This document shows, piece after piece, positions 1 to 64,000 of a DNA stretch of 64,000 nt (position 1 is the first letter of the stretch; each line of letters starts with the position of its first letter). The stretch lies in contig NZ_AP024525.1 of assembly GCF_020886775.1 (NCBI RefSeq), forward strand, positions 3,224,001 through 3,288,000. Reading direction: 5' to 3'. This DNA is from Sinomonas cyclohexanicum (lineage in GTDB: Bacteria > Actinomycetota > Actinomycetes > Actinomycetales > Micrococcaceae). The notes under the pieces were generated by a model that worked only from the letters and a program-made list of their open reading frames with translations, searched no databases and had not been told where the DNA came from. The position numbers and the translations under genes were made by a program.

Positions 1-2
1 CC

Positions 3-2867
<2,865 letters not shown>

Positions 2868-2890
2868 CCAGGGGGCACAGGGGATGCGCG

Positions 2891-3292
2891 CTACTGGCCT
2901 TCAGGCTGCGGGCCGTTCTCCCACAGCCCCATGATGTTGCCCTCCGTGTCCTTGAAGTACGCGGCGAAGCCCATCTCCCCGACGGCCGTCTTCGGCGAGA
3001 CCGTACTACCGCCAAGCTCACCGATCTTGGCCAGGGCCGCGTCGATGTCCTCGACGTCCACCGTGATGATGGGGCTCTTCGGCGGGAACTCCTCGCTGCG
3101 GACGAACATGCCGCCATTGATGCTGCCCGGCTCGAGAGGCGAGCCGGTCTCGCTCGACGGCGTCGTGCCCACCATGGTGTAGTCCATCCCCGGCACGGGC
3201 ATCATGGTCCAGCCGAAGGCCTGCGTGTAGAAATTGTTGGCACGTTCCCCGTCATCCGCGGGGATCTCGAAGTGGACGACTTTCCCGGACAT
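2891..3292 (-). CDS. VOC (glyoxalase/bleomycin resistance) family protein
   Basis: A 133-residue vicinal-oxygen-chelate protein, the usual length for a single-domain member made of two beta-alpha-beta-beta-beta modules. It begins MSGKVVHFEIPADDGERA and has the family pattern FYTQAFGW near residue 20 and the second-module pattern FKDTEGNIMGLWEN near the C-terminus. I chose the ATG at 3290-3292; the open frame continues upstream only as a shadow of the opposite-strand glycosylase gene. It converges on dnaE2 with a 23-bp gap. Substrate unknown; such proteins are metal-dependent dioxygenase, isomerase or drug-binding scaffolds. Confidence 0.88.
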   Translation of the reverse strand: MSGKVVHFEIPADDGERANNFYTQAFGWTMMPVPGMDYTMVGTTPSSETGSPLEPGSINGGMFVRSEEFPPKSPIITVDVEDIDAALAKIGELGGSTVSPKTAVGEMGFAAYFKDTEGNIMGLWENGPQPEGQ

Positions 3293-3430
3293 GGTCCTGC
3301 CTTTCCGTCGAGGGATCCCGGCACCGGATTCGGGTGCCACACCAGCAATCGTTGGGCGGCCCGGGACGGGAGTCAATGCTCGGCAACGTGCTCGCGCCCT
3401 ACTGTCGGCGGGCCATGGCACGATGATCCC

Positions 3431-4426
3431 GTGAAGCTCGCAGGCCCGCTCCCCCGGACAGTCGCCCCCTCTCGGGGAACGGCGGACGCCGAGGGCGCCT
3501 GGGACGCCCCGGCACACTACTCCCTCGCGGCCACGTGCTTCCCGCTCCAGCGCGGCGACGGGGATCCCTGCTTCGCAGCCCACCCCGCCGGGCTGTGGGC
3601 GGCCTTCAGCACGGCCGAGGGCCCGGCCTCGCTCCTGATCACCCACCGGACGGTCCCCGGCCAGGCCGGGGAGGTGAGGGTGCGCGCGTGGGGCGAGGGG
3701 GCGGCGTCGGCCGTCGCGTCCGCCCCAGCGATGCTGGGGCTGACCGAATCGTGGGCGGGGTTCGACGACGAGGCGTTCCTCGCGACGCTCCCACACCTGG
3801 TCCGGGAGTCGCGGCGGCGCAACCCAGGGCTCCGGCTCCCCGCGACAGGCCGCATGGTGGACGCGCTCGTCCCCACGGTCCTCGAGCAGAAGGTCACCAC
3901 GGTCGAGGCGCGCCGCGCCTACCGGTACCTCGTGCGGCAGTACGGCACGCCGGCGCCGGGGTCCGGCACGGTCGCGCCCGCGGGACTCATGGTCGCGCCG
4001 ACCGCCGAGGCGTGGCTGCGGATCCCGTCGTGGGAGTGGCACCGCGCGGGCGTCGGGCCCCAGCGCTCGGCGACCGTGATGCGGGCGCTGCGCGCGGCGT
4101 CGGGCATCGAGCGGCTCTCGTCCTGCACGGCGGCCGAGGCCGCGGCCGCGCTCCAGACCATTCCCGGCATCGGCGTGTGGACCGCCGCGGAGGTCACCCA
4201 GCGCACCCACGCTGACCCGGACTCCGTCTCGGTGGGCGACTTCCACCTTGCGAAGTTCGTCGGCTTCGCACTCACGGGCCAGCGCACCGACGACGCCGGA
4301 ATGCTCCGCCTGCTCGAGCCGTGGCGCGGGCAGCGCCAGCGCGTGGTCCGGCTCCTCGGGCTCTCGGGTGTGCGCGCCCCGCGGTACGGCGCAAGGATGA
4401 CCATCCAGGACCACCGGCGCCACTGA
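3431..4426 (+). CDS. DNA-3-methyladenine glycosylase-like protein (HhH-GPD superfamily)
   Basis: A 331-residue base-excision repair glycosylase of the AlkA-like HhH-GPD superfamily, expected to remove alkylated purines. The helix-hairpin-helix reads LQTIPGIGVWTAAEVTQR at about residues 241-258, followed about 15 residues later by the catalytic aspartate in SVGDFHLAKF. The N-terminal 90 residues resemble the AlkA N-terminal domain but are weakly conserved. GTG 3431 is chosen because a TAnnnT-like box (CACGAT, 3419-3424) sits 6 nt upstream, the leaderless arrangement seen throughout this window; there is no Shine-Dalgarno. It reads away from the VOC gene. Confidence 0.88.
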   Translation: MKLAGPLPRTVAPSRGTADAEGAWDAPAHYSLAATCFPLQRGDGDPCFAAHPAGLWAAFSTAEGPASLLITHRTVPGQAGEVRVRAWGEGAASAVASAPAMLGLTESWAGFDDEAFLATLPHLVRESRRRNPGLRLPATGRMVDALVPTVLEQKVTTVEARRAYRYLVRQYGTPAPGSGTVAPAGLMVAPTAEAWLRIPSWEWHRAGVGPQRSATVMRALRAASGIERLSSCTAAEAAAALQTIPGIGVWTAAEVTQRTHADPDSVSVGDFHLAKFVGFALTGQRTDDAGMLRLLEPWRGQRQRVVRLLGLSGVRAPRYGARMTIQDHRRH

Positions 4427-4519
4427 GTACGCTTGGCCGAGGCTGTTCCCCCAAGGCAGCGGCGGCGTATCCTGCCGATGCCGGGCATGCACTGGGCGGA
4501 AGCATCGAGGAGGGTCCCC

Positions 4520-4963
4520 ATGCCTACGATCAACGAGAGTGTCTTCGTTCCCGCGCCCCCGGAGAAGGTCTTCGAGTTCATCGGCGACCCGGCCAACTCG
4601 CCGCTGTACCAGGCGGCGGTGACCTATGCGGAGCTCGATGGCGACCTTCCCATCGGGGTTGGCAGCCTCTTCAGCGGCCGGAACAAGATCCTTGGGGTCA
4701 CGTTCGACTGGGCGGCCGAGGTCATCGAGTACGACCGGCCCACGAGGCTCAGCATCCGGTCCACGGAAAGCAAGATCCCCTTCACGAGCACCTATGCGCT
4801 GACGCCCGAGGCAGACGGCACCCGCGTCGAGTACACCCTCGAAGCCGTTGACGGCCTCGGCGGGGCTTTCGGCACGCTGGGGGATCTCCTCGTGACGAAG
4901 ACGTACACCCATCAGGTGCGCACCGACCTCGCCACGCTCGCCGAACTCATCCCCGCCCTCTAG
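4520..4963 (+). CDS. SRPBCC family (polyketide cyclase/dehydrase-like) protein
   Basis: A 147-residue START/Bet v1-like helix-grip protein beginning MPTINESVFVPAPPEKVFEF, the standard first strand and helix of SRPBCC proteins. The middle contains the usual GSLFSGRNKILGVTFDW strand pair and the C-terminus an amphipathic helix for the hydrophobic cavity. Start ATG 4520 is supported by a strong Shine-Dalgarno GAGGAGG (4506-4512). Ligand and role unknown; members bind lipids, polyketides or coenzymes. It follows the glycosylase gene by 93 bp and may be co-transcribed with it. Confidence 0.85.
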   Translation: MPTINESVFVPAPPEKVFEFIGDPANSPLYQAAVTYAELDGDLPIGVGSLFSGRNKILGVTFDWAAEVIEYDRPTRLSIRSTESKIPFTSTYALTPEADGTRVEYTLEAVDGLGGAFGTLGDLLVTKTYTHQVRTDLATLAELIPAL

Positions 4964-5011
4964 CCCGAGTCTGCCCTCTGACACGAGGGTCCAGTCCCTA
5001 GACTGGACCCC

Positions 5012-6196
5012 ATGCCTCTTGCCGCCACGGGAGCCCTGCTGCTCATCCTCGGCGCCGCCTCCGTGGCCTCAGGGCTCATCCCGTGGCCCGCGCTTGCCGG
5101 CCTCGCCGATCGGGTCGGCCCGATCCTTGCGTTCGTCGCGGCCATCACTGTGGTCACGGAATTGCTCAATGCTGCCGGGCTGTTCGAGTGGATTGCCTCG
5201 CATTTCCGGCGCTGGGGCCGCGGCAGGGTGTGGGCGCTGTGGATGCTCGTGGTGGGGCTCTCGCTCGCGGCGACCGTGTTCCTCTCTCTCGATACGACCG
5301 CGGTCCTCCTGACCCCCATCGTGGTCATCCTCGCCCGGCGCTGCGGGCTCCCGCCGCTGCCGTTCGCGCTCACCACCGTGTGGCTCGCGAACACGGGGTC
5401 ACTACTCCTGCCGGTCTCAAACCTCACCAACCTCCTCGCGCTCCATGCCCTCGGCGGCGTCTCGCCGGCCGAGTTCGCCGCCCGGATGGCCCTGCCCGCC
5501 CTGTGGTGCGCGCTCCTCCCGGCCGCCGCGGTCGCGCTCCTCTTCCGGCGCCAGCTCGCGGGGCGCTACAACACCCTGCGGATCGGTCGCCTCCGCGCCG
5601 ACGACGAGACCGCCGTCGGGACGGGTCCGGATCCGGTGCTCCTCGGTACGGGCGCCGTGGTCCTCGCCCTGCTGCTGCCCGCTCTCGTCTCCGGCGTGCC
5701 GGTGTGGATCCCGGCTGCGGCCGCCGCCGTGGTGCTCGTCGGAGTGTTCGCCGTGCGACGCCGCGGGGTTCTCCGGTGGGCGCTCGTCCCGTGGCAGCTG
5801 CTCGTCTTCGCGGCGGGGCTGTTTGTGGTCATGGAGGCGCTCCAGCACCTCGGTGCGCGAGAACTCGCCGGAACACTGCTCGGCGTCGGTGAGGGCCCCG
5901 GGGACCTGCTGCGCGTCGCGGCAGCGGGGGCCGTCGGGGCGAACGTGGTGAACAACCTCCCCGCTTACCTCGCGTTCGAGCAGGCCGCAGGCTCGCCGGC
6001 TCGGCTCGCGGGCCTGCTCGTGGGCGTGAACGCGGGCCCGCTTGTGACTCCGTGGGCGTCCCTGGCCACGTTGATCTGGCACGAGCAGCTGCGCCGGCTG
6101 GGCGTGGCGATCTCATGGTGGGGCTACGCTGCGGCCGGAATCGTGCTCGTGCCGCTGCTCGTGGTGCCCGCCGCGCTGCTCGCCGCGATCCCGTGA
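5012..6196 (+). CDS. ArsB/NhaD (SLC13-like) family permease
   Basis: A 394-residue integral membrane protein with about 11 hydrophobic segments belonging to the ion-transporter superfamily that includes ArsB, NhaD and SLC13 carriers. Diagnostic hairpin motifs are present in both halves: SLDTTAVLLTPIVVILA and NTGSLLLPVSNLTNLLA at about 90-145, and GANVVNNLPAYLAFEQA with NAGPLVTPWASLATL at about 310-355. Arsenite export or a sodium-linked anion/proton exchange would fit; no ars genes are adjacent, so the substrate is open. The start is leaderless: TAGACT (4999-5004), 7 nt, then ATG. Confidence 0.87.
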   Translation: MPLAATGALLLILGAASVASGLIPWPALAGLADRVGPILAFVAAITVVTELLNAAGLFEWIASHFRRWGRGRVWALWMLVVGLSLAATVFLSLDTTAVLLTPIVVILARRCGLPPLPFALTTVWLANTGSLLLPVSNLTNLLALHALGGVSPAEFAARMALPALWCALLPAAAVALLFRRQLAGRYNTLRIGRLRADDETAVGTGPDPVLLGTGAVVLALLLPALVSGVPVWIPAAAAAVVLVGVFAVRRRGVLRWALVPWQLLVFAAGLFVVMEALQHLGARELAGTLLGVGEGPGDLLRVAAAGAVGANVVNNLPAYLAFEQAAGSPARLAGLLVGVNAGPLVTPWASLATLIWHEQLRRLGVAISWWGYAAAGIVLVPLLVVPAALLAAIP

Positions 6197-6227
6197 CGGG
6201 GGCCGATACGGGTGGCAGGATCGACGC

Positions 6228-6815
6228 ATGATCTCCCGGGACGAGCTCGACACGGTCCTCGAGGCGGGCGGGCGCCTCCTCGCCTCCGATGGCACCGGCC
6301 TCGGCTCGATCGACCAGCTCGTCCTCGACGCCTCCGGCGCACCGGCGTTCGTCTCCGTCCGGGCGGGGTTCTTCGGCATTGCCCAGCGCTTCGTCCCGCT
6401 CGACGGCGCGACCCTGGAGGGCTCCACGATCCGGATCGCGTTCGACGGCGAGTTGGTCCGCTCCGCGCCGCAGGTCGCCTCGGACCGCGGCGGCCTCGGC
6501 GAGAGGGACGCGAACGCGCTGCGGGAGCACTACGGCCTGCCCGCCGAGATCGGGTCCGGCGACGCCGAGATGGGGTCGGGTGACGTCGAAATCGGGTCCG
6601 GCGACGCCGAGATGGGTTCCGGTGACGCCGGAATCGGGTCCCCCAGTGAGGACACGCGACGGAACCCGCCGCCACCGCCTCTGCCTCGGCGGCCCCACCA
6701 GGGCCCGCGCCACCCAGGTCCGCCTCGCCCGCATCATCCGCGGCCGGCGCCGCCCCACGACGGCCCGCCTTCGCCACCGGTACCGCCGCCACACCCATCT
6801 GGACCTGCGGGTTGA
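6228..6815 (+). CDS. PRC-barrel domain protein with repeat-containing, possibly frameshifted tail
   Basis: The first ~105 residues form a PRC-barrel-like domain (MISRDELDTVLEAGGRLLAS, then a beta-rich stretch and LREHYGLPAEI), typical of small actinobacterial stress proteins of unknown function. It is followed by about 4.7 copies of a seven-residue repeat (EIGSGDA/EMGSGDV) encoded by 21-bp tandem repeats, then a 50-residue tail rich in Pro, His and Arg. The tail has poorer third-position GC than the +1 frame over 6645-6820, so the frame may have slipped after the repeats and the true C-terminus may differ. Leaderless start: CAGGAT (6216-6221), 6 nt, ATG 6228. Confidence 0.7.
   Translation: MISRDELDTVLEAGGRLLASDGTGLGSIDQLVLDASGAPAFVSVRAGFFGIAQRFVPLDGATLEGSTIRIAFDGELVRSAPQVASDRGGLGERDANALREHYGLPAEIGSGDAEMGSGDVEIGSGDAEMGSGDAGIGSPSEDTRRNPPPPPLPRRPHQGPRHPGPPRPHHPRPAPPHDGPPSPPVPPPHPSGPAG
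6546..6644 (+). repeat. 21-bp tandem repeats, about 4.7 copies, inside the PRC-barrel gene
   Basis: Consecutive units start at 6546, 6567, 6588, 6609 and 6630, following the pattern GARATSGGKTCSGGYGACGYC. Units 1 and 3 are nearly identical, as are 2 and 4, which suggests doubling of a 42-bp dimer. Each unit encodes seven residues, so copy-number change keeps frame. Confidence 0.9.
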
Positions 6816-6852
6816 CCTCTGCGCTTGACCTGGGTGACCTCGGCGGATGAGG

Positions 6853-8556
6853 TCAGAGCCCGAGCCGCTCGACGGCCTCCTTGCGCATCTCGACCTTGCG
6901 GATCTTCCCGGACACGGTCATCGGGAACGAATCGCGGATGTCCACGTACCGGGGGATCTTGTAGTGGGCGAGCTGGCCGCGGCAGTACTCGGCCACGTCG
7001 TCTGCGGTCAGGGTCGCGGCGCCGGGCTTGAGGATGATGCAGGCCATGAGTTCCTCTCCGTACTTCGGATCCGGGACGCCGATCACCTGCACGTCCTGGA
7101 TCGACGGATGGTGGTACAGGAACTCCTCGATCTCGCGCGGGTAGATGTTCTCGCCGCCGCGGATGACCATGTCCTTGATCCGGCCCTCGACGACCACGTA
7201 CCCATCCGCATCCATGCGGGCGAGGTCTCCGGTGTGCATCCAGCCGTCGGCGTCGATGGCCTCGGCGGTCTTGTCCGGCTGGTCCCAGTAACCCGCCATG
7301 ACGGCGTACCCGCGTGTGCACAGCTCGCCGATGGCCCCGCGCTCCACGGTCTCCCCCGTCGCGGGATCCACCACCTTGGATTCGAGGTTCGGCATGGTCC
7401 GCCCCACCGTCTCGGTGCGCTGGGCGAGGGTGTCGCCGGCGCGGGTCATGGTCGAGACGGGCGAGGTCTCGGTCATGCCGTAGCAGATCGCCACGTCGGA
7501 CATGTGCATGTCGGAGATGACGCGCTTCATGACCTCGATCGGGCAGAGCGACCCGGCCATGACACCGGTGCGGAGCGTATCGAGCCGGTAAGAGGCGAAG
7601 TCCGGCAGGGCGAGCTCCGCGATGAACATGGTCGGCACCCCGTACAGCGAGGTCCCGCCGAAGTCCTGCACAGCCTGCAGCGTCGCGGCCGGGTTGAAGG
7701 CCCGCCCGGGCAGGATCGTGGCACACCCGTGCGAGAACGCGGCGAGGTTGCCGATGACCATGCCGAAGCAGTGGTAGAAGGGCACGGGGATGACCACTCG
7801 GTCCTCCTCGGAGTACGCCAGCAGCTCCCCGATCGCGTACCCGTTGTTGAGGATGTTGCGGTGGGTGAGCGTGGCGCCCTTGGGGAAGCCAGTGGTGCCG
7901 GATGTGTACTGGATGTTGATCGGATCGTCCGCGTTCAGGGTCGCCGCCCGCTCGGAGACGGCCGACGCCGGCACCTCGCCCCCGCGCTCCACGAGGGCCG
8001 CCCACGTGGTCTCCCCGGGCGCATCCGGCACGCCCGCCTCGAACACGGCGCCGCCGCCGGTGGTGAGCGGTGCGGGGAGGAACACGAGCTCGCGCAGGTC
8101 CGGGCACTCGACGAGCGCCTCGCGGGCCATGTGGACGTAGTCGCTCGTGCGGTCTGTCGGAGCCACGACGAGCATCCGCATGCCGTTCTGCTTCACCACG
8201 AAGTTCAGCTCGTGCGTCCGGTAGGCGGGGTTGACGTTGACGAGGATCGCGCCGATCGCCGCGGTCGCGTACTGGAGGATGGTCCACTCGGCGCAGTTCG
8301 GGCTCCAGATGCCCACCCGGTCGCCCTTGGCGATGCCCGCGGCGAGCAGGCCGCGGGCGGCGGCGTCGACGTCGTGCGCGAGCTCGGCGAACGTCCAGCG
8401 GCGGGCGGCGTCAGCACCGCCGTCGGCCGCCTCCTCGATGAGCGCGTCGCGGCCCGCGAAGCGCGCGGCGGTCCGGGCGAAGTTCGTGCCGATGGTCTCC
8501 TCGAGCAGGGACGTCGTCATCTCGCCTGCCGTGTGCGAAAGCGCAGCTTGGGTCAT
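6853..8556 (-). CDS. AMP-binding acyl-CoA synthetase (FadD-like)
   Basis: A 567-residue ATP-dependent acyl-CoA ligase of the adenylate-forming superfamily, which activates a carboxylic (probably medium or long chain fatty) acid to its CoA thioester. Seen: P-loop [18 protein letters not shown] at about 230-247, motif YGMTETSP at about 345, the hinge region [19 protein letters not shown] at about 430, [12 protein letters not shown] near 470 and the catalytic lysine segment SGKIRK near the C-terminus. The start at 8556 is leaderless (TAGCTT on the minus strand, plus-strand 8563-8568, 6 nt before ATG). It is divergent from the monooxygenase gene at 8591, the two -10 boxes being only 9 bp apart. 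Confidence 0.93.
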
Positions 8557-8590
8557 GGTTGAAAGCTACCAAGCAGATAGGCTGGCGACC

Positions 8591-8869
8591 ATGAGTGATC
8601 CCGTGCGCCTCCAGGCCACCTTCATCCCCAACGAGGGCGAGTTCTTCCGCGTCAAGCTCGCGCTCGACATCGCGATCGAGGAGGTCCACCGCGAGCCCGG
8701 CTGCCTCCAGTACGAGATCACGGAGGAGTCCGAGGAACGGATCGTCCTGTCCGAGGAGTGGGCCTCCGAGGAGGACCTCGAGCGGCACTCGAAGGGCATC
8801 GCGGTCCAGGACCTGAACGAGTCCCTCAGCGCCCTGCTCGCCGAGCCGACGAGGATCGAGCGCCTCTAG
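8591..8869 (+). CDS. antibiotic biosynthesis monooxygenase (ABM) domain protein
   Basis: A 92-residue dimeric alpha+beta barrel protein with the ABM signature: IEEVHREPGCLQYEI around residue 30 and LSEEWASEEDLERHSKG around residue 55. Such proteins are cofactor-free quinol monooxygenases (YgiN-like) or heme/quinone-detoxifying enzymes. Leaderless start: TAGGCT (8578-8583), 7 nt, ATG 8591. Divergent from the acyl-CoA synthetase gene with overlapping promoters. Confidence 0.87.
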   Translation: MSDPVRLQATFIPNEGEFFRVKLALDIAIEEVHREPGCLQYEITEESEERIVLSEEWASEEDLERHSKGIAVQDLNESLSALLAEPTRIERL

Positions 8870-8895
8870 TCGCCCCGCCCGCACGTACGCACGAC

Positions 8896-8928
8896 GGCGC
8901 CGCTCCCCTCGCTGGGAGCGGCGCCTTT
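8896..8928 (+). terminator. intrinsic terminator after the ABM gene
   Basis: Perfect 12-bp inverted repeat GGCGCCGCTCCC (8896-8907) / GGGAGCGGCGCC (8914-8925), 6-nt loop, then TTT. It starts 27 bp after the ABM stop. Confidence 0.85.
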
Positions 8929-9042
8929 CGCTGTATGGGCATCCTTGACCGGTCAGTTCTTCGAGGCGCGGTTCACGGGCGTGGCACCCGTCAACAACTG
9001 CTGGACGCTCTGAGCCGGCCGGGCGCGAGAGCCGAGCACAGC

Positions 9043-9083
9043 GCGACGGCGCCGCCCCCCGTGCAGGGGGACGACGCCGTCGC
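9043..9083 (-). terminator. terminator downstream of trxA
   Basis: Arms 9043-9060 and 9064-9083 pair along about 18 bp. On the minus-strand transcript the imperfect positions become G-U wobbles, whereas on the plus strand they would be C-A mismatches, so the hairpin belongs to the thioredoxin transcript. Confidence 0.7.
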
Positions 9084-9117
9084 GCACGATGCGGCTGGCC
9101 GCCGGGTGCGGGACCGG

Positions 9118-9495
9118 TCAGTTCTCGGAGCGCTTGGCCTCGGCCTCGGCGACCTTCTTGTGGACATCCTCCATGTCGAGGCCCTTCACCGCGTCGATGA
9201 CCTGCTCGAGGGCAGAGGCCGGGAGGGCGCCGGGCTGGGAGAAGACGAGGACCTTCTCGCGGAACGCCATGAGCGTGGGGATCGACGTGATGTTGGCCTG
9301 GGCCGCGAGCATCTGCTCGGCCTCCGTGTCCACCTTGGCGAAGACCACGTCCGGGTGCTTCTCGGAGGCGGCCTCGTAGGTCGGGGCGAACTGGCGGCAC
9401 GGGCCGCACCAGGACGCCCAGAAGTCCACCAGGACGATGTCGTTGTTCTCGATGACCTCGGCGAACTGCTCGCCGGTGACGTTCTTCGTTGCCAT
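9118..9495 (-). CDS. trxA: thioredoxin
   Basis: A 125-residue cytosolic thioredoxin with the canonical active site WASWCGPCRQF at about residues 27-37 and the cis-proline region SIPTLMAF near residue 75. It is slightly longer than E. coli Trx because of a charged C-terminal extension (DMEDVHKKVAEAEAKR). The start ATG at 9493-9495 has a GAGGAG ribosome site 7 nt upstream, favouring it over in-frame codons further out. It would serve ribonucleotide reductase, peroxiredoxins and, in this organism, possibly the APS reductase at 50.5 kb. Confidence 0.94.
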   Translation of the reverse strand: MATKNVTGEQFAEVIENNDIVLVDFWASWCGPCRQFAPTYEAASEKHPDVVFAKVDTEAEQMLAAQANITSIPTLMAFREKVLVFSQPGALPASALEQVIDAVKGLDMEDVHKKVAEAEAKRSEN

Positions 9496-9602
9496 GCCGC
9501 GCTCCTCACTCGTGTGTGCGGTTTCGAAGGGTTCAACGATACCCATAGGGGTTTCATTCCCGACCGTTCTGCTTGGCCGGTCCTTCCCCCGGCCAGCGCG
9601 GT

Positions 9603-10877
9603 TCAAACCGCGGGGGGCTCGTGCTCCTCGACGTGCTTGCGGCCCGCGATCGCGATCGCGATCGAGATCACGAGGGCCGCAGCCGCGGCGTAGAACGGGA
9701 CGGGAGCGCCGAACGTCTCGCCGAGCCACGTGGCGAGGAACGGAGCGAGCGCGCCGCCCATCCAGCGTACAAAGTTGTATCCGGCGCTGGCCACCGGGCG
9801 CGGCGCGTCGGAGACGCCCATCGCGAGCTCGGTGTAGACGGTGTTGTTCACGCCCAGCAGGGCGCCGGCCACGATCGTGAGCACGACGACGGCGGGCACG
9901 GCGTGGAGCGCGGCGGCCACAGCGAGGGAGACCATGACGAGGGCGAGCGCCGCGAGGGTGCCCGAGAGGACCGTGACGTCGCCGAACCTCGCCTGGAGCT
10001 GCGGTGCCACGAAGACGGAGAACAGGGCCAGCGCCACGCCCCAGCCGAAGAACACGGCCCCGATGCCGTAGGCGTCCATCCCGAGGATGAACGGCACGAA
10101 TGCGAGGACGGTGTAGAAGCCGAAGTTGTAGAAGAACGCGCTTCCGGCCACGGACCGCAGCCCTGCGTGGGCGAGGGCCTTGAGCGGGTCACGGAAGTGG
10201 GTCTTCCTGCTGGTCGGCGGGGTCTTGGGGAGCGTGGCCATGATCGCGATGAACGCGATGGCCATGAGGGTCGCGGTACCGAAGAACGGCATGCGCCACT
10301 GCCAGCCGCCGAGCAGGGCGCCGGCGAGCGGGCCGAGCGAGAGGCCCAGACCGAGGGCGGCCTCGTAGAGGATGATCGCGGTGGACGTGCCGCCGGCCGC
10401 CACGCCTACGATCACCGCGAGCGCGGTCGCGACGAACAGCGAGTTGCCCAGGCCCCAGCCGGCGCGCCAGCTGATGAGCTCCGCGACGCTGCCGCTCGTG
10501 CCGGAGAGGCTCGCGAACACCACGATGAGCGCGAGACCGATGAGCAGCGTCTTCTTGCCGCCGATCCGCGAGGACACCCAGCCGGTCACGAGCATCATGA
10601 CGGCGGTGACGAGGAAGTAGCTCGTGAACAGGAGCGAGACCTGGCTGGGGGTCGCCTGGAGGTTCTGCGCGATGGCCGGGAGGATCGGGTCGACGAGCCC
10701 GATGCCCATGAACGCGAAGACGGACGCGGCCGCGGTGGCCCAGACGGCCTTGGGCTGGCGGAAGAATGAGGCCTTCTCGCTCTCGAGCGTCTCGTGGGCG
10801 CTCGCACCGGTGGCGGCGCCGAGGGGCGCCGCGATCGGTGCTTCGGATGGGGACTGGACGCCGGTCTCGGCGGTCAT
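9603..10877 (-). CDS. MFS drug/metabolite efflux transporter, MarR-controlled
   Basis: A 424-residue major facilitator with 12 predicted membrane segments after a 45-residue hydrophilic N-terminus. Seen: the TM1 segment FAFMGIGLVDPILPAIAQNL, the DHA1 loop motif GWVSSRIGGKKTLLIGLAL at about 103-121, and motif C-like LGLSLGPLAGALLGG in TM5. Its ATG (10875-10877) overlaps the marR stop by 4 bp (ATGA), so it is translationally coupled to marR and almost certainly induced when MarR releases. The typical cargo is a hydrophobic antimicrobial or the inducer itself. Confidence 0.92.
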   Translation of the reverse strand: MTAETGVQSPSEAPIAAPLGAATGASAHETLESEKASFFRQPKAVWATAAASVFAFMGIGLVDPILPAIAQNLQATPSQVSLLFTSYFLVTAVMMLVTGWVSSRIGGKKTLLIGLALIVVFASLSGTSGSVAELISWRAGWGLGNSLFVATALAVIVGVAAGGTSTAIILYEAALGLGLSLGPLAGALLGGWQWRMPFFGTATLMAIAFIAIMATLPKTPPTSRKTHFRDPLKALAHAGLRSVAGSAFFYNFGFYTVLAFVPFILGMDAYGIGAVFFGWGVALALFSVFVAPQLQARFGDVTVLSGTLAALALVMVSLAVAAALHAVPAVVVLTIVAGALLGVNNTVYTELAMGVSDAPRPVASAGYNFVRWMGGALAPFLATWLGETFGAPVPFYAAAAALVISIAIAIAGRKHVEEHEPPAV

Positions 10878-11320
10878 GCGGGCATCTCCTGATTCGTCAC
10901 GTGCTTGTTGATCTTGTCCATCACGGGCAGCGCCGCCGCGAGGGCGGCCCGCTCGGAGTCTGTGAGGGCGGACATGGCGTCCGCCATGCGCCCGCTGCGG
11001 AGCGCGTTGTCGCGGGCGGCGGCCTCGTCGCCGGCTGCGGTCCTGCGCACGACGACGGCCCTCGCGTCGTGCGGGTCGCTGCCCCTCTCGAGCAGCCCGG
11101 CCTTCTCGAGGCGGGCCACCTGCTCGGTGGCGGACGGGACGCGGACGCCGAGGTTCTTGGCGATGGAGCCCATGCGCAGCCCCTCGCCCGCGACCATGTT
11201 GAGGACGGCGAGCTGGGACGTGGAGAACTCCGCGGCCTCGTCGAGGTGCCGTGCCACCCACACCGCGTGGCGGAGTGCCTCTCGGAAGCCGTCGGCCAGG
11301 ATCCTCAGGTCGTCGCTCAT
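10874..11320 (-). CDS. MarR family transcriptional regulator
   Basis: A 148-residue winged-helix repressor. The recognition region reads LRMGSIAKNLGVRVPSATEQ at about 49-68, followed by the wing ERGSDPHDARAVVVRRT at about 79-95; helices at both ends form the dimer interface. It is the first gene of a two-gene operon with the MFS pump (4-bp overlap). Two palindromic operators sit directly upstream, one covering the likely -10 (TAGGAT on the minus strand, 8 nt before ATG), which predicts autorepression. Confidence 0.93.
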   Translation of the reverse strand: MSDDLRILADGFREALRHAVWVARHLDEAAEFSTSQLAVLNMVAGEGLRMGSIAKNLGVRVPSATEQVARLEKAGLLERGSDPHDARAVVVRRTAAGDEAAARDNALRSGRMADAMSALTDSERAALAAALPVMDKINKHVTNQEMPA

Positions 11321-11322
11321 AC

Positions 11323-11351
11323 TTAGGTATCCTAATAGTTAGGGTGCCTAA
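11323..11351 (-). promoter_or_regulatory. tandem MarR operators over the marR promoter
   Basis: Two 13-bp sites of the form TTAGG-N3-CCTAA: 11323-11335 (spacer TAT) and 11339-11351 (spacer GTG), with centres 16 bp apart. Site 1 overlaps the putative -10. The spacing of about 1.5 helical turns suggests two dimers on offset faces. Confidence 0.85.
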
Positions 11352-11403
11352 ATGCAAGGGTCTGCGGTGCACGTCACGGCTCGGCGCCCGTACGCTTGGA
11401 TCC

Positions 11404-12009
11404 ATGAGGCTCCTGCTCATCCGGCATGGCGAGACGCCGTCCAACCTGCTGCGCGCGCTCGACACTGGCGCGCCGGGCCCGGGGCTCACCGATCTGGGGC
11501 ACCGGCAGGCCGCGAAGCTCATCGAGTCCCTCTCCGACGAGGCCATCGGTGCCGTGTTCACCTCGAACCTGCACCGGGCCCAGCTGACCGCGGCACCGCT
11601 GGCCCGGGCAGTGGGGGTCGAGGCGCTGGTCAGGGACGGGCTGCGCGAGATCGCCGCGGGCTGCCTCGAGATGCGCACGGATGCCGAGTCGATGCTGCGG
11701 TACGTCTCGCTCCTCGAGGCCTGGATGCGCGGCCGCGCCGATGAGGTGCTCGACGGCGGCGAAGCCTGCTCCTCCGTCTACTCGCGGTTCAACGCCGTGG
11801 TCGCCGAGGCCGAGGGCCTCGGCCATCCCACGGTGGCGATGGTGAGCCACGGCGCCATGATCCGGACGTGGTGCGGGCACCACACGACCAACGTGGACGC
11901 CGATTTCGCCACGCGCAGGAACCTGGCCAACACCGGCGTCGTCGTGCTCTCCGGATCCACCCCTGCCGGGTGGGCGGTCGAGACGTGGGAGGGCGAGCGG
12001 ATCGGCTGA
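11404..12009 (+). CDS. histidine phosphatase family protein
   Basis: A 201-residue phosphoglycerate-mutase-like phosphatase. The phosphohistidine motif LLIRHGETPSN is at residues 4-14, a second Arg sits in FTSNLHRAQLTA, and the second catalytic histidine is in MVSHGAMIRTW at about 153. The substrate cannot be read from sequence. Start ATG 11404 is leaderless: TACGCT (11391-11396) then 7 nt. It is divergent from the marR operon. Confidence 0.9.
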   Translation: MRLLLIRHGETPSNLLRALDTGAPGPGLTDLGHRQAAKLIESLSDEAIGAVFTSNLHRAQLTAAPLARAVGVEALVRDGLREIAAGCLEMRTDAESMLRYVSLLEAWMRGRADEVLDGGEACSSVYSRFNAVVAEAEGLGHPTVAMVSHGAMIRTWCGHHTTNVDADFATRRNLANTGVVVLSGSTPAGWAVETWEGERIG

Positions 12010-12102
12010 CCCATCCCGCCCCCTCCCCGGCAGGCGCCGGGGCTCTCGACGGCCGCGCCCGCGGCGCGGAGCTGCTGGAGGAGGAGGCGGGGCGCTGAGT
12101 CC

Positions 12103-12768
12103 TCAGCGGAGCTTCGTGAAGTTCCCTTCGGAGAGGACCGTGGCCTCGCCCTCGAGCACCATGATGGCCGTCTGGTCATCGATGGCGTACGCCGGGCCTC
12201 CGATGTCCGCGGCCCACCGCTCAGCGTGGGCGATCGTATTCTGTGGCATGTCCTCGTGGTCGAGGTGGGGGAAGATTGAGAAGTCGACGAGGCCGAGCGT
12301 GCGGTCGCTGCCGTTCGCGCCCTTCCAGCCGACGAAGTCGTCGCCGATCCGGGGCGTCATCACCATGCTCCCGGCGCTCACACCCACCCATACGGTCTCG
12401 GACAGCGAGGGCATCAGGTCCGTCAGCCCCGATTCCCGCATCCAGTGGCACAGGAACGTCGCGTCGCCGCCGTCAACCAGGAGGGCGTCCGCCTCCTTGA
12501 CCCACGGGACCCACCGATCCTCGCCCATGCTCGGCAGCGCGGTGAGCTCGAGGAGGCCCACCGACTTCCAGCCGAGATCCGTCATGGGGGCCGGCGTCCT
12601 GCCCGTGACGAAGCGCCAGGCGGAGGCGGGTGTGCACCACGGGTGGCCGTACTCGGCGGTCGGAATGCACAGGGCGTTCGACTCGGCGATCGGCTTGCCG
12701 AGCAGCTCGACGAGCGCGTCGCGGATCGTGGGGTTGGAAACGCCCCCGGATGTCAGTAGAAGCTTCAC
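12103..12768 (-). CDS. peptidase E-like protein (S51, class I glutamine amidotransferase fold)
   Basis: A 221-residue protein of the S51 family. The nucleophile elbow GVSAGSMVM lies at about 139-147 and the adjacent DGGDATFL at about 101-108, as in aspartyl dipeptidase and cyanophycinase relatives. It starts MKLLLTSGGVSNP with GTG at 12768 after a GGGAGG ribosome site. Function is inferred as cleavage of an Asp-containing or other small peptide; no cyanophycin gene is nearby. Confidence 0.85.
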   Translation of the reverse strand: MKLLLTSGGVSNPTIRDALVELLGKPIAESNALCIPTAEYGHPWCTPASAWRFVTGRTPAPMTDLGWKSVGLLELTALPSMGEDRWVPWVKEADALLVDGGDATFLCHWMRESGLTDLMPSLSETVWVGVSAGSMVMTPRIGDDFVGWKGANGSDRTLGLVDFSIFPHLDHEDMPQNTIAHAERWAADIGGPAYAIDDQTAIMVLEGEATVLSEGNFTKLR

Positions 12769-12822
12769 CTTGCCTCCCGCAGCGCCAGCTCCGGCCGTAC
12801 ACGGTTGGGCCCAACATAGCAG

Positions 12823-12850
12823 AACACCCCCGCCGAAGACCGAGGGTGTT
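12823..12850 (-). terminator. hairpin downstream of tRNA-Tyr
   Basis: AACACCC (12823-12829) pairs with GGGTGTT (12844-12850), 14-nt loop, 12 bp past the tRNA 3' end. There is no U tract, so termination is uncertain. Confidence 0.5.
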
Positions 12851-12861
12851 CCTCACGTTCG

Positions 12862-12943
12862 TGGCAGATGAGGGATTCGAACCCCCGTAGGCAATGCCAG
12901 CTGATTTACAGTCAGCCCCCTTTGGCCGCTCGGGTAATCTGCC
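12862..12943 (-). tRNA. tRNA-Tyr (GTA)
   Basis: An 82-nt class II tRNA. The acceptor arm GGCAGAT pairs with ATCTGCC and discriminator A. The anticodon stem-loop GCTGA-CTGTAAA-TCAGC gives anticodon GTA. There is a long variable arm, and the T-arm contains GGTTCGAATCC. CCA is not encoded. It stands alone, transcribed from a promoter right of 12943. Confidence 0.95.
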
Positions 12944-13058
12944 GAACGCCACGCCGCGGCACACGAGCCAAGCTGTGTTCCGCGGTGCGAGCAAGACAAC
13001 CTTACAGAACATTCGCCCACGCGTCGAATCGGCGCGTGTGACGCCCGATGGGTCAGGA

Positions 13059-13382
13059 TCAGGCGGTCTCAGCGGAGGGCGCGCCGGCGTCGTCGTGCGT
13101 CTGCGACGACTCCTCGGTGGCGATCGCGCGGGCGATCTGCGCCTCGAAGAACGCCGCCTGCTCATCGGTGATCTGGCGGAGCGCGACGGCGCGCGCCAAG
13201 TCCTCGTGCACGCCATCGAGCCGGGCGGCCGCCGAGGGGGCCGGGGCCATTGCGATCCCGGTGGCGAGCGTCGCGGCGGCGACCACGCCTCCCGCCGCTG
13301 CGACCGCCCTGCCGGCGATCGACCTCTTGGGCGAGGCGTCCTTGCCATCAGTGCCCTCGGTGCGCGCTGTCTTCGTCGCCAC
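13059..13382 (-). CDS. small membrane-anchored or exported protein of unknown function
   Basis: A 107-residue protein that I do not recognise. A basic N-terminus (about 24 residues) precedes a hydrophobic Ala/Val/Gly segment (about 24-50), either a signal peptide or a single anchor. A helical acidic region (LDGVHEDLARAVALRQITDE) follows. The start is GTG at 13382 with an excellent ribosome site GGAGG 6 nt upstream, which makes it a credible gene despite its size. It is divergent from yajQ. Confidence 0.68.
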   Translation of the reverse strand: MATKTARTEGTDGKDASPKRSIAGRAVAAAGGVVAAATLATGIAMAPAPSAAARLDGVHEDLARAVALRQITDEQAAFFEAQIARAIATEESSQTHDDAGAPSAETA

Positions 13383-13572
13383 AGGTTCCTCCCTCTACCG
13401 GCGGTTCACTGATACCAACGCTCGCAGCCCCGCTTCGGATCCGACTGGACTTCGGCTGTGAGTGAACTGTGGGCCCTGCGACCCTCGCCAGCAGGGAAGT
13501 ACCCGGCCGCGGCCGATCCAACCAGCTAGGCTGGTGGGCAGCATCGGCCCCAACGATTTCGCGGAGGTTTCC

Positions 13573-14058
13573 ATGGCAGATTCGACGTTCGACGTTGTCA
13601 GCAAGGTGGACAAGCAGGAGGTCGCCAACGCCCTGAACCAGGCGCAGAAGGAGATCGCCCAGCGCTACGACTTCAAGGGCGTGGGCGCCGAGATCGACTT
13701 CTCCGGCGAGAAGATCCTCATGAAGGCCAACGCCGAGGAGCGCGTCAAGGCCGTCCTGGACGTCTTCGAGTCCAAGCTCGTCAAGCGCGGCATCTCCCTG
13801 AAGTCCCTCGAGGCCGGCGACCCCTTCGCCTCCGGCAAGGAGTACCGCATCGAGGCCTCCATCAAGGAGGGGATCTCGCAGGAGCACGCCAAGAAGATCT
13901 CCAAGCTCATCCGCGACGAGGCGCCCAAGAGCGTCAAGGCCCAGATCCAGGGCGACGAGCTGCGCGTGTCCTCCAAGTCCCGCGACGACCTCCAGTCCAC
14001 GATCGCCCTCCTCAAGGGATACGAGGACGTGGACCTGCAGTTCGTGAACTTCCGCTAG
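13573..14058 (+). CDS. yajQ: YajQ family nucleotide-binding protein
   Basis: A 161-residue protein matching YajQ/UPF0234 along its length: [17 protein letters not shown] at the start, [17 protein letters not shown] near 25-42, a second ferredoxin-like domain with [18 protein letters not shown], and the closing FVNFR. Some YajQ proteins bind cyclic-di-GMP or tRNA/GTP; which applies here is unknown. The ATG follows a GGAGG ribosome site. It stands alone and is followed by a strong terminator. Confidence 0.93.
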
Positions 14059-14081
14059 GCGCAGTCCGACTCAACGGCTGA

Positions 14082-14131
14082 GCACGACGCCGGCCGCTCG
14101 CCCCGCGCGGGGTGGGCGGCCGGCGTCGTGC
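14082..14131. terminator. bidirectional terminator between yajQ and the small-ORF pair
   Basis: Perfect 16-bp inverted repeat GCACGACGCCGGCCGC (14082-14097) / 14116-14131, with a smaller nested CCCCGCGCGGGG in the loop. Convergent genes on both sides. Confidence 0.8.
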
Positions 14132-14151
14132 GCGGCACCGAAGGATGCGGG

Positions 14152-14412
14152 CTACTCCCCGGCGAGTTCGCTGATCGCCGCGACGACGGACTCGACCTCG
14201 GCCTCGGGCAGGTTGGTCCGGGCGGCCAGCTCCCGGACGAGCTCGCGCTCGTCGGCTTCTGGGACCTCGGCGAGCGCCGCGTGCGCCGCGGTGGCCCTCC
14301 CCACGGTCGATTCCGCGAGGTCCCGAACGTCGTCAGGGACGGTCTGGCCCAACTGCTCCAGCAGCTTCATCTGGAGCCGCGCCGCCCTGATGTTGGACGT
14401 CTGGATCGACAT
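14152..14412 (-). CDS. small hypothetical protein
   Basis: An 86-residue, almost entirely helical, acidic protein (MSIQTSNIRAARLQMKLLEQ at the start). I do not recognise it. It has a good ribosome site (GGGGAGG, 8 nt before ATG) that lies inside the end of the upstream gene, which it overlaps by 80 bp in another frame. It is probably translated from the same message. Confidence 0.6.
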   Translation of the reverse strand: MSIQTSNIRAARLQMKLLEQLGQTVPDDVRDLAESTVGRATAAHAALAEVPEADERELVRELAARTNLPEAEVESVVAAISELAGE

Positions 14413-14818
14413 TCACGCCACCTCCCCTCGCCTGCTTCGCTGCGGCCTCTGCCAATGCCGCTTCATTGTAGGCGGCAAGGACCTGGACCAGCAGGGCCCT
14501 GTCCTCGTCCTGGGCCCACCGCGATTCGGTCAGGCCCTCGAGGATCACGAGGGCCACGTTCCGGCCGGCCTCGTCCGAGGCGTACAGCCGGTCGATGGTG
14601 TCGTTGACCCGCTGCCACCAGTCGCGCCGGGCGTCGGTGGCCGTCTCGCGGGTGTCGACCCGGACCGCGATCTCCTCGGCCTGACGACCCGAAGCCCTCG
14701 CCAGCTGGGCTGCCTGGTCGCGGACCTTCCTGCCCTGCACGAGCGTCACCGCCGCGTTCACGCCCACGCCCGCGAGCGCAAGGAAGGCCACGAGCACCGG
14801 GATGAACATCGGGTCCAC
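14333..14818 (-). CDS. membrane-anchored hypothetical protein
   Basis: A 161-residue protein with one N-terminal membrane segment (about residues 4-27, FIPVLVAFLALAGVGVNAAV) followed by a long helical cytoplasmic region rich in Ala, Arg and Glu. GTG 14818 is preferred because AAGGAGG lies 6 nt upstream; the alternative ATG at 14809 would put it 15 nt away. The last ~27 residues, which run over the next gene, look like antisense-frame composition. Function unknown. Confidence 0.6.
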   Translation of the reverse strand: MDPMFIPVLVAFLALAGVGVNAAVTLVQGRKVRDQAAQLARASGRQAEEIAVRVDTRETATDARRDWWQRVNDTIDRLYASDEAGRNVALVILEGLTESRWAQDEDRALLVQVLAAYNEAALAEAAAKQARGGGVNVDPDVQHQGGAAPDEAAGAVGPDRP

Positions 14819-14905
14819 CTGCCACCTCCTTGCGCGGGCGCTGCGCGGGCACGGCCAGTCTACGAGGCTGCCAGCCCTTCTCCGATGCGCCACCTGCAGG
14901 TGCTA

Positions 14906-15883
14906 GGGCGTGTCTCCCATATGCCTCGTGATTGACGCGAGATTGTGGGTGGGTGGTATCTGTTGTGGACTCTCGTAATCGCCGGTTGACGGATGCGCAG
15001 TGGGCGTTGATCGGGCCGTTGCTGCCCTCGAACGCTGGACGGCGTGGTCACCCGTTCGGTGACGATCGCCGCATTGTCGATGGGATCATCTACCGGTTCC
15101 GCACCTCGACGCCGTGGCGGGACGTGCCGCGGGAAGAGTTCGGGCCCTGGCAGACGGTCTGGAAGCGGCACCGCCGCTACGCCGGAGACGGGACCTGGGA
15201 CCGGGTGCTGCACGTGCTGCTCTCCCAGGCGGATGCGGCGGGGCTGATCGACTGGGACGTGTCCGTGGACGCGACGATCGCGCGTGCGCACCAGCACGCG
15301 ACGAACACCACCCGCCCCGACCAGGACACAGGGGGCCGTGTCGAATCACAAGAATCTGCCGCTTGAGGAAGCTGAGCCCGCCGGTCACGGCATCGGCCGC
15401 TCCCGTGGCGGCCTGACGACGAAGATCCATCACGCCGTCGATGGCAACGGGCTCCCGCTCGCGATCGTCGTCACCGGCGGACAGCGCAACGACGGGGCGA
15501 TGCTCAAGCGGGTCCTCGACGACATCCGGGTCCCCCGGGCCGGCGGCGGACGTCCACGCACACGCCCGGCCGCGGTCCTGGCGGACAAGGCGTACGGGTC
15601 CGGTGTGAACCGGCGCATGCTCCGCGCCCGCGGCATCCGGGCGGTGATCCCGGAAAAGAGCGACCAGATCACGTCCCGCAAACGCAAGGGCAGCAAGGGC
15701 GGCAGGCCGCCCGGCTTCGACGCCGACGCCTACAAGGACCGCAACGTCGTCGAACGATCATTCGCGCTCGTGAAGCAGTGGCGCGGCATCGCCACCCGCT
15801 ACGACAAACTCGCGATCACCTACCGCGCCGGCGCAGTCCTCCACGCCGCCCTCATCTGGGCAACCCTATTAGGAGACACGCCC
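14906..15883 (+). mobile_element. IS5-family insertion sequence
   Basis: About 978 bp, bounded by 12-bp perfect inverted repeats GGGCGTGTCTCC (14906-14917) and its complement (15872-15883). The flanking TA, or CTAG if the terminal bases are shared, reads as a target duplication (14903-14906 / 15883-15886). It carries a two-ORF DDE transposase. Size, ends and orfA/orfB layout match the IS427-type branch of IS5. The element sits 10-12 bp before the start of the membrane-protein gene. Confidence 0.93.
14965..15366 (+). CDS. IS5-family transposase, orfA
   Basis: The N-terminal half of the transposase. It carries the DUF4096 helix-turn-helix region (LTDAQWALIGPLLPSNAGRR; FRTSTPWRDVP) and the first catalytic aspartate in DVSVDATIARAH. 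It ends at a TGA after leaving the family alignment near ATNTTRPDQDTGG. GTG 14965 is a convenient start; GTG 14953 is equally possible. Confidence 0.88.
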   Translation: MDSRNRRLTDAQWALIGPLLPSNAGRRGHPFGDDRRIVDGIIYRFRTSTPWRDVPREEFGPWQTVWKRHRRYAGDGTWDRVLHVLLSQADAAGLIDWDVSVDATIARAHQHATNTTRPDQDTGGRVESQESAA

Positions 15884-15886
15884 TAG
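15284..15886 (+). CDS. IS5-family transposase, orfB
   Basis: The C-terminal half, in the +1 frame relative to orfA. It holds the second aspartate (VLADKAYGSGVNRR) and the DDE glutamate (NVVERSFALVKQWRG). Similarity resumes at about AVSNHKNLPLEEAEPAG, so the real product is probably orfAB made by +1 slippage at the GGGGG run (15331-15335) rather than starting at 15284. The stop TAG (15884-15886) lies in the target duplication outside the inverted repeat. Confidence 0.86.
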   Translation: MRTSTRRTPPAPTRTQGAVSNHKNLPLEEAEPAGHGIGRSRGGLTTKIHHAVDGNGLPLAIVVTGGQRNDGAMLKRVLDDIRVPRAGGGRPRTRPAAVLADKAYGSGVNRRMLRARGIRAVIPEKSDQITSRKRKGSKGGRPPGFDADAYKDRNVVERSFALVKQWRGIATRYDKLAITYRAGAVLHAALIWATLLGDTP

Positions 15887-15895
15887 CCTCCGCGC

Positions 15896-16549
15896 GTGTA
15901 CATCGGCCACTACGCCGCCGCTGCGGCGCTGCTTGCGCTCGCCCCCGAGACCCCTGTGCTCCCTGTCGCCATAGCGGTGGCATGGCCTGACATCGTCTGG
16001 TCCGGCCTTGTTGGCGCTGGGGTCGAGAAGGTCCGCATCGACCCCAGGAGTCCGCTCCAGAGCTCGGTCCAGTTCACGTCATACCCGTACTCGCACTCGC
16101 TCGTCCTCTCAGCGGCGCTCACGCTCGTGCCGGCCCTGGCGTTCGGGCTGGTCTACGGGAACCCGCGGGTGGGCGTGGCCTTCTGGCTCGGCGCGGTCTC
16201 GCACTGGCTGCTCGACGTGCCGGTGCACCTCAGGGACCTGCCGCTCCTGGGACGCCTCACCGCCGCCGAGGGCCGCGGCGACCGTTTCGTCGGCTGGGGG
16301 CTGTGGTCCCGCCCTCGTCTGGCGTTCGTGGCCGAATACGCATTCTTCTCACTCGTCGCCCTCACGACGGCGCCCCGCTCTGCCCTCGTGGGCCTTCTCG
16401 CCGGGGGGCTGCTCCTCCACGCGCTCAACGCCAACTCGTTCTTCGGCTTCACGAAGGCCAATCCGACCGGGACTCCACGCCGCTACGCCGCGCTCGCCCT
16501 CGGAGGCTTCGTTGCGGCCATCATCTGGTTCACCCTCGCCTGGCAGTAG
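15896..16549 (+). CDS. integral membrane protein, DUF457/YdjM-like (possible metal-dependent hydrolase)
   Basis: A 217-residue, five- to six-helix membrane protein. It has the spaced polar residues of the DUF457 family: H5 in MYIGHYAAAAAL, D31 in AWPDIVW, a Tyr/His pair in YPYSHSLVLS, and SHWLLDVPVHLRD at about 101-113, which suggests a membrane metal site. GTG 15896 is leaderless: TAGCCT (15884-15889) is 6 nt upstream. The TA of that box is the IS target site, so the -10 is retained but everything upstream is now IS DNA. Confidence 0.72.
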   Translation: MYIGHYAAAAALLALAPETPVLPVAIAVAWPDIVWSGLVGAGVEKVRIDPRSPLQSSVQFTSYPYSHSLVLSAALTLVPALAFGLVYGNPRVGVAFWLGAVSHWLLDVPVHLRDLPLLGRLTAAEGRGDRFVGWGLWSRPRLAFVAEYAFFSLVALTTAPRSALVGLLAGGLLLHALNANSFFGFTKANPTGTPRRYAALALGGFVAAIIWFTLAWQ

Positions 16550-16552
16550 TAC

Positions 16553-16603
16553 GCACGACGTCGGGCGCCCGGTCAGTGCGCGAGGCCGCGCCCGCCGTCG
16601 TGC
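16553..16603. terminator. bidirectional terminator
   Basis: GCACGACGTCGGGCGC (16553-16568) pairs with 16588-16603 with one mismatch. It separates the convergent membrane-protein and MFS genes. Confidence 0.75.
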
Positions 16604-16609
16604 GCTCCG

Positions 16610-17881
16610 CTACGGCTTCGGGTGCTCCGCGTCATACCGGGCGAACCCGGGCTGGGCGACGTGCAGCACCCAGACAAGCGCGATGCACGCGAGGGCACCC
16701 ACCACGATGGCGGTGCCCTCGCCGAGCCAGGACGCCATGCCGCCCGAGAACACGTCGCCGAGTCGCGGGCCGCCGCCTACCACCACGGTGAAGACGCCCT
16801 GAAGGCGGCCCCGCATCGAGTCGGGCGTGGCGGCCTGGAGGATCGTGGAGCGCAGGGCGGCGCTCACGGAGTCCGCGGCGCCGGCGGCCACCATGCACAG
16901 GATCGCCGGCAGGATCCACCATGTTGGCCCCGCAGGCGAGGTCCGCCCGGCCGCGAGCACCACGATCCCGAACGCGAGGATGCTCGCGCCCCACGCGACC
17001 ACCGACCACTGGACGCCCCTCCCCTGCCAGCGCAGCCGCGCGACCGGCCCGGAGAACAGCCCGCCGAGGAAGGTGCCGGCGGCGATCCCCGCAAGCAGGG
17101 CCCCGGCGGTCGCGGCCCCGCCGCCGAGCACCAGCACGGCCACGGCCGGGAGCACGGCCCGGGGCATCGCGAAGACCATGGCGCACATGTCGATGAGGAA
17201 CGTCATGCGGATGTTCGGCCGCGTCCCGAGGAACCCGAATCCCTCCGCGACCGAGCGGATCCCCGCTCTGCGCACCGCGCCCTCCGGGGGCAGCGGCGGG
17301 AGCCGGAACAGGGCCCACATGGCCACGGTGAAGCTGAGCACATCGAACGTGTACGTCCACCCGTAGCCCACGGTCGCCACAAGCGCGCCGGCCACGAGCG
17401 GCCCCGCCGCGCCGCCGAGCCCGAACGTGATCATGTTCAGCGCATTCGCGGCGGCGAGCTTCTCGGGTCTTATCAGCCTGGGGATGATGGCGCTGCGTGC
17501 GGGCATGTTGATCCCGGTCCCGAGCGCCTGGATCCCTACGAGGACATAGATGAGCAGGACGTTCTCGAGCCGCAGCCAGGCCTGCAGCGCGATGAGCGCA
17601 CTCGTGCCCCACAGCAGCCAGGACGAGACGATTGCCACGGTCCGGCGGTCGTGCGCGTCCACGATCGCGCCGCCGTACAGCCCGGCGAACACGAACGGGA
17701 CGAGCGCCACAAGCCCCAAGAGGCCCACGTGGAAGCTCGAGCGCGTCAGGTCGTAGATCTGCAGGCTCACGGCCGTCACGGTCAGCTGCGACCCCAGGAC
17801 GCTCAACAGCTGGCCGATCCACAGTCGCCGGAACTCGAGGCTCTCGGTCAAAGGTGACGTATCGGCCAGGTAGTTGCGCAC
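16610..17881 (-). CDS. MFS transporter (EntS-like exporter family)
   Basis: A 423-residue, 12-helix major facilitator of the MFS_3/EntS type that exports siderophores or macrolides. The start LEFRRLWIGQLLSVLGSQLT and the loop VDAHDRRTVAIVSS are characteristic, as is GINMPARSAIIPRLI near residue 125. No siderophore biosynthesis genes are nearby. The GTG start is leaderless (minus-strand TAGGCT, plus 17888-17893, 6 nt before GTG). Confidence 0.9.
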   Translation of the reverse strand: MRNYLADTSPLTESLEFRRLWIGQLLSVLGSQLTVTAVSLQIYDLTRSSFHVGLLGLVALVPFVFAGLYGGAIVDAHDRRTVAIVSSWLLWGTSALIALQAWLRLENVLLIYVLVGIQALGTGINMPARSAIIPRLIRPEKLAAANALNMITFGLGGAAGPLVAGALVATVGYGWTYTFDVLSFTVAMWALFRLPPLPPEGAVRRAGIRSVAEGFGFLGTRPNIRMTFLIDMCAMVFAMPRAVLPAVAVLVLGGGAATAGALLAGIAAGTFLGGLFSGPVARLRWQGRGVQWSVVAWGASILAFGIVVLAAGRTSPAGPTWWILPAILCMVAAGAADSVSAALRSTILQAATPDSMRGRLQGVFTVVVGGGPRLGDVFSGGMASWLGEGTAIVVGALACIALVWVLHVAQPGFARYDAEHPKP

Positions 17882-18046
17882 CGCAACAGCCTAGTGGCGC
17901 GGCCAGCCCGGCCGGAGCGCCAGACTGCCGAGGCACGGCTCGATGCCGCGCACGACGCCGGTGACCCGCCGCCGTCGGGCGCCGCACCGGCGGCGCGGTT
18001 CGCGTGCCGGGGGTAGACCGCACGCGCGGGGGCTGTCCGCGGCGCG

Positions 18047-18122
18047 CCTGAGGCGAACCGGCATGGATGACGCGAACCGGCGCGCCTGACGCGAGCCGGC
18101 GGGCCTGCAGCCAGTCGGTGGG
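18047..18122. repeat. degenerate 19-bp tandem array, four units
   Basis: Units at 18047, 18066, 18085 and 18104, pattern CCTGACGCGARCCGGCGGG; a fifth partial copy runs into the panE-like stop. It lies between the MFS promoter and the panE-like 3' end. No gene is seen in the 252-bp interval. Confidence 0.7.
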
Positions 18123-18133
18123 CCTGCCGCGGG

Positions 18134-19126
18134 TCAGCCGAGGCGCCGGGCCACCTGCGCGGGCGAATAGTAGCCGTGGCTGCGCTCAACCTCGTGGACG
18201 AGCTGGACCATTCCCTCGTTGACGGGCGCCTCAAGGCCTAGGGCGCGGGCCCGTGCCACGACGGCGCCACTGAGGTAGTCGATCTCGGTGGGCAGGCCCC
18301 GCTCGACGCTCTGCAGGGTCGATCCGAGCACCGGCTCGTGGCCCAGCCTGCGGCCCATGAGGCGCAGCAGGAGCGAGCCGACGGGACGTGGCGCCGAGCC
18401 GAGGAGCCCGAGAAGGGCGGGAGGCATGCCGTCGAGTGCGCCGAACTCCACCCCCTCGGCGCGGCCGGTCGCAAGGGCCTCGCGGATGCTCGCGAGGACG
18501 AGGCGGCGCAGGGCCGGGTTGGCCAGCGTGTCCTGGACGCTCAGGCCCGTGATGGCGGGCATCGCGTTGATCTGGTTCACCACGAGCTTGCTCCACTGGT
18601 GGCCCACGAAGTTCTCCACCGCCTCGGCGGGGATGCCCTCGTTGAGGAGGCTCGCGGCGTCGATCGCGTCCTGGGTGGGTAGCCCGGAGCCTGACCCCAG
18701 GTACAGCGGTCCGGGGACGAGGACGCGCACGGACCCCGGGGCGGGAGAGTCGGCGCTGAAGAACGCGATCGCGCCGATCGTCGGGCCGTCCTGATGGAGA
18801 CGGGCGGCGTGTTCGGCGCCCTCGAGGCCGTTCTGGACCACCACGAGCGGTACGCCCTCGAGGGAGGTCGCATTGGACCGCAGCGCTTCCTCCTCGTCCT
18901 GGGCCTTGACGCACAGCAGTGCAAGGTCGGGCGCGCGGGTGAGGCGATCGCCGACGCCGATCTGCGCGACATGCTCGCCCCATGCACCCCAGAGGTGCAG
19001 CCCCCCGCTCTGGATCGCTGCGAGCCGGTCGCCGCGTGCCGTGGCCTCGACGGCGTGGCCGGCGCGCTTCATGAGCGCGGCAATGGTTCCGCCGATCGCC
19101 CCAATCCCGATGATCCCGATCCTCAT
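18134..19126 (-). CDS. 2-dehydropantoate 2-reductase (ketopantoate reductase) family protein
   Basis: A 330-residue NADPH-dependent reductase with Rossmann motif GIIGIGAIGGTIAALMKRAGH at the N-terminus (GxGxxG at residues 7-12), the conserved lysine region CVKAQDEEEAL at about 72 and the C-terminal catalytic domain with VGHQWSKLVVNQINAMPAI at about 175-193. It could be PanE of pantothenate biosynthesis or a paralogue acting on another 2-oxo acid; no other pan gene is adjacent. The ATG is preceded by AGGAG. Confidence 0.88.
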   Translation of the reverse strand: MRIGIIGIGAIGGTIAALMKRAGHAVEATARGDRLAAIQSGGLHLWGAWGEHVAQIGVGDRLTRAPDLALLCVKAQDEEEALRSNATSLEGVPLVVVQNGLEGAEHAARLHQDGPTIGAIAFFSADSPAPGSVRVLVPGPLYLGSGSGLPTQDAIDAASLLNEGIPAEAVENFVGHQWSKLVVNQINAMPAITGLSVQDTLANPALRRLVLASIREALATGRAEGVEFGALDGMPPALLGLLGSAPRPVGSLLLRLMGRRLGHEPVLGSTLQSVERGLPTEIDYLSGAVVARARALGLEAPVNEGMVQLVHEVERSHGYYSPAQVARRLG

Positions 19127-19197
19127 AGCTTAGCTCCTGCGCGTTCGCTGGACCATGATCAGTAGACCACCCGCCACGGTGGCCCGGAAGGGCTGGT

Positions 19198-20076
19198 TCA
19201 GCGGCCGAGCTGGCGTCCGGCCATCGCCTCAAGCCGTGTGATCCGGTCCGCCATCGGCGGGTGGGTCGCGAACATCCGGGCGATGCCAGCACCGCCGCGG
19301 AACGGGTTCGCGATCATGAGGTGGGACGTGTTGACCAGCTTCTGGTCCCCGGAAGGCAGAGGCGCCTGCCGCACCCCGCCCTCGATCTTGTTCAGCGCCG
19401 AGGCGAGCGCGAGCGGGTCTCCCGTGAGCTGGGAGCCGTCCTCGTCGGCGTCGTACTCCCTCGTGCGGGAGATCGCGAGCTGGATGAGGGACGCGGCGAA
19501 CGGGGCGAGCAGGCTGAGGGCCAGCAGCGCGAACGGGTTCGCGTTCCGGTCCCGCCCGCCGCCGAAGAACATCGCGAACTGCGCGACGGAGGTGATGACG
19601 CCGGCCACCGCCGCGGCGATCGAGGCGGTGAGGATGTCCCGGTTGTAGACGTGCATGAGCTCGTGCCCGAGGACCCCGCGCAGCTCACGCGCGTCGAGGA
19701 GCCGGAGGATCCCCTCGGTGCAGCAGACGGCCGCGCGCTGGGGGCTGCGGCCGGTGGCGAACGCGTTCGGCGACTGCGTGGGCGAGATGTAGATGCCCGG
19801 CATCGGCTGATTGGCCCGCTGGGAGAGCTCGCGGACGATCTGGTACAGCCCCGGGGCCTCCGCCTCGGTCACGGGATAGGCCTGCATGGAGCGCAGGGCG
19901 ATCTTGTCGCTGTTCCAGTAGCTGTAGAACGTCATGATCAGGCCCAGCGCCGCGAAGATCCAGATCGGCGCGCCGCTGCGGGACCAGACGCCCACGAGGC
20001 CGCCGAGCCCAAGCAGCACCGCCCAGAGCACCCCGAAGAGCGCCGCGGTCTTGAGCCCGTTGTGATGGTTGTGCAC
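19198..20076 (-). CDS. htpX: zinc metalloprotease HtpX
   Basis: A 292-residue membrane-embedded M48 protease for quality control of membrane proteins. The zinc-binding HELMH is at about 139-143, with the third ligand in [13 protein letters not shown] at about 207-219. Two N-terminal membrane segments (about 10-52) and a pair at about 153-195 match HtpX topology, with the active site facing the cytoplasm. It is divergent from furA with a 115-bp gap. Confidence 0.94.
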
Positions 20077-20151
20077 GGTTGCCTCCTGTACCTCCAGTCG
20101 CTACAACGTACAGCTCCCCCGCTTCGGTTCCGCAGGGCAGGTTAGGGTCGC

Positions 20152-20176
20152 CTTATTGTGAACTCCTCAAAATAAG
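20152..20176 (+). promoter_or_regulatory. probable FurA box
   Basis: Inverted repeat CTTATT (20152-20157) / AATAAG (20171-20176) in an AT-rich patch 16 bp before the furA start. Position and symmetry match autoregulatory Fur-family sites of actinobacterial furA-catalase loci. Confidence 0.65.
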
Positions 20177-20191
20177 TGCTTCAATGGAGCC

Positions 20192-20653
20192 ATGGAACCG
20201 AGCACTGGGCACACGGAATGGGCCTCCGCCCTTCGCGCTCACGGCCGCCGGGTGACCAAGCAGCGGCTCGTGGTGCTGGACGCCATCGCGTCCCACCCGC
20301 ACTCGTCGGCGGACGCCATCCATGCCGCCGCACGGGAGGCGCTCCCGGAGATCACCCCGCAGTCCGTCTACGTGGTGCTCGGCGACCTGACCGACCTCGG
20401 AATGCTGCGCCGGTTCGAGCCGCCTCACTCCGCCGCCCTCTACGAGACACGGGTCGGCGACAACCACCACCACGCGATCTGCTCGGTCTGCGGACGCGTC
20501 GAGGACGTCGACTGCGCCGTGGGGCACGCGCCGTGCCTCACCCCGAGCGACGCCCACGGCATGACCATCGTCATCGCGGACGTCACGTACGTGGGCGTCT
20601 GCGCGGAGTGCGCCGCGAAGCCAGACCAGTCCAGCCCGACCCCGGCGGCCTGA
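20192..20653 (+). CDS. furA: Fur family regulator of catalase (FurA/CatR-like)
   Basis: A 153-residue metal-dependent repressor. The winged helix ([33 protein letters not shown]) occupies residues 21-75, the metal/redox sensing motif [18 protein letters not shown] about 88-107, and a second CxxC (CAEC) the C-terminus. It lies 68 bp upstream of katA on the same strand, the furA-kat arrangement in which peroxide or metal loss relieves repression. The ATG has a GGAG ribosome site 3 nt upstream. Confidence 0.92.
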
Positions 20654-20721
20654 CGCCACCCACCACACTTCCCTCCCAGGAAACCAGTGCAGCGCAGTAC
20701 GCGCGGAACAGAAGGAGAGAT

Positions 20722-22179
20722 ATGACAGCCAACTACTCGACCACCCAGTCCGGTGCGCCGGTCGTCTCGGACGCCCACGCCCAGTCGGTCGGCGCCGACG
20801 GCGCAATCATCCTGACCGACCACTACCTCGTCGAGAAGCTCGCCCAGTTCAACCGCGAGCGGGTCCCGGAGCGCGTGGTCCATGCCAAGGGCGGCGGCGC
20901 GTTCGGCGTCTTCAAGACCACCGCGGACGTCTCCAAGTACACCAAGGCCGCGCTCTTCCAGCCGGACGTCGAGACCGAGATGCTCATCCGCTTCTCGTCG
21001 GTGGCCGGCGAGAACGGCTCGCCCGACACGTGGCGCGACCCGCGGGGCTTCGCCGTGAAGTTCTACACGAGCGAGGGCAACTACGACCTCGTGGGCAACA
21101 ACACCCCGGTGTTCTTCATCCGCGACGGCATCAAGTTCCCCGACTTCATCCACTCGCAGAAGCGCCTCCCGGGCAGCCACCTGCGCGACGCCGACATGCA
21201 GTGGGACTTCTGGACCCTCTCCCCCGAGTCCGCCCACCAGGTCACGTGGCTCATGGGGCCGCGCGGCCTTCCGAAGACGTGGCGCAACATGCAGGGCTAC
21301 GGCTCGCACACGTACCAGTGGATCAACGCCGAGGGCGAGCGCTTCTGGGTCAAGTACCACTTCCACACGAACCAGGGCGTCGAGAGCCTCACGGACGAGG
21401 AGGCCGAGCGCCTCGCCGGTGAGAACGCGGACTACTACATCCAGGACCTCTACGAGAACATCGCCGAGGGCAACTTCCCGAGCTGGGACCTCTACGTGCA
21501 GGTCATGCCGTACGAGGAGGCCAAGACCTACCGCTACAACCCGTTCGACCTGACGAAGACGTGGTCCAAGAAGGACTACCCGCTCATCAAGGTCGGCACG
21601 ATGGAGCTCAACCGCAACCCGGAGAACTACTTCGCGCAGATCGAGCAGGCCGCGTTCGCGCCGTCGAACTTCGTCCCCGGCATCGCCGGCTCGCCGGACA
21701 AGATGCTCCAGGCGCGCATCTTCTCCTACGCGGACGCGCACCGCTACCGCGTGGGCACCAACCACGCGCAGCTGCCTGTCAACGCCCCGAAAAACGAGGT
21801 CCGCAACTACAGCCAGGACGGCGCGGGCCGCATCTCGTTCAACTCGGCCTCGACGCCGGTCTACGCGCCGAATTCGTTCGGCGGCCCCACGGCCGTCGAG
21901 CCGACGCCTCAGTCCGGCGGGCCGGGAGGCGGTTGGGAGAACGACGGCGAGCTGACCCTCGCTGCTCACACCCTCCACGCTGAGGACGGAGACTTCGTGC
22001 AGCCGGGCATCCTCTACCGTGAGGTCTTCGACGACGCCGACCGCGAGCGCATCCTCGCGACCCTCACGGGCGCCGTCGGCGGCGTGAAGAACTCCGAGAT
22101 CAAGGAGCGCGCGATCCAGTACTGGACCAACGTCGACACCGACCTCGGCGCGAAGCTCCGCGCCGAGCTCGGAAAGTAG
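20722..22179 (+). CDS. katA: monofunctional heme catalase
   Basis: A 485-residue small-subunit catalase converting H2O2 to water and oxygen. Distal His54 is in [14 protein letters not shown], the distal Asn region is [17 protein letters not shown] at about 130-146, and the proximal Tyr is in [12 protein letters not shown] at about 333-344. The start ATG 20722 has AAGGAGAG 4 nt upstream. It is probably co-transcribed with furA. A second, unrelated peroxide-scavenging enzyme (KatG) is at 44-46 kb. Confidence 0.96.
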
Positions 22180-22220
22180 CGGCTCGGAAGGACGCTGCGC
22201 CGAACGCAGCTGACACGCGG

Positions 22221-22250
22221 GGGGTCCGGTGCGTCTGCACCGGGCCCTCC
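22221..22250 (+). terminator. hairpin after katA
   Basis: GGGGTCCGGTGC pairs with GCACCGGGCCCTCC across a 4-nt loop with one G-U; it lies 41 bp past the stop. No U tract. Confidence 0.5.
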
Positions 22251-22290
22251 CGGCTTGCCTGAGGTCACCGGACCCCTCAGTTCGGGTGTG

Positions 22291-22890
22291 CTAGGACCTC
22301 GCGTGCTGGTCCGCGGCGTCGAGGCGGGCCACAAGTGCATCCGCGAGGAGGCCGAACGACTCAAGGGCGGCCCGCCTGTCACCGGTCAGGACGAAGTCGT
22401 AGAGCAGGCCCATGACCGCGCCCACGTACAGGCGTGCAAGCGAGCCTGCCCGTTTCGCGGGGATCCCGTTGCCCCGCAGCCAGCCGGCGAGGAAGCGCCG
22501 CCAGTGCTCATGCGCCTCAGTGCCGAAGCGGCGGGGACGCTCGGCCACGACATCCTGGACCGAGGCCTCGAACTCGAGGCGCTGGAGGTGGCGGCCACGG
22601 TGGTCGAGGCAGAGCTCAAACGCCTTGCGCGCCCAGGCCAAGAACTCCTCCCGGGACGACGAGTGGGTCGCGCCGGACTCGAGCGGCTCGTAACGGCGCA
22701 TGATGGCCCGAATGATCTCAGTGACAAGCTGCTCACGGTTGCCGAAGTGGTACACGAGCACGTAGCTGCTGATGCCGAGACCGTCGGCGAGGCTCCTGAA
22801 GGTCAGGTCCGCGAGGGTGGAATCGACGAGGAAGTCGAGGATCTCCTCGAGCAGCTCGTGCTTCCGCTCTGGCCGTGGTGGTCTCGCCAT
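22291..22890 (-). CDS. TetR family transcriptional regulator
   Basis: A 199-residue repressor. The N-terminal HTH reads LTFRSLADGLGISSYVLVYHFGNREQLV at about 29-56 (quoted in two parts: LTFRSLADGLGISS then YVLVYHFGNREQLV), followed by a helical ligand domain. ATG 22890 is chosen over GTG 22914 because minus-strand TAGGAT lies 7 nt upstream (leaderless). It is the gene immediately downstream of the amino-acid permease and has two palindromes in its promoter, implying autoregulation and possibly control of the permease. Confidence 0.9.
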   Translation of the reverse strand: MARPPRPERKHELLEEILDFLVDSTLADLTFRSLADGLGISSYVLVYHFGNREQLVTEIIRAIMRRYEPLESGATHSSSREEFLAWARKAFELCLDHRGRHLQRLEFEASVQDVVAERPRRFGTEAHEHWRRFLAGWLRGNGIPAKRAGSLARLYVGAVMGLLYDFVLTGDRRAALESFGLLADALVARLDAADQHARS

Positions 22891-22924
22891 GCCGACTATC
22901 CTAGACTCCGTCACTCATCTCTGT

Positions 22925-22955
22925 GACAAGACTTGTCTACGACACGACCTGTGTC
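22925..22955 (-). promoter_or_regulatory. probable TetR operators
   Basis: A perfect palindrome GACAAG-A-CTTGTC (22925-22937) and a second, GACAC-N5-GTGTC (22941-22955), lie just upstream of the tetR promoter and touch the permease stop codon. Confidence 0.7.
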
Positions 22956-24460
22956 TACTGCGGATCGCTGACTGCGTCGCGCTGCGCGGCGAAGCGCTCG
23001 TTGAGGCGCGAATGGCGCTGGCCGTAGGCGAAGTAGATGATGAGCCCCACCACGAGCCAGCCGGCGAAGTAGATCCAGGTCTCGACCGCGAGATTGGTCA
23101 TGAGGTAGAGGCACAGGACGGCGGAGACGATCGGAAGGACCTTGCCGAACGGGACCCGGAACGCGGGCTTGAGGTCAGGCCGCTTGCGGCGGAGCACGAT
23201 GATCCCGAGGCTCACCACGACGAACGCGGAGAGGGTGCCGATGTTGATCATCTCCTCGAGCACGTCGACGTTCGTGAGGCCGGCCACGAGGGCCACGAGC
23301 GCGCCGCAGAGGATCTGGAGCCGGGCCGGCGTGGAGCGCTTCTCGCTCGTCACGGACAGAGCGCGGGGCAGCAGTCCGTCGCGGCTCATCGCGAGGACCA
23401 CGCGGGCGAAGCCCATGAGCAGCACCATGATGACCGTGGTGAGGCCCACGAGGGAGCCGAACGCGATGACCTTCGCGGCGTCTGTGTTCCCCACGGCCTC
23501 GAAAGCGGTGGTGAGCGTAGGCTGCTCGGCGGCGGCGAGCGTCGTGTACGGGACCATGCCCGTGAGCGCGAGCGAGACGAGGATGTACAGCAGCGTCACG
23601 ACGGCGAGGCCGGCGAAGATGCCGCGCGGGAGCGTCTTCTGGGGGTTCTTGACCTCCTCGGCACTCGTGGCCACGACGTCGAACCCGATGAACGCGAAGA
23701 ACACGAGCGCCGCGCCGGCGAACACGCCGAACAGGCCGTACTGGGCCGGGGCAGCGCCGGTGGCGAACGCGAACAGGGACTGCTTGAGGACAGCCGTCGT
23801 GTCCCCGGACTGCGCTGGCACCGCGCTCGGGATGAACGGCGAGAAGTTCTCTGCCCTGATGTAGAAGAACCCGACCACGATCACGAACAGCACCACGGCG
23901 ATCTTGATGATCGTGAAGAAGTTGCCCACGCGCGCCGAGAGCTTGGTCCCGAGCACGAGCAGCACGGTGAAGATCGCGACGATGAGGAACGGCCCCCACA
24001 CGAGCTCGACCGAGCCCAAGTGAATGCTCGGCGGGACGTCCAGGCCCACGAGCGAGAACACCTTGCTCAGGTACAGGCCCCAGTACTTCGCGACCACAGC
24101 ACCGGCGGTGAAGAGCTCGAGGATGAGGTTCCACCCGATGATCCAGGCGAGGAGCTCGCCCATGGTGGCGTAGGTGAACACATACGCGGAGCCCGCCACC
24201 GGGATCGCCGTGGCGAACTCGGCGTAGCACATGATGGCGAGCGCACACGCGACCGCGGCGATCGCGAACGAGACGGTCACGGCCGGGCCCGCGAAGCTCG
24301 CGGCGGCCTTCGCGCCGACCGAGAAGATGCCCGCGCCGACCGCCACCGCGACGCCCATGATCATGAGGTCCCACGCACTGAGGGTGCGCTTGAGCCGCCG
24401 ACCCGGCTCGTGGGTCTCGGCGATCGTGGCCTCGATCGGCTTGGTGCGGAAGATCTGCAT
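22955..24460 (-). CDS. APC family amino-acid permease
   Basis: A 501-residue, 12-helix cationic/neutral amino-acid transporter of the YfnA/CAT type. Seen: the TM1 signature MGVAVAVGAGIFSVGAKAA at about 34-52, the TM6 motif FFAFIGFDVVATSAEEVKNP at about 254-273 (consensus of the CAT branch), and 12 long hydrophobic stretches. ATG 24460 was chosen; the longer open frame upstream crosses a different frame of the remnant described below. The downstream tetR gene may be regulatory. Confidence 0.92.
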   Translation of the reverse strand: MQIFRTKPIEATIAETHEPGRRLKRTLSAWDLMIMGVAVAVGAGIFSVGAKAAASFAGPAVTVSFAIAAVACALAIMCYAEFATAIPVAGSAYVFTYATMGELLAWIIGWNLILELFTAGAVVAKYWGLYLSKVFSLVGLDVPPSIHLGSVELVWGPFLIVAIFTVLLVLGTKLSARVGNFFTIIKIAVVLFVIVVGFFYIRAENFSPFIPSAVPAQSGDTTAVLKQSLFAFATGAAPAQYGLFGVFAGAALVFFAFIGFDVVATSAEEVKNPQKTLPRGIFAGLAVVTLLYILVSLALTGMVPYTTLAAAEQPTLTTAFEAVGNTDAAKVIAFGSLVGLTTVIMVLLMGFARVVLAMSRDGLLPRALSVTSEKRSTPARLQILCGALVALVAGLTNVDVLEEMINIGTLSAFVVVSLGIIVLRRKRPDLKPAFRVPFGKVLPIVSAVLCLYLMTNLAVETWIYFAGWLVVGLIIYFAYGQRHSRLNERFAAQRDAVSDPQ

Positions 24461-24516
24461 CCTCGACTCCTGATGCTGGGGTGGAACAAACCTGTCCACT
24501 GTACGGGTCCAGCCCG

Positions 24517-24537
24517 TGAGACTCTGATCGGGTCTCA
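24517..24537 (-). promoter_or_regulatory. inverted repeat in the permease promoter region
   Basis: TGAGAC (24517-24522) / GTCTCA (24532-24537), 57 bp upstream of the permease start. It could be an operator or leader stem. Confidence 0.4.
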
Positions 24538-24555
24538 CAATGCGAGACGGCGGGC

Positions 24556-24818
24556 TCAGTCCGAGAAGGTGACGGGCTCCGCGAGCGTGCCGAGCGACGC
24601 GGTGGCCGTGATGCCGGCCAGCGTCGGCTGGGCCGTGGTCCACACGACTTCCACTGGCGGCAAGCCCCCCTTGAGCACACCCTGATCCCTTGAGCACGCC
24701 CTGATGTGTGCAGTGCGCGGTGGTGGCGGTGGATGTGCAGTGGGCGTCGCCGCGAGCGACGTCGACGGCGCAGGCTGCGTGCTCGACAGTCTCCAGCGGT
24801 AGCGGATCAGGGCTGTGC
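24556..24818 (-). pseudogene. frameshifted C-terminal remnant behind the Pro/Thr-rich gene
   Basis: After the stop of the anchored protein gene, coding-like sequence continues: one frame gives LETVEHAACAVDVARGDAHC and then HQGVLKG. A 19-bp duplication shifts the frame, and GGLPPVEVVWTTAQPTLAGI plus TATASLGTLAEPVTFSD follow to a TGA at 24556. High third-position GC in these pieces and the clean restoration of frame when one 19-bp copy is removed point to a decayed or variable C-terminal domain. No family recognised. Confidence 0.5.
24668..24705 (-). repeat. 19-bp tandem duplication causing a frameshift
   Basis: Two copies of CCCTTGAGCACRCCCTGAT, at 24668-24686 and 24687-24705, differing at one base. 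Nineteen is not a multiple of three. Confidence 0.85.
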
Positions 24819-25646
24819 CTACGGGGTCGCCGACGGATCCGGCGCGGCCGTCGGAGAGACTGTCGGGCTGGACGCCTGGGTGGTCGGGGCCGGATCGGCC
24901 GTAGCTGTAGGCGAAGGATCCGGAGCGGTGGTCGGGGACGGGTCTGGGGCCGTGGTCGGGGACGGGTCTGGGGCCGTGGTCGGGGTGGCGGTCGCGGTCG
25001 GCGAGGGAGCCGGAGCTGTGGTCGGGGCTGGAGTGCTCGGCGCCGGGGCAGCGTTAGGTCCCGAACCGGACGAGCTCTGGGCGGGAGGCGCCTGACCCGC
25101 CGGCGCTTGGGGCGGCGCGCCCTGAGCCTGCGGGCCCCCGCCGGGCGGGGGTGTCTCCGAGGGCAACGGCGTGAAGGGCGCCTTCGCGCCGGGCATAAGG
25201 GCATCACCGAAGGGCACGTTCACCGCCGCGAGCGTGCCACGCGGAGTCCTGGGAGGGGCAGTGGTGTGCTGGTCACCCGTCGCCGGGTCGCCCGTCGTTG
25301 TGCCCACTGCAGGAGACATGGCCTCGTTCAGGAGCCCGGGGGGAACCACCACCGGATCGTTGGTGCCGGGCTCAGGCAGGACAGGGGCGCCCTTCTCGCC
25401 GGGGGCAGACACCGGGTGTGCCTCCCCCGCCACCGTCGGTGGCGGGGCCAGAGACCCGACCGCGACGAAGCCCGCAGCGATCGCGGCTACGATACCTACG
25501 CCCACCGCGACGTTGATCGGACCGGGTCTCGCCAGGACGCCGAGGGCCCATTGTCCTGCGCCGACCAGGGCTCGGCCCGGCCGAGGCTTCGCCTTGAAGG
25601 CGCTGGCTGTCGGCGGGGAATCGGCCCCTGGGGCAGACGTTTCCAT
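24819..25646 (-). CDS. membrane-anchored Pro/Ala/Thr-rich surface protein, possibly truncated
   Basis: A 275-residue protein with a cytoplasmic N-terminus of about 42 residues, one membrane segment (about 43-68, INVAVGVGIVAAIAAGFVAV) and a long extracytoplasmic region. The last ~75 residues are low-complexity PTTAPDPS repeats, three of them exact 24-bp DNA repeats (24928-24985). ATG 25646 has GGGAGG upstream. The P/T-rich region looks like a wall-spanning linker, which would normally carry a domain; that domain may be the frameshifted sequence directly downstream. Confidence 0.65.
   Translation of the reverse strand: METSAPGADSPPTASAFKAKPRPGRALVGAGQWALGVLARPGPINVAVGVGIVAAIAAGFVAVGSLAPPPTVAGEAHPVSAPGEKGAPVLPEPGTNDPVVVPPGLLNEAMSPAVGTTTGDPATGDQHTTAPPRTPRGTLAAVNVPFGDALMPGAKAPFTPLPSETPPPGGGPQAQGAPPQAPAGQAPPAQSSSGSGPNAAPAPSTPAPTTAPAPSPTATATPTTAPDPSPTTAPDPSPTTAPDPSPTATADPAPTTQASSPTVSPTAAPDPSATP
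24928..24985 (-). repeat. 24-bp tandem repeats coding TTAPDPSP
   Basis: Two identical units GTGGTCGGGGACGGGTCTGG+GGCC at 24928-24951 and 24952-24975, then a partial third. Confidence 0.85.
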
Positions 25647-25755
25647 CGGCTTCCCTCCCGCGGTATGCCACGGCTGCTGTTAAGCAAGGTGCACCGGAGT
25701 CTATGCCCGCCCCATGGCGCGGGCTACCCCCTTGGCCGAATGTGACGCGGAGACT

Positions 25756-27249
25756 TCAGCGCCCGCGTTTGCGGGAGATGCGCACCATGTCCTCGCGCGG
25801 CACCACCTTGACCCGTTCCCGCGCGACCGGCACGCCCTCGCCGGCGGCAGCACCGCCGTCGGCCGTGTCAGCGCCGCCCTCCGCCTTGGTCCAGGCCTCG
25901 CCGAGGGCCTTCTCGTGGGCGTCGAGCTCGTTCCAGCCCTCCCAGGTCGTGTACTCGACCCCGCGCTCCTCGAGCAGCGTGATGACGGCGTGCTCGTCCG
26001 GGTTCTCGGCCGGCGGAAGCGAGTCGCGGTCCTCGAGGAGGCAGCCGATGGTCTCGAGGGCGTCGCCCTTGGTGTGGCCGATGAGGCCCACTGGGCCGCG
26101 CTTGATCCAGCCCGTCGTGTACAGGCCCTGCATCGGGGTGCCGTCCTCGTCGAGGACACGGCCGCCCTCGTTGGGGATCACACCGCGGCGCGCGTCGTAC
26201 TGGATCTCGGCGAGCTCGGAGCCGCGGTAGCCGATCGCGCGGTACACGGCCTGGACGGGGTAGTCCTCGTACTGGCCCGTGCCGTGGACGTTGCCGGTGC
26301 CGTCCAACTCCATCCGCTCGAACCTGATGCCCGCGACGTGCCCCGGGGTCTCGGGCGAGTCGTAGATTTCCACGGGGCTCTGCAGGAAGTGCAGGTGGAG
26401 GCGGCGCGAGGCGCCCGTGTCCTGGTCCTCGGCGATCCAGTTCGCGAGCGTGTTCACCATGGTCTTGACCTGGTTGTTGGTCTTGATGGCCTCGTCCGAG
26501 GCGTCGTCGAACTCGAAGTCCTCCGGGTACAGGACGATGTCCACGTCCCGCGCGTGCGAGAGTTCGCGGAGCTCGAGGGGGGTGAACTTGACCTGGGCCG
26601 GCCCGCGGCGGCCGAACACGTGCACATCCGTCACGGGGCTCGCCTTGAGCGCCCGGTAGACGTTGTCCGGGATCTCGGTCACAAGGAGGTCGTCGGCGTG
26701 CTTCGCGAGCATCCGGGCGACGTCCAGGGCGACGTTGCCGTTGCCGATGACCGCGACCTCGCGGGCCTCGAGCGGCCACTCGCGGGACACGTCCGGGTGG
26801 CCGTCGTACCAGGAGACGAAGTCCGCACCGCCGAACGAGCCGTCCAGGTCCACGCCGGGGATGTCCAGCGGGGCGTCCTTGAGGGCGCCCGTGGCGAAGA
26901 TCACGGCGTCGTAGAAGCCGCGGATGTCGGCGAGCGTGAGGTCCCGTCCGTACGTGACGTTGCCGATGAACCGGATGTCGCCGCGGTCCAGCACCTTGTG
27001 GAGTGCGTTGACGATGCCCTTGATGCGCGGGTGGTCCGGGGCCACGCCGTAGCGGATGAGGCCGTACGGGGCCGGGTACTGGTCGAAGAGGTCGATGCTG
27101 ACCTCGACGTCCCCGTCCTTGACCTCATTGGACTTGGTCAGGATGTCCGCCGCGTAGACGCCGGCCGGACCGGCGCCGATGATGGCAACGCGCAGGGGAC
27201 GTTGCACCACGGTGCTCTGCACAGCGCTGGTGGCGGGGGCTTCGGACAC
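25756..27249 (-). CDS. fprA: ferredoxin/adrenodoxin-type NADP reductase, FprA family (paralogue 1)
   Basis: A 497-residue FAD/NADPH oxidoreductase related to mycobacterial FprA and adrenodoxin reductase, moving electrons between NADPH and ferredoxin. Seen: FAD motif VAIIGAGPAGVYAADIL near residue 22, PYGLIRYGVAPDHPRIKG near 60, the NADP motif VAVIGNGNVALDVARML near 165 and GLYTTGWIKRGPVGLIGHTK near 385. GTG 27249 is chosen for its AAGGAA ribosome site 6 nt upstream. A close paralogue lies at 35.9-37.4 kb. Confidence 0.93.
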   Translation of the reverse strand: MSEAPATSAVQSTVVQRPLRVAIIGAGPAGVYAADILTKSNEVKDGDVEVSIDLFDQYPAPYGLIRYGVAPDHPRIKGIVNALHKVLDRGDIRFIGNVTYGRDLTLADIRGFYDAVIFATGALKDAPLDIPGVDLDGSFGGADFVSWYDGHPDVSREWPLEAREVAVIGNGNVALDVARMLAKHADDLLVTEIPDNVYRALKASPVTDVHVFGRRGPAQVKFTPLELRELSHARDVDIVLYPEDFEFDDASDEAIKTNNQVKTMVNTLANWIAEDQDTGASRRLHLHFLQSPVEIYDSPETPGHVAGIRFERMELDGTGNVHGTGQYEDYPVQAVYRAIGYRGSELAEIQYDARRGVIPNEGGRVLDEDGTPMQGLYTTGWIKRGPVGLIGHTKGDALETIGCLLEDRDSLPPAENPDEHAVITLLEERGVEYTTWEGWNELDAHEKALGEAWTKAEGGADTADGGAAAGEGVPVARERVKVVPREDMVRISRKRGR

Positions 27250-27311
27250 GTCGGATTCCTTCCGGTGGACTGCACGCGGTTGGCCGCGCACAACCTCCTA
27301 GTGTAGTTCTC

Positions 27312-28076
27312 GTGCAGACGTCCACGCTCCTCGGGCTCGGGCCGGGCGTGGTGGTCGCCGTCGTCATCCTCGCCGCTCTCGCGGCCGCCGTCCACCGGCA
27401 CGCGCTCGACGGCGGGTGGATCCCCCCGCTCACGGCGAGCCTCCGCGCGGTGGGCCAGCTCGCCGTCGTCGCCCTCCTCGTCTCCCGGCTCGGGCAGAAC
27501 CCGTGGCTCGCGCTCGGGTTCACCATCCTGATGTTCGCGATCGCCACTGTCACGACCGGCCGCCGCGTGGACCGCGCGCGCTGGTGGTGGGCCGCTGCAC
27601 CCATCGGCGCCGGGGTGCTGCCGGCCGCCGCCGTGCTCCTCCTGACCGGCGTGCTGCCGTTCACGGGGCTCGCGATCATCGCGATGGTCGGGCAGCAGGT
27701 CGGCGGGGCGATGACGACGGCAAGCCTCGCCGGCCGCCGCGTGTCCGCCGAGATCCTTGGCCGGCGCGGCGAGGTGGAGGCGGCCGTGGCGCTCGGGTTC
27801 GAATGGCCCGCGGCACGGATGCTTATCGCGCGGCACACGGCCCGGGAGGCGCTTGTGCCGCCCCTCGACCAGACCCGGACCGTGGGGACGGTGACGCTTC
27901 CCGGCGCGTTCGTGGGCATGGTGCTCGGCGGAGCCAGCCCCGTTGACGCGGCGATCGTGCAGCTCGTAGTCCTGGTCTCCCTTCTGGCCGTGGATGCGGT
28001 CTCCGCCGCGGTCTCGCTGTGGCTGTGCACGGCGTGCGCGTGGGGTCAGCCGGGGCGGCCTCGGAATACGCCGTAA
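27312..28076 (+). CDS. FetB/YbbM-like ABC permease
   Basis: A 254-residue, seven-helix membrane protein of the UPF0014 family. The signature DQTRTVGTVTLPGAFVGMVL lies at about 196-215, with VGQQVGGAMTTASLAGRR at about 126-143. In E. coli FetB pairs with the ATPase FetA to export iron; here no ATPase gene is adjacent, so the partner must be elsewhere. Leaderless start: TAGTGT (27299-27304), 7 nt, GTG. It is divergent from fprA paralogue 1, which could hint at an iron or redox link. Confidence 0.85.
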   Translation: MQTSTLLGLGPGVVVAVVILAALAAAVHRHALDGGWIPPLTASLRAVGQLAVVALLVSRLGQNPWLALGFTILMFAIATVTTGRRVDRARWWWAAAPIGAGVLPAAAVLLLTGVLPFTGLAIIAMVGQQVGGAMTTASLAGRRVSAEILGRRGEVEAAVALGFEWPAARMLIARHTAREALVPPLDQTRTVGTVTLPGAFVGMVLGGASPVDAAIVQLVVLVSLLAVDAVSAAVSLWLCTACAWGQPGRPRNTP

Positions 28077-28104
28077 GGCCCCACCGGTTGTTACGGTCGT
28101 GACC

Positions 28105-29088
28105 GTGACCTCCGATGCCCCAGCTGACCAGCGTGCCGCCCGCTCTCCCGCGACGAGCGGCCTCCTCTACGGCATCGGGGCGTACGGCCTCTGGGGCCTG
28201 CTCCCGCTGTACTTCCTGACACTCGCCCCGGCCGGCCCCGTGGAGATCGTGGCCGGGCGCGTCCTGTTCTCCCTTGTGGTGTGCTTTGCGCTCATCGCCG
28301 CGACCCGCGCGTGGCGGGCGCTGGGCGGCGTGTTTCGGAGCGGGCGCACGTTCTGGGCCCTCGCCCTCGCGGCGGCCCTCATCGCGGTGAACTGGCTGAC
28401 GTACACGTTCGGCGTGCTCACGGGCCACACGATCGAGGCCGCCCTCGGGTACTTCATCAATCCCCTCGTGTCCGTGCTGCTCGGGGTCATTGTGCTCAAG
28501 GAACGGCTCCGCCCGCTCCAGTGGGCCGCCGTCGGCACGGGCGCGGTTGCCGTCGTCGTGCTCACCGTGGCGTACGGGCAGGTGCCGTGGATCGCGCTCA
28601 TCCTCGCGTTCAGCTTCGGCTTCTACGGGCTCGTGAAGAACCGCGTCGGGGCGACGGTGGACGCTGTCACGAGCCTCACCGTCGAGACCGTGGTGCTGAG
28701 CCCAGTGGCGCTCGGCGTCATGGTGTGGCTAGGGGCCGCGGGGACGCTGACCCTGTTCGGGGCCGGGGCGGGGCACTTCTGGCTCCTGGCCTCGAGCGGC
28801 CTCATCACGGCCGTGCCGCTGCTGTTCTTCGGCGCGGCGGCCCGCCGCCTGCCCATGACCACAGTCGGGCTCCTGCAGTACATTGCCCCGCTCCTGCAGT
28901 TCGTCATGGCCACGACCGTCCTCGGCGAGCACATGGCGCCCGAGCGGTGGATCGGCTTCGGGATCGTCTGGCTCGCCCTCGCCGTCCTGACTGCGGACAT
29001 GCTCTTCGTGGCGCGGCGCCGTCGTGCGTCGCTGCGCGCGGCGGGACTCGCCGCGGAAGCCGCGGGCGGGCCCTCCCGGGCCGGGTAA
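28105..29088 (+). CDS. rarD: EamA/RarD-like permease
   Basis: A 327-residue, ten-helix drug/metabolite transporter of the RarD type. It has two EamA repeats, GIGAYGLWGLLPLYFLTL at the start of repeat 1, ALGYFINPLVSVLLGVIVLKERL ending it (quoted in part: GYFINPLVSVLLG), and LLQYIAPLLQFVMATTVLGE in repeat 2. Leaderless start: TACGGT (28092-28097), 7 nt, GTG 28105; GTG 28099 is also in frame. Substrate unknown. It is followed by the first DUF559-associated repeat block 10 bp after the stop. Confidence 0.9.
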   Translation: MTSDAPADQRAARSPATSGLLYGIGAYGLWGLLPLYFLTLAPAGPVEIVAGRVLFSLVVCFALIAATRAWRALGGVFRSGRTFWALALAAALIAVNWLTYTFGVLTGHTIEAALGYFINPLVSVLLGVIVLKERLRPLQWAAVGTGAVAVVVLTVAYGQVPWIALILAFSFGFYGLVKNRVGATVDAVTSLTVETVVLSPVALGVMVWLGAAGTLTLFGAGAGHFWLLASSGLITAVPLLFFGAAARRLPMTTVGLLQYIAPLLQFVMATTVLGEHMAPERWIGFGIVWLALAVLTADMLFVARRRRASLRAAGLAAEAAGGPSRAG

Positions 29089-29098
29089 ACAGGCCCTC

Positions 29099-29160
29099 AG
29101 CGGCACAGCAGGCCGTGCCGCTGGCCTGCTGTGCCGCTCAAGGCCTGCCGTGCCGCTCAA
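29099..29160. repeat. 19-bp repeats, family A, left flank of DUF559 gene 1
   Basis: Two tandem units GGCCTGCYGTGCCGCTCAA (29123-29141, 29142-29160), preceded by an inverted copy AGCGGCACAGCAGGCC (29099-29114) that forms a perfect 16-bp hairpin with unit 1 around an 8-nt loop. The block starts 10 bp after the rarD-like stop and ends 26 bp from the 3' end of the DUF559 gene. Confidence 0.9.
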
Positions 29161-29186
29161 GGCGGCCCGCTGTGCGATCCGCCCCG

Positions 29187-30149
29187 TCAGGCTGACAGCT
29201 TTCGCGACCTCGCGAATGCGGCCTCGAGCCTCGCGGCCAGGCTCCACGGTGCGTCGAGGTCCGACCACCGGGCCCTCACGACTATCCAGCCCTCTTCCGT
29301 CAGTGCTACCTCGCGCCTGCGCTCCAGCAGCAGGGCCTCCTGAGTCGGGCGATAGTCGAAGTACTTCGAGTCGCCGTCGAACTCGAGGATCACCAGCAGC
29401 TCGGGCCACGCGAAATCGGCACGGAACACTCCGTGGGGCGTGAGGATGCCGTACTGCAGCTCGGGAGCCGGAATGCCCGCCGCGGCAAGGGCAAGGCGGG
29501 TCCGGGTCTCGCCCGCGGACTCGGCCCTCGCATCGAGCACCGCAAGCAGGTCCTCCACCCTGCGCGATCCTCGCACTGCTCCGCTCCGCTCGGCGGCAGC
29601 ACGGATCCGCTCGATCGTCACCCCTCGACGCAGTGCGCTGTCTCCGACGATCGCGGCGCGCTCGATGTCCAGGATGCGGGCACAGTCCGCGACCGCGCGT
29701 TCCACACTCACCGCTGTGGCGATGCGGCCCGGTGCGAGCGCCACTCGTGCCAGATCCATCTCGGGCACCGCGAGCGAATGTGCCACGACGTCGGCTCCGT
29801 GGCTCGTCTTCGATCCGGAGTACGGCACCGTGACGTGCACCTTCGGGCCGACGTCCCACGTGGTGAGGCCGTGAGCGCGTGCGCCCGAGGTATGGCTGTA
29901 GACGGCGGCGCCGTTGGTCGACAGCCAATGCGCCTCGATCCGCAGCTGGTCCTGCTCCCAGGGCCTCAGAGCACGCCATATGGCACGCCGTGCATACACG
30001 CCGCGCCGCAGCCGGACGAGCTCCTGCCGCCTGACTGCCTCGGTGAGGACCCGATGGTCGATTCCACGTGCTGCGAGGTCGCGGGTGGAGGCGAGAGTAA
30101 CGTTCGGCCATCGCACATCGAGCAGGGCAGTCAGGCGGGAAGCGCTCAT
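29187..30149 (-). CDS. DUF559 protein with AbiEi-like N-terminus (protein 1)
   Basis: A 320-residue, two-part protein. The N-terminus (about 10-60) is a winged helix of the AbiEi antitoxin type (STRDLAARGIDHRVLTEAVR, then RLRRGVYARR). The C-terminus is a Vsr/PD-(D/E)XK-like DUF559 domain: FRADFAWPELLVILEFDGDS at about 243-262 and EEGWIVVRARWSDLD at about 288-302. ATG 30149 is leaderless (minus AAGACT, 6 nt). No toxin gene is adjacent. Both flanks carry the same 19-bp repeat family. DNA binding plus nicking of those repeats is my inference. Confidence 0.75.
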   Translation of the reverse strand: MSASRLTALLDVRWPNVTLASTRDLAARGIDHRVLTEAVRRQELVRLRRGVYARRAIWRALRPWEQDQLRIEAHWLSTNGAAVYSHTSGARAHGLTTWDVGPKVHVTVPYSGSKTSHGADVVAHSLAVPEMDLARVALAPGRIATAVSVERAVADCARILDIERAAIVGDSALRRGVTIERIRAAAERSGAVRGSRRVEDLLAVLDARAESAGETRTRLALAAAGIPAPELQYGILTPHGVFRADFAWPELLVILEFDGDSKYFDYRPTQEALLLERRREVALTEEGWIVVRARWSDLDAPWSLAARLEAAFARSRKLSA

Positions 30150-30326
30150 GCGTCGAGTCTTGCGGCGGGTCGCCCCGGAGTCGCCTCGGTTCAGGCCCAT
30201 GTGGACAACTCGGTCGTCCCCGTCCTGGTCCCAGTCCACCGGTGGCCGACACCGCACCCCAAAGGTGGCGGCCAGGACACGCCAGGCTCCATGGCACACA
30301 GCAGGCCCCGGCCGACGCGAGAGGCC

Positions 30327-30429
30327 GTGGGCGGCATAACAGGCCGGCGGCACGGCCTGCTATGCCGCCCACGGCCTGCTGTACCGCCCACGGCCTGCTG
30401 TACCGCCCACGGCCTGCCATGCTGGTCCC
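30327..30429. repeat. 19-bp repeats, family A, right flank of DUF559 gene 1
   Basis: Tandem units GGCCTGCTRTRCCGCCCAC at 30354-30372, 30373-30391 and 30392-30410, a diverged fourth at 30411-30429, and an inverted copy at 30327-30345. Unit 1 and the inverted copy form an 18/19-bp hairpin with an 8-nt loop, the same geometry as the left flank. CATGCTGGCCCCGGG palindromes continue to about 30490. No gene is seen between 30150 and 30560. Confidence 0.92.
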
Positions 30430-30560
30430 GACCGTGCTGATGCCATGCTGGCCCCGGGCCCCGGGCCCCGGGCCATGCTGGCCCCGGGCGTGCCGCCGCC
30501 CCTTCACGCGGCCCGCCCTCGCCGGTCTCGGCGCCCCTGCCGTACGGTCTGCCACGCGGC

Positions 30561-31289
30561 TCAGCCGCGCTCCGCGGGATACCGCGCTGCGAGGCCCACG
30601 CGCCGCATGCGCCTGCCGGTGATGAACGTCCCAGCGCCGAGGTAGGCCACGAGGGCCAGGGCACCGATCACGGCGACGAGAGCCGTGCCGCCCCCTGCCG
30701 CATGCGTGATGAGTGCGGCGAGCGTCCCCGCGACCATGGAGTTGAAGCACGCGAGGAAGAACGACGTGCTCGAGACGGCATGAATGCCGACAGCGCGTGT
30801 GGCCCCCATCCAGTACGTGTCGAAGACGCCCTGCCTGTCATCGCGCCCGGACGTCACGAAGCTGCCCTGGACCTCGGGGGCCAGCTCAGCGTACGCGCCC
30901 CGGAGGCGGTTCATCCCGACGATCAGGTTGTGGTCCTCCTCGCTGCCGAGGGAGACGCGCAGGAGCGTCAGGGTCCCGAGTACGAGCAGCACCGACGAGA
31001 GGCCGATCGCCATGACCCAGAATCCCTCGCCGAACCCGGTCGCCTGCGCCACCAGGGCCAAGACGACGAGCGCCGCCGAGGACACCGTGAGGTGGATGCT
31101 GATGCGGTTCATCAGCTCTCCCCAGAGCACCGAGCGGGTCGCGAGCAGGCTCCAGTGCTCGGTCGCGAGGATCTGGGCCACGACCGCGGGGGGCGTGGCC
31201 GGCGCGGCATCCGCCGGGGTCGGGGCGAGGCTGGTGTCGTCCGGCGCGGGGACCGGGAGCGGCGGCGCGGCATGGGGTTCGGCACTCAT
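30561..31289 (-). CDS. integral membrane protein of unknown function
   Basis: A 242-residue protein. The N-terminal ~40 residues are rich in Pro, Ala and Asp and cytoplasmic; four hydrophobic segments follow (about 68-85, 92-110, 165-190, 200-222). The conserved-looking core TEHWSLLATRSVLWGELMNR recalls bacterial proteins annotated only as hypothetical membrane proteins. I see no catalytic motif. ATG 31289 is the only reasonable start. It is not clearly in an operon with osmC, 96 bp away. Confidence 0.72.
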   Translation of the reverse strand: MSAEPHAAPPLPVPAPDDTSLAPTPADAAPATPPAVVAQILATEHWSLLATRSVLWGELMNRISIHLTVSSAALVVLALVAQATGFGEGFWVMAIGLSSVLLVLGTLTLLRVSLGSEEDHNLIVGMNRLRGAYAELAPEVQGSFVTSGRDDRQGVFDTYWMGATRAVGIHAVSSTSFFLACFNSMVAGTLAALITHAAGGGTALVAVIGALALVAYLGAGTFITGRRMRRVGLAARYPAERG

Positions 31290-31385
31290 GGTCCATGGTC
31301 GTCCCGGCCCGCGCGGGCCGTAAAGCCTCGGGCCGCCCACGCCGCCCGTGCCGCGCACGACGGCGGCCGCGCGCCTCCTCGAGCG

Positions 31386-31814
31386 TCAGGCGCCGCCCGG
31401 CGTCGTGCGCACCACGACGGAGGCGAGCCGCACGCCGGTGGACGCCCCGACGATCCTCAGGATCACGGCCTTCCCGACGACGTCGCGGACGAGGCGCTCG
31501 AGGTCCTCCGCCGGGGCCGCGCCCTCGGCCTCGACGTCCAGGGAGATGCCCGTGGAGCGGGTGAGTGCCTCGTCGAAGCCGCCGTCCGCGCGGACCTGGA
31601 CCCGCCCGAGGGTGATGCCCGCGGCCGCCGCCGCGCCGTGCAGGTCGTTGAACACGCACGCGGCCATGGCCAGGTGCAGGAGGTGGCCGCCGGACGGGAC
31701 CGCGAGGTCCACCTCCGCCGCGCCGGTCCTGTGGTGGCGGATGACGAGGCCCTCGGTGGGGACGGCCTCGCCCTCCCGACCCGGCGCCGTCGTGATGCTT
31801 GCCGCGAAGTCCAT
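31386..31814 (-). CDS. OsmC family protein
   Basis: A 142-residue OsmC/Ohr-fold protein (MDFAASITTAPGREGEAVPT) with the central helix GGHLLHLAMAACVFNDLHGA at about 48-67. This family includes hydroperoxide reductases, but only one cysteine (Cys60) is evident here, so thiol peroxidase activity with the usual two cysteines is doubtful. ATG 31814 has AGGAGG 5 nt upstream. It is 46 bp from the universal stress gene on the same strand and likely co-transcribed. Confidence 0.82.
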   Translation of the reverse strand: MDFAASITTAPGREGEAVPTEGLVIRHHRTGAAEVDLAVPSGGHLLHLAMAACVFNDLHGAAAAAGITLGRVQVRADGGFDEALTRSTGISLDVEAEGAAPAEDLERLVRDVVGKAVILRIVGASTGVRLASVVVRTTPGGA

Positions 31815-31860
31815 GGCTGCCTCCTGGATGCCTGGGGGTCTGCTCCCCCGAACGCTTCTG

Positions 31861-32736
31861 CTAGCCGAGGGGGTGGGACTCGACCTGCTCGTAGTCGCGC
31901 GGGATGACAACCATGGGCACCGGCAGCGCGCGCAGCACCTTGTTCGCGGTGGAGCCGAGGAACAGCTGGTTCTTCTGCGCGAGCCGGCTCGAGCCGACGA
32001 GGGCGAGCTCGCCGTCGAGCCAGTCGAGGCTGTCCACGGCCTCCTCGAACGTGCGGCCGTGCGCCACCTCGACGCCCGCCTCGTGGCCCTCCGGAAGCCG
32101 CTTGGCCGCGGCCGTGAGCACGGTGTTGGCATGGCGGTGGGCGGCGTTGATGTTCTCTCCGAACTCGTCGGCCCGCTCGTCGATCTCCACGAGCGAGACG
32201 AAGCGGAGCGGGACGTTGCGCCGACCGGCGGCGACCAGCGCGACGTCGACCGCGGCCTCTGAGCCCTCGCGCTCGCCGATGAACGCGGTGATCCGCTCGA
32301 TCGGATCCGTGCGGTGGTAGCCCCGCGGGGCGAGCGCCACGGGGACCGGGGAGGCGTGCAGGAGCGCGTTCGCCACCGAGCCCACCGTGTACCTCTTGAA
32401 CAGGCCGTTGCTCGCGGCGCCGACCACGATCAGCGCGGCCTCGAACTCGACGGCCGCCTCGATGAGCGTCGCGGCGAACGAGCGGCCGTGGCGGACGTGG
32501 AACGTCGCCTCGACGTCCTCGGGGACCAGCGCGAGGGCCTCCCGCTGGGCCGTCAGGGTCTGCTGCTCCGCAGAATGGACCCGCGGGCCGTCCGGATTTG
32601 CCGCGATGTACGGGGCATCCTCGGAGAGCACGAGCATGAGGTCCAGCGAGGCGCCCTGCGCCCGTGCGATCGCGACGCCCAACGCCACGGCATCCGCACC
32701 ACGCTGGTCCGGCTGGTATCCGACGACATAACGCAT
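31861..32736 (-). CDS. universal stress protein, two-domain
   Basis: A 291-residue tandem UspA protein. Domain 1 carries the ATP-binding signature GAASNGLFKRYTVGSVANAL at about 106-125; domain 2 has VGSSRLAQKNQLFLGSTANK at about 252-271. Such proteins are induced by growth arrest, hypoxia or oxidative stress. The first gene of a probable usp-osmC unit; ribosome site AAAGG. Confidence 0.93.
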   Translation of the reverse strand: MRYVVGYQPDQRGADAVALGVAIARAQGASLDLMLVLSEDAPYIAANPDGPRVHSAEQQTLTAQREALALVPEDVEATFHVRHGRSFAATLIEAAVEFEAALIVVGAASNGLFKRYTVGSVANALLHASPVPVALAPRGYHRTDPIERITAFIGEREGSEAAVDVALVAAGRRNVPLRFVSLVEIDERADEFGENINAAHRHANTVLTAAAKRLPEGHEAGVEVAHGRTFEEAVDSLDWLDGELALVGSSRLAQKNQLFLGSTANKVLRALPVPMVVIPRDYEQVESHPLG

Positions 32737-32776
32737 GGCCTGTGCCTTTCGTAGGTCGAGTCACGGCAGACGGCAA

Positions 32777-32801
32777 GGGCGCCCGGGAGTCCCGGGCGCC
32801 C
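32777..32801 (-). terminator. gabT terminator
   Basis: Perfect 11-bp inverted repeat GGGCGCCCGGG / CCCGGGCGCCC with a 3-nt loop, 58 bp past the gabT stop. Confidence 0.75.
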
Positions 32802-32858
32802 TCGTCCGGTCTGCGGCTGATGCCGCCGACTCTACCGGGCGCTGCCGCTCAGCGCGCC

Positions 32859-34217
32859 CTACGCCACGGAGCGGATCGCCGCCTCGAGGACGTCGAGCGC
32901 GTCGGCGAGCAGCTCGTCGTTGATCACGAGCGGGGGCAGCAGGCGGACCACGTTGCCATACGTGCCGCACGTGAGGATGATGACGCCCTCCTTGAGGCAG
33001 TACTCGGCGATCTTCTTGGTCGCCTCGGCGTCCGGGACCTTCGCCGAGCCGCTGCCGGCCTTGACGAACTCGAGCGCGAGCATCGCGCCGCGACCGCGGA
33101 TGTCACCGATGATGCCGCTCATGCCGAGCTCCGCCTGCAGCTTGGCAAGTCGATCCTTGACGGTCTTCTCGATCTCGCGGGCGCGGCCGCGGAGGTCCTG
33201 GGAGTCCATCGTCTCGATCGCGGCCAGGGCGGCGGCGCACGCGACAGGGTTGCCGCCGTAGGTGCCGCCGAGCCCGCCGCCGTGGACGGCGTCGAGCAGC
33301 TCCGCACGGCCCGTCACGGCCGAGAGCGGCATGCCGCCCGCGATGCCCTTCGCGGTGGTGATGAGGTCCGGGACCACGCCCTCATGCTGGACGGCGAACC
33401 ACTCGCCCGTGCGGGCGAAGCCGGACTGGACCTCGTCCGCGATGAAGACGATGCCGTTCTCCTTGGCGAACTCGGCGAGCCGGGGCAGGAAGCCGTCGGC
33501 TGGGACGATGAAGCCGCCCTCACCCTGGATGGGCTCGATGATGATGGCCGCGATCTGGTCGGCGCCGATCTGCTTGCTCATCATGAGGATGGCGCGCTCC
33601 GCGGCCTCCTTGCCCGTGATCCGCGGGTTCTCCTCACGGAACGGGTAGCTCATGGGGGCGCGGTAGACCTCGCCGGCGAACGGGCCGAACCCGTGCTTGT
33701 ACGGCATGGCCTTGGCCGTGAGGCCCATCGTGAGGTTGGTGCGGCCGTGGTAGGCGTGGTCGAAGGCGACGACGGCGCTGCGGCCCGTGGCGATACGGGC
33801 GATCTTGACGGCGTTCTCGACGGCCTCGGCGCCGGAGTTGAACAGGACGGTGCGCTTGGCGTGCTCGCCGGGAGTCAGCTGGTTGAGCTTCTCCGCCACG
33901 GCCACGTAGCCCTCGTACGGGGACACCATGAAGCACGTGTGGGTGAAGTGCTCCACCTGCTCCTTGACCGCGCCGACCACCGCGGCGTCGGAGGCGCCCA
34001 CCGTGGTCACGGCGATGCCGGAGCCCAGGTCGATGAAGGAGTTGCCGTCCACGTCGTGGATGATGCCGCCATCGGCATCCGCGACGTACACCGGCACGGA
34101 GGAGGCCACACCGGCGGCGACGGCCTGGGCGCGGCGGGCGGCCAGCTCGAGGGACTTGGGGCCGGGGAAGTCCTTGAGGACCTTGCGCTTCTGCTCGAGG
34201 CGGTACTGGATGTCCAT
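32859..34217 (-). CDS. gabT: 4-aminobutyrate aminotransferase
   Basis: A 452-residue class III PLP aminotransferase that converts GABA and 2-oxoglutarate to succinate semialdehyde and glutamate. Seen: FNSGAEAVENAVKIAR at about 125-140, the cofactor-contacting FIADEVQSGFARTG near 265, the PLP lysine in TTAKGIAGGMPLSAVTGRAE near 290 and GTYGGNPVACAAALA. ATG 34217 has AAAGGAA upstream. No gabD is adjacent. It is divergent from a PucR regulator that probably activates it, as in other actinobacterial gab loci. Confidence 0.94.
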   Translation of the reverse strand: MDIQYRLEQKRKVLKDFPGPKSLELAARRAQAVAAGVASSVPVYVADADGGIIHDVDGNSFIDLGSGIAVTTVGASDAAVVGAVKEQVEHFTHTCFMVSPYEGYVAVAEKLNQLTPGEHAKRTVLFNSGAEAVENAVKIARIATGRSAVVAFDHAYHGRTNLTMGLTAKAMPYKHGFGPFAGEVYRAPMSYPFREENPRITGKEAAERAILMMSKQIGADQIAAIIIEPIQGEGGFIVPADGFLPRLAEFAKENGIVFIADEVQSGFARTGEWFAVQHEGVVPDLITTAKGIAGGMPLSAVTGRAELLDAVHGGGLGGTYGGNPVACAAALAAIETMDSQDLRGRAREIEKTVKDRLAKLQAELGMSGIIGDIRGRGAMLALEFVKAGSGSAKVPDAEATKKIAEYCLKEGVIILTCGTYGNVVRLLPPLVINDELLADALDVLEAAIRSVA

Positions 34218-34277
34218 GGGTCGGGTTCCTTTCGTCCGTCTCAAACTAATGCGAGGTGAGCCACACAGAGAATGGCC

Positions 34278-34313
34278 GATCGCACGATTCCCCCTCTGGC
34301 ACGTAGTGCGATC
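34278..34313. promoter_or_regulatory. inverted repeat in the gabT/pucR intergenic region
   Basis: GATCGCAC (34278-34285) and GTGCGATC (34306-34313), perfect 8-bp arms 20 bp apart, in the 125-bp divergent promoter region. A likely PucR-type binding site. Confidence 0.6.
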
Positions 34314-34342
34314 AACCAGCCCGTTTCCCTATAGTGGGACAC

Positions 34343-35776
34343 ATGGCACTGACCCTTGCGGAGCTCCTCACGCACGCCGAACTCGGCCTCCGGCTCGCAG
34401 GCTCCGCCGCGGTCAGCAAGGACGACGAGATCCGCTGGGTGGCCGTCACCGAACTCGAGAACCCGGCCCCGTTCCTCACCGGCGGCGAGCTCGTCCTCAC
34501 CACCGGGGTCCGCCTGCGCACCGCCACGGACCAGCGCCGCTTCGTGCGCGTGCTCAAGCGCGCCGGGGCCCTGGGAATCGGCTTCGGCGTGGCCCTCGGC
34601 CACGACGAGATCCCGTCCGCCCTCATCGCGGAGGCCAACCGGTGGGGCGTGCCTGTCCTCGAGGTCCCCTACCGGACCCCGTTCATGGCCCTCGGTAAGC
34701 TCGTGGCCGACTCCCACTCTGCGGACCACTACGCGAGCCTCGAGCGCCTCATCGCCGCGCACCAGGTCCTCGCGCGGTCCCTCCTCACCGGCGGCGGCCT
34801 CCAGGACCTTCTCAAGCGCTTGGGCGCGATGCTCGGCACCGACCTCGTCCTGACCCAGTTCACCGCGCAGCTCTACTCCTCGAGCGCCGAGTCCGGGATG
34901 CCCACCATGGACCGCTGGGTGCCCTTTCCCGTTCCGACCGGCCGCCGCGACGCGTGCACCCTGTGGGCCAAGAAGCCCTTCGAGGACACCGGAATCATCT
35001 CGTACGCACGGAACCTCATCAGCATCGAGCTCAACAACCTGATGAAGCAGCGCCAGGCCCAGCGGGCGCTCGCCGGGCAGGTGATGAACGACGTCGTGCG
35101 CGGGACCCTCGAGACCGACGAGGCGTCGCGGCGCCTCGCCGGGATCGATGTGAACTCGACCCGGCGCAACGTGGTGCTCCTCGCCGAGTCCGCCGCGCAC
35201 TACAAGAACCTGCGCGGAGCCACCCTGCCCGCGGCGCTCGACGGCGCCGTGACCGCGATCCTCGACCGTGACCTCGTGGTGGTGGTGGAGGACGACGGCG
35301 CCCGCGCGCCGAAGCTGGGACGCCTCCTCGCGGACCACCTCACCGAGGCGGGAATCCACGCGACGATCGGGATCGGCGGGTCCTACACGAAGCCGAACGG
35401 CGTGCGGTGGAGCTACTTCGAGGCGAAGGAGGCCGCCGGGCGCGGGCTTGAGGTCAACGAGCCGGAGCGGCTGAGCATCACCTCGCTGCTGCTCGCGAGC
35501 GAGGACGTCCCGCTCGCGGACATGGCCGGCGAGGCGATCGGGCCCATCACCCGGTTCGACCGGCAGCACGGGGCCGAGCTTGTGCACACGCTCGAGACGT
35601 ACCTGGCGCTCAACGGGTCGGTGGCGCAGGTTGCCGAGCAGCTCAACCTGCACCGGAACACCGTGCGCTACCGGCTGGGGCAGATCGCCGAGCTGACCGG
35701 CTACGACCCGGCCGTCACCGCCGATCGCGTCCAGCTGTTCCTGGCCCTCGCGGTGAAGAAGGTCGCACGGGCCTAA
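34343..35776 (+). CDS. PucR family transcriptional regulator (probable GABA catabolism activator)
   Basis: A 477-residue regulator. An N-terminal PucR sensor region (about 1-125, FLTGGELVLTTGVRLR), a GGDEF-like middle segment and a C-terminal HTH_30 (LETYLALNGSVAQVAEQLNL followed by HRNTVRYRLGQIAELTG) are in canonical order. Leaderless start: TATAGT (34330-34335), 7 nt, ATG. Divergence from gabT suggests it controls GABA use; the effector is not readable from sequence. Confidence 0.9.
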   Translation: MALTLAELLTHAELGLRLAGSAAVSKDDEIRWVAVTELENPAPFLTGGELVLTTGVRLRTATDQRRFVRVLKRAGALGIGFGVALGHDEIPSALIAEANRWGVPVLEVPYRTPFMALGKLVADSHSADHYASLERLIAAHQVLARSLLTGGGLQDLLKRLGAMLGTDLVLTQFTAQLYSSSAESGMPTMDRWVPFPVPTGRRDACTLWAKKPFEDTGIISYARNLISIELNNLMKQRQAQRALAGQVMNDVVRGTLETDEASRRLAGIDVNSTRRNVVLLAESAAHYKNLRGATLPAALDGAVTAILDRDLVVVVEDDGARAPKLGRLLADHLTEAGIHATIGIGGSYTKPNGVRWSYFEAKEAAGRGLEVNEPERLSITSLLLASEDVPLADMAGEAIGPITRFDRQHGAELVHTLETYLALNGSVAQVAEQLNLHRNTVRYRLGQIAELTGYDPAVTADRVQLFLALAVKKVARA

Positions 35777-35786
35777 CTCCCCCGCC

Positions 35787-35864
35787 CGTCTGGGAGTCAC
35801 CTCCTGAACGTCAGGTCCCGTGGGTAGCCCCGGGAGGTGACTCCCAGGAGGTGACTCCCAGACG
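35787..35864. repeat. paired 19-bp inverted repeat between convergent genes
   Basis: CGTCTGGGAGTCACCTCCT (35787-35805) has its exact complement at 35846-35864, and a further partial GGAGGTGACTCCC lies at 35833-35845. It resembles the repeats around DUF559 gene 2 and could also act as a bidirectional terminator. Confidence 0.85.
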
Positions 35865-35870
35865 GAGGGG

Positions 35871-37397
35871 CTAGCTGGCCGGGGCGCCCGTGATCGCGGC
35901 TCCGTTGGAGATTCCCACCATCTCGTCTCGTGCCACGACCTTGACGCGCTCGCGGGCGACGGCGCCCTTGTGCGTCACGGCGGGCTCGGCGGCGGCGCCG
36001 AGGGCCTTCTCGTGCGCGTCGAGGGCGAGCCAGCCCTCCCACGTGGTGTACTCGACGCCGCGCTCCGCAAGCAGGGCCGCCACCGCGTCCTGTTCCGGCA
36101 CGTCCGCGACGGGGAGCTCCTCGCGGGCGGCGAGGAGGTGGGTGATGGTCTCGAGCGCGTCGCCCTTCGTGTGGCCGATGAGGCCGACCGGCCCTCGCTT
36201 GATCCAGCCCGTCGCGTAGACGCCGGGCACGAAGGCGCCGTCGGCGCCCAGGACGCGGCCGCCGTCGTTCGGGATGACGCCGCGGCGGTGGTCGAACTCG
36301 ACATCGGGGAGCGACGATCCGAAGTAGCCGATCGCCCGGTACACGGCCTGGACCGGGTAGTCGACGAACTCGCCGGTGCCCCGCACGGAGCCGCTCCCGT
36401 CGAGTTCCTGCCGCTCGAAGCGGATCCCCGCGACCTTCCCCGGGGTCTCGGGCGAGTCCACGATCTCGACCGGGCTCTGCAGGAAGTGCAGGTGCAGGCG
36501 GCGGGAGGCGGTGAGCTCGGCCGGGTCATCGGGCTGCTCCGCGATCCAGTTGGTCAGCGTGCCGACCATGGTCTTGACCTGGTTGTTGGTCTGGATCTCG
36601 CGGTCGGAGGCCTCGTCGAACTCGAAGTCCTCCGGGTACAGGACGATGTCCACGTCGTGCGAGTGGGACAGCTCGCGCAGCTCGAGCGGCGTGAACTTGA
36701 CCTGCGCGGGGCCGCGGCGCCCGAACACGTGCACGTCCGTCACCGGCGACTCCTTGAGGATCCGGTAGACGTTGTCCGGGATCTCGGTGACGAGCAGCTC
36801 GTCGGCGTGCTTGGACAGGACGCGTGCCACGTCCAGGGCCACGTTGCCGTTGCCGATGACAGCGACCTCGCGGGCCTGAAGCGGCCACTCGCGCGGGACA
36901 TCCGGGTGGCCGTCGTACCACGACACGAAGTCGGCCGCGCCGAAGGAGCCCTCGAGCTCGACCCCGGGGATGTTCAGGTCCGCGTCCTTGATGGCCCCGG
37001 TCGCGAAGATCACCGCGTCGTAGTGGCGCTGCAGGTCGCCGAGGCTGAGGTCCGTGCCGTACTCGACGTTGCCGAAGAAGCGGATGTCGCCGCGGTCCAG
37101 CACCTTGTGCAGGGCGTTCACGATCCCCTTGATCCGCGGGTGGTCCGGCGCCACGCCATAGCGGATGAGCCCGTACGGCGCCGGGTAGCGGTCGAACAGG
37201 TCGATGCTCAGGGTCAGCTCGCCGGACGCGACGGGCGCGCTCTTCGTCAGCAGGTCGGCGGCGTAGACCCCGGCGGGGCCGGAGCCCACGACGGCGACTC
37301 GCAATGGACGTTGCTGTGACGGGCGGTCGGCAGAGCCACGGGCTGCGTTGTGGGCCGAGCCCGGTGCTGTGCTGGAGGACTCAGGGGTGTTCGACAC
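35871..37397 (-). CDS. fprA: ferredoxin/adrenodoxin-type NADP reductase, FprA family (paralogue 2)
   Basis: A 508-residue close paralogue of the protein at 25.8-27.2 kb, with most motifs identical: VAVVGSGPAGVYAADLL, PYGLIRYGVAPDHPRIKG, VAVIGNGNVALDVARVL and ATGWIKRGPVGLIGHTKGDA. The N-terminus has a ~35-residue Ser/Ala/Pro extension. GTG 37397 has AAGGAA 7 nt upstream. It is the last gene of ssuABC-cysG-fprA (46 bp after cysG), so its likely job is to supply reduced ferredoxin to sulfite reductase. Confidence 0.93.
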   Translation of the reverse strand: MSNTPESSSTAPGSAHNAARGSADRPSQQRPLRVAVVGSGPAGVYAADLLTKSAPVASGELTLSIDLFDRYPAPYGLIRYGVAPDHPRIKGIVNALHKVLDRGDIRFFGNVEYGTDLSLGDLQRHYDAVIFATGAIKDADLNIPGVELEGSFGAADFVSWYDGHPDVPREWPLQAREVAVIGNGNVALDVARVLSKHADELLVTEIPDNVYRILKESPVTDVHVFGRRGPAQVKFTPLELRELSHSHDVDIVLYPEDFEFDEASDREIQTNNQVKTMVGTLTNWIAEQPDDPAELTASRRLHLHFLQSPVEIVDSPETPGKVAGIRFERQELDGSGSVRGTGEFVDYPVQAVYRAIGYFGSSLPDVEFDHRRGVIPNDGGRVLGADGAFVPGVYATGWIKRGPVGLIGHTKGDALETITHLLAAREELPVADVPEQDAVAALLAERGVEYTTWEGWLALDAHEKALGAAAEPAVTHKGAVARERVKVVARDEMVGISNGAAITGAPAS

Positions 37398-37443
37398 GGC
37401 TGTGTTCCTTCGGTTAGTTCTGGAGGTCACGGGGTTTAGGGGA

Positions 37444-38763
37444 TCAGGGGGCCTGCAGTGCAGGGGCCGCGGAGAAGAGGCCGGCGGCGTAGGGGCTCAC
37501 ACGCACGACGTCGCCGACCACGATCACTGCCGGATTCGCGACGCCGAGGGCGCGGGCACGGTCCACTATCGTATCGAGGGTCGCGATGGTGACGCGCTGC
37601 TCGGGCGTCCACCCGCGCTCCACGATGGCCGCGGGCGTGTCCCCGCCGAGGCCGCGCGAGCGCAGCGTGGCGACGGACTCGGCGAGGCGCCGCACGCCCA
37701 TGAGCAGGACGATCGTGTGGTCGGGTCGGGCGGGAAGCGCTCCGTCGGCCAGGAGCTCGTCGTGTCCGGTGGCCACCGAGAACCCGGTCGCGAGGCCGCG
37801 GTGCGTCACCGGGATGCCGGCGGCGGCGGGCACGGACACCGCGCTTGTCACGCCCGGCACCACCTCGACGTCCACGCCGCGCTCGCGGCAGTACTGCGCC
37901 TCCTCGCCGCCACGGCCGAGGACGTACGGGTCGCCGCCCTTGAGGCGCACGACGGCGTTCCCCGCCTTCGCCTCCCGCACGAGGATCGCGTTGATCTCGT
38001 CCTGGGTGGCGGTATGCGCGCCGGGGGCCTTGCCGACCTCGATGACGCGCACGCCCTCCCCCAGCTCGGACAGGAGCCCGCGCGGGCCGAGCCGGTCCGC
38101 CACGACGACGTCGGCCTCGGCCAGGAGCTGACGCCCGCGCACCGTGATGAGACCGGTGTCGCCGGGGCCGCCGCCCACGAGGGCGACCCGTCCCACAGGG
38201 ACCGGAGCGGAAGGGAAGGAACCAGCAGGAGCCGGCCGAGCGCCGTCGTGCACCGAATCCACGGAATCACCGGGAGCCGCCTTCCGGTGCCGGCGCAGCG
38301 GCAGGCGCCCCGTCCGCAGGGCGAGGACGATCGCGTCCTTGAGCGCCTTGGCGCGGCGCGGGTCGCCGCCGGCGTTGACGGCGACGGTGACGTCGTCGAC
38401 GCGGGCCACAGCTGGGGTCCACGCGGCTGAGGCCTCGTGGTCCGCGGCATTGACGCACCAGATGCGCCGTTCCTCGGCCTCGGCGGCCGCCCGCGCGTCG
38501 ACGGCCGGCAGGCCCGTGGCGGTCTGCACGAACCACACGCCGTCCAGATCGCGCGTCTGATAGCCGCGACGCACCCACGCGACGAGTCCGGCCTCGGCGA
38601 GGTGCACGACGTCGGGCCCCGCCTCGGGCGCCACGACGGTCACCTTGGCGCCGGCGTCGAGCAGTCCGCGGGCGCGCCGCGCGGCGACGGCGCCGCCGCC
38701 GACCACGAGGACGTCCCGCCCGAGCAGGCGCAGCGAGGTGGGGTACAGGTCGATGCCGCTCAT
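37444..38763 (-). CDS. cysG: siroheme synthase: precorrin-2 dehydrogenase / uroporphyrinogen-III C-methyltransferase
   Basis: A 439-residue fusion. Residues 1-150 are the NAD-dependent precorrin-2 dehydrogenase (DVLVVGGGAVAARRARGLLD). Residues ~185-430 are the SAM-dependent SUMT (VALVGGGPGDTGLITVRGRQ; VVRLKGGDPYVLGRGGEEAQ; VPGVTSAVSVPAAAGIPVTH). It converts uroporphyrinogen III to sirohydrochlorin; iron insertion may fall to CbiX at 54.4 kb. Its ATG overlaps the ssuC stop (ATGA). Placement between a sulfur importer and a ferredoxin reductase ties it to sulfite reduction. Confidence 0.93.
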   Translation of the reverse strand: MSGIDLYPTSLRLLGRDVLVVGGGAVAARRARGLLDAGAKVTVVAPEAGPDVVHLAEAGLVAWVRRGYQTRDLDGVWFVQTATGLPAVDARAAAEAEERRIWCVNAADHEASAAWTPAVARVDDVTVAVNAGGDPRRAKALKDAIVLALRTGRLPLRRHRKAAPGDSVDSVHDGARPAPAGSFPSAPVPVGRVALVGGGPGDTGLITVRGRQLLAEADVVVADRLGPRGLLSELGEGVRVIEVGKAPGAHTATQDEINAILVREAKAGNAVVRLKGGDPYVLGRGGEEAQYCRERGVDVEVVPGVTSAVSVPAAAGIPVTHRGLATGFSVATGHDELLADGALPARPDHTIVLLMGVRRLAESVATLRSRGLGGDTPAAIVERGWTPEQRVTIATLDTIVDRARALGVANPAVIVVGDVVRVSPYAAGLFSAAPALQAP

Positions 38764-39713
38764 CGGGTGCCTCCTGATAGCAGTCCGCGACTCGCGAGGA
38801 GCCGCCGTTCGAGGGGTGAGAAGACGGCCAGCTCGATCGCGATGCCGACCGCGAGGATCACGAGGATCGCGCTCATGACCACGCCCATGTCGCTGAGCGT
38901 GCGGCCCTGGTCGAGGAGGGATCCAAGCCCGAACCCGAGCGTGCCACCCACCGCGATGATCTCCGCGGCCATGAGGGAGCGCCATGAAAACGCCCACCCC
39001 TGCTTGAGCCCGGCCACGTACCCGGGGAGGGCTGCCGGCAGGATGACCCGCAGGGCCAGCTCGCCCCTGGACGCCCCAAGGACCTTCGCGACCGACCGGT
39101 ACTGCGGCGGGATCTGGTCGATCCCGGCCACGAGCCCGTTGACGATCGAGGGGATCGCGCCCATGAGCACCACGAAGTACACGGTCGCGTCGGTGAGCCC
39201 GAACCAGATGATCGCGGCGGGCACCCACGCCACCGAGGGCAGCACCTGCAGCCCCGAGATGAGGGGCCCGAAAGCGCGGCGCAGGGGCCTGACCTGGCCC
39301 AGCAGCAGCCCGAGCGGGGTCGCCACCACGACGCTCACGGCGAAGCCGAGCAGGCCGCGGCCCAGCGACGTCAGGACCGCCTCCTGCGCGCGGCCCTCGG
39401 CCCACAGGGCTCCGAAGGACGCCGCGACGTCGAGCGGGCCGGGCACGAGGTCGCGGCGCTTGAAGCCCAGGCTCACGTAGAGCTGCCACGCGATGAGGAG
39501 CGCGGCGACCGCGGCGAGCGGCAGCAGGACGCGGGTCCAGTCGCGGCTGCGCTTCGTCGTCTCGGACTGGAGGTGGTCGAGGCCGGCCTCGATGGCGGCG
39601 AGGTCCGCACCGCTCCCCGCGCCAGGCCCGCGCACGACGGCGGCACTCGCCTCGGGCGCGTCGGTCGCCTGCCCGGGCACGCGGTCCTTCTCGAGTGTGG
39701 GGTTACTTGGCAT
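38760..39713 (-). CDS. ssuC: ABC transporter permease, sulfonate/nitrate/taurine type
   Basis: A 317-residue permease of the SsuC/TauC/NrtB family with six membrane segments after a long (about 65 residues) hydrophilic N-terminus. The EAA loop is seen in YRSVAKVLGASRGELALRVI followed by LPAALPGYVAGLKQGWAFSW. The start ATG 39713 lies 11 bp inside the end of ssuB; its stop overlaps cysG. Substrate may be sulfonates or sulfate itself; no ssuD monooxygenase is present. Confidence 0.88.
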   Translation of the reverse strand: MPSNPTLEKDRVPGQATDAPEASAAVVRGPGAGSGADLAAIEAGLDHLQSETTKRSRDWTRVLLPLAAVAALLIAWQLYVSLGFKRRDLVPGPLDVAASFGALWAEGRAQEAVLTSLGRGLLGFAVSVVVATPLGLLLGQVRPLRRAFGPLISGLQVLPSVAWVPAAIIWFGLTDATVYFVVLMGAIPSIVNGLVAGIDQIPPQYRSVAKVLGASRGELALRVILPAALPGYVAGLKQGWAFSWRSLMAAEIIAVGGTLGFGLGSLLDQGRTLSDMGVVMSAILVILAVGIAIELAVFSPLERRLLASRGLLSGGTR

Positions 39714-40428
39714 GGCGTGCGATCTCCTCACGCAGGCGGGAGGTGAGCTCGTTCGCGAGGGTGGCGGAAGCGCCGGCGTCGTGCTTCGTCGCCTCGTCCA
39801 CGGCCCACTCCGCCACGACCCGCCCGGGGCGGGAGGAGAGGAGCAGGACGCGTTGGCCGAGGCGCACGGCCTCTCGGACGTTGTGGGTGACGAAGATGAT
39901 CGTCCGGCCGGTCTCGCGCCAGATCCGGGTGAGCTCCTCGTGGAGGAGGTCGCGGGTGATCGCGTCGAGGGCGGCGAAGGGCTCGTCCATGAGGAGGACC
40001 TGGCGGTCCTGCGAGAGGGCCCGTGCGAGGGCGACGCGCTGGCGCATGCCGCCGGAGAGCTCGTGGGGGCGACGGTCGGCGGCCTCGCCGAGGCGCACGA
40101 GTTCGAGGAGCTCGGTGGCCCGGGCGCGGCGCTCGGCCTTGCGGACGCCCCGGAGCCGCAGGGCGAGCTCCACGTTGCCGCGGGCCGTCAGCCACGGGTA
40201 CAGGGCGGCGTCCTGGAACATGAATGCGGCCCCGTCCGCGGGGACCTCGAGGGCGCCGGCGGTGGGGCGTTCGAGGCCGGCGATGATGTTCAGGAGGGTG
40301 GACTTGCCGCAGCCGGACGCGCCGAGGAGCGCCACGAACTCGCCTTGGGCGATGCTCGCGGTCACGCCCTCGAGGACGGGGGCACCGTCGCCGAACCGCT
40401 TGCCGAGGTTCTCCAGCAGCACCGTCAT
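39703..40428 (-). CDS. ssuB: ABC transporter ATP-binding protein, sulfonate/nitrate type
   Basis: A 241-residue ATPase. Walker A GASGCGKST at about 37-45, Q-loop MFQDAALYPWL, signature LSGGMRQRVALARAL at about 122-136, Walker B VLLMDEPFAALDA and the switch histidine in FVTHNVREA. It overlaps ssuA (ATGA) and ssuC, so all three are translationally coupled. Confidence 0.92.
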   Translation of the reverse strand: MTVLLENLGKRFGDGAPVLEGVTASIAQGEFVALLGASGCGKSTLLNIIAGLERPTAGALEVPADGAAFMFQDAALYPWLTARGNVELALRLRGVRKAERRARATELLELVRLGEAADRRPHELSGGMRQRVALARALSQDRQVLLMDEPFAALDAITRDLLHEELTRIWRETGRTIIFVTHNVREAVRLGQRVLLLSSRPGRVVAEWAVDEATKHDAGASATLANELTSRLREEIARHAK

Positions 40429-41639
40429 CGCGTCTCCTGTCCGAGGCCCGCGGCGCTGGCCGGCGGATGGTCTGCGGCGGCGAGGGCCTCGTTGAGGCCT
40501 CGCAGGTCGAAGAGCCCGTGGAGGTCGGCATCCTTGGTGACGCCGGCGGTCACGCCGTCATGCAGGAGCTTCGGGAAGGCCCCCGCGAGAGGGTCGGCGG
40601 TGAACGTGATGTTCGCGAGGGACCTCTCGAGGACGTTCGCGGGAAGCTCGGCGCCCGCGGCCGCCTTGAGGCCAGCGTTCACGGCGGCGGCCCGCTCGGC
40701 CGGGGAGGCGCGGTTGAGCCAGTCGATCGCCGCAACATGGCCCTTCAGGAGCGCCTGGACTGTCTGTGGGTGGTCGGCGGCGAACTTCTTGTTGACGATC
40801 AGCACCGTCGTGGGGAACAGGCCCGGCTTGCCGGTGCCGGTGCCGTCCCACAGCTCCTTCTCGTCCACAAGGACGTGCGCGCCGGCCTGGAGCACGAGGC
40901 GGGACGCCCACGGCTCGGGCAGCCAGGCGCCGTCGATCTTGCCGTCGGCGAAGAGCTTGAGGGTCTGGGCATTGTCCGTCGGGTTGACGGTGACGTCGCC
41001 GCCGCCGTTGGGGCTGGTCTTGAGGCCCTTCCCTGCGAGATAGGCGCGGAGGGCCACGTCCTGGGTCCCGCCGAGCTGCGGCGTGGCAAGCACGGCACCC
41101 TTGAGCTGGTCCGGACTCGTGATGCCGGCCTTCACAACCAGCTGCGCGCCCCCGGCCGCCGCACCCGCGATCACGGCGACCGATTCGCCGTGGCTCTGGA
41201 CGAACGAGTTGATGGCCGGGTTAGGGCCCACATAGGCGGCGTCGATCGCGCCGGCGTTGAGCGCCTCGATCGCCGCGGGGCCCGCGTTGAACACCTGCGT
41301 GGACAGTTCCGGCGTGCCGGCGTCCTTGAGTGCGGTGCCGAGCAGGTCCTCCTGCACGCCGATCAGCGCGGGGGCGTGCGTCACGTTGCCGAAGTAGCCG
41401 AGCCGCAGCTGCGGCGCGGGGGTCCCGGCGGCGTCGCTGACGGCGGCGGCCCCCGGCCGCTGGCCTGCGCCGAGGGCGGCAACGAGCGCGGTCCCGGCCC
41501 CGAGGAGGAGCACGACGCCGGCCGCGATCCCCAGCGTGCGGCCGCGGCGTCGTCGGGGTGCTGAATCGGCGGTGATGCGGATGGTTCCGGGGGTGCTGGG
41601 CGGGCTCTTCGTCCCGGTCGTGCCGGTGCTCTGGCTCAT
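40425..41639 (-). CDS. ssuA: ABC transporter substrate-binding protein, sulfonate/nitrate type
   Basis: A 404-residue SsuA/NMT1-like binding protein. A 32-residue basic N-terminus precedes a membrane segment (about 35-57) with no lipobox cysteine, so it is probably membrane-anchored or an unusual secreted form. The binding domain has LRLGYFGNVTHAPALIGVQE at about 78-97, then NAGPAAIEALNAGAIDAAYV. First gene of ssuABC-cysG-fprA. The exact ligand (alkanesulfonate, taurine, sulfate) is not determinable from sequence. Confidence 0.87.
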   Translation of the reverse strand: MSQSTGTTGTKSPPSTPGTIRITADSAPRRRRGRTLGIAAGVVLLLGAGTALVAALGAGQRPGAAAVSDAAGTPAPQLRLGYFGNVTHAPALIGVQEDLLGTALKDAGTPELSTQVFNAGPAAIEALNAGAIDAAYVGPNPAINSFVQSHGESVAVIAGAAAGGAQLVVKAGITSPDQLKGAVLATPQLGGTQDVALRAYLAGKGLKTSPNGGGDVTVNPTDNAQTLKLFADGKIDGAWLPEPWASRLVLQAGAHVLVDEKELWDGTGTGKPGLFPTTVLIVNKKFAADHPQTVQALLKGHVAAIDWLNRASPAERAAAVNAGLKAAAGAELPANVLERSLANITFTADPLAGAFPKLLHDGVTAGVTKDADLHGLFDLRGLNEALAAADHPPASAAGLGQETR

Positions 41640-41877
41640 CGGTCAGATCCTTGGTCTCGCTGGTCGTCAGGTCTCGGGATGGGGCCTATCGACGGGCCCG
41701 ACATCGGGGCATTCGCGCCGCCGTCCGGGTGGTGTTCTGCGAGGTCATGCGTTCAAGCATGCGTTCCAGCCGAGGCTCGACCAAGGCTCCGGTCATGGGC
41801 GTTCACGTTGCGTCACGAGGCGTCACACGTGGCCCGAGTGGCTGGCCCGTCAACGACCGGATGCCACGTGGGCACCC

Positions 41878-41927
41878 TTGACCTCACACCGTTTCGACTT
41901 TAACGTTTCAATTCAGAAAGCGGTTTC
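41878..41927 (+). promoter_or_regulatory. sigma-70-like promoter with LacI-type operator for the lyase gene
   Basis: TTGACC (41878-41883), 17-bp spacer, TAACGT (41901-41906), then GAAAGCGGTTTC (41916-41927), a LacI-family half-symmetric operator just after the expected start site. The rest of the 407-bp gap (41640-42046) contains CGTCAC direct repeats near 41810-41830 and no gene. Confidence 0.65.
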
Positions 41928-42046
41928 CCGAGACTCCAACGCTTTCCGGCCTGTCCCCGCCGTCGCCATATCACCGAACTGCTCGGCGGGCAGCAGTCCA
42001 GGGAATGTCCTTGATCAGGCAACGATGCCAAAGGAGACACCCGCAC

Positions 42047-44041
42047 ATGACCACCCCTATCCGCCGCCGCAGCGTCCTCGGGCTCATGGGACTCGCCGCC
42101 GGCGCGGCCGCCCTTCCCCTCAGGTCCGCGACCTCAGCGTCAGCTGCCCCCGGAGAGGAAGTCACTCTCACCGACAACGGGGCCTCGGTGACGCTGGCGA
42201 ATGGAATCGTCCAGTTCACCATAGTGAAATCCACCGCGGAGATCCGCGACCTTCGCCTCATCGGCAGCACTCAGGGCAACGGCGACATGAACCTGCTCAG
42301 CGGTTCGCACGGGCACGGCTACACGACATTCAACTACTCCGGCTCGGCGAGTGCCGCTGGCATGTCAGGCGCCGCATTCCGCGTGGTGAGCCAGTCGGCC
42401 GACCGAATCGAGATATCGGTCCTGTCGAACAACCCGGCCAGACTGACCTTCTACTTGGACATCCGCATCGCACTCGAGCGGGGCGCGTCCGGGCTCCATC
42501 AGTACTGGATCGCCAAGTACCCCGACACGATGCCGGATGGGCTCTCGTTCGGCCAGCTGCGATACGCCTTCGCCGCCGACGACCCGGCGTTCCGCTGGTT
42601 CGTCGTCGACGACGAACGGGGAATCCAGCAGCGGCCAAGCCTCGCCGACGCCGCGCACTGGACCACGCTGCAGGACACGACATACGCGCTTCCAGACGGC
42701 TCGATCTGGTCGAAGTACCAGAACTCCTCGAACCTCGAAGGCAACAACCACGTCTTCATGATCTCGAACGGCAAGGTGGGCCTCTCCCTCGTGCAAGCGA
42801 GCAAAGAGGCCTTCGGGGGGCCGACCCGGCAAGAACTGACATGCCATGACTACTACAGCGGCATGATCCTGCTGTGGCACCCTCTCACCAGCCACTATGG
42901 GGAGCCTGAGGCGACACCGTCCAAGGGGTGGGAGAAGGTCTACGGGCCGTTCTACCTTCACGTCTCCGAGGCCTCGGTCGGCGACGAGACGGCAAATGTC
43001 GCCGCTCTCTGGGACGATGCGAAGCGCGCCGCCGCACACGAGGCCGCGGCGTGGCCGTACGCGTGGGTCTCAGATCCGGCGTATGCGGCCGCCGAGCGGT
43101 CCACCGTGTCCGGCAAGCTCACCGTCGCCACCCTCGGCGCCGTGGACAACGGCTGGGCCGTGCTCTATCAGCCCGGCCCAGACCGTCAGTACCAGGGCCT
43201 GACCCTCGACGGCGACGACTGGCAGTACCTGAATCTGGACTACATCTACTCCGCCGAGATCGGCCCCGACGGCCGCTTCACGATCCCCGCGGTACGCCCG
43301 GGTACCTACACGCTTGCGGCCTTCACCAAGGGCGCCATGGGCGAGTACCGGCGCGCAGGGATCACCGTCCGCGCTGGGACATCCGTCGACACCGGCAACC
43401 ACGTGTGGCATCCGGTCGAGAACGGGCCAACCCTGTGGCAGATCGGCACTCCGGACCGCTCCTCCGAGGAGTTCCATGTCCACGGCGGGCGGGACGGCTT
43501 CCGGCGGACCCTGACATGGCTCGAGTACCCTTACGAGTTCCCCAACGGCGTCGACTTCAAGGTCGGGGTCGATGACCCCGCGAAGGGCTGGAACTACTTC
43601 CACCCGGCCCTCAGGACACCGGGCACGGATGCTCAGCTCTCCTGGCGCGGCACGACCCCGGACCGCAGCCTCGAGACGTGGACGATCCGATTCGACGCAC
43701 ACCGCTATGCGGGCGGAACGGGGTTTCTCGACATCGCGCTCGCGGCCCAGGTGTTCGCGACCCTGAAGGTGACACTGAACGGCACCGTCATCTCCTCGGC
43801 GGACCCCCTTCCCGGGGTGCCCGGCGACAATGCCTCGTACCGTCTTGTCGCGCGGTCCATGTACCGCCAGATTCCGACGATCACCTTCCCCGCTGCGCTC
43901 CTGCGCGACGGCGAGAACGTGATCACACTTGCCCCCGCGGGGAGACCCCAGGCGCCGACCTCCGACAATTGGATGCAGCCGATGGCCGGGATCATGTACG
44001 ACTCGATCAGGCTCCAGGTGAGCGAGGGGGCCGCACGGTAG
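42047..44041 (+). CDS. secreted rhamnogalacturonan lyase-like protein (polysaccharide lyase family 4)
   Basis: A 664-residue exported enzyme with a twin-arginine-type signal (IRRRSVLGLMGLAAGAAALP, residues 5-24). The three-domain PL4 order is visible: an N-terminal super-beta-sandwich (about 40-350), a fibronectin III/carboxypeptidase-regulatory-like domain (about 350-460; GRFTIPAVRPGTYTLAAFTK) and a C-terminal jelly-roll carbohydrate-binding domain (about 490-660). It would cleave the rhamnogalacturonan I backbone of pectin. No sugar transporter is adjacent. An AAGGAG ribosome site lies 10 nt upstream and a LacI-type operator in its promoter. Confidence 0.85.
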   Translation: MTTPIRRRSVLGLMGLAAGAAALPLRSATSASAAPGEEVTLTDNGASVTLANGIVQFTIVKSTAEIRDLRLIGSTQGNGDMNLLSGSHGHGYTTFNYSGSASAAGMSGAAFRVVSQSADRIEISVLSNNPARLTFYLDIRIALERGASGLHQYWIAKYPDTMPDGLSFGQLRYAFAADDPAFRWFVVDDERGIQQRPSLADAAHWTTLQDTTYALPDGSIWSKYQNSSNLEGNNHVFMISNGKVGLSLVQASKEAFGGPTRQELTCHDYYSGMILLWHPLTSHYGEPEATPSKGWEKVYGPFYLHVSEASVGDETANVAALWDDAKRAAAHEAAAWPYAWVSDPAYAAAERSTVSGKLTVATLGAVDNGWAVLYQPGPDRQYQGLTLDGDDWQYLNLDYIYSAEIGPDGRFTIPAVRPGTYTLAAFTKGAMGEYRRAGITVRAGTSVDTGNHVWHPVENGPTLWQIGTPDRSSEEFHVHGGRDGFRRTLTWLEYPYEFPNGVDFKVGVDDPAKGWNYFHPALRTPGTDAQLSWRGTTPDRSLETWTIRFDAHRYAGGTGFLDIALAAQVFATLKVTLNGTVISSADPLPGVPGDNASYRLVARSMYRQIPTITFPAALLRDGENVITLAPAGRPQAPTSDNWMQPMAGIMYDSIRLQVSEGAAR

Positions 44042-44052
44042 ACACCGCCGTC

Positions 44053-44084
44053 CCGGGGCCGGCCACCGAACCGGCCGGCCCCGG
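44053..44084. terminator. bidirectional terminator between the lyase gene and katG
   Basis: Perfect 12-bp inverted repeat CCGGGGCCGGCC / GGCCGGCCCCGG with an 8-nt loop, between convergent stops. Confidence 0.8.
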
Positions 44085-44092
44085 CACGCGTG

Positions 44093-47411
<3,319 letters not shown>

Positions 47412-47466
47412 ACGGCCACGATAGGCACCCCGCCCAACTGCGGACTACGGGCCGAAGGCCCCAATC

Positions 47467-48093
47467 TCACGCGCTTCCGGCGCGCCGGTAGATGTTGATC
47501 AGGACCCCGGAGGGCAGGGCGCGGGAGGAGGCCAGCCCGAGCTTGGAGAACGGGAAGCCGTCGGCGAAGAGCCTCTTGCCGGTTCCCAGAACGATCGGGT
47601 AGACCATGAGGCGGTACTCGTCGACCAGATCATGCTCGGCCAGCGTCTTGACGAGCTGGGTGCTCCCCCACACCCGGATCTCGCCCTCCGTCTCGGCGCG
47701 AACCTGGGCGACCGCGGCCGGCACGTCCGGACCAAGGAGCTGAGAGTTCTTCCAGGGGAGCTCTGTCAGCGTCCGGGACGCGACGTACTTCGGGACCCGG
47801 TTGTACCGGCGGGTGAGCTCGCCCTGGAAGCCGGGCGCGTCCTCGTCCCAGACGCCCCACGAGCCGGCGAACAGCTCGTAGGTGACTCGGCCCAGCAGGA
47901 GCGCCTCGGTCCGTTCTTCCCACTCCGCCACGGGGTTCTCCTCGGGGGGTTCCCCTTCGGCCAAGGCCGACCGGTCGAAGTCCATCTGCCACCCGCCGTA
48001 CGGGAAGCCTCCCTCGAGATCCTCATCCGAGCCGCCGGGCGCCTGCGCGACCCCGTCCAGCGTGACGAATTCCTGCACCACGATCGCACCCAT
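47467..48093 (-). CDS. dihydrofolate-reductase-like protein (RibD C-terminal domain family)
   Basis: A 208-residue stand-alone RibD C-terminal/YwjB-type reductase: MGAIVVQEFVTLDGVAQAPG at the N-terminus, LLLGRVTYELFAGSWG near 66-81 and IRVWGSTQLVKTLAEHDLVD near 137-156. Probably NADPH-dependent; not a true folate or riboflavin enzyme by context. Leaderless start: minus TAGACT, 7 nt, ATG 48093. Confidence 0.86.
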   Translation of the reverse strand: MGAIVVQEFVTLDGVAQAPGGSDEDLEGGFPYGGWQMDFDRSALAEGEPPEENPVAEWEERTEALLLGRVTYELFAGSWGVWDEDAPGFQGELTRRYNRVPKYVASRTLTELPWKNSQLLGPDVPAAVAQVRAETEGEIRVWGSTQLVKTLAEHDLVDEYRLMVYPIVLGTGKRLFADGFPFSKLGLASSRALPSGVLINIYRRAGSA

Positions 48094-48213
48094 GGCCGCC
48101 AGTCTAGGGACGCACGACGGCGCGCGTCACCACCCGGGGCCGGCGGGCGCCGTCCGCGGTATCGACTCCGCCTCGCTCCGCTCAGCCCGCGCTGGTTGAG
48201 CGGTGCCGCGCGA

Positions 48214-49593
48214 TCAGATCCAGTAGCGCTCGTCTTCGGTGTCCCCCGGGTGCGTCCGGACCATGCCGGCGGCGAGGGTGTTGCCGTCCTGCGGGTCGAT
48301 GACGAGGAACGCTCCCGTCCGGCGGTGCGCCGCGTACGGCTCGAGCGGCAGCGGCGCGGCCAGACGGATCTGGACCTCGCCGATGTCGTTCAGCGCAAGC
48401 TCGGACGCGGGGGCAACCTCGAACGAGTCGAGGTCCAGCTTCCCGGTCACCGCCCGCACGAGCCCGCGCACCGTGGACGTCCCGTGCTTGACGAGCACCT
48501 TGGCGCCCTCTCGCAGCGGCTTCGACGAGAGCCAGGCCAGGGACCCGTACAGGTCCGCCGTGCTCTCGGGCAGCGTGCCGGCGGCCGCGATGGTGTCGCC
48601 GCGGGCCACGTCGAACTCGTCCGCGAGCCGCAGCGCGACGGACAGGGGCGCGGCGGCCTCCTCGAGGGTGCGGCCGGCGACGTCGATCCCCACGACGGTC
48701 GTCTCGCGCGCGGCCTGGCCGGGGGTCACGACGGCGACCCGGTCGCCTACACGCACGGTGCCCTCGGTCACCTGCCCGGCGTACGCGCGGTAGTCCCGGA
48801 ATTCCTCCTCGGACAGCCCCGGCGCGAGCGCGCCCTGCGGCCGGATCACGGTCTGGACGGGGAAGCGAAGAGGCTCCGTGGGAGCAGAACCAGGATCGTC
48901 AAGCTCGTCCGTGCTCGGCAGCGACTCGAGCAGTTCGATGAGCGTCGGCCCCGAGTACCACTGAGTGCGGTCCGAGCGGTCCACCACGTTGTCTCCGTCG
49001 AGCGCGGACACGGGGACGGCCACGGCGTCCCGCAGGCCGAGCTCGGAAGCCAGCCGCGCGACGTCGTGCGCAATAGCGGTGAACACAGGCTCGGAAAAGT
49101 CCACGAGGTCGATCTTGTTCACGGCCACGACCACGTGCGGCACGCGCAGGAGCGCCGCGACGGAGAGGTGGCGGCGGGTCTGCTCGAGCACGCCCTTGCG
49201 CGCGTCGATGAGCAGCACCACGGCGTCCGCGGTGGAGGCGCCCGTGACCGTGTTCTTCGTGTACTGCACGTGGCCGGGGCAGTCCGCGAGGATGAAGGTG
49301 CGTCGGTCGGTCGCGAAGTAGCGGTACGCGACGTCGATCGTGATGCCCTGCTCCCGCTCGGCGCGCAGGCCGTCCGTGAGCAGCGCGAGGTCCAGGCCCC
49401 CGCGCTCCCCTCCGAAGCCGCGGTCAGCGGACGTCCGGGCAACGGCGTCGAGCTGGTCGGCGAGGATCGCCTTCGAGTCGTGGAGGAGGCGGCCCACCAA
49501 AGTGGACTTGCCGTCGTCGACCGATCCGGCGGTCGCGAACCGGAATAGCGTTCCCTCTTCGAGGGTGGTGTTCTCGGTGGTCTCAGCGCCCAT
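48214..49593 (-). CDS. cysN: sulfate adenylyltransferase subunit 1 (GTPase)
   Basis: A 459-residue regulatory GTPase of ATP sulfurylase, driving sulfate plus ATP to APS with CysD. GTPase motifs: GSVDDGKSTLVGRLL (G1, about 23-37), DCPGHVQYTKNT (G3, about 105) and VAVNKIDLVD (G4). EF-Tu-like domains 2 and 3 follow. There is no C-terminal APS kinase, consistent with direct reduction of APS by CysH. Its ATG overlaps the cysD stop by one base (TGATG). Confidence 0.95.
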   Translation of the reverse strand: MGAETTENTTLEEGTLFRFATAGSVDDGKSTLVGRLLHDSKAILADQLDAVARTSADRGFGGERGGLDLALLTDGLRAEREQGITIDVAYRYFATDRRTFILADCPGHVQYTKNTVTGASTADAVVLLIDARKGVLEQTRRHLSVAALLRVPHVVVAVNKIDLVDFSEPVFTAIAHDVARLASELGLRDAVAVPVSALDGDNVVDRSDRTQWYSGPTLIELLESLPSTDELDDPGSAPTEPLRFPVQTVIRPQGALAPGLSEEEFRDYRAYAGQVTEGTVRVGDRVAVVTPGQAARETTVVGIDVAGRTLEEAAAPLSVALRLADEFDVARGDTIAAAGTLPESTADLYGSLAWLSSKPLREGAKVLVKHGTSTVRGLVRAVTGKLDLDSFEVAPASELALNDIGEVQIRLAAPLPLEPYAAHRRTGAFLVIDPQDGNTLAAGMVRTHPGDTEDERYWI

Positions 49594-50525
49594 CAGAAGT
49601 ACCCGTCCTTCTTGCGGTCTTCCATTGCCGCCTCGGAGATCCTGTCGTCCGCGCGGGTCGCGCCGCGCTCGGTCAGCGTCGACGCGGCCACCTCGCGCAC
49701 CACGTCCGCCACGGTGAACGCGTCGGAGAGCACCGCGCCGGTGCAGGACATGTCCCCCACCGTCCGGTAGCGCACCGTACGCACGACGACGTCCTCTCCC
49801 TCGCGCGGCAGGCTCACCTCCCCCACTGCTCGCCACATGCCGTCCCGGACGAACACGTCGCGGTCGTGGGCGTAGTAGATCGAGGGGAGCTCGATGCCCT
49901 CGCGCTCGATGTACCGCCAGATGTCCAGCTCGGTCCAGTTCGAGATGGGGAACGCGCGCACGTGCTGGCCTACGGTGTGGCGGCCGTTGTAGAGGTTCCA
50001 CAGCTCGGGGCGCTGGTTGCGGGGGTCCCACTGGCCGAACTCGTCGCGGAGGGACAGGATGCGCTCCTTGGCGCGGGCCTTGTCCTCGTCGCGGCGTCCG
50101 CCGCCGAACACGGCGTCGAACTTGTTGCGCTCGATCGCGTCCAGGAGCGGCACGGTCTGGAGCGGGTTGCGGGTGCCGTCGGCGCGCTCGGCGAGCTCGC
50201 CGCGGTCGATGAACTCCTGCACGGAGCCGACCACGAGCTTGAGCCCAAGCCGCGCCACGGTCCGGTCGCGGAAGTCGAGGACCTCCGGGAAGTTGTGGCC
50301 CGTGTCCACGTGCAGGACCGGGAACGGGATGCGCCCGGGCCAGAACGCCTTGGCCGCGAGATGCAGCATCACCACCGAGTCCTTGCCGCCGGAGAACAGC
50401 ATGGCGGGCCGCTCGAACTCGGCGACGACCTCCCGGATGATGTGGATGGATTCGGCCTCGAGCGCGTCGAGGAGCGCGAGCGAGCCCTTGGGCCGCTCGA
50501 GGAGCGCTTCAGCTGTGATGCTCAT
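49593..50525 (-). CDS. cysD: sulfate adenylyltransferase subunit 2
   Basis: A 310-residue ATP-pyrophosphatase subunit making APS. PP-loop FSGGKDSVVMLHL at about 43-55, HVDTGHNFPEVLDFRD, and the conserved C-terminus MEDRKKDGYF. ATG 50525 overlaps the cysH stop (ATGA), so sir-cysH-cysD-cysN is tightly coupled. Confidence 0.95.
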   Translation of the reverse strand: MSITAEALLERPKGSLALLDALEAESIHIIREVVAEFERPAMLFSGGKDSVVMLHLAAKAFWPGRIPFPVLHVDTGHNFPEVLDFRDRTVARLGLKLVVGSVQEFIDRGELAERADGTRNPLQTVPLLDAIERNKFDAVFGGGRRDEDKARAKERILSLRDEFGQWDPRNQRPELWNLYNGRHTVGQHVRAFPISNWTELDIWRYIEREGIELPSIYYAHDRDVFVRDGMWRAVGEVSLPREGEDVVVRTVRYRTVGDMSCTGAVLSDAFTVADVVREVAASTLTERGATRADDRISEAAMEDRKKDGYF

Positions 50526-51232
50526 ACGTGGAGTCCGCATTCTGTCTTGTCGGTGCCGGACCAGCGGCCGGCTCGGGGGTCCTCTCCTGGGGCGACGGGG
50601 CGCGTGCACGGCGCACAGCCGATGGAGGGGTACCCCTGGGCAAGGAGGGGATTGACGGGCAGGAGGTTGTCCTCGGAGTACTGCACGAGCTGGTCGAAGG
50701 ACCACGGCGCGACCGGGTTGACCTTGACGAGGCCGTTCTTCTCGTCCCAGACCACGAGCGGCGTATTCGTGCGGGTCGGGGCCTCGTCCCGGCGCACGCC
50801 CGTGAACCACAGCTCGTATCCGGCCAGCGACCGCTGGAGCGGCTCGACCTTGCGCAGCGCGCAGCAGCGGCCGGGGTCGCGGGCAAAGAGGTCCTTGCCC
50901 TCGGCGCCGTCCTGCTCGGCGACGGTCTGCTTGGGCGTGACGTCGACGATGTTCACGCGGAGGTTCTCGGCAACCTCGTTGCGGGTCGCGTAGGTCTCCG
51001 GGAAGTGGTAGCCGGTGTCGAGGAAGAGGACATCGACGCCCGGGAGCTGGTCGGCAACCAAGGCGGGCAGAACGGCGTCGGCCATCGAGCAGGCGACGGC
51101 GGTGGCCTCCACCGCGAAGTTCCTCGCCACCCAGCCGATCACCTGCTCGGCGGTCGCGTCCCAGCCGAGTTCCTCGGCACCGGAGTCGGCGAGCGCCTTG
51201 AGCTCGGCCTCGGAGCGCTTGGTCACGGTCAC
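50522..51232 (-). CDS. cysH: adenylyl-sulfate (APS) reductase, iron-sulfur type
   Basis: A 236-residue thioredoxin-dependent reductase converting APS to sulfite. The cysteine pairs CC in PGRCCALRKVEPL and CxxC in IGCAPCTRPV bind the [4Fe-4S] cluster that marks APS rather than PAPS reductases, and the catalytic cysteine is in ECGLHV at the C-terminus. The absence of cysC agrees. GTG 51232 overlaps the sir stop (GTGA). Confidence 0.94.
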   Translation of the reverse strand: MTVTKRSEAELKALADSGAEELGWDATAEQVIGWVARNFAVEATAVACSMADAVLPALVADQLPGVDVLFLDTGYHFPETYATRNEVAENLRVNIVDVTPKQTVAEQDGAEGKDLFARDPGRCCALRKVEPLQRSLAGYELWFTGVRRDEAPTRTNTPLVVWDEKNGLVKVNPVAPWSFDQLVQYSEDNLLPVNPLLAQGYPSIGCAPCTRPVAPGEDPRAGRWSGTDKTECGLHV

Positions 51233-52959
51233 TTCAGGGCCTCCTCGTCGGCCGCGAGGGCCCATTCTGCGAATGTCTGGTCCTCGCCCGCGCGGTCGGC
51301 GAGGAACCGCCGGGTGACGCGCTCGACGTAGTCGGGCAGGTCCTCGACCGTGACCTTGAGGCCGCGGACGGTGCGGCCGGTGCCCGCCTCCTCGCGCGAG
51401 TCGGAGGCGAGGCCACCGCCGAGGTGCACCTGGAAGCCGGGGGTCTGGCCGCCGTCGCCGTCTGGCAGGAGCTGGCCCTTCAGCCCGATGTCCGCCGTCT
51501 GGATCCGGGCGCACGAGTTGGGGCAGCCGTTGACATGGAGGGTGAGGGGCCGGAGCAAGGCGTTGGCTGTGCCTGCTCCACTCTCGGGCGCGAATCGCTT
51601 CTCGAGCTCCGCGACGGCGGCCGTCGCGGTGTCCTTCGTGTCCACGATGGCGAGCTTGCAGAACTCGATGCCGGTGCACGCGATGGTGGAGCGGCGCCAC
51701 GGGCTCGGATTGGCGTACAGGCCGAGCTCCTCGAGGCCGGCCACGAGCGAGTCGACGCGGTCCTGCTCGACGTCGAGCACCACGATCTTCTGGTGCGGCG
51801 TGGTGCGCAGGCGGGCGGAGCCGTGGGCCTCGATGAGGTCGGCCAGCTTCAGGAGCACCTCGCCGGAGACGCGCCCCACGGTCGGCGTCGCGCCGATGTA
51901 GAAACGGCCGTCCTTCTGGGCGTGGACGCCCACGTGGTCGCCCGGCGCCGTGGGCTTCTCGGCGGCGGGGCCGTCGGGGAGCGGCGTCTCGAGGTACTCG
52001 GTCTCGAGGATGTGCCGGAACTTCTCGGCGCCCCAGTCGGCCACGAGGTACTTGAGGCGGGCGCGGTTGCGGAGGCGGCGGTAGCCGTAGTCGCGGAAGA
52101 TGCTCGTGACGCCGACCCAGACCTCGGCCGCGCGGGAGGGCTCCACGAACGCGCCGAGGCGGACGGCGAGGTGCGCCGACGTCGAGAGGCCGCCGCCCAC
52201 CCACAGGTCGTAGCCCGCGCCGAGCTCCGGGTGCACGACCCCGATGAGCGCGAAATCGTTGATCTCGTGCACGACGTCCTGGGACGGATGGCCCGTGATC
52301 GCGGTCTTGTACTTGCGTGGGAGGTTCGCAAATGACTCGTCGCCGATGTAGCGGTCCGCGATCTCGCGGATCTGCGGGGTCGGATCGAGGAGCTCATCCG
52401 CCGCGATGCCCGCCACGGGCGAGCCGAGGATCACGCGGGGCACGTCGCCGCACGCCTCGGTGGTGCGCAGGCCGACCGACTCGAGCCGGTGCCAGATCTC
52501 GGGCACGTTCTCGATCTCGACCCAGTGCAGCTGGATGTTCTGGCGGTCCGTGATGTCCGCCGTGCCGCGGGCAAAGTCGCGGGAGATGCCGCCGATGACG
52601 CGCAGCTGCTCGGTGGTGAGCGCCCCGCCGTCGATGCGGACGCGCAGCATGAAGTAGCGGTCCTCGAGCTCGTGCGGCTCGAGCGTGGCGGTCTTGCCGC
52701 CGTCGATCCCCGGCTTGCGCTGCGTGTACAGACCCCACCAGCGGAAGCGGCCGTGGAGATCGGTCGGGTCGATCGAGTCGAAGCCGCCCTTGGAGTAGAT
52801 CGATTCGATCCGCTCGCGCACGCTGAGGCCGCCGTCCTCCTGCTTCCACACCTCGTTGGAGTTGAGCGGGGCGGTGCCGTCCACCTTCCATTGCCCATTG
52901 GGCTTGGCGGCGCGCGGCTTCTTGGCCTCGGTGCGGGGGCGGGTCGCTGTCTCGGTCAT
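51229..52959 (-). CDS. sir: ferredoxin-dependent sulfite reductase (assimilatory)
   Basis: A 576-residue siroheme/[4Fe-4S] enzyme reducing sulfite to sulfide with six electrons. Two ferrodoxin-like repeats are present (ITDRQNIQLHWVEIENVPEI near 135; LRTTPHQKIVVLDVE near 400). Cluster and siroheme ligands are in ACTGIEFCKLA and VNGCPNSCARIQTADIG near 445-495. Tyr/Cys side-chain crosslink residues were not checked. First gene of sir-cysH-cysD-cysN; electrons probably come via FprA paralogue 2. Confidence 0.94.
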   Translation of the reverse strand: MTETATRPRTEAKKPRAAKPNGQWKVDGTAPLNSNEVWKQEDGGLSVRERIESIYSKGGFDSIDPTDLHGRFRWWGLYTQRKPGIDGGKTATLEPHELEDRYFMLRVRIDGGALTTEQLRVIGGISRDFARGTADITDRQNIQLHWVEIENVPEIWHRLESVGLRTTEACGDVPRVILGSPVAGIAADELLDPTPQIREIADRYIGDESFANLPRKYKTAITGHPSQDVVHEINDFALIGVVHPELGAGYDLWVGGGLSTSAHLAVRLGAFVEPSRAAEVWVGVTSIFRDYGYRRLRNRARLKYLVADWGAEKFRHILETEYLETPLPDGPAAEKPTAPGDHVGVHAQKDGRFYIGATPTVGRVSGEVLLKLADLIEAHGSARLRTTPHQKIVVLDVEQDRVDSLVAGLEELGLYANPSPWRRSTIACTGIEFCKLAIVDTKDTATAAVAELEKRFAPESGAGTANALLRPLTLHVNGCPNSCARIQTADIGLKGQLLPDGDGGQTPGFQVHLGGGLASDSREEAGTGRTVRGLKVTVEDLPDYVERVTRRFLADRAGEDQTFAEWALAADEEALK

Positions 52960-53070
52960 GCGTTCGAGGGTACGGACCGCGTGCGGCCCCGCTCCACGTC
53001 CCTGCAATGGGGGGTCACCGTACGACGCATTTCGTCGCACTCGGGCCGCCTTCGGGCGAATCTGGGGTCA

Positions 53071-53187
53071 CCCCTTGACGACGGGCCGCCCCTTGACGAT
53101 GGCGCGCCGCCCTCGCCCCACGACGCGTGCTCCCCAGGTCTGGAAGTCACCTCCTGAAGGCCACGTCCTGGAGGCCACGTGACGTGC
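53071..53187. repeat. repeat-rich gap upstream of sir
   Basis: Two CCCCTTGACGA copies 18 bp apart (53071, 53089); TCTGGAAGTCACCTCCTGA (53139-53157), one mismatch from the sequence at 35789-35807; then TCCTGRAGGCCACG twice in tandem (53153-53180). No gene is seen between 52960 and 53229. Confidence 0.75.
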
Positions 53188-53229
53188 CCCCCCCAGAAGC
53201 TGAGCCTCAGACGCGGGCCGGAGGCCGGG

Positions 53230-54432
53230 TCACGCGCCGAAGGACGTCCACGGCCGGGTCGCCCCGTACCGCCGCAGCCACAGGGCCAGCCCCGCGCAGA
53301 CCAGGTATCCGGCACCCACGGTGAGCCAGCCGGCGTCGTACGATCCGGTCGCGTCGGCGAGCACGCCCATGAGAAGCGGGCCGACCGAGAACCCCGTGTA
53401 CATCCCCGCGGCGAGCACGCCTGAGGCAACGCCGATCCGGCCCGCCGGGACCACCACGAGGGTGGCCGCATTCGTGATGACGTTCGCGCCCAGCACGGTC
53501 GCCCCATGCAGCGCGACGCCGATCCAGATGAGCCACGCCTGGTGCCACACTCCGGCCCCGAGCAGGCACAGCACGCCCACCACCGCGCCCAGCGCGAGCG
53601 CGAGCAGCAGCCCCGAAGGCCGTGCGCCGCGGGCCATCCGCCGACCCCACAGGATGCGCGAGGACACCCCGACGATCCCGGACACGCCCGCGGCGGCACC
53701 CGCGAGCACGAGCGGGAAGTCCAGTTCCCGCACCGTGTACAGCGGCAGGTACACGTTCGTGGCCTGCATGCCCAGACCCGAGAAGAACGCGAAACCGGCG
53801 AACAGCCACACCGAGAACGGCAGCGGTCCGCCGGCCCCGCGCGCCTCGGCTGCCCGCGCAACCGGCTCCTCGGGCGGCACCTGGAGGAACCCGTACGCGA
53901 GCAGCCCGAGCGCGATCATTGCCGCGATCCCGAACGCGCCCTGCCACCCCAGCCACAGCGCCGCGGCGGGGAAGAACAGGCCGGAGAACAGCTGGCTCGC
54001 CTGCACACCCGACTGCTTCACGCCGATCCACCCGGGCCGCATGTGCGAGGGCACCCGCGTGACGATCACGCGGTTCGTGGTCGGGTTGGAGATCGACTGT
54101 GCCGGGCCGGCGAGGATCGTCGCGACGAGCAGCACCCAGAACGCATGCGACAGCGCCGCCACGACGAGCGCCACGGCTGTGCCGCCGAAGATCAGGACGA
54201 GCTGGGTGCGGGTCGACGCGCGGTCGCTGAGGCGGCCGAGCGAGAAACTGCTCACGGCCGCCGAGGCGAAGACTGCCCCGGCGAGCAGGCCGAACTGGGA
54301 CTGGCTCATACCCAGGCTCGCGATGATGAGCGGGCTCGTCGCACTCAGCCCGTAGTTCAGCAGCGGGCCCACGCCCATCGCCGCGGCGAGGACCACAAGC
54401 AGGCCGACGCGCGGCTTCGCGGCGGACGTCAT
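53230..54432 (-). CDS. MFS transporter
   Basis: A 400-residue, 12-helix major facilitator (MFS_1). TM1-TM2 loop motif FSLGRLSDRASTRTQLVLIF at about 63-82; WIGVKQSGVQASQLFSGLF in TM4/5. It overlaps the cbiX stop by 4 bp (ATGA), so it is the second gene of a cbiX-MFS pair next to the sulfur genes. A role in sulfur-compound, nitrite or cobalt/tetrapyrrole-related transport is possible but unproven. Confidence 0.88.
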   Translation of the reverse strand: MTSAAKPRVGLLVVLAAAMGVGPLLNYGLSATSPLIIASLGMSQSQFGLLAGAVFASAAVSSFSLGRLSDRASTRTQLVLIFGGTAVALVVAALSHAFWVLLVATILAGPAQSISNPTTNRVIVTRVPSHMRPGWIGVKQSGVQASQLFSGLFFPAAALWLGWQGAFGIAAMIALGLLAYGFLQVPPEEPVARAAEARGAGGPLPFSVWLFAGFAFFSGLGMQATNVYLPLYTVRELDFPLVLAGAAAGVSGIVGVSSRILWGRRMARGARPSGLLLALALGAVVGVLCLLGAGVWHQAWLIWIGVALHGATVLGANVITNAATLVVVPAGRIGVASGVLAAGMYTGFSVGPLLMGVLADATGSYDAGWLTVGAGYLVCAGLALWLRRYGATRPWTSFGA

Positions 54433-55148
54433 CCCTGCGCGAGCGCCGCGTCGAAGCGGTCAAGGGCGATCTGCGCGATCACGGGCGCGGGCAGCAGCGG
54501 GGCGGCGACGGCGTCGGCCCCGGCCTTCGCGAGCTGGTCGTGGAAGTAGCCCGGCGCGAGGAGGTAGGAAGCGATGAGGACGCGCACGGCGTCGTCCGCG
54601 GGCCCGGCATCTGCCGGCCGGGCCTCCTCGGCGCGCAGCTCCGCGACGGCCTCGGGCACGGTCGGCGACGCGCTCGCGCCGTACCCCGGAAGGACGCGGT
54701 TGGGGATGCGGCGGCGGAGCATGTCGGCGACGGCGTCGACGCTGTGCGCGGCCTGCGGATTGGAGGAGCCGGCTGCGGCGAGGACGACGGCGTCGTCCGC
54801 TCCCAGCCCCGCCTCGTCCAGGCGCGCGGCGAGCAGGTCCGCGAGCCGCTCATCGGGACCGAGCGGGCCCGCCGCGAGCGTGCCAGGGCGGGAGGCCGCC
54901 GCTCGCGCGATGTCCACCTTGACGTGGTACCCCACGCTCAGCAGGAGAGGCACGACGACGGCCCTCGCCCCCGCGGGCAGGCCCGCCACCACGTCGGGCA
55001 GCTCGGGGCCGTGGACGTCCACGTAGGCGTCCAGGACGGTAAGCCCAGGCCGGGCGGCTCGGATCTGCTCTATGACGGCCAGGATGGCCGCCCTTCCCTC
55101 GGCGTTGCTCGTTCCGTGGGCGCATGCGACGAGGATGTCCTGGGTCAT
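54429..55148 (-). CDS. sirohydrochlorin chelatase, CbiX/SirB-like
   Basis: A 239-residue two-repeat class II chelatase. Active-site histidines: H11 in ILVACAHGTSN and H92-region in LLLSVGYHVKVDIAR, with ASYLLAPGYFHDQL in the second half, as in CbiX/SirB enzymes that insert iron (or cobalt) into sirohydrochlorin. It complements the CysG fusion at 37.4 kb to make siroheme for Sir. Leaderless start: minus TACGCT, 6 nt, ATG 55148. Confidence 0.88.
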   Translation of the reverse strand: MTQDILVACAHGTSNAEGRAAILAVIEQIRAARPGLTVLDAYVDVHGPELPDVVAGLPAGARAVVVPLLLSVGYHVKVDIARAAASRPGTLAAGPLGPDERLADLLAARLDEAGLGADDAVVLAAAGSSNPQAAHSVDAVADMLRRRIPNRVLPGYGASASPTVPEAVAELRAEEARPADAGPADDAVRVLIASYLLAPGYFHDQLAKAGADAVAAPLLPAPVIAQIALDRFDAALAQG

Positions 55149-55218
55149 GAGGCGAGCGTACTCGGCGTCCGTTCACGCGGCGGAAACCCCTGCCGGGCCC
55201 GCGACTAGGATGAAACCC

Positions 55219-55656
55219 ATGAACGAGATGTTCCTGGAGCGGTTCCGCGCGCTTGTCCCCAAATACCTCGAGGATCCCTGGCAGCCCGCAGACGGCATCT
55301 CGGAGGCGGAGCTCGACGCCGCCCTCGAGGAGCATGCGTTCACCATCCCGCAGGCGCTGCGCGAGTTCTACCTCGCGCTCGGCGGCTCGGAGCTCATGGA
55401 GGCGTACCACTACTTCTGGGACCCCGAGGAGCTCGAGGTCGACGACGAGGGATTCCTCATGTTCCTCGAGGACGAGGACGAGCAGTTCACGTGGGGCTTC
55501 CGCTCCGGCGACCTGCGCGTGCCGGACCCGATCGTGTACCGGAAGAACAACGCCCGGGGCGAGTGGGTCTCGGAGGACGGGACGTTCTCCGAGTTCACGT
55601 TCGACATGTTCGAGTGGGTCTTCAGCGAGGACGACGAGGAAGGCGAAGAGGGCTAG
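55219..55656 (+). CDS. SMI1/KNR4 (SUKH)-like protein
   Basis: A 145-residue, strongly acidic protein. It has the SUKH pattern: ISEAELDAALEEHAFTIPQA, then LREFYLALGGSELM, and a beta-rich middle with GFLMFLEDEDEQFTWGFR. SUKH proteins are often immunity proteins for polymorphic toxins or contact systems, but no toxin gene is adjacent. Leaderless start: TAGGAT (55206-55211), 7 nt, ATG 55219; ATG 55210 is in frame but would overlap the box. Confidence 0.7.
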   Translation: MNEMFLERFRALVPKYLEDPWQPADGISEAELDAALEEHAFTIPQALREFYLALGGSELMEAYHYFWDPEELEVDDEGFLMFLEDEDEQFTWGFRSGDLRVPDPIVYRKNNARGEWVSEDGTFSEFTFDMFEWVFSEDDEEGEEG

Positions 55657-55679
55657 GATCCCCGCCAGTCCGGGCCGAA

Positions 55680-55825
55680 AAGTGATTTACGTCTATCACT
55701 GGACTTTTTACAGATCTGTCATATGCTTGTGATGGGTTCACTTCTTAGCCTCCAGTGAATCCGGGTGCGAACGGAAACGGCCCCGGGAATCGGCGTTAGC
55801 TGAGTCCCGGGACCACCCCGTTTAA
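55680..55825 (+). other. AT-rich patch followed by possible structured RNA leader
   Basis: 55680-55755 is markedly AT-rich for this chromosome and contains GTGAT/ATCAC inverted repeats. It is followed by TTCACT/AGTGAA (about 55737-55758) and CCCGGGA (55785) / TCCCGGG (55805) stems. Could be a promoter plus structured leader; I could not assign it to a riboswitch class. Confidence 0.35.
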
Positions 55826-55831
55826 CCGCCC

Positions 55832-55888
55832 CCCGTTGGGGGGTCACTTCCCCGTTGGGGGGTCACTTCCCCGTTGATGGGTCACTTG
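55832..55888. repeat. 19-bp repeats, family B, left flank of DUF559 gene 2
   Basis: Three head-to-tail units CCCGTTGGGGGGTCACTTC at 55832-55850, 55851-55869 (identical) and 55870-55888 (three changes). The block ends 113 bp before the DUF559 start. Confidence 0.93.
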
Positions 55889-56001
55889 CCGGCCGGGCCG
55901 GGCCTGTGGAGGACAAGTCAGTTTCGCGTGATCCCGCGGAAAACGGCGCGACCTGTGGATAACGATGAGCATGGCACCCCGAACCGTGCCACGATGCCGC
56001 C

Positions 56002-56925
56002 ATGACATCACCCACGGCTCTCGAGCTCATGCTCGCCCACCCATTCACCTCCACTGAAGCCCGTCGTCTCGGTCTCGACTTTGCGGACCTCATCCACCAA
56101 GATGTGACACGCATCAGCCGCGGGATCTACGTGCCGCGAGAGGGCGAGTCCTCGCTGCTGGACCGCATTCGCGCGCACCTCGCTGTGACTGACGGAGCTT
56201 GGGCTTCCCACAGGACCTCCACCGCGATCCACGGACTCTGGCTGCCGGACCAGTCCTCCGACCATTCATTGCTGCACCTGAGCAGGCCGTCGCATGTGCC
56301 CCGAGTGAGGCGCAAGGGCGTCATTGGTCATCGAGTCACCGCACTGCCAGGAGAGGTCGTCGAGTTCCTCCCCGGCATACTGGTCAGCTCACCGGCAAGG
56401 TCTTGGCTCGAGATGGGCCATGAGCTTGGACCGGTCTCGCTTGTTGCGCTCGGCGATCAGCTCATCCGAAAGCCTCGCCCGGCATTTGAGGCCCGGTCGG
56501 AACCGTTCACCACCAAGGATCAACTCGCCGCCCTAGTGCAGCTCCACCCGAAGATGAGGGGCGTAGCCAAGTGCCGTGCAGCTCTCGCCGACATGCGGGT
56601 GGGCGCAGACTCCATTCCTGAGACGCTCCTGCGCCTCTGCCTCCTCGCCTGGGGCTTCCCCGAGCCTGACCTCCAGATCATCCTCCGCCCGTCCGGCCCC
56701 TTCTCCTTCAGTGCGGACATGGGCTATGCCACCTTCAAGATCGCGATCCAGTACGACGGCGCCCATCACCTCAGCGACGAACAACGCTTACGCGATGCTC
56801 GCCGTGACGCCGCATTCCGGAACGCAGGTTGGGCAGTCATCGTCGTGACTGCTGCGGACTTAGAGAACGACTTCGCTCGCGTACGCCACGAGTTGCGGAA
56901 GCTTCTCGCCGCGCGCGCCGCTTGA
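56002..56925 (+). CDS. DUF559 protein with AbiEi-like N-terminus (protein 2)
   Basis: A 307-residue relative of the protein at 29.2-30.1 kb. N-terminal wHTH-like segment: TSTEARRLGLDFADLIHQDV then RISRGIYVPREG (about 16-50). C-terminal DUF559/Vsr-like domain: SFSADMGYATFKIAIQYDGA at about 234-253 and NAGWAVIVVTAADLEND at about 272-288. The usual acidic residue of the E-x-D-G motif is Gln here (IQYDG), so catalysis may be altered. Leaderless start: CACGAT (55990-55995), 6 nt, ATG. Both flanks carry a 19-bp repeat family unlike that of protein 1. Confidence 0.75.
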   Translation: MTSPTALELMLAHPFTSTEARRLGLDFADLIHQDVTRISRGIYVPREGESSLLDRIRAHLAVTDGAWASHRTSTAIHGLWLPDQSSDHSLLHLSRPSHVPRVRRKGVIGHRVTALPGEVVEFLPGILVSSPARSWLEMGHELGPVSLVALGDQLIRKPRPAFEARSEPFTTKDQLAALVQLHPKMRGVAKCRAALADMRVGADSIPETLLRLCLLAWGFPEPDLQIILRPSGPFSFSADMGYATFKIAIQYDGAHHLSDEQRLRDARRDAAFRNAGWAVIVVTAADLENDFARVRHELRKLLAARAA

Positions 56926-56953
56926 TCCCGCGGCCGATGACCCCATCAACCGG

Positions 56954-57048
56954 GAAGTGACGCCTCAGGGGTGAAGTGACCCCTCAACCGGGAAGTGACG
57001 CCTCAGGGGTGAAGTGACCCCTCGACGGGGAAGTGACCCCTCAGGGGA
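56954..57048. repeat. 19-bp repeats, family B, right flank of DUF559 gene 2
   Basis: Five tandem 19-bp units starting at 56954, 56973, 56992, 57011 and 57030, pattern GAAGTGACSCCTCARSGGG, alternating between two variants. They are in inverse orientation to the left-flank units and are followed by a degenerate GGGAGGTGACTCC at 57063. Confidence 0.93.
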
Positions 57049-57097
57049 GGAGGCGGGCGTGAGGGAGGTGACTCCGGGCTGGGGACACGGGTCGGGG

Positions 57098-58201
57098 TCA
57101 GGCCTTGCGGTCCACCACTGCATCGGCGAAGGCGGCCAGGGAGTCCTTGACCACTCCCTCGGGGAGCGGCGCGAGCGCGGCCTTGGCCGCGTCGGCCCAC
57201 TCCCGCGCCACGGCCCACGACTGGTCCGTCACCGGGTGCGAGGAGATCGCCGAGACGGCCTCGGCGAGGGCGTCGTCGCTCGAGAGGTCGCCGTCCACGA
57301 GGGCGAGGACGCGCTGGGCGGAGGCATCGCCGTCGGCCGCTGCACGGCGCAGCAGCAGGACGGGCAGGGTCGGCACGCCCTCGCGCAGGTCCGTCCCGGC
57401 GATCTTGCCGGAGGTGACCTTGCCGCCGGTCACGTCGATGACGTCGTCGGCGAGCTGGAATGCCACGCCGACCTTCTCGCCGTAGTCCACCAGCACGGAC
57501 TCGTACTCGGCAGGCGCCCCGGAGAAGATGACGCCGAACTGGCCGGACGCGGCGATGAGCGAGCCGGTCTTGTCCGAGAGCACGGAGATGTAGTGCGCGA
57601 GCGGGTCCTCCCCCTCGCTCGGGCCCACGGTCTCGTGCAGCTGGCCGAGGCACAGCCGCTCGAACGTGCGCGCCTGGATCGACAGGGCCCGCCCGCCGAG
57701 ATCGGAGACGAGGATCGAGGCGCGCGCAAAGATGAGGTCTCCCGCGAGGATCGCCACGGTGTTCCCCCACACCTCGTGGGCGGTGGGAGCGCCGCGGCGG
57801 TAGGGCGCGGAGTCCATGACGTCGTCGTGGTAGAGCGTCGCGAGGTGCGTGAGCTCCACGACGGCGGCCGCCTGGAGCACCTCGGCCCGGGCAGGGTCGC
57901 CGAGGTGCGAGGCGAGGATGGTCAGGAGCGGTCGCACGCGCTTGCCGCCAGCCTCCATGAGGTGCTTGCTCGTCGCGTCCGCGAGCGGGTCCGAGTTGGA
58001 GATGGCCTCGCGGAGCACCCGCTCGACGCGCGCCATGCTCGTGGTGATCGCAGGGCCCAGCTCGGCGTCCTCCGCAATGGCGGCAAAGCCCGCCGGCAGC
58101 TGCATGCCGACGGCGATCGCCGTCGTGGTGGGGGGCGGCTCAGCGGACTCGGGGCGGCCATGCCCCGCGTGCGTCCAGCGGCTGTCTGCAGATTCAGTCA
58201 C
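57098..58201 (-). CDS. polyprenyl diphosphate synthase (menaquinone side chain)
   Basis: A 367-residue trans-isoprenyl diphosphate synthase. First aspartate-rich motif YHDDVMD at about 122-128, second FQLADDVIDV at about 249-258, and GGKRVRPLLTILA at about 85-97. With menG and menJ-like genes upstream it most likely makes the C40-C45 chain of menaquinone. The N-terminal 30 residues are non-conserved. Leaderless start: minus TAGGCT, 7 nt, GTG 58201. Confidence 0.9.
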   Translation of the reverse strand: MTESADSRWTHAGHGRPESAEPPPTTTAIAVGMQLPAGFAAIAEDAELGPAITTSMARVERVLREAISNSDPLADATSKHLMEAGGKRVRPLLTILASHLGDPARAEVLQAAAVVELTHLATLYHDDVMDSAPYRRGAPTAHEVWGNTVAILAGDLIFARASILVSDLGGRALSIQARTFERLCLGQLHETVGPSEGEDPLAHYISVLSDKTGSLIAASGQFGVIFSGAPAEYESVLVDYGEKVGVAFQLADDVIDVTGGKVTSGKIAGTDLREGVPTLPVLLLRRAAADGDASAQRVLALVDGDLSSDDALAEAVSAISSHPVTDQSWAVAREWADAAKAALAPLPEGVVKDSLAAFADAVVDRKA

Positions 58202-58211
58202 GGGGTCAAGC

Positions 58212-59543
58212 CTAGCTTTCCGGGCGCGGCGCGGGCGCCGTGCGGGGTGGGACGGTGTTGGACGTGGCGGGGACGAGCCCCTCGAGGACCCGGATCGCGG
58301 CGTCCGGCAGGGTGGTGCCGGGCCGGTCGGTGAGGTTCGCGAGCAGCCGGACCACGAACCGCATGAGCGGCGGCACGGGCATGCCGGTGGCGAGCGCGGC
58401 CCGCATCACGGCCGGATGCCCGATGAGCGCGGCGAACGCGCGCCCGAGCGTGAAGTGGCTGCCCCACTCGCGTCGCACGCGGTCGGCGTACGCGTTCAGG
58501 CGACGGTCGACGTCGGCCTCCTCCGGCCGCGCCCGGCCCGCCGCGCGCTGGGCTGCTGCGGCGTCGACGAGGTACTGGGCGGCGAAGCGCGCCGACTCCA
58601 TGGCGTACGAGATGCCCTCGCCGTTGAACGGGCTGACCATGCCGCCGGCGTCGCCGAGGAGCGCCATGCCGGGGACCACGTGCGGGGTGCGGTTGAAGCC
58701 CATGGGCAGGGCAGCGCCGCGGATGGGCCCGACCTGGTTCGCGTCGCTGAAGCCCCACTCCCCCGGCATGGCCGCGGTCCACTCGCGCAGCACCTGCCGG
58801 TAGTCGATCTTGCCGAACTCCTTGGACGAGTTGAGGATGCCCAGGCCCACGTTGCATGTCCCGTCCCCGACCCCGAACACCCAGCCGTAGCCGGGCAGCG
58901 GCTTGCCGTCGGCACCGGGGAGCTCGAGCCAGCCCTCCATCCAGTCGTCTTCGTGGCGGGGGCTCGTGAAGTAGGTGCGGTAGGCGACGCCGAGCGGCCG
59001 GTCGTCGCGCTTGGCCAGACCGCGGGACACGGCGGCGCGGGTCGAGTTGCCGTCGGCGGCGAGCACGACGTCGGCCCGGAACTCGCGCGTCTCACCGGTC
59101 TTCTTGCCCGACTCGTCGAGGAGGTGGGCGACGGCACCGACGACGCGGCCGCCGTCGTCCGTGAGCACCTCCGTGACCGAGTGCCCCTCGAGGATCCGCG
59201 CCCCGGCCGCGCGAGCGTGCTCCGCGAGGGCCTCGTCGAAGCCGAGGCGCGTGCGCACGAGCCCGTAGTCCGGGAAGCTCTCGAGGGCGGGCCAGGGCAG
59301 CTCGACCGTGCGGCCCCCGGCGATGAGGCGCAGGCCGCGGTTGCGACGCCAGCCGTCCTCGGCGGCGTGCGGGAGGCCCAGGAGCTGGATTTCCCGCACG
59401 GCGCGGGGCGTCAGCCCGTCCCCGCAGACCTTCTCACGAGGGAAGCGGGTCTTCTCGAGGACGGTGACGGGCACGCCCGAGCGGGCGAGGTAGTGGGCAG
59501 CGGTGGAGCCGGCGGGGCCGCCACCGATCACGAGTACTTCCAT
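58212..59543 (-). CDS. menJ: geranylgeranyl-reductase-family FAD enzyme (MenJ-like)
   Basis: A 443-residue flavoprotein reductase. FAD motif VLVIGGGPAGSTAAHYLARS at the N-terminus, CGDGLTPRAV at about 40, and GMALLGDAGGMVSPFNGEGI near 305-324 (second FAD contact and GEGI signature). In actinobacteria this family saturates one isoprene of menaquinone. It starts 11 bp after menG and is presumably co-transcribed. Confidence 0.88.
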   Translation of the reverse strand: MEVLVIGGGPAGSTAAHYLARSGVPVTVLEKTRFPREKVCGDGLTPRAVREIQLLGLPHAAEDGWRRNRGLRLIAGGRTVELPWPALESFPDYGLVRTRLGFDEALAEHARAAGARILEGHSVTEVLTDDGGRVVGAVAHLLDESGKKTGETREFRADVVLAADGNSTRAAVSRGLAKRDDRPLGVAYRTYFTSPRHEDDWMEGWLELPGADGKPLPGYGWVFGVGDGTCNVGLGILNSSKEFGKIDYRQVLREWTAAMPGEWGFSDANQVGPIRGAALPMGFNRTPHVVPGMALLGDAGGMVSPFNGEGISYAMESARFAAQYLVDAAAAQRAAGRARPEEADVDRRLNAYADRVRREWGSHFTLGRAFAALIGHPAVMRAALATGMPVPPLMRFVVRLLANLTDRPGTTLPDAAIRVLEGLVPATSNTVPPRTAPAPRPES

Positions 59544-59554
59544 CCCGGTGCCCG

Positions 59555-60340
59555 TCAGTGGGCGGCAGAGCGGCGGGCGCGGCGCAGCTTGGCCGGGAGC
59601 ATGCCCTCGGACGCGTGGACCGGCGGCGCGGGCTTGTGGGCCCGGTGCACCGCGACGATGCCGCCGGAGAGGTTCCGGTAGGTCACGTCGGTCCAGCCCG
59701 CGTCGGTGAGCCACGCGGCGAGGTTGTCCTGGTCCGGCCACGCCCGGATCGACTCGGCAAGGTACACGTACGCGTCCGGGTTGGAGGACGCGCGGCGCGC
59801 CACCTCGGGCAGGGCGCGCATGAGGTACTCGATGTACAGGGTGCGCCACAGCTGGTTGGTGGGCGTGGAGAACTCGGCGATGACGAGGCGGCCGCCGGGC
59901 TTGGCCACGCGCAGCATCTCGGCGAGCGCCTTCTTGGGCTCGTTGACGTTGCGCAGGCCGAAGCTGATGGTCACGGCGTCGAACGAGTTGTCCGCGAACG
60001 GCAGGTTGGTCGCGTCTCCGGCGATGAAGTCGATGTCCGGGCGGCGGCGCTTGCCCACCCGGAGCATGCCGAGGGAGAAGTCGCAGGCCACGACGTCCAC
60101 ACCGGCATCCGCGTACGGCTCGGACGAGGTGCCCGTCCCGGCGGCGAGGTCGAGGACGCGCTGGCCCGGGACGGCGTCGACCGCGTCCAGCACGACCTTC
60201 CGCCAGCGCCGGGTCTGCCCGAGCGAGAGGAGGTCGTTCATGACGTCGTACCGGGGTGCGACCTCGTCGAACATGGTGGCGACCTCGTCGGGCCGTTTCT
60301 CGAGGGATGCCCTCTTGCCTGCGCTGCTCACCCGCACCAT
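59555..60340 (-). CDS. menG: demethylmenaquinone methyltransferase
   Basis: A 261-residue SAM-dependent UbiE/MenG methyltransferase for the last step of menaquinone synthesis. Motif [13 protein letters not shown] at about 62-73, [20 protein letters not shown] near 125-144, and the UbiE opening [20 protein letters not shown] at about 20-39. The C-terminal ~25 residues are an Arg/Ala-rich extension. 11 bp downstream of the alcohol dehydrogenase gene on the same strand. Confidence 0.94.
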
Positions 60341-60351
60341 TCTGCCAAACT

Positions 60352-61380
60352 TCAGAACCGCAGCAGGACCTTGGAGGAGCCGGTGCTGCGGTCCCCCGCG
60401 ACGCGGAAGGCCTCGACGGCGTCCTCGGCGGCGAACTCGTGGGTCAGCATCGGCTCGACGTCGAGGCCCTCAGCCAGGTACAGCAGCGCCGTGGTGATCT
60501 CGTCGACGAAGCGGAACGTGCCGCGGTAGTCGACCTCGCGGAAGACGAGCTCGGCCAGGGAGACGCTCACGTCCCCGGCCGGAAGGTTGCCCACCTGGAC
60601 CACCGTGCCTCCGCGCCTGACGGCGCGCAGGACGGCGGTGGTGGCCGCGGGCACCCCGGAGGCCTCGAAGACGACGTCGGTCGCGGGCAGGGTGCCGCCC
60701 TCGGCGAGGTTGACGGTCTCGTGGGCGCCCATGCGACGGGCGACGTCGAGGGAGCCGGCGGCGAGGTCAGCGGCGACCACGTGGGCCGCGCCGGCCTTGC
60801 GGGCTGCGGCGACGACGAGCGCGCCGATCGGGCCGGCGCCGTTGACCAGCACGGTCCTCCCGCGGAGGTCTGCGTCGGTGCCGCACGCGCGGTTGACCGC
60901 GTGGATCGCGACGCCGAGCGGCTCGGCGACGGCCGCGAGGCGCGTGCTCACGCCCTCGGGCACGGCGCGCAGCTGGTCCGCGGGGACCACCGTGCGGGCA
61001 GAGAAGGCCCCCTCGGTGTGGGGGTGGGATGCGGCCGAGCCGAGGTAGGCCACGGAACCGCACAGGTTCGGCCGGCCCGCGGCGCAGTACTCGCACTCGC
61101 CGCACACGGTGGCCGGGTGGACCGCGACGGCCTGCCCTACCTCGAAGCCGGTCACGGCCTCCCCGAGCGCGTCGATGCGGCCGGCGACCTCGTGGCCGAG
61201 GACCATGGGCTCGCGCAGGATGCTGAGCCCGGCGGCGCCGTGCTTGACGTAGTGGATGTCGCTGCCGCAGATGCCCCCGTACTCGACGACCACCACGGCG
61301 TCATGCGGGCCCGGCTCCCGCTCGGCGACGGGATCGAGACGCAGGTCCCCTGCGGCGTGGACGACGACGGCGATGCTCAC
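60352..61380 (-). CDS. zinc-dependent alcohol/polyol dehydrogenase (L-idonate/sorbitol dehydrogenase-like)
   Basis: A 342-residue medium-chain dehydrogenase. Catalytic zinc ligands Cys38 ([10 protein letters not shown]) and His63 (VLGHEVAG); structural zinc cysteines [15 protein letters not shown] at about 92-106; Rossmann motif [20 protein letters not shown]. Best match is the L-idonate 5-dehydrogenase/sorbitol dehydrogenase group. GTG start with GGGAGG upstream. A perfect 13-bp palindrome lies in its promoter. It may head the menG-menJ transcript. Confidence 0.87.
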
Positions 61381-61402
61381 GGGGCCTCCCTGTACAACAT
61401 GA

Positions 61403-61415
61403 TGAACACTGTTCA
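61403..61415 (-). promoter_or_regulatory. TetR-type operator palindrome upstream of the dehydrogenase gene
   Basis: TGAACA-C-TGTTCA, a perfect 13-bp palindrome of the sort bound by TetR-family repressors, 22 bp before the GTG start. A cognate regulator is not in the window. Confidence 0.6.
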
Positions 61416-61509
61416 GTGTATCGCCCGGAGGGTGGCGTCACCATGCCCGGCCGGCCGCGCGCCCGCGCCGTGCGCGGCGCGGACTGCACTTGAGTACTCT
61501 TGACCCATC

Positions 61510-62826
61510 ATGAAGGATCCCTTGCGCGCGCTCACGGTCGATCTGGGCCCGATCGATGGGGGCGCGATCGATCTGGGCAACTGCCTGATCGTCCCGGACG
61601 CGCAGTGCTGGATCCGGCGCGGCGAGGGGCAGGTGGGCTTCGGCGAGGCCGCACGCTTCACCGTGACAGGCCCAGACCGCTTCATCGAGGCCGAGGCCTG
61701 GTGGAAGCAGGTCACGCTCGAGGCGGACGTCCGCGACGACGTGCAGCACGCCGGCACCGGGCTCCTCGCATTCGGCAGCTTCGCATTCTCCAAGACGTCC
61801 CGGTACGCCTCGCGCCTCATGGTCCCGGAGCTCGTGGTGGGCGTCCGCGACGGGCGCGCGTGGGCCACGCTGGCGACCACCGGCGGCCGCCGGCCCAGCG
61901 AGGACGAGGTGCGCGGCGCCGTCGTGCGCACGCTCGGCCCGGACGCGGAGCAACGCACGACGCCGCCCCCCGCCTCGGCGGGGCACGGCCCGGTCACGCT
62001 CGGGCTCGGGGCCCTCGGCGAGCAGCGCTGGATGGATGCCGTGGCCGCGGGGGTGTCGCGCATTGCGGCGGGCGAGCTCGAGAAGCTAGTGCTCGCGCGG
62101 GACATCGTCGTGGAGGACGCCGGCGGCATCGCCCGCCCCGAGGTTCTGCGGCGGCTCACCCAGTCCTACGGGGACACATGGGTGTACGGCGTGGACGGGC
62201 TGGTGGGCGCCACCCCGGAGATGCTCATCCAGGTCGCGGGTCGGACCGCGCAGGCCCGGGTCCTCGCCGGCACCCTGGACCGGCGCGAGGCGGACGGCAA
62301 GGGCGTCGAGTACGCGGAACGGGTCCTGGCCGGCTCGCCGAAGCAGAGGCACGAGCACGAGATCGCCATCCAGTCGCTCACCACGGCCCTCGAGCCGTTC
62401 TCCGAGGCCATGAACGCGCACGACGAGCCGTTCATCCTCGAACTGCCCAACGTGTTCCACCTCGCCTCGGACGTCAAGGCCGAGCTGGCCGACGTCGAGG
62501 GGCACGTGCCGACCTCGCTGGCGCTCATCAACGCGCTGCATCCCACGGCGGCCGTGTGCGGCACGCCCACCGCGGTGGCCGGGGCCCTCATCCGCGAACT
62601 CGAGGGCATGGACCGGGGGCCCTACGCCGGTCCCGTGGGCTGGCTGGACGCGGCGGGGAACGGCGAGTGGGGCATCGCGCTGCGCGGCGGGGTCATCGAG
62701 TCACCGAGCGCCATGCGGCTGTACGCCGGCTGCGGGATCGTCGAGGCATCGGATCCGGCGGCGGAGCTCGCCGAGACGTGGGCGAAGTTCCGGCCGATGC
62801 TCGAGGCGCTGGGCATCGAGCGCTGA
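61510..62826 (+). CDS. menF: isochorismate synthase
   Basis: A 438-residue chorismate-using enzyme that makes isochorismate for menaquinone. Typical MenF/EntC segments: LEKLVLARDIVVED at about 190-203, ATPEMLIQVAGR, AGSPKQRHEHEIAI near 278, LHPTAAVCGTPTAVAGALI near 344-362 and LYAGCGIVEASDPAAELAETW at the end (quoted in part: AGCGIVEASDPAAELAETW). It is divergent from the dehydrogenase-menG-menJ unit. TACTCT (about 61495-61500) lies 9 nt before the ATG. Confidence 0.93.
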   Translation: MKDPLRALTVDLGPIDGGAIDLGNCLIVPDAQCWIRRGEGQVGFGEAARFTVTGPDRFIEAEAWWKQVTLEADVRDDVQHAGTGLLAFGSFAFSKTSRYASRLMVPELVVGVRDGRAWATLATTGGRRPSEDEVRGAVVRTLGPDAEQRTTPPPASAGHGPVTLGLGALGEQRWMDAVAAGVSRIAAGELEKLVLARDIVVEDAGGIARPEVLRRLTQSYGDTWVYGVDGLVGATPEMLIQVAGRTAQARVLAGTLDRREADGKGVEYAERVLAGSPKQRHEHEIAIQSLTTALEPFSEAMNAHDEPFILELPNVFHLASDVKAELADVEGHVPTSLALINALHPTAAVCGTPTAVAGALIRELEGMDRGPYAGPVGWLDAAGNGEWGIALRGGVIESPSAMRLYAGCGIVEASDPAAELAETWAKFRPMLEALGIER

Positions 62827-63028
62827 GCCGCCACGGCGTGACGCGAGTCACCCGAGTCTGGGATCCCGGAAACCCGGTCGCACTACGGGCTTGATTCCCC
62901 CTCCCGCATGTTGTCCAATGGTGAAACATAAGTTGCCTGTGATGCACATCTCATCTGGCCCGGACAGGGTTAGGATGGGACGTCGCATTAGCACTCCGGA
63001 CCCGTACCTGAGAAGTAAAGGTAGAGAT

Positions 63029-63970
63029 ATGACATTCTCCGCGAAGCTCGCGGCCAAGGGCGCTGCCGTCCTCGCCGTCGGTGCACTGGCCCTCACGGCC
63101 TGCACCAACGCCTCTGAGACCGGCGGCGGAGCGAAGCCCTCTGGCTCGTCCTCGGCGGCCTCGTTCGACCCGAGCACGGTGGCCAAGGACGATTCGCTCG
63201 CGTCGCAGGTCCCCGCCGCGATCAAGTCCAGCGGCACCCTCCGCGTGGGCTCCGACACGAGCTACGCCCCCGCCGAGTTCCTCGGCGGTGCCGACAACCA
63301 CACGGCCATGGGCTACGACGTGGACCTCGCGAAGGCGATCGGCGCAACGCTTGGCCTCAAGACGGACGTCCAGACGGCGGATTTCACGGGCATCCTCCCC
63401 GCGCTCGGCCCCAAGTACGACCTCGGCATCAGCTCCTTCACGATCAACAAGGAGCGGCTCCAGGCAGTCAACTTCGTGAGCTACTTCAACGCCGGCACGT
63501 CGTGGGCGGTCCAGAAGGGCAACCCGAAGAAGTTCTCGCTCGATGACGTCTGCGGAAAGACGATCGGCGTCCAGACCGGCACGGTCCAGGAGGACCCGGA
63601 CCTCAAGGACCGCAACGCGAAGTGCACCGCTGCCGGCAAGCCGGCCATCAACATCGTCTCGCTCAAGGCGCAGACGGACCTCAACACCCGCCTCGTGAAC
63701 GGCAGCCTCGACGCGATGGCCGCGGACTCGCCGATCATCGGCTACGCGATCCAGCAGACCAACGGCGCCGTCGAGAAGATCGGCGACACGTACGACGCGG
63801 CGCCGCAGGGCATCGCGGTCGCCAAGAGCGACACCGCGCTGGCCGATCTCATCCAGAAGGTCGTGACCAAGCTCATGGCCGATGGCACCTACAAGAAGAT
63901 CCTCGACACGTGGAACAACTCCGAGGGCGCCATCACCAAGTCTGAAGTCAACCCCACGCCTACCTCGTGA
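63029..63970 (+). CDS. polar amino-acid ABC transporter substrate-binding lipoprotein
   Basis: A 313-residue family 3 solute-binding protein. Lipobox LALTAC places the lipidated cysteine at about residue 25, followed by a Ser/Gly-rich linker. The binding domain has LRVGSDTSYAPAEFLGGADN at about 71-90 and GYDVDLAKAIGATLGLKTD. Similar to glutamate/glutamine and cystine-type receptors. Promoter -10 TAGGAT at 62971-62976 and AAAGG before the ATG. A permease reading frame begins at its stop. Confidence 0.92.
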   Translation: MTFSAKLAAKGAAVLAVGALALTACTNASETGGGAKPSGSSSAASFDPSTVAKDDSLASQVPAAIKSSGTLRVGSDTSYAPAEFLGGADNHTAMGYDVDLAKAIGATLGLKTDVQTADFTGILPALGPKYDLGISSFTINKERLQAVNFVSYFNAGTSWAVQKGNPKKFSLDDVCGKTIGVQTGTVQEDPDLKDRNAKCTAAGKPAINIVSLKAQTDLNTRLVNGSLDAMAADSPIIGYAIQQTNGAVEKIGDTYDAAPQGIAVAKSDTALADLIQKVVTKLMADGTYKKILDTWNNSEGAITKSEVNPTPTS

Positions 63971-64000
63971 CTACCATGACCACTCATCGAACGGACACCC
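63967..64000 (+). CDS. start of next gene, probably ABC permease (partial)
   Basis: GTG 63967 overlaps the preceding stop (GTGA) and opens V-T-T-M-T-T-H-R-T-D-T to the window edge; ATG 63976 is an in-frame alternative. Identity is guessed only from position after a polar amino-acid binding protein. Confidence 0.4.
   Translation, partial: MTTMTTHRTDT

Follow-up and report, generated by a model that had tools for sequence, protein, structure and literature searches.

Why a nuclease-like gene should lie between two inverted arrays of one short repeat, and whether that repeat belongs to the protein that the gene encodes, is the question raised by gene 2 of the analysed window, a stretch of 64,000 nucleotides from the genome of Sinomonas cyclohexanicum (G000, a single 4.41-Mb contig). 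A sequence-only reading of this DNA had described the arrays and the gene, assigned the product a Vsr-like fold, likened the layout to RAYT/REP and suggested that protein and repeat are coupled. These points were followed up by comparison of protein families and predicted structures, of the flanks of homologous genes, and of repeat positions among related genomes.

Gene 2, its product and the two arrays

The layout first described, of three left and five right inverted units in exact 19-bp register around an intact gene, was confirmed when the repeats were read again (Table 1). The left array is composed of CCCGTTGGGGGGTCACTTC twice and CCCGTTGATGGGTCACTTG once at 19-bp spacing; the right-array units, starting at 56954, 56973, 56992, 57011 and 57030, show a higher-order period of 38 bp, alternate units being closer to each other, and the longest inverted pair (63 nt, 81% complementarity) holds gene 2 between its arms. 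The adjoining genes are presumably a SUKH/SMI1-like gene and a polyprenyl synthetase gene. Upstream of the left array (approximately 55690-55820), a conserved leader-like stretch (TCATATGCTTGT ... CCTCCAGTGAATCCGGGTGCGAACGGAA) followed by a G+C-rich hairpin was noticed by eye in Sinomonas genomes, both those that have the gene and those that lack it; it is possibly a small RNA with a terminator, and Rfam gave no match at gathering scores for window positions 55000-58000. Two further 19-bp tandem repeats, with other units, lie at 18040-18107 and 24668-24705 of the window.

Table 1. Positions of gene 2, gene 1 and their arrays in the window
Feature	Position	Strand	Basis
Left array of gene 2, three 19-bp units	55832-55888	(-), reverse sense relative to gene	Sequence
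Nuclease-like gene 2, 307 aa, intact; AbiEi-like N-terminal region and DUF559/MTES_1575-like C-terminal domain	56002-56925	(+)	
AbiEi-like region, aa 15-138	56044-56415	(+)	PADLOC AbiEi model, E 7.3e-8, and secondary structure of the predicted model
C-terminal nuclease-like domain, aa 205-300	56614-56901	(+)	E207, D239, Q250 and H256 invariant across 19 homologues
Right array of gene 2, five 19-bp units, 38-bp alternation	56954-57048	(+), forward sense	Sequence
DUF559-like gene 1, 26-28% identical to gene 2	29187-30122	(-)	Scripted open frame, start provisional
19-bp array on one side of gene 1, GCCGTGCCGCTCAAGGCCT type	29112-29163	(.)	
19-bp array on the other side of gene 1, CACGGCCTGCTATACCGCC type	30351-30417	(.)	

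AbiEi models were the only PADLOC models that matched the gene 2 protein, and the start of the matched N-terminal region looks like a winged helix in the predicted model, three helices being followed by a beta hairpin. Pfam DUF559 and MTES_1575 matched the C-terminal end of the protein with scores under the curated cut-offs; at a threshold of 0.01 across 19 family members, DUF559 matched 16, MTES_1575 13, DUF2726 5 and AbiEi_4 one, and no HUH/Y1 transposase of the IS200/IS605 type was among these matches. NCBIfam gave nothing useful, gene 1 protein being searched in part. The structure model of the gene 2 protein (pLDDT 91, pTM 0.86) has a predicted core of helix, three strands, helix and strand that is Vsr/EDxHD-like and carries the conserved residues, among which Q250 stands where DUF559 usually has E. 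In a Foldseek comparison with the PDB, the best match was the catalytic domain of I-Bth0305I (3r3p; E 0.058, TM 0.75 on the target, 103 columns), which we take to be an EDxHD member and which a profile comparison likewise matched weakly (E 0.55); nothing reached E 0.001, and TnsA was among the poor matches (E 0.19). The Vsr-like fold is supported by a confident model and by a best match that is a homing-endonuclease catalytic domain, but one at an E value above that level.

The nuclease core is like that of the Vsr-fold homing endonucleases; unlike I-Bth0305I, the gene 2 protein has a fused AbiEi-like N-terminal domain and its gene has a flanking unit of its own, and no intron or intein was seen around the gene, which lies in an intergenic place. 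With the AbiEi antitoxins of type IV toxin-antitoxin systems it shares the N-terminal region, by PADLOC and, weakly, by Pfam AbiEi_4 (the one member of 19); it differs from them by its C-terminal nuclease-like domain and by repeats that stand on both sides of the gene and throughout the genome. No toxin partner was noticed by eye among the neighbouring frames of gene 2 in the list of open reading frames. Six orthologue pairs gave dN/dS values of 0.13-0.18 (dS above 1 in three pairs and tiny in one), and these sequences indicate that the gene has been held under purifying selection.

Units flanking the homologues

The flanks of homologues were compared by the best left-right 19-mer match between the two sides, scored separately in inverted and direct orientation with a threshold of at least 17/19. 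The larger set was the best 80 of 248 stretches encoding a relative, 79 of them by title Micrococcaceae records (Sinomonas, Arthrobacter, Paenarthrobacter, Pseudarthrobacter and one MAG) and one titled Sporosarcina; 78 were usable, L126 and L147 being left out for a short flank. The proposed coupling of protein and repeat, according to which homologues should carry gene-specific flanking arrays, was borne out: an inverted match of at least 17/19 was found at 53 of the 78 loci, 25 having none, and control windows from the same loci reached 17 in 0 of 153 cases in either orientation. Direct matches of at least 17 occurred at 19 of the 78, and the inverted match exceeded the direct one at 56 loci, fell below it at 8 and equalled it at 14. 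Permuted flank pairs of this set reached 17 in 72/1000 cases, as is expected because related loci share units; after removal of loci with similar flanks, an inverted match of at least 17 was present at 18 of 28. In a first set of 34 loci (26-100% identity), which did not include L041, L042, L044 or L038, L039 and L043, inverted matches exceeded direct ones at 29 loci, with 2 lower and 3 ties, and the mean inverted match was 17.8/19 against 14.1 for 300 permuted pairs, 5 of which reached at least 17. The two sets overlap in some genomes and in ancestry; the count on the 28 representatives addresses this. As a control in the repeat-rich genome G000 itself, 28 windows scored 13-16, except for one at 17 and one at 18. 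L038, L039 and L043 are three pieces of one broken nuclease homologue at G000:C1:2603369-2604099.

Whether such arrays stand equally often beside unrelated genes had also been asked. For neighbouring predicted genes they do not, as the inverted match was 15 or less in all 39 and a single one of them had a match of at least 17 in either orientation; unrelated genes can also be enclosed by dispersed inverted arrays, and the four stretches looked at hold what we take to be a Nudix-like gene (G000, L013), TetR-like genes (L218 and L230, in two relatives) and, at L203, unlabelled frames. The unit consensus from the 61 loci with a match of at least 16 consists of AnGTGA, a variable middle and GC(A/G)(A/T)(C/T), an architecture whose conservation would fit a single binding mode with changing specificity.

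Among Sinomonas, 24 homologue loci were found in 13 of 15 genomes (E of 1e-60 or lower), and at 20 of them at least two units stood on each side, in reverse sense on the left and forward sense on the right. Each locus generally had one period, which was 19, 21, 22, 32 or 14 bp, so that the 19-bp length seen in the window did not hold as a general rule. Units in the wrong sense were present at 4 of the 24 loci (L192, L199, L200 and L202), and at the weak loci L193, L199, L201 and L202 the inverted match equalled the direct one. Where a genome held two or more homologues, as eight did, these carried different units.

Counts of the unit RTGACCCCTCAVCG across the 15 genomes, uncorrected for ancestry, broadly followed the closeness of the resident homologue. 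With homologues 68-100% identical, there were 38 copies in G000, 34 in G037, 51 in G084, 50 in G104 and 21 in G121. G162 and G006, with 65-66% homologues flanked by another unit, had 11 and 10; G200, whose 64% homologue lies elsewhere in its genome and has another unit, had one. The count was 0 in G150, G186 and G199, with 50-55% homologues and other units, and 0 in G175 and G135, which had no homologue at 1e-60. G197 and G198 speak against a strict pairing, holding the gene (a 78% homologue) but few repeats, 7 and 5, respectively. A second unit, GAGGTGACTCCTCRNCG, numbered 9 in G162 and 10 in G104, where the second homologue of each is flanked by it, and 3 in G000, 2 in G197, 1 in G198 and 0 in the remaining 10 of the 15 genomes. 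Sinomonas genomes without a close homologue thus appear, from these counts, to carry none or almost none of the units. Over 197 family genomes, ACGCTCNCTCACNTNTGG (one mismatch) gave scattered low counts in 26, which supports the link weakly.

Gene 1 belongs to a second clade (Table 1), which was run on two slightly different usable sets of 29 and 30 loci. A flank match of at least 17 in either orientation was found at 16 of 30 loci against 0 of 59 controls; over 29 loci the direct match was higher than the inverted one at 14 and lower at 6. Direct matches being the commoner there, the strict inverted rule fails in this clade.

Dispersed units and their distribution among genomes

The repeat of gene 2, which had been called private to it, is found at many other places. 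The pattern GAAGTGACNCCTCANCGGG with 0-2 mismatches gave 67 matches in the genome (34 forward, 33 reverse) against one for a backward control, and these occupy 29 places, the gene 2 locus and 28 others, of which L018 is probably there by chance; the pattern RTGACCCCTCAVCG finds additional places. A home-made gene finder placed 6 of these 28 within a predicted frame and the other 22 in intergenic DNA, an overlap of less than 30 bp with a gene end being counted as intergenic. One array (L025:2476-2536) runs in frame within a frame of 635 aa and encodes GHDPSTQ-like heptads whose copy number varies among species: in the 15 genomes (relatives L243-L257), at least two heptads were present in G000, G037, G104 and G121, about one in G162 and G084, and no clear one in the gene-holding G197, G198 and G006 or in six other genomes. 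A target duplication was not definable at L025 in the 15 genomes, the loop being too variable.

A palindromic form was found in another genus of the family. AAGTGACCCCGCGTTGC (one mismatch) was counted in 197 family genomes and numbered 21 in G009, 15 in G086, 14 in G137, 36 in G152, 29 in G164 and 23 in G187, with 1-2 copies in four other genomes and 0 in 187. All six rich genomes fall in one genus (g9), here called Arthrobacter-type because the gene flanks of G137 match named Arthrobacter and Paenarthrobacter loci. In 19 stretches, mostly chosen for such pairs, inverted 17-mers stood 48 bp apart in 21 of 21 pairs, forming 65-bp palindromes with 26-bp arms and a 13-bp loop that differs between copies; some AAGTGACCCCGCGTTGC matches had no listed partner. 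Pairing between the arms holds in 95.8% of cells, and at one paired position C-G (9) alternates with T-A (6). The covariation score was reached by 0 of 500 shuffles, 59 of 500 had at least the observed three pairs with both partners changed, and a slide of -3 scored slightly higher (0.052 against 0.048), and with these mixed shuffle and slide controls the covariation counts as weak support. The gene of G137 and that of G164 each have a 65-bp palindrome on either side. Among the flanks read in G009, G086, G152 and G187, weak homologues being covered in part, no homologue with the palindrome unit was seen, and these four repeat-rich genomes count against a strict link between gene and repeat. 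Over both genera, the sequences show related units to be dispersed, apparently as mostly extragenic arrays or palindromes.

The dispersed arrays of G104 and G084 (20 stretches per genome) lie largely at matching places with differing unit numbers, and array positions being mostly common between species, spread to new sites is presumably rare or old. For ten G000 places compared with G104/G084, the match covered both flanks at seven (L006, L016, L017, L021, L024, L025 and L028) and a single flank at three (L011, L012 and L027). At L016 and L021, matched on both flanks, and at L011 and L027, matched on one, the 19-bp AAGTGACC type in G000 stands against a 21-bp CATGACC type in G104 and/or G084. 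The other six showed no switch to the 19-bp type: L006 and L017 hold other types in G000, and at L012, L024, L025 and L028 the unit is unchanged or mixed between G000 and relatives, or the reading is ambiguous. At L019, the G000 unit is present in G000 itself, and G200 has there the unit that stands on both sides of its own gene, in at least three copies; neither was found in G135 and G175, and G104 is likewise without units at L020. At some shared sites species carry different units, some of which match their own gene. Such differences would be expected if the resident system continually replaced the units; independent seeding of a favoured place could also give them. The left flank of L019 is inverted in 7 of 11 matching relatives (G162, G084, G104, G037, G121, G197 and G198), which marks the site as rearranged, the end of the rearrangement coinciding with the repeat array. 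Of four dispersed places sought in relatives for an empty-site comparison, two were found with both flanks, at a divergence too high for exact ends, and by eye no target duplication was seen at the gene locus or at dispersed arrays, where the flanks are too divergent for ends to be fixed.

Interpretation of the gene and its repeats

The reading that we prefer, and hold to be somewhat better than an even bet, is that gene and repeats form a co-inherited pair resembling a REPtron and built on a different enzyme. As described in PMC8266576, a REPtron is a TnpA-REP (RAYT) gene with REP/BIME/REPIN sequences, the gene being flanked by dispersed, mostly intergenic repeats; gene presence tracks repeat abundance there, and the gene shows no sign of mobility on plasmids. 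The early comparison with RAYT/REP proved apt in that the units studied here are scattered over the genome, lie mostly outside genes, often form inverted pairs, and are frequent within the genus only where a close homologue is present. Gene 2 shares with REPtrons the flanking by repeats, their dispersal to mostly intergenic places, the inverted pairs and the lack of signs that the gene moves on plasmids; in the Sinomonas counts, uncorrected for ancestry, gene presence also appears to go with repeat abundance. The enzyme differs, that of REPtrons being HUH/Y1 and that of gene 2 a predicted PD-(D/E)XK/Vsr-like nuclease with an AbiEi-like domain. REP sequences are palindromes of 20-50 nt with a GTAG-like tag; the units here have a conserved GTGA in its place, stand in Sinomonas in tandem arrays of 14-32 bp, and number tens of copies, not hundreds. 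In g9 they form 65-bp palindromes.

How the gene is inherited bears on the foremost alternative, an ordinary transposon in which the nuclease is the transposase, the arrays are terminal binding sites and gene-less arrays are MITE-like derivatives; we regard it as unlikely. In nine of the 15 Sinomonas genomes (G000, G037, G084, G104, G121, G162, G197, G198 and G006) the gene adjoins the polyprenyl synthetase gene, the intergenic place being free of it in the other 6, and when G137 was compared with 13 named loci or genomes of Arthrobacter type it was at one common locus; it keeps mostly to one syntenic place per genus, often between inverted copies of its own unit. This constancy speaks against a transposon, as do the lack of a near-identical whole-element copy in its own genome, where the next-best homologue is 58% identical, the scarcity of matches in plasmids (3 of 72,556 records, 32-35% identity) and phages (1 of 50,697, 29%), and the varying loops of the 65-bp elements. 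In its favour are the direct repeats arrayed in opposite senses at the two ends, the dispersed gene-less inverted pairs, with units in both senses at 14 of the 28 G000 places, the homologue placed elsewhere in G200, the poor TnsA match, and G006 (L082, G006:C8:57698-59910), where the nuclease gene is reversed relative to the synthetase, as a flip between the inverted arrays or an independent arrival would give. IS21- and Tn7-like elements likewise end in arrays of short direct repeats in opposite orientation, to which the protein of the element binds; the sole strong IstB match in the genome (L029) was without 19-mers within its 3.7-kb stretch, and IS21 ends were rejected as the source.

At the same intergenic place, a different DUF559-like frame was seen by eye in G150 (L086), apparently in the synthetase-side spacer and with AACAGGGTCG(G/C)GACGGGA repeats near both of its sides; in G186 (L087), also by eye, the spacer holds approximately 1 kb of other repeats of GGGGTTTCGGCGC types.

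Slightly less probable again is that the repeats are operators, by which an AbiEi-type protein represses its own gene, the dispersed sites being its regulon. AbiEi antitoxins bind operator repeats, and the N-terminus of the gene 2 protein is AbiEi-like by PADLOC, which suits this explanation; against it are one of the two arrays lying downstream of the gene, some arrays lying inside reading frames, and the 22 intergenic places of G000 lying between convergent genes in 11 cases, co-directional genes in 9 and divergent genes in only 2 (home-made gene finder), and it leaves the invariant nuclease-type residues unexplained.

The folding of the repeats suggests, with rather small probability, that the palindromes are hairpins selected by the host as bidirectional terminators or mRNA-stabilising structures, the nuclease simply adjoining some of them. 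Compared with mononucleotide shuffles, five selected Sinomonas inverted-pair sites folded as long hairpins at z -4.7 to -9.1, the range being -4.7 to -11.7 with one 65-bp element included, as is inevitable for inverted pairs, and many sites are at gene ends. Single units or arrays of Sinomonas are mostly not hairpins, inverted pairs of arrays being so, and the two arrays at gene 2 folded no better than shuffles (z about 0). Host-selected hairpins would also leave unexplained that each nuclease homologue is accompanied on either side by a unit of its own and that the unit is rare in members of the genus without a close homologue. That the gene is a defence nuclease and the arrays self-marks or decoys is very improbable, for although the AbiEi-like part was found by the defence library PADLOC and the fold is restriction-like, only AbiEi models matched and different units at the same site are not predicted.

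For the co-inherited pair that we prefer, the following course may be proposed. The AbiEi-like N-terminal part would bind the unit, with its conserved ends and variable middle, and the Vsr-like C-terminal domain would nick or cut at or near it. Less certainly, repair of the cuts from other arrays may copy units between sites, and such a cut-and-copy drive might make arrays uniform, extend them and now and then start one at a new place. Arrays would survive where they do no harm: next to the end of a gene, in the gap between two convergent genes, or within a protein loop whose frame they keep.

The pair is not filed as a REPtron because its enzyme class differs. It is held to be new in kind since the HUH feature is not found in it and no description of such a nuclease-repeat pairing appears in the listed titles and abstract openings of the open-licence PMC literature on DUF559, AbiEi, REP/RAYT/REPIN and EDxHD; in PMC12306157, which has a table line for Arthrobacter livingstonensis, the text contains neither "RAYT" nor "nuclease". 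A stricter view could place it as a variant within the REP/RAYT kind. With a confidence that falls a little short of even, we propose that it is a second, independent repeat-maintaining system, in which a Vsr-fold nuclease with a winged-helix reader spreads and homogenises its own unit across the genome, with several genes and units per genome and two DUF559-type clades, and which leaves behind REP-like palindromes and in-frame loop repeats.

The origin of dispersed extragenic repeats, and their likeness to one another, is an old question that has so far been tied mainly to the HUH RAYTs. If the proposal is true, a second, unrelated enzyme would go with such repeats, and the pairing of nuclease and repeat would have evolved more than once. 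It would also give a function to part of the widespread DUF559/MTES_1575 and AbiEi-like family, and would offer many natural pairs of protein and recognition unit for work on specificity.
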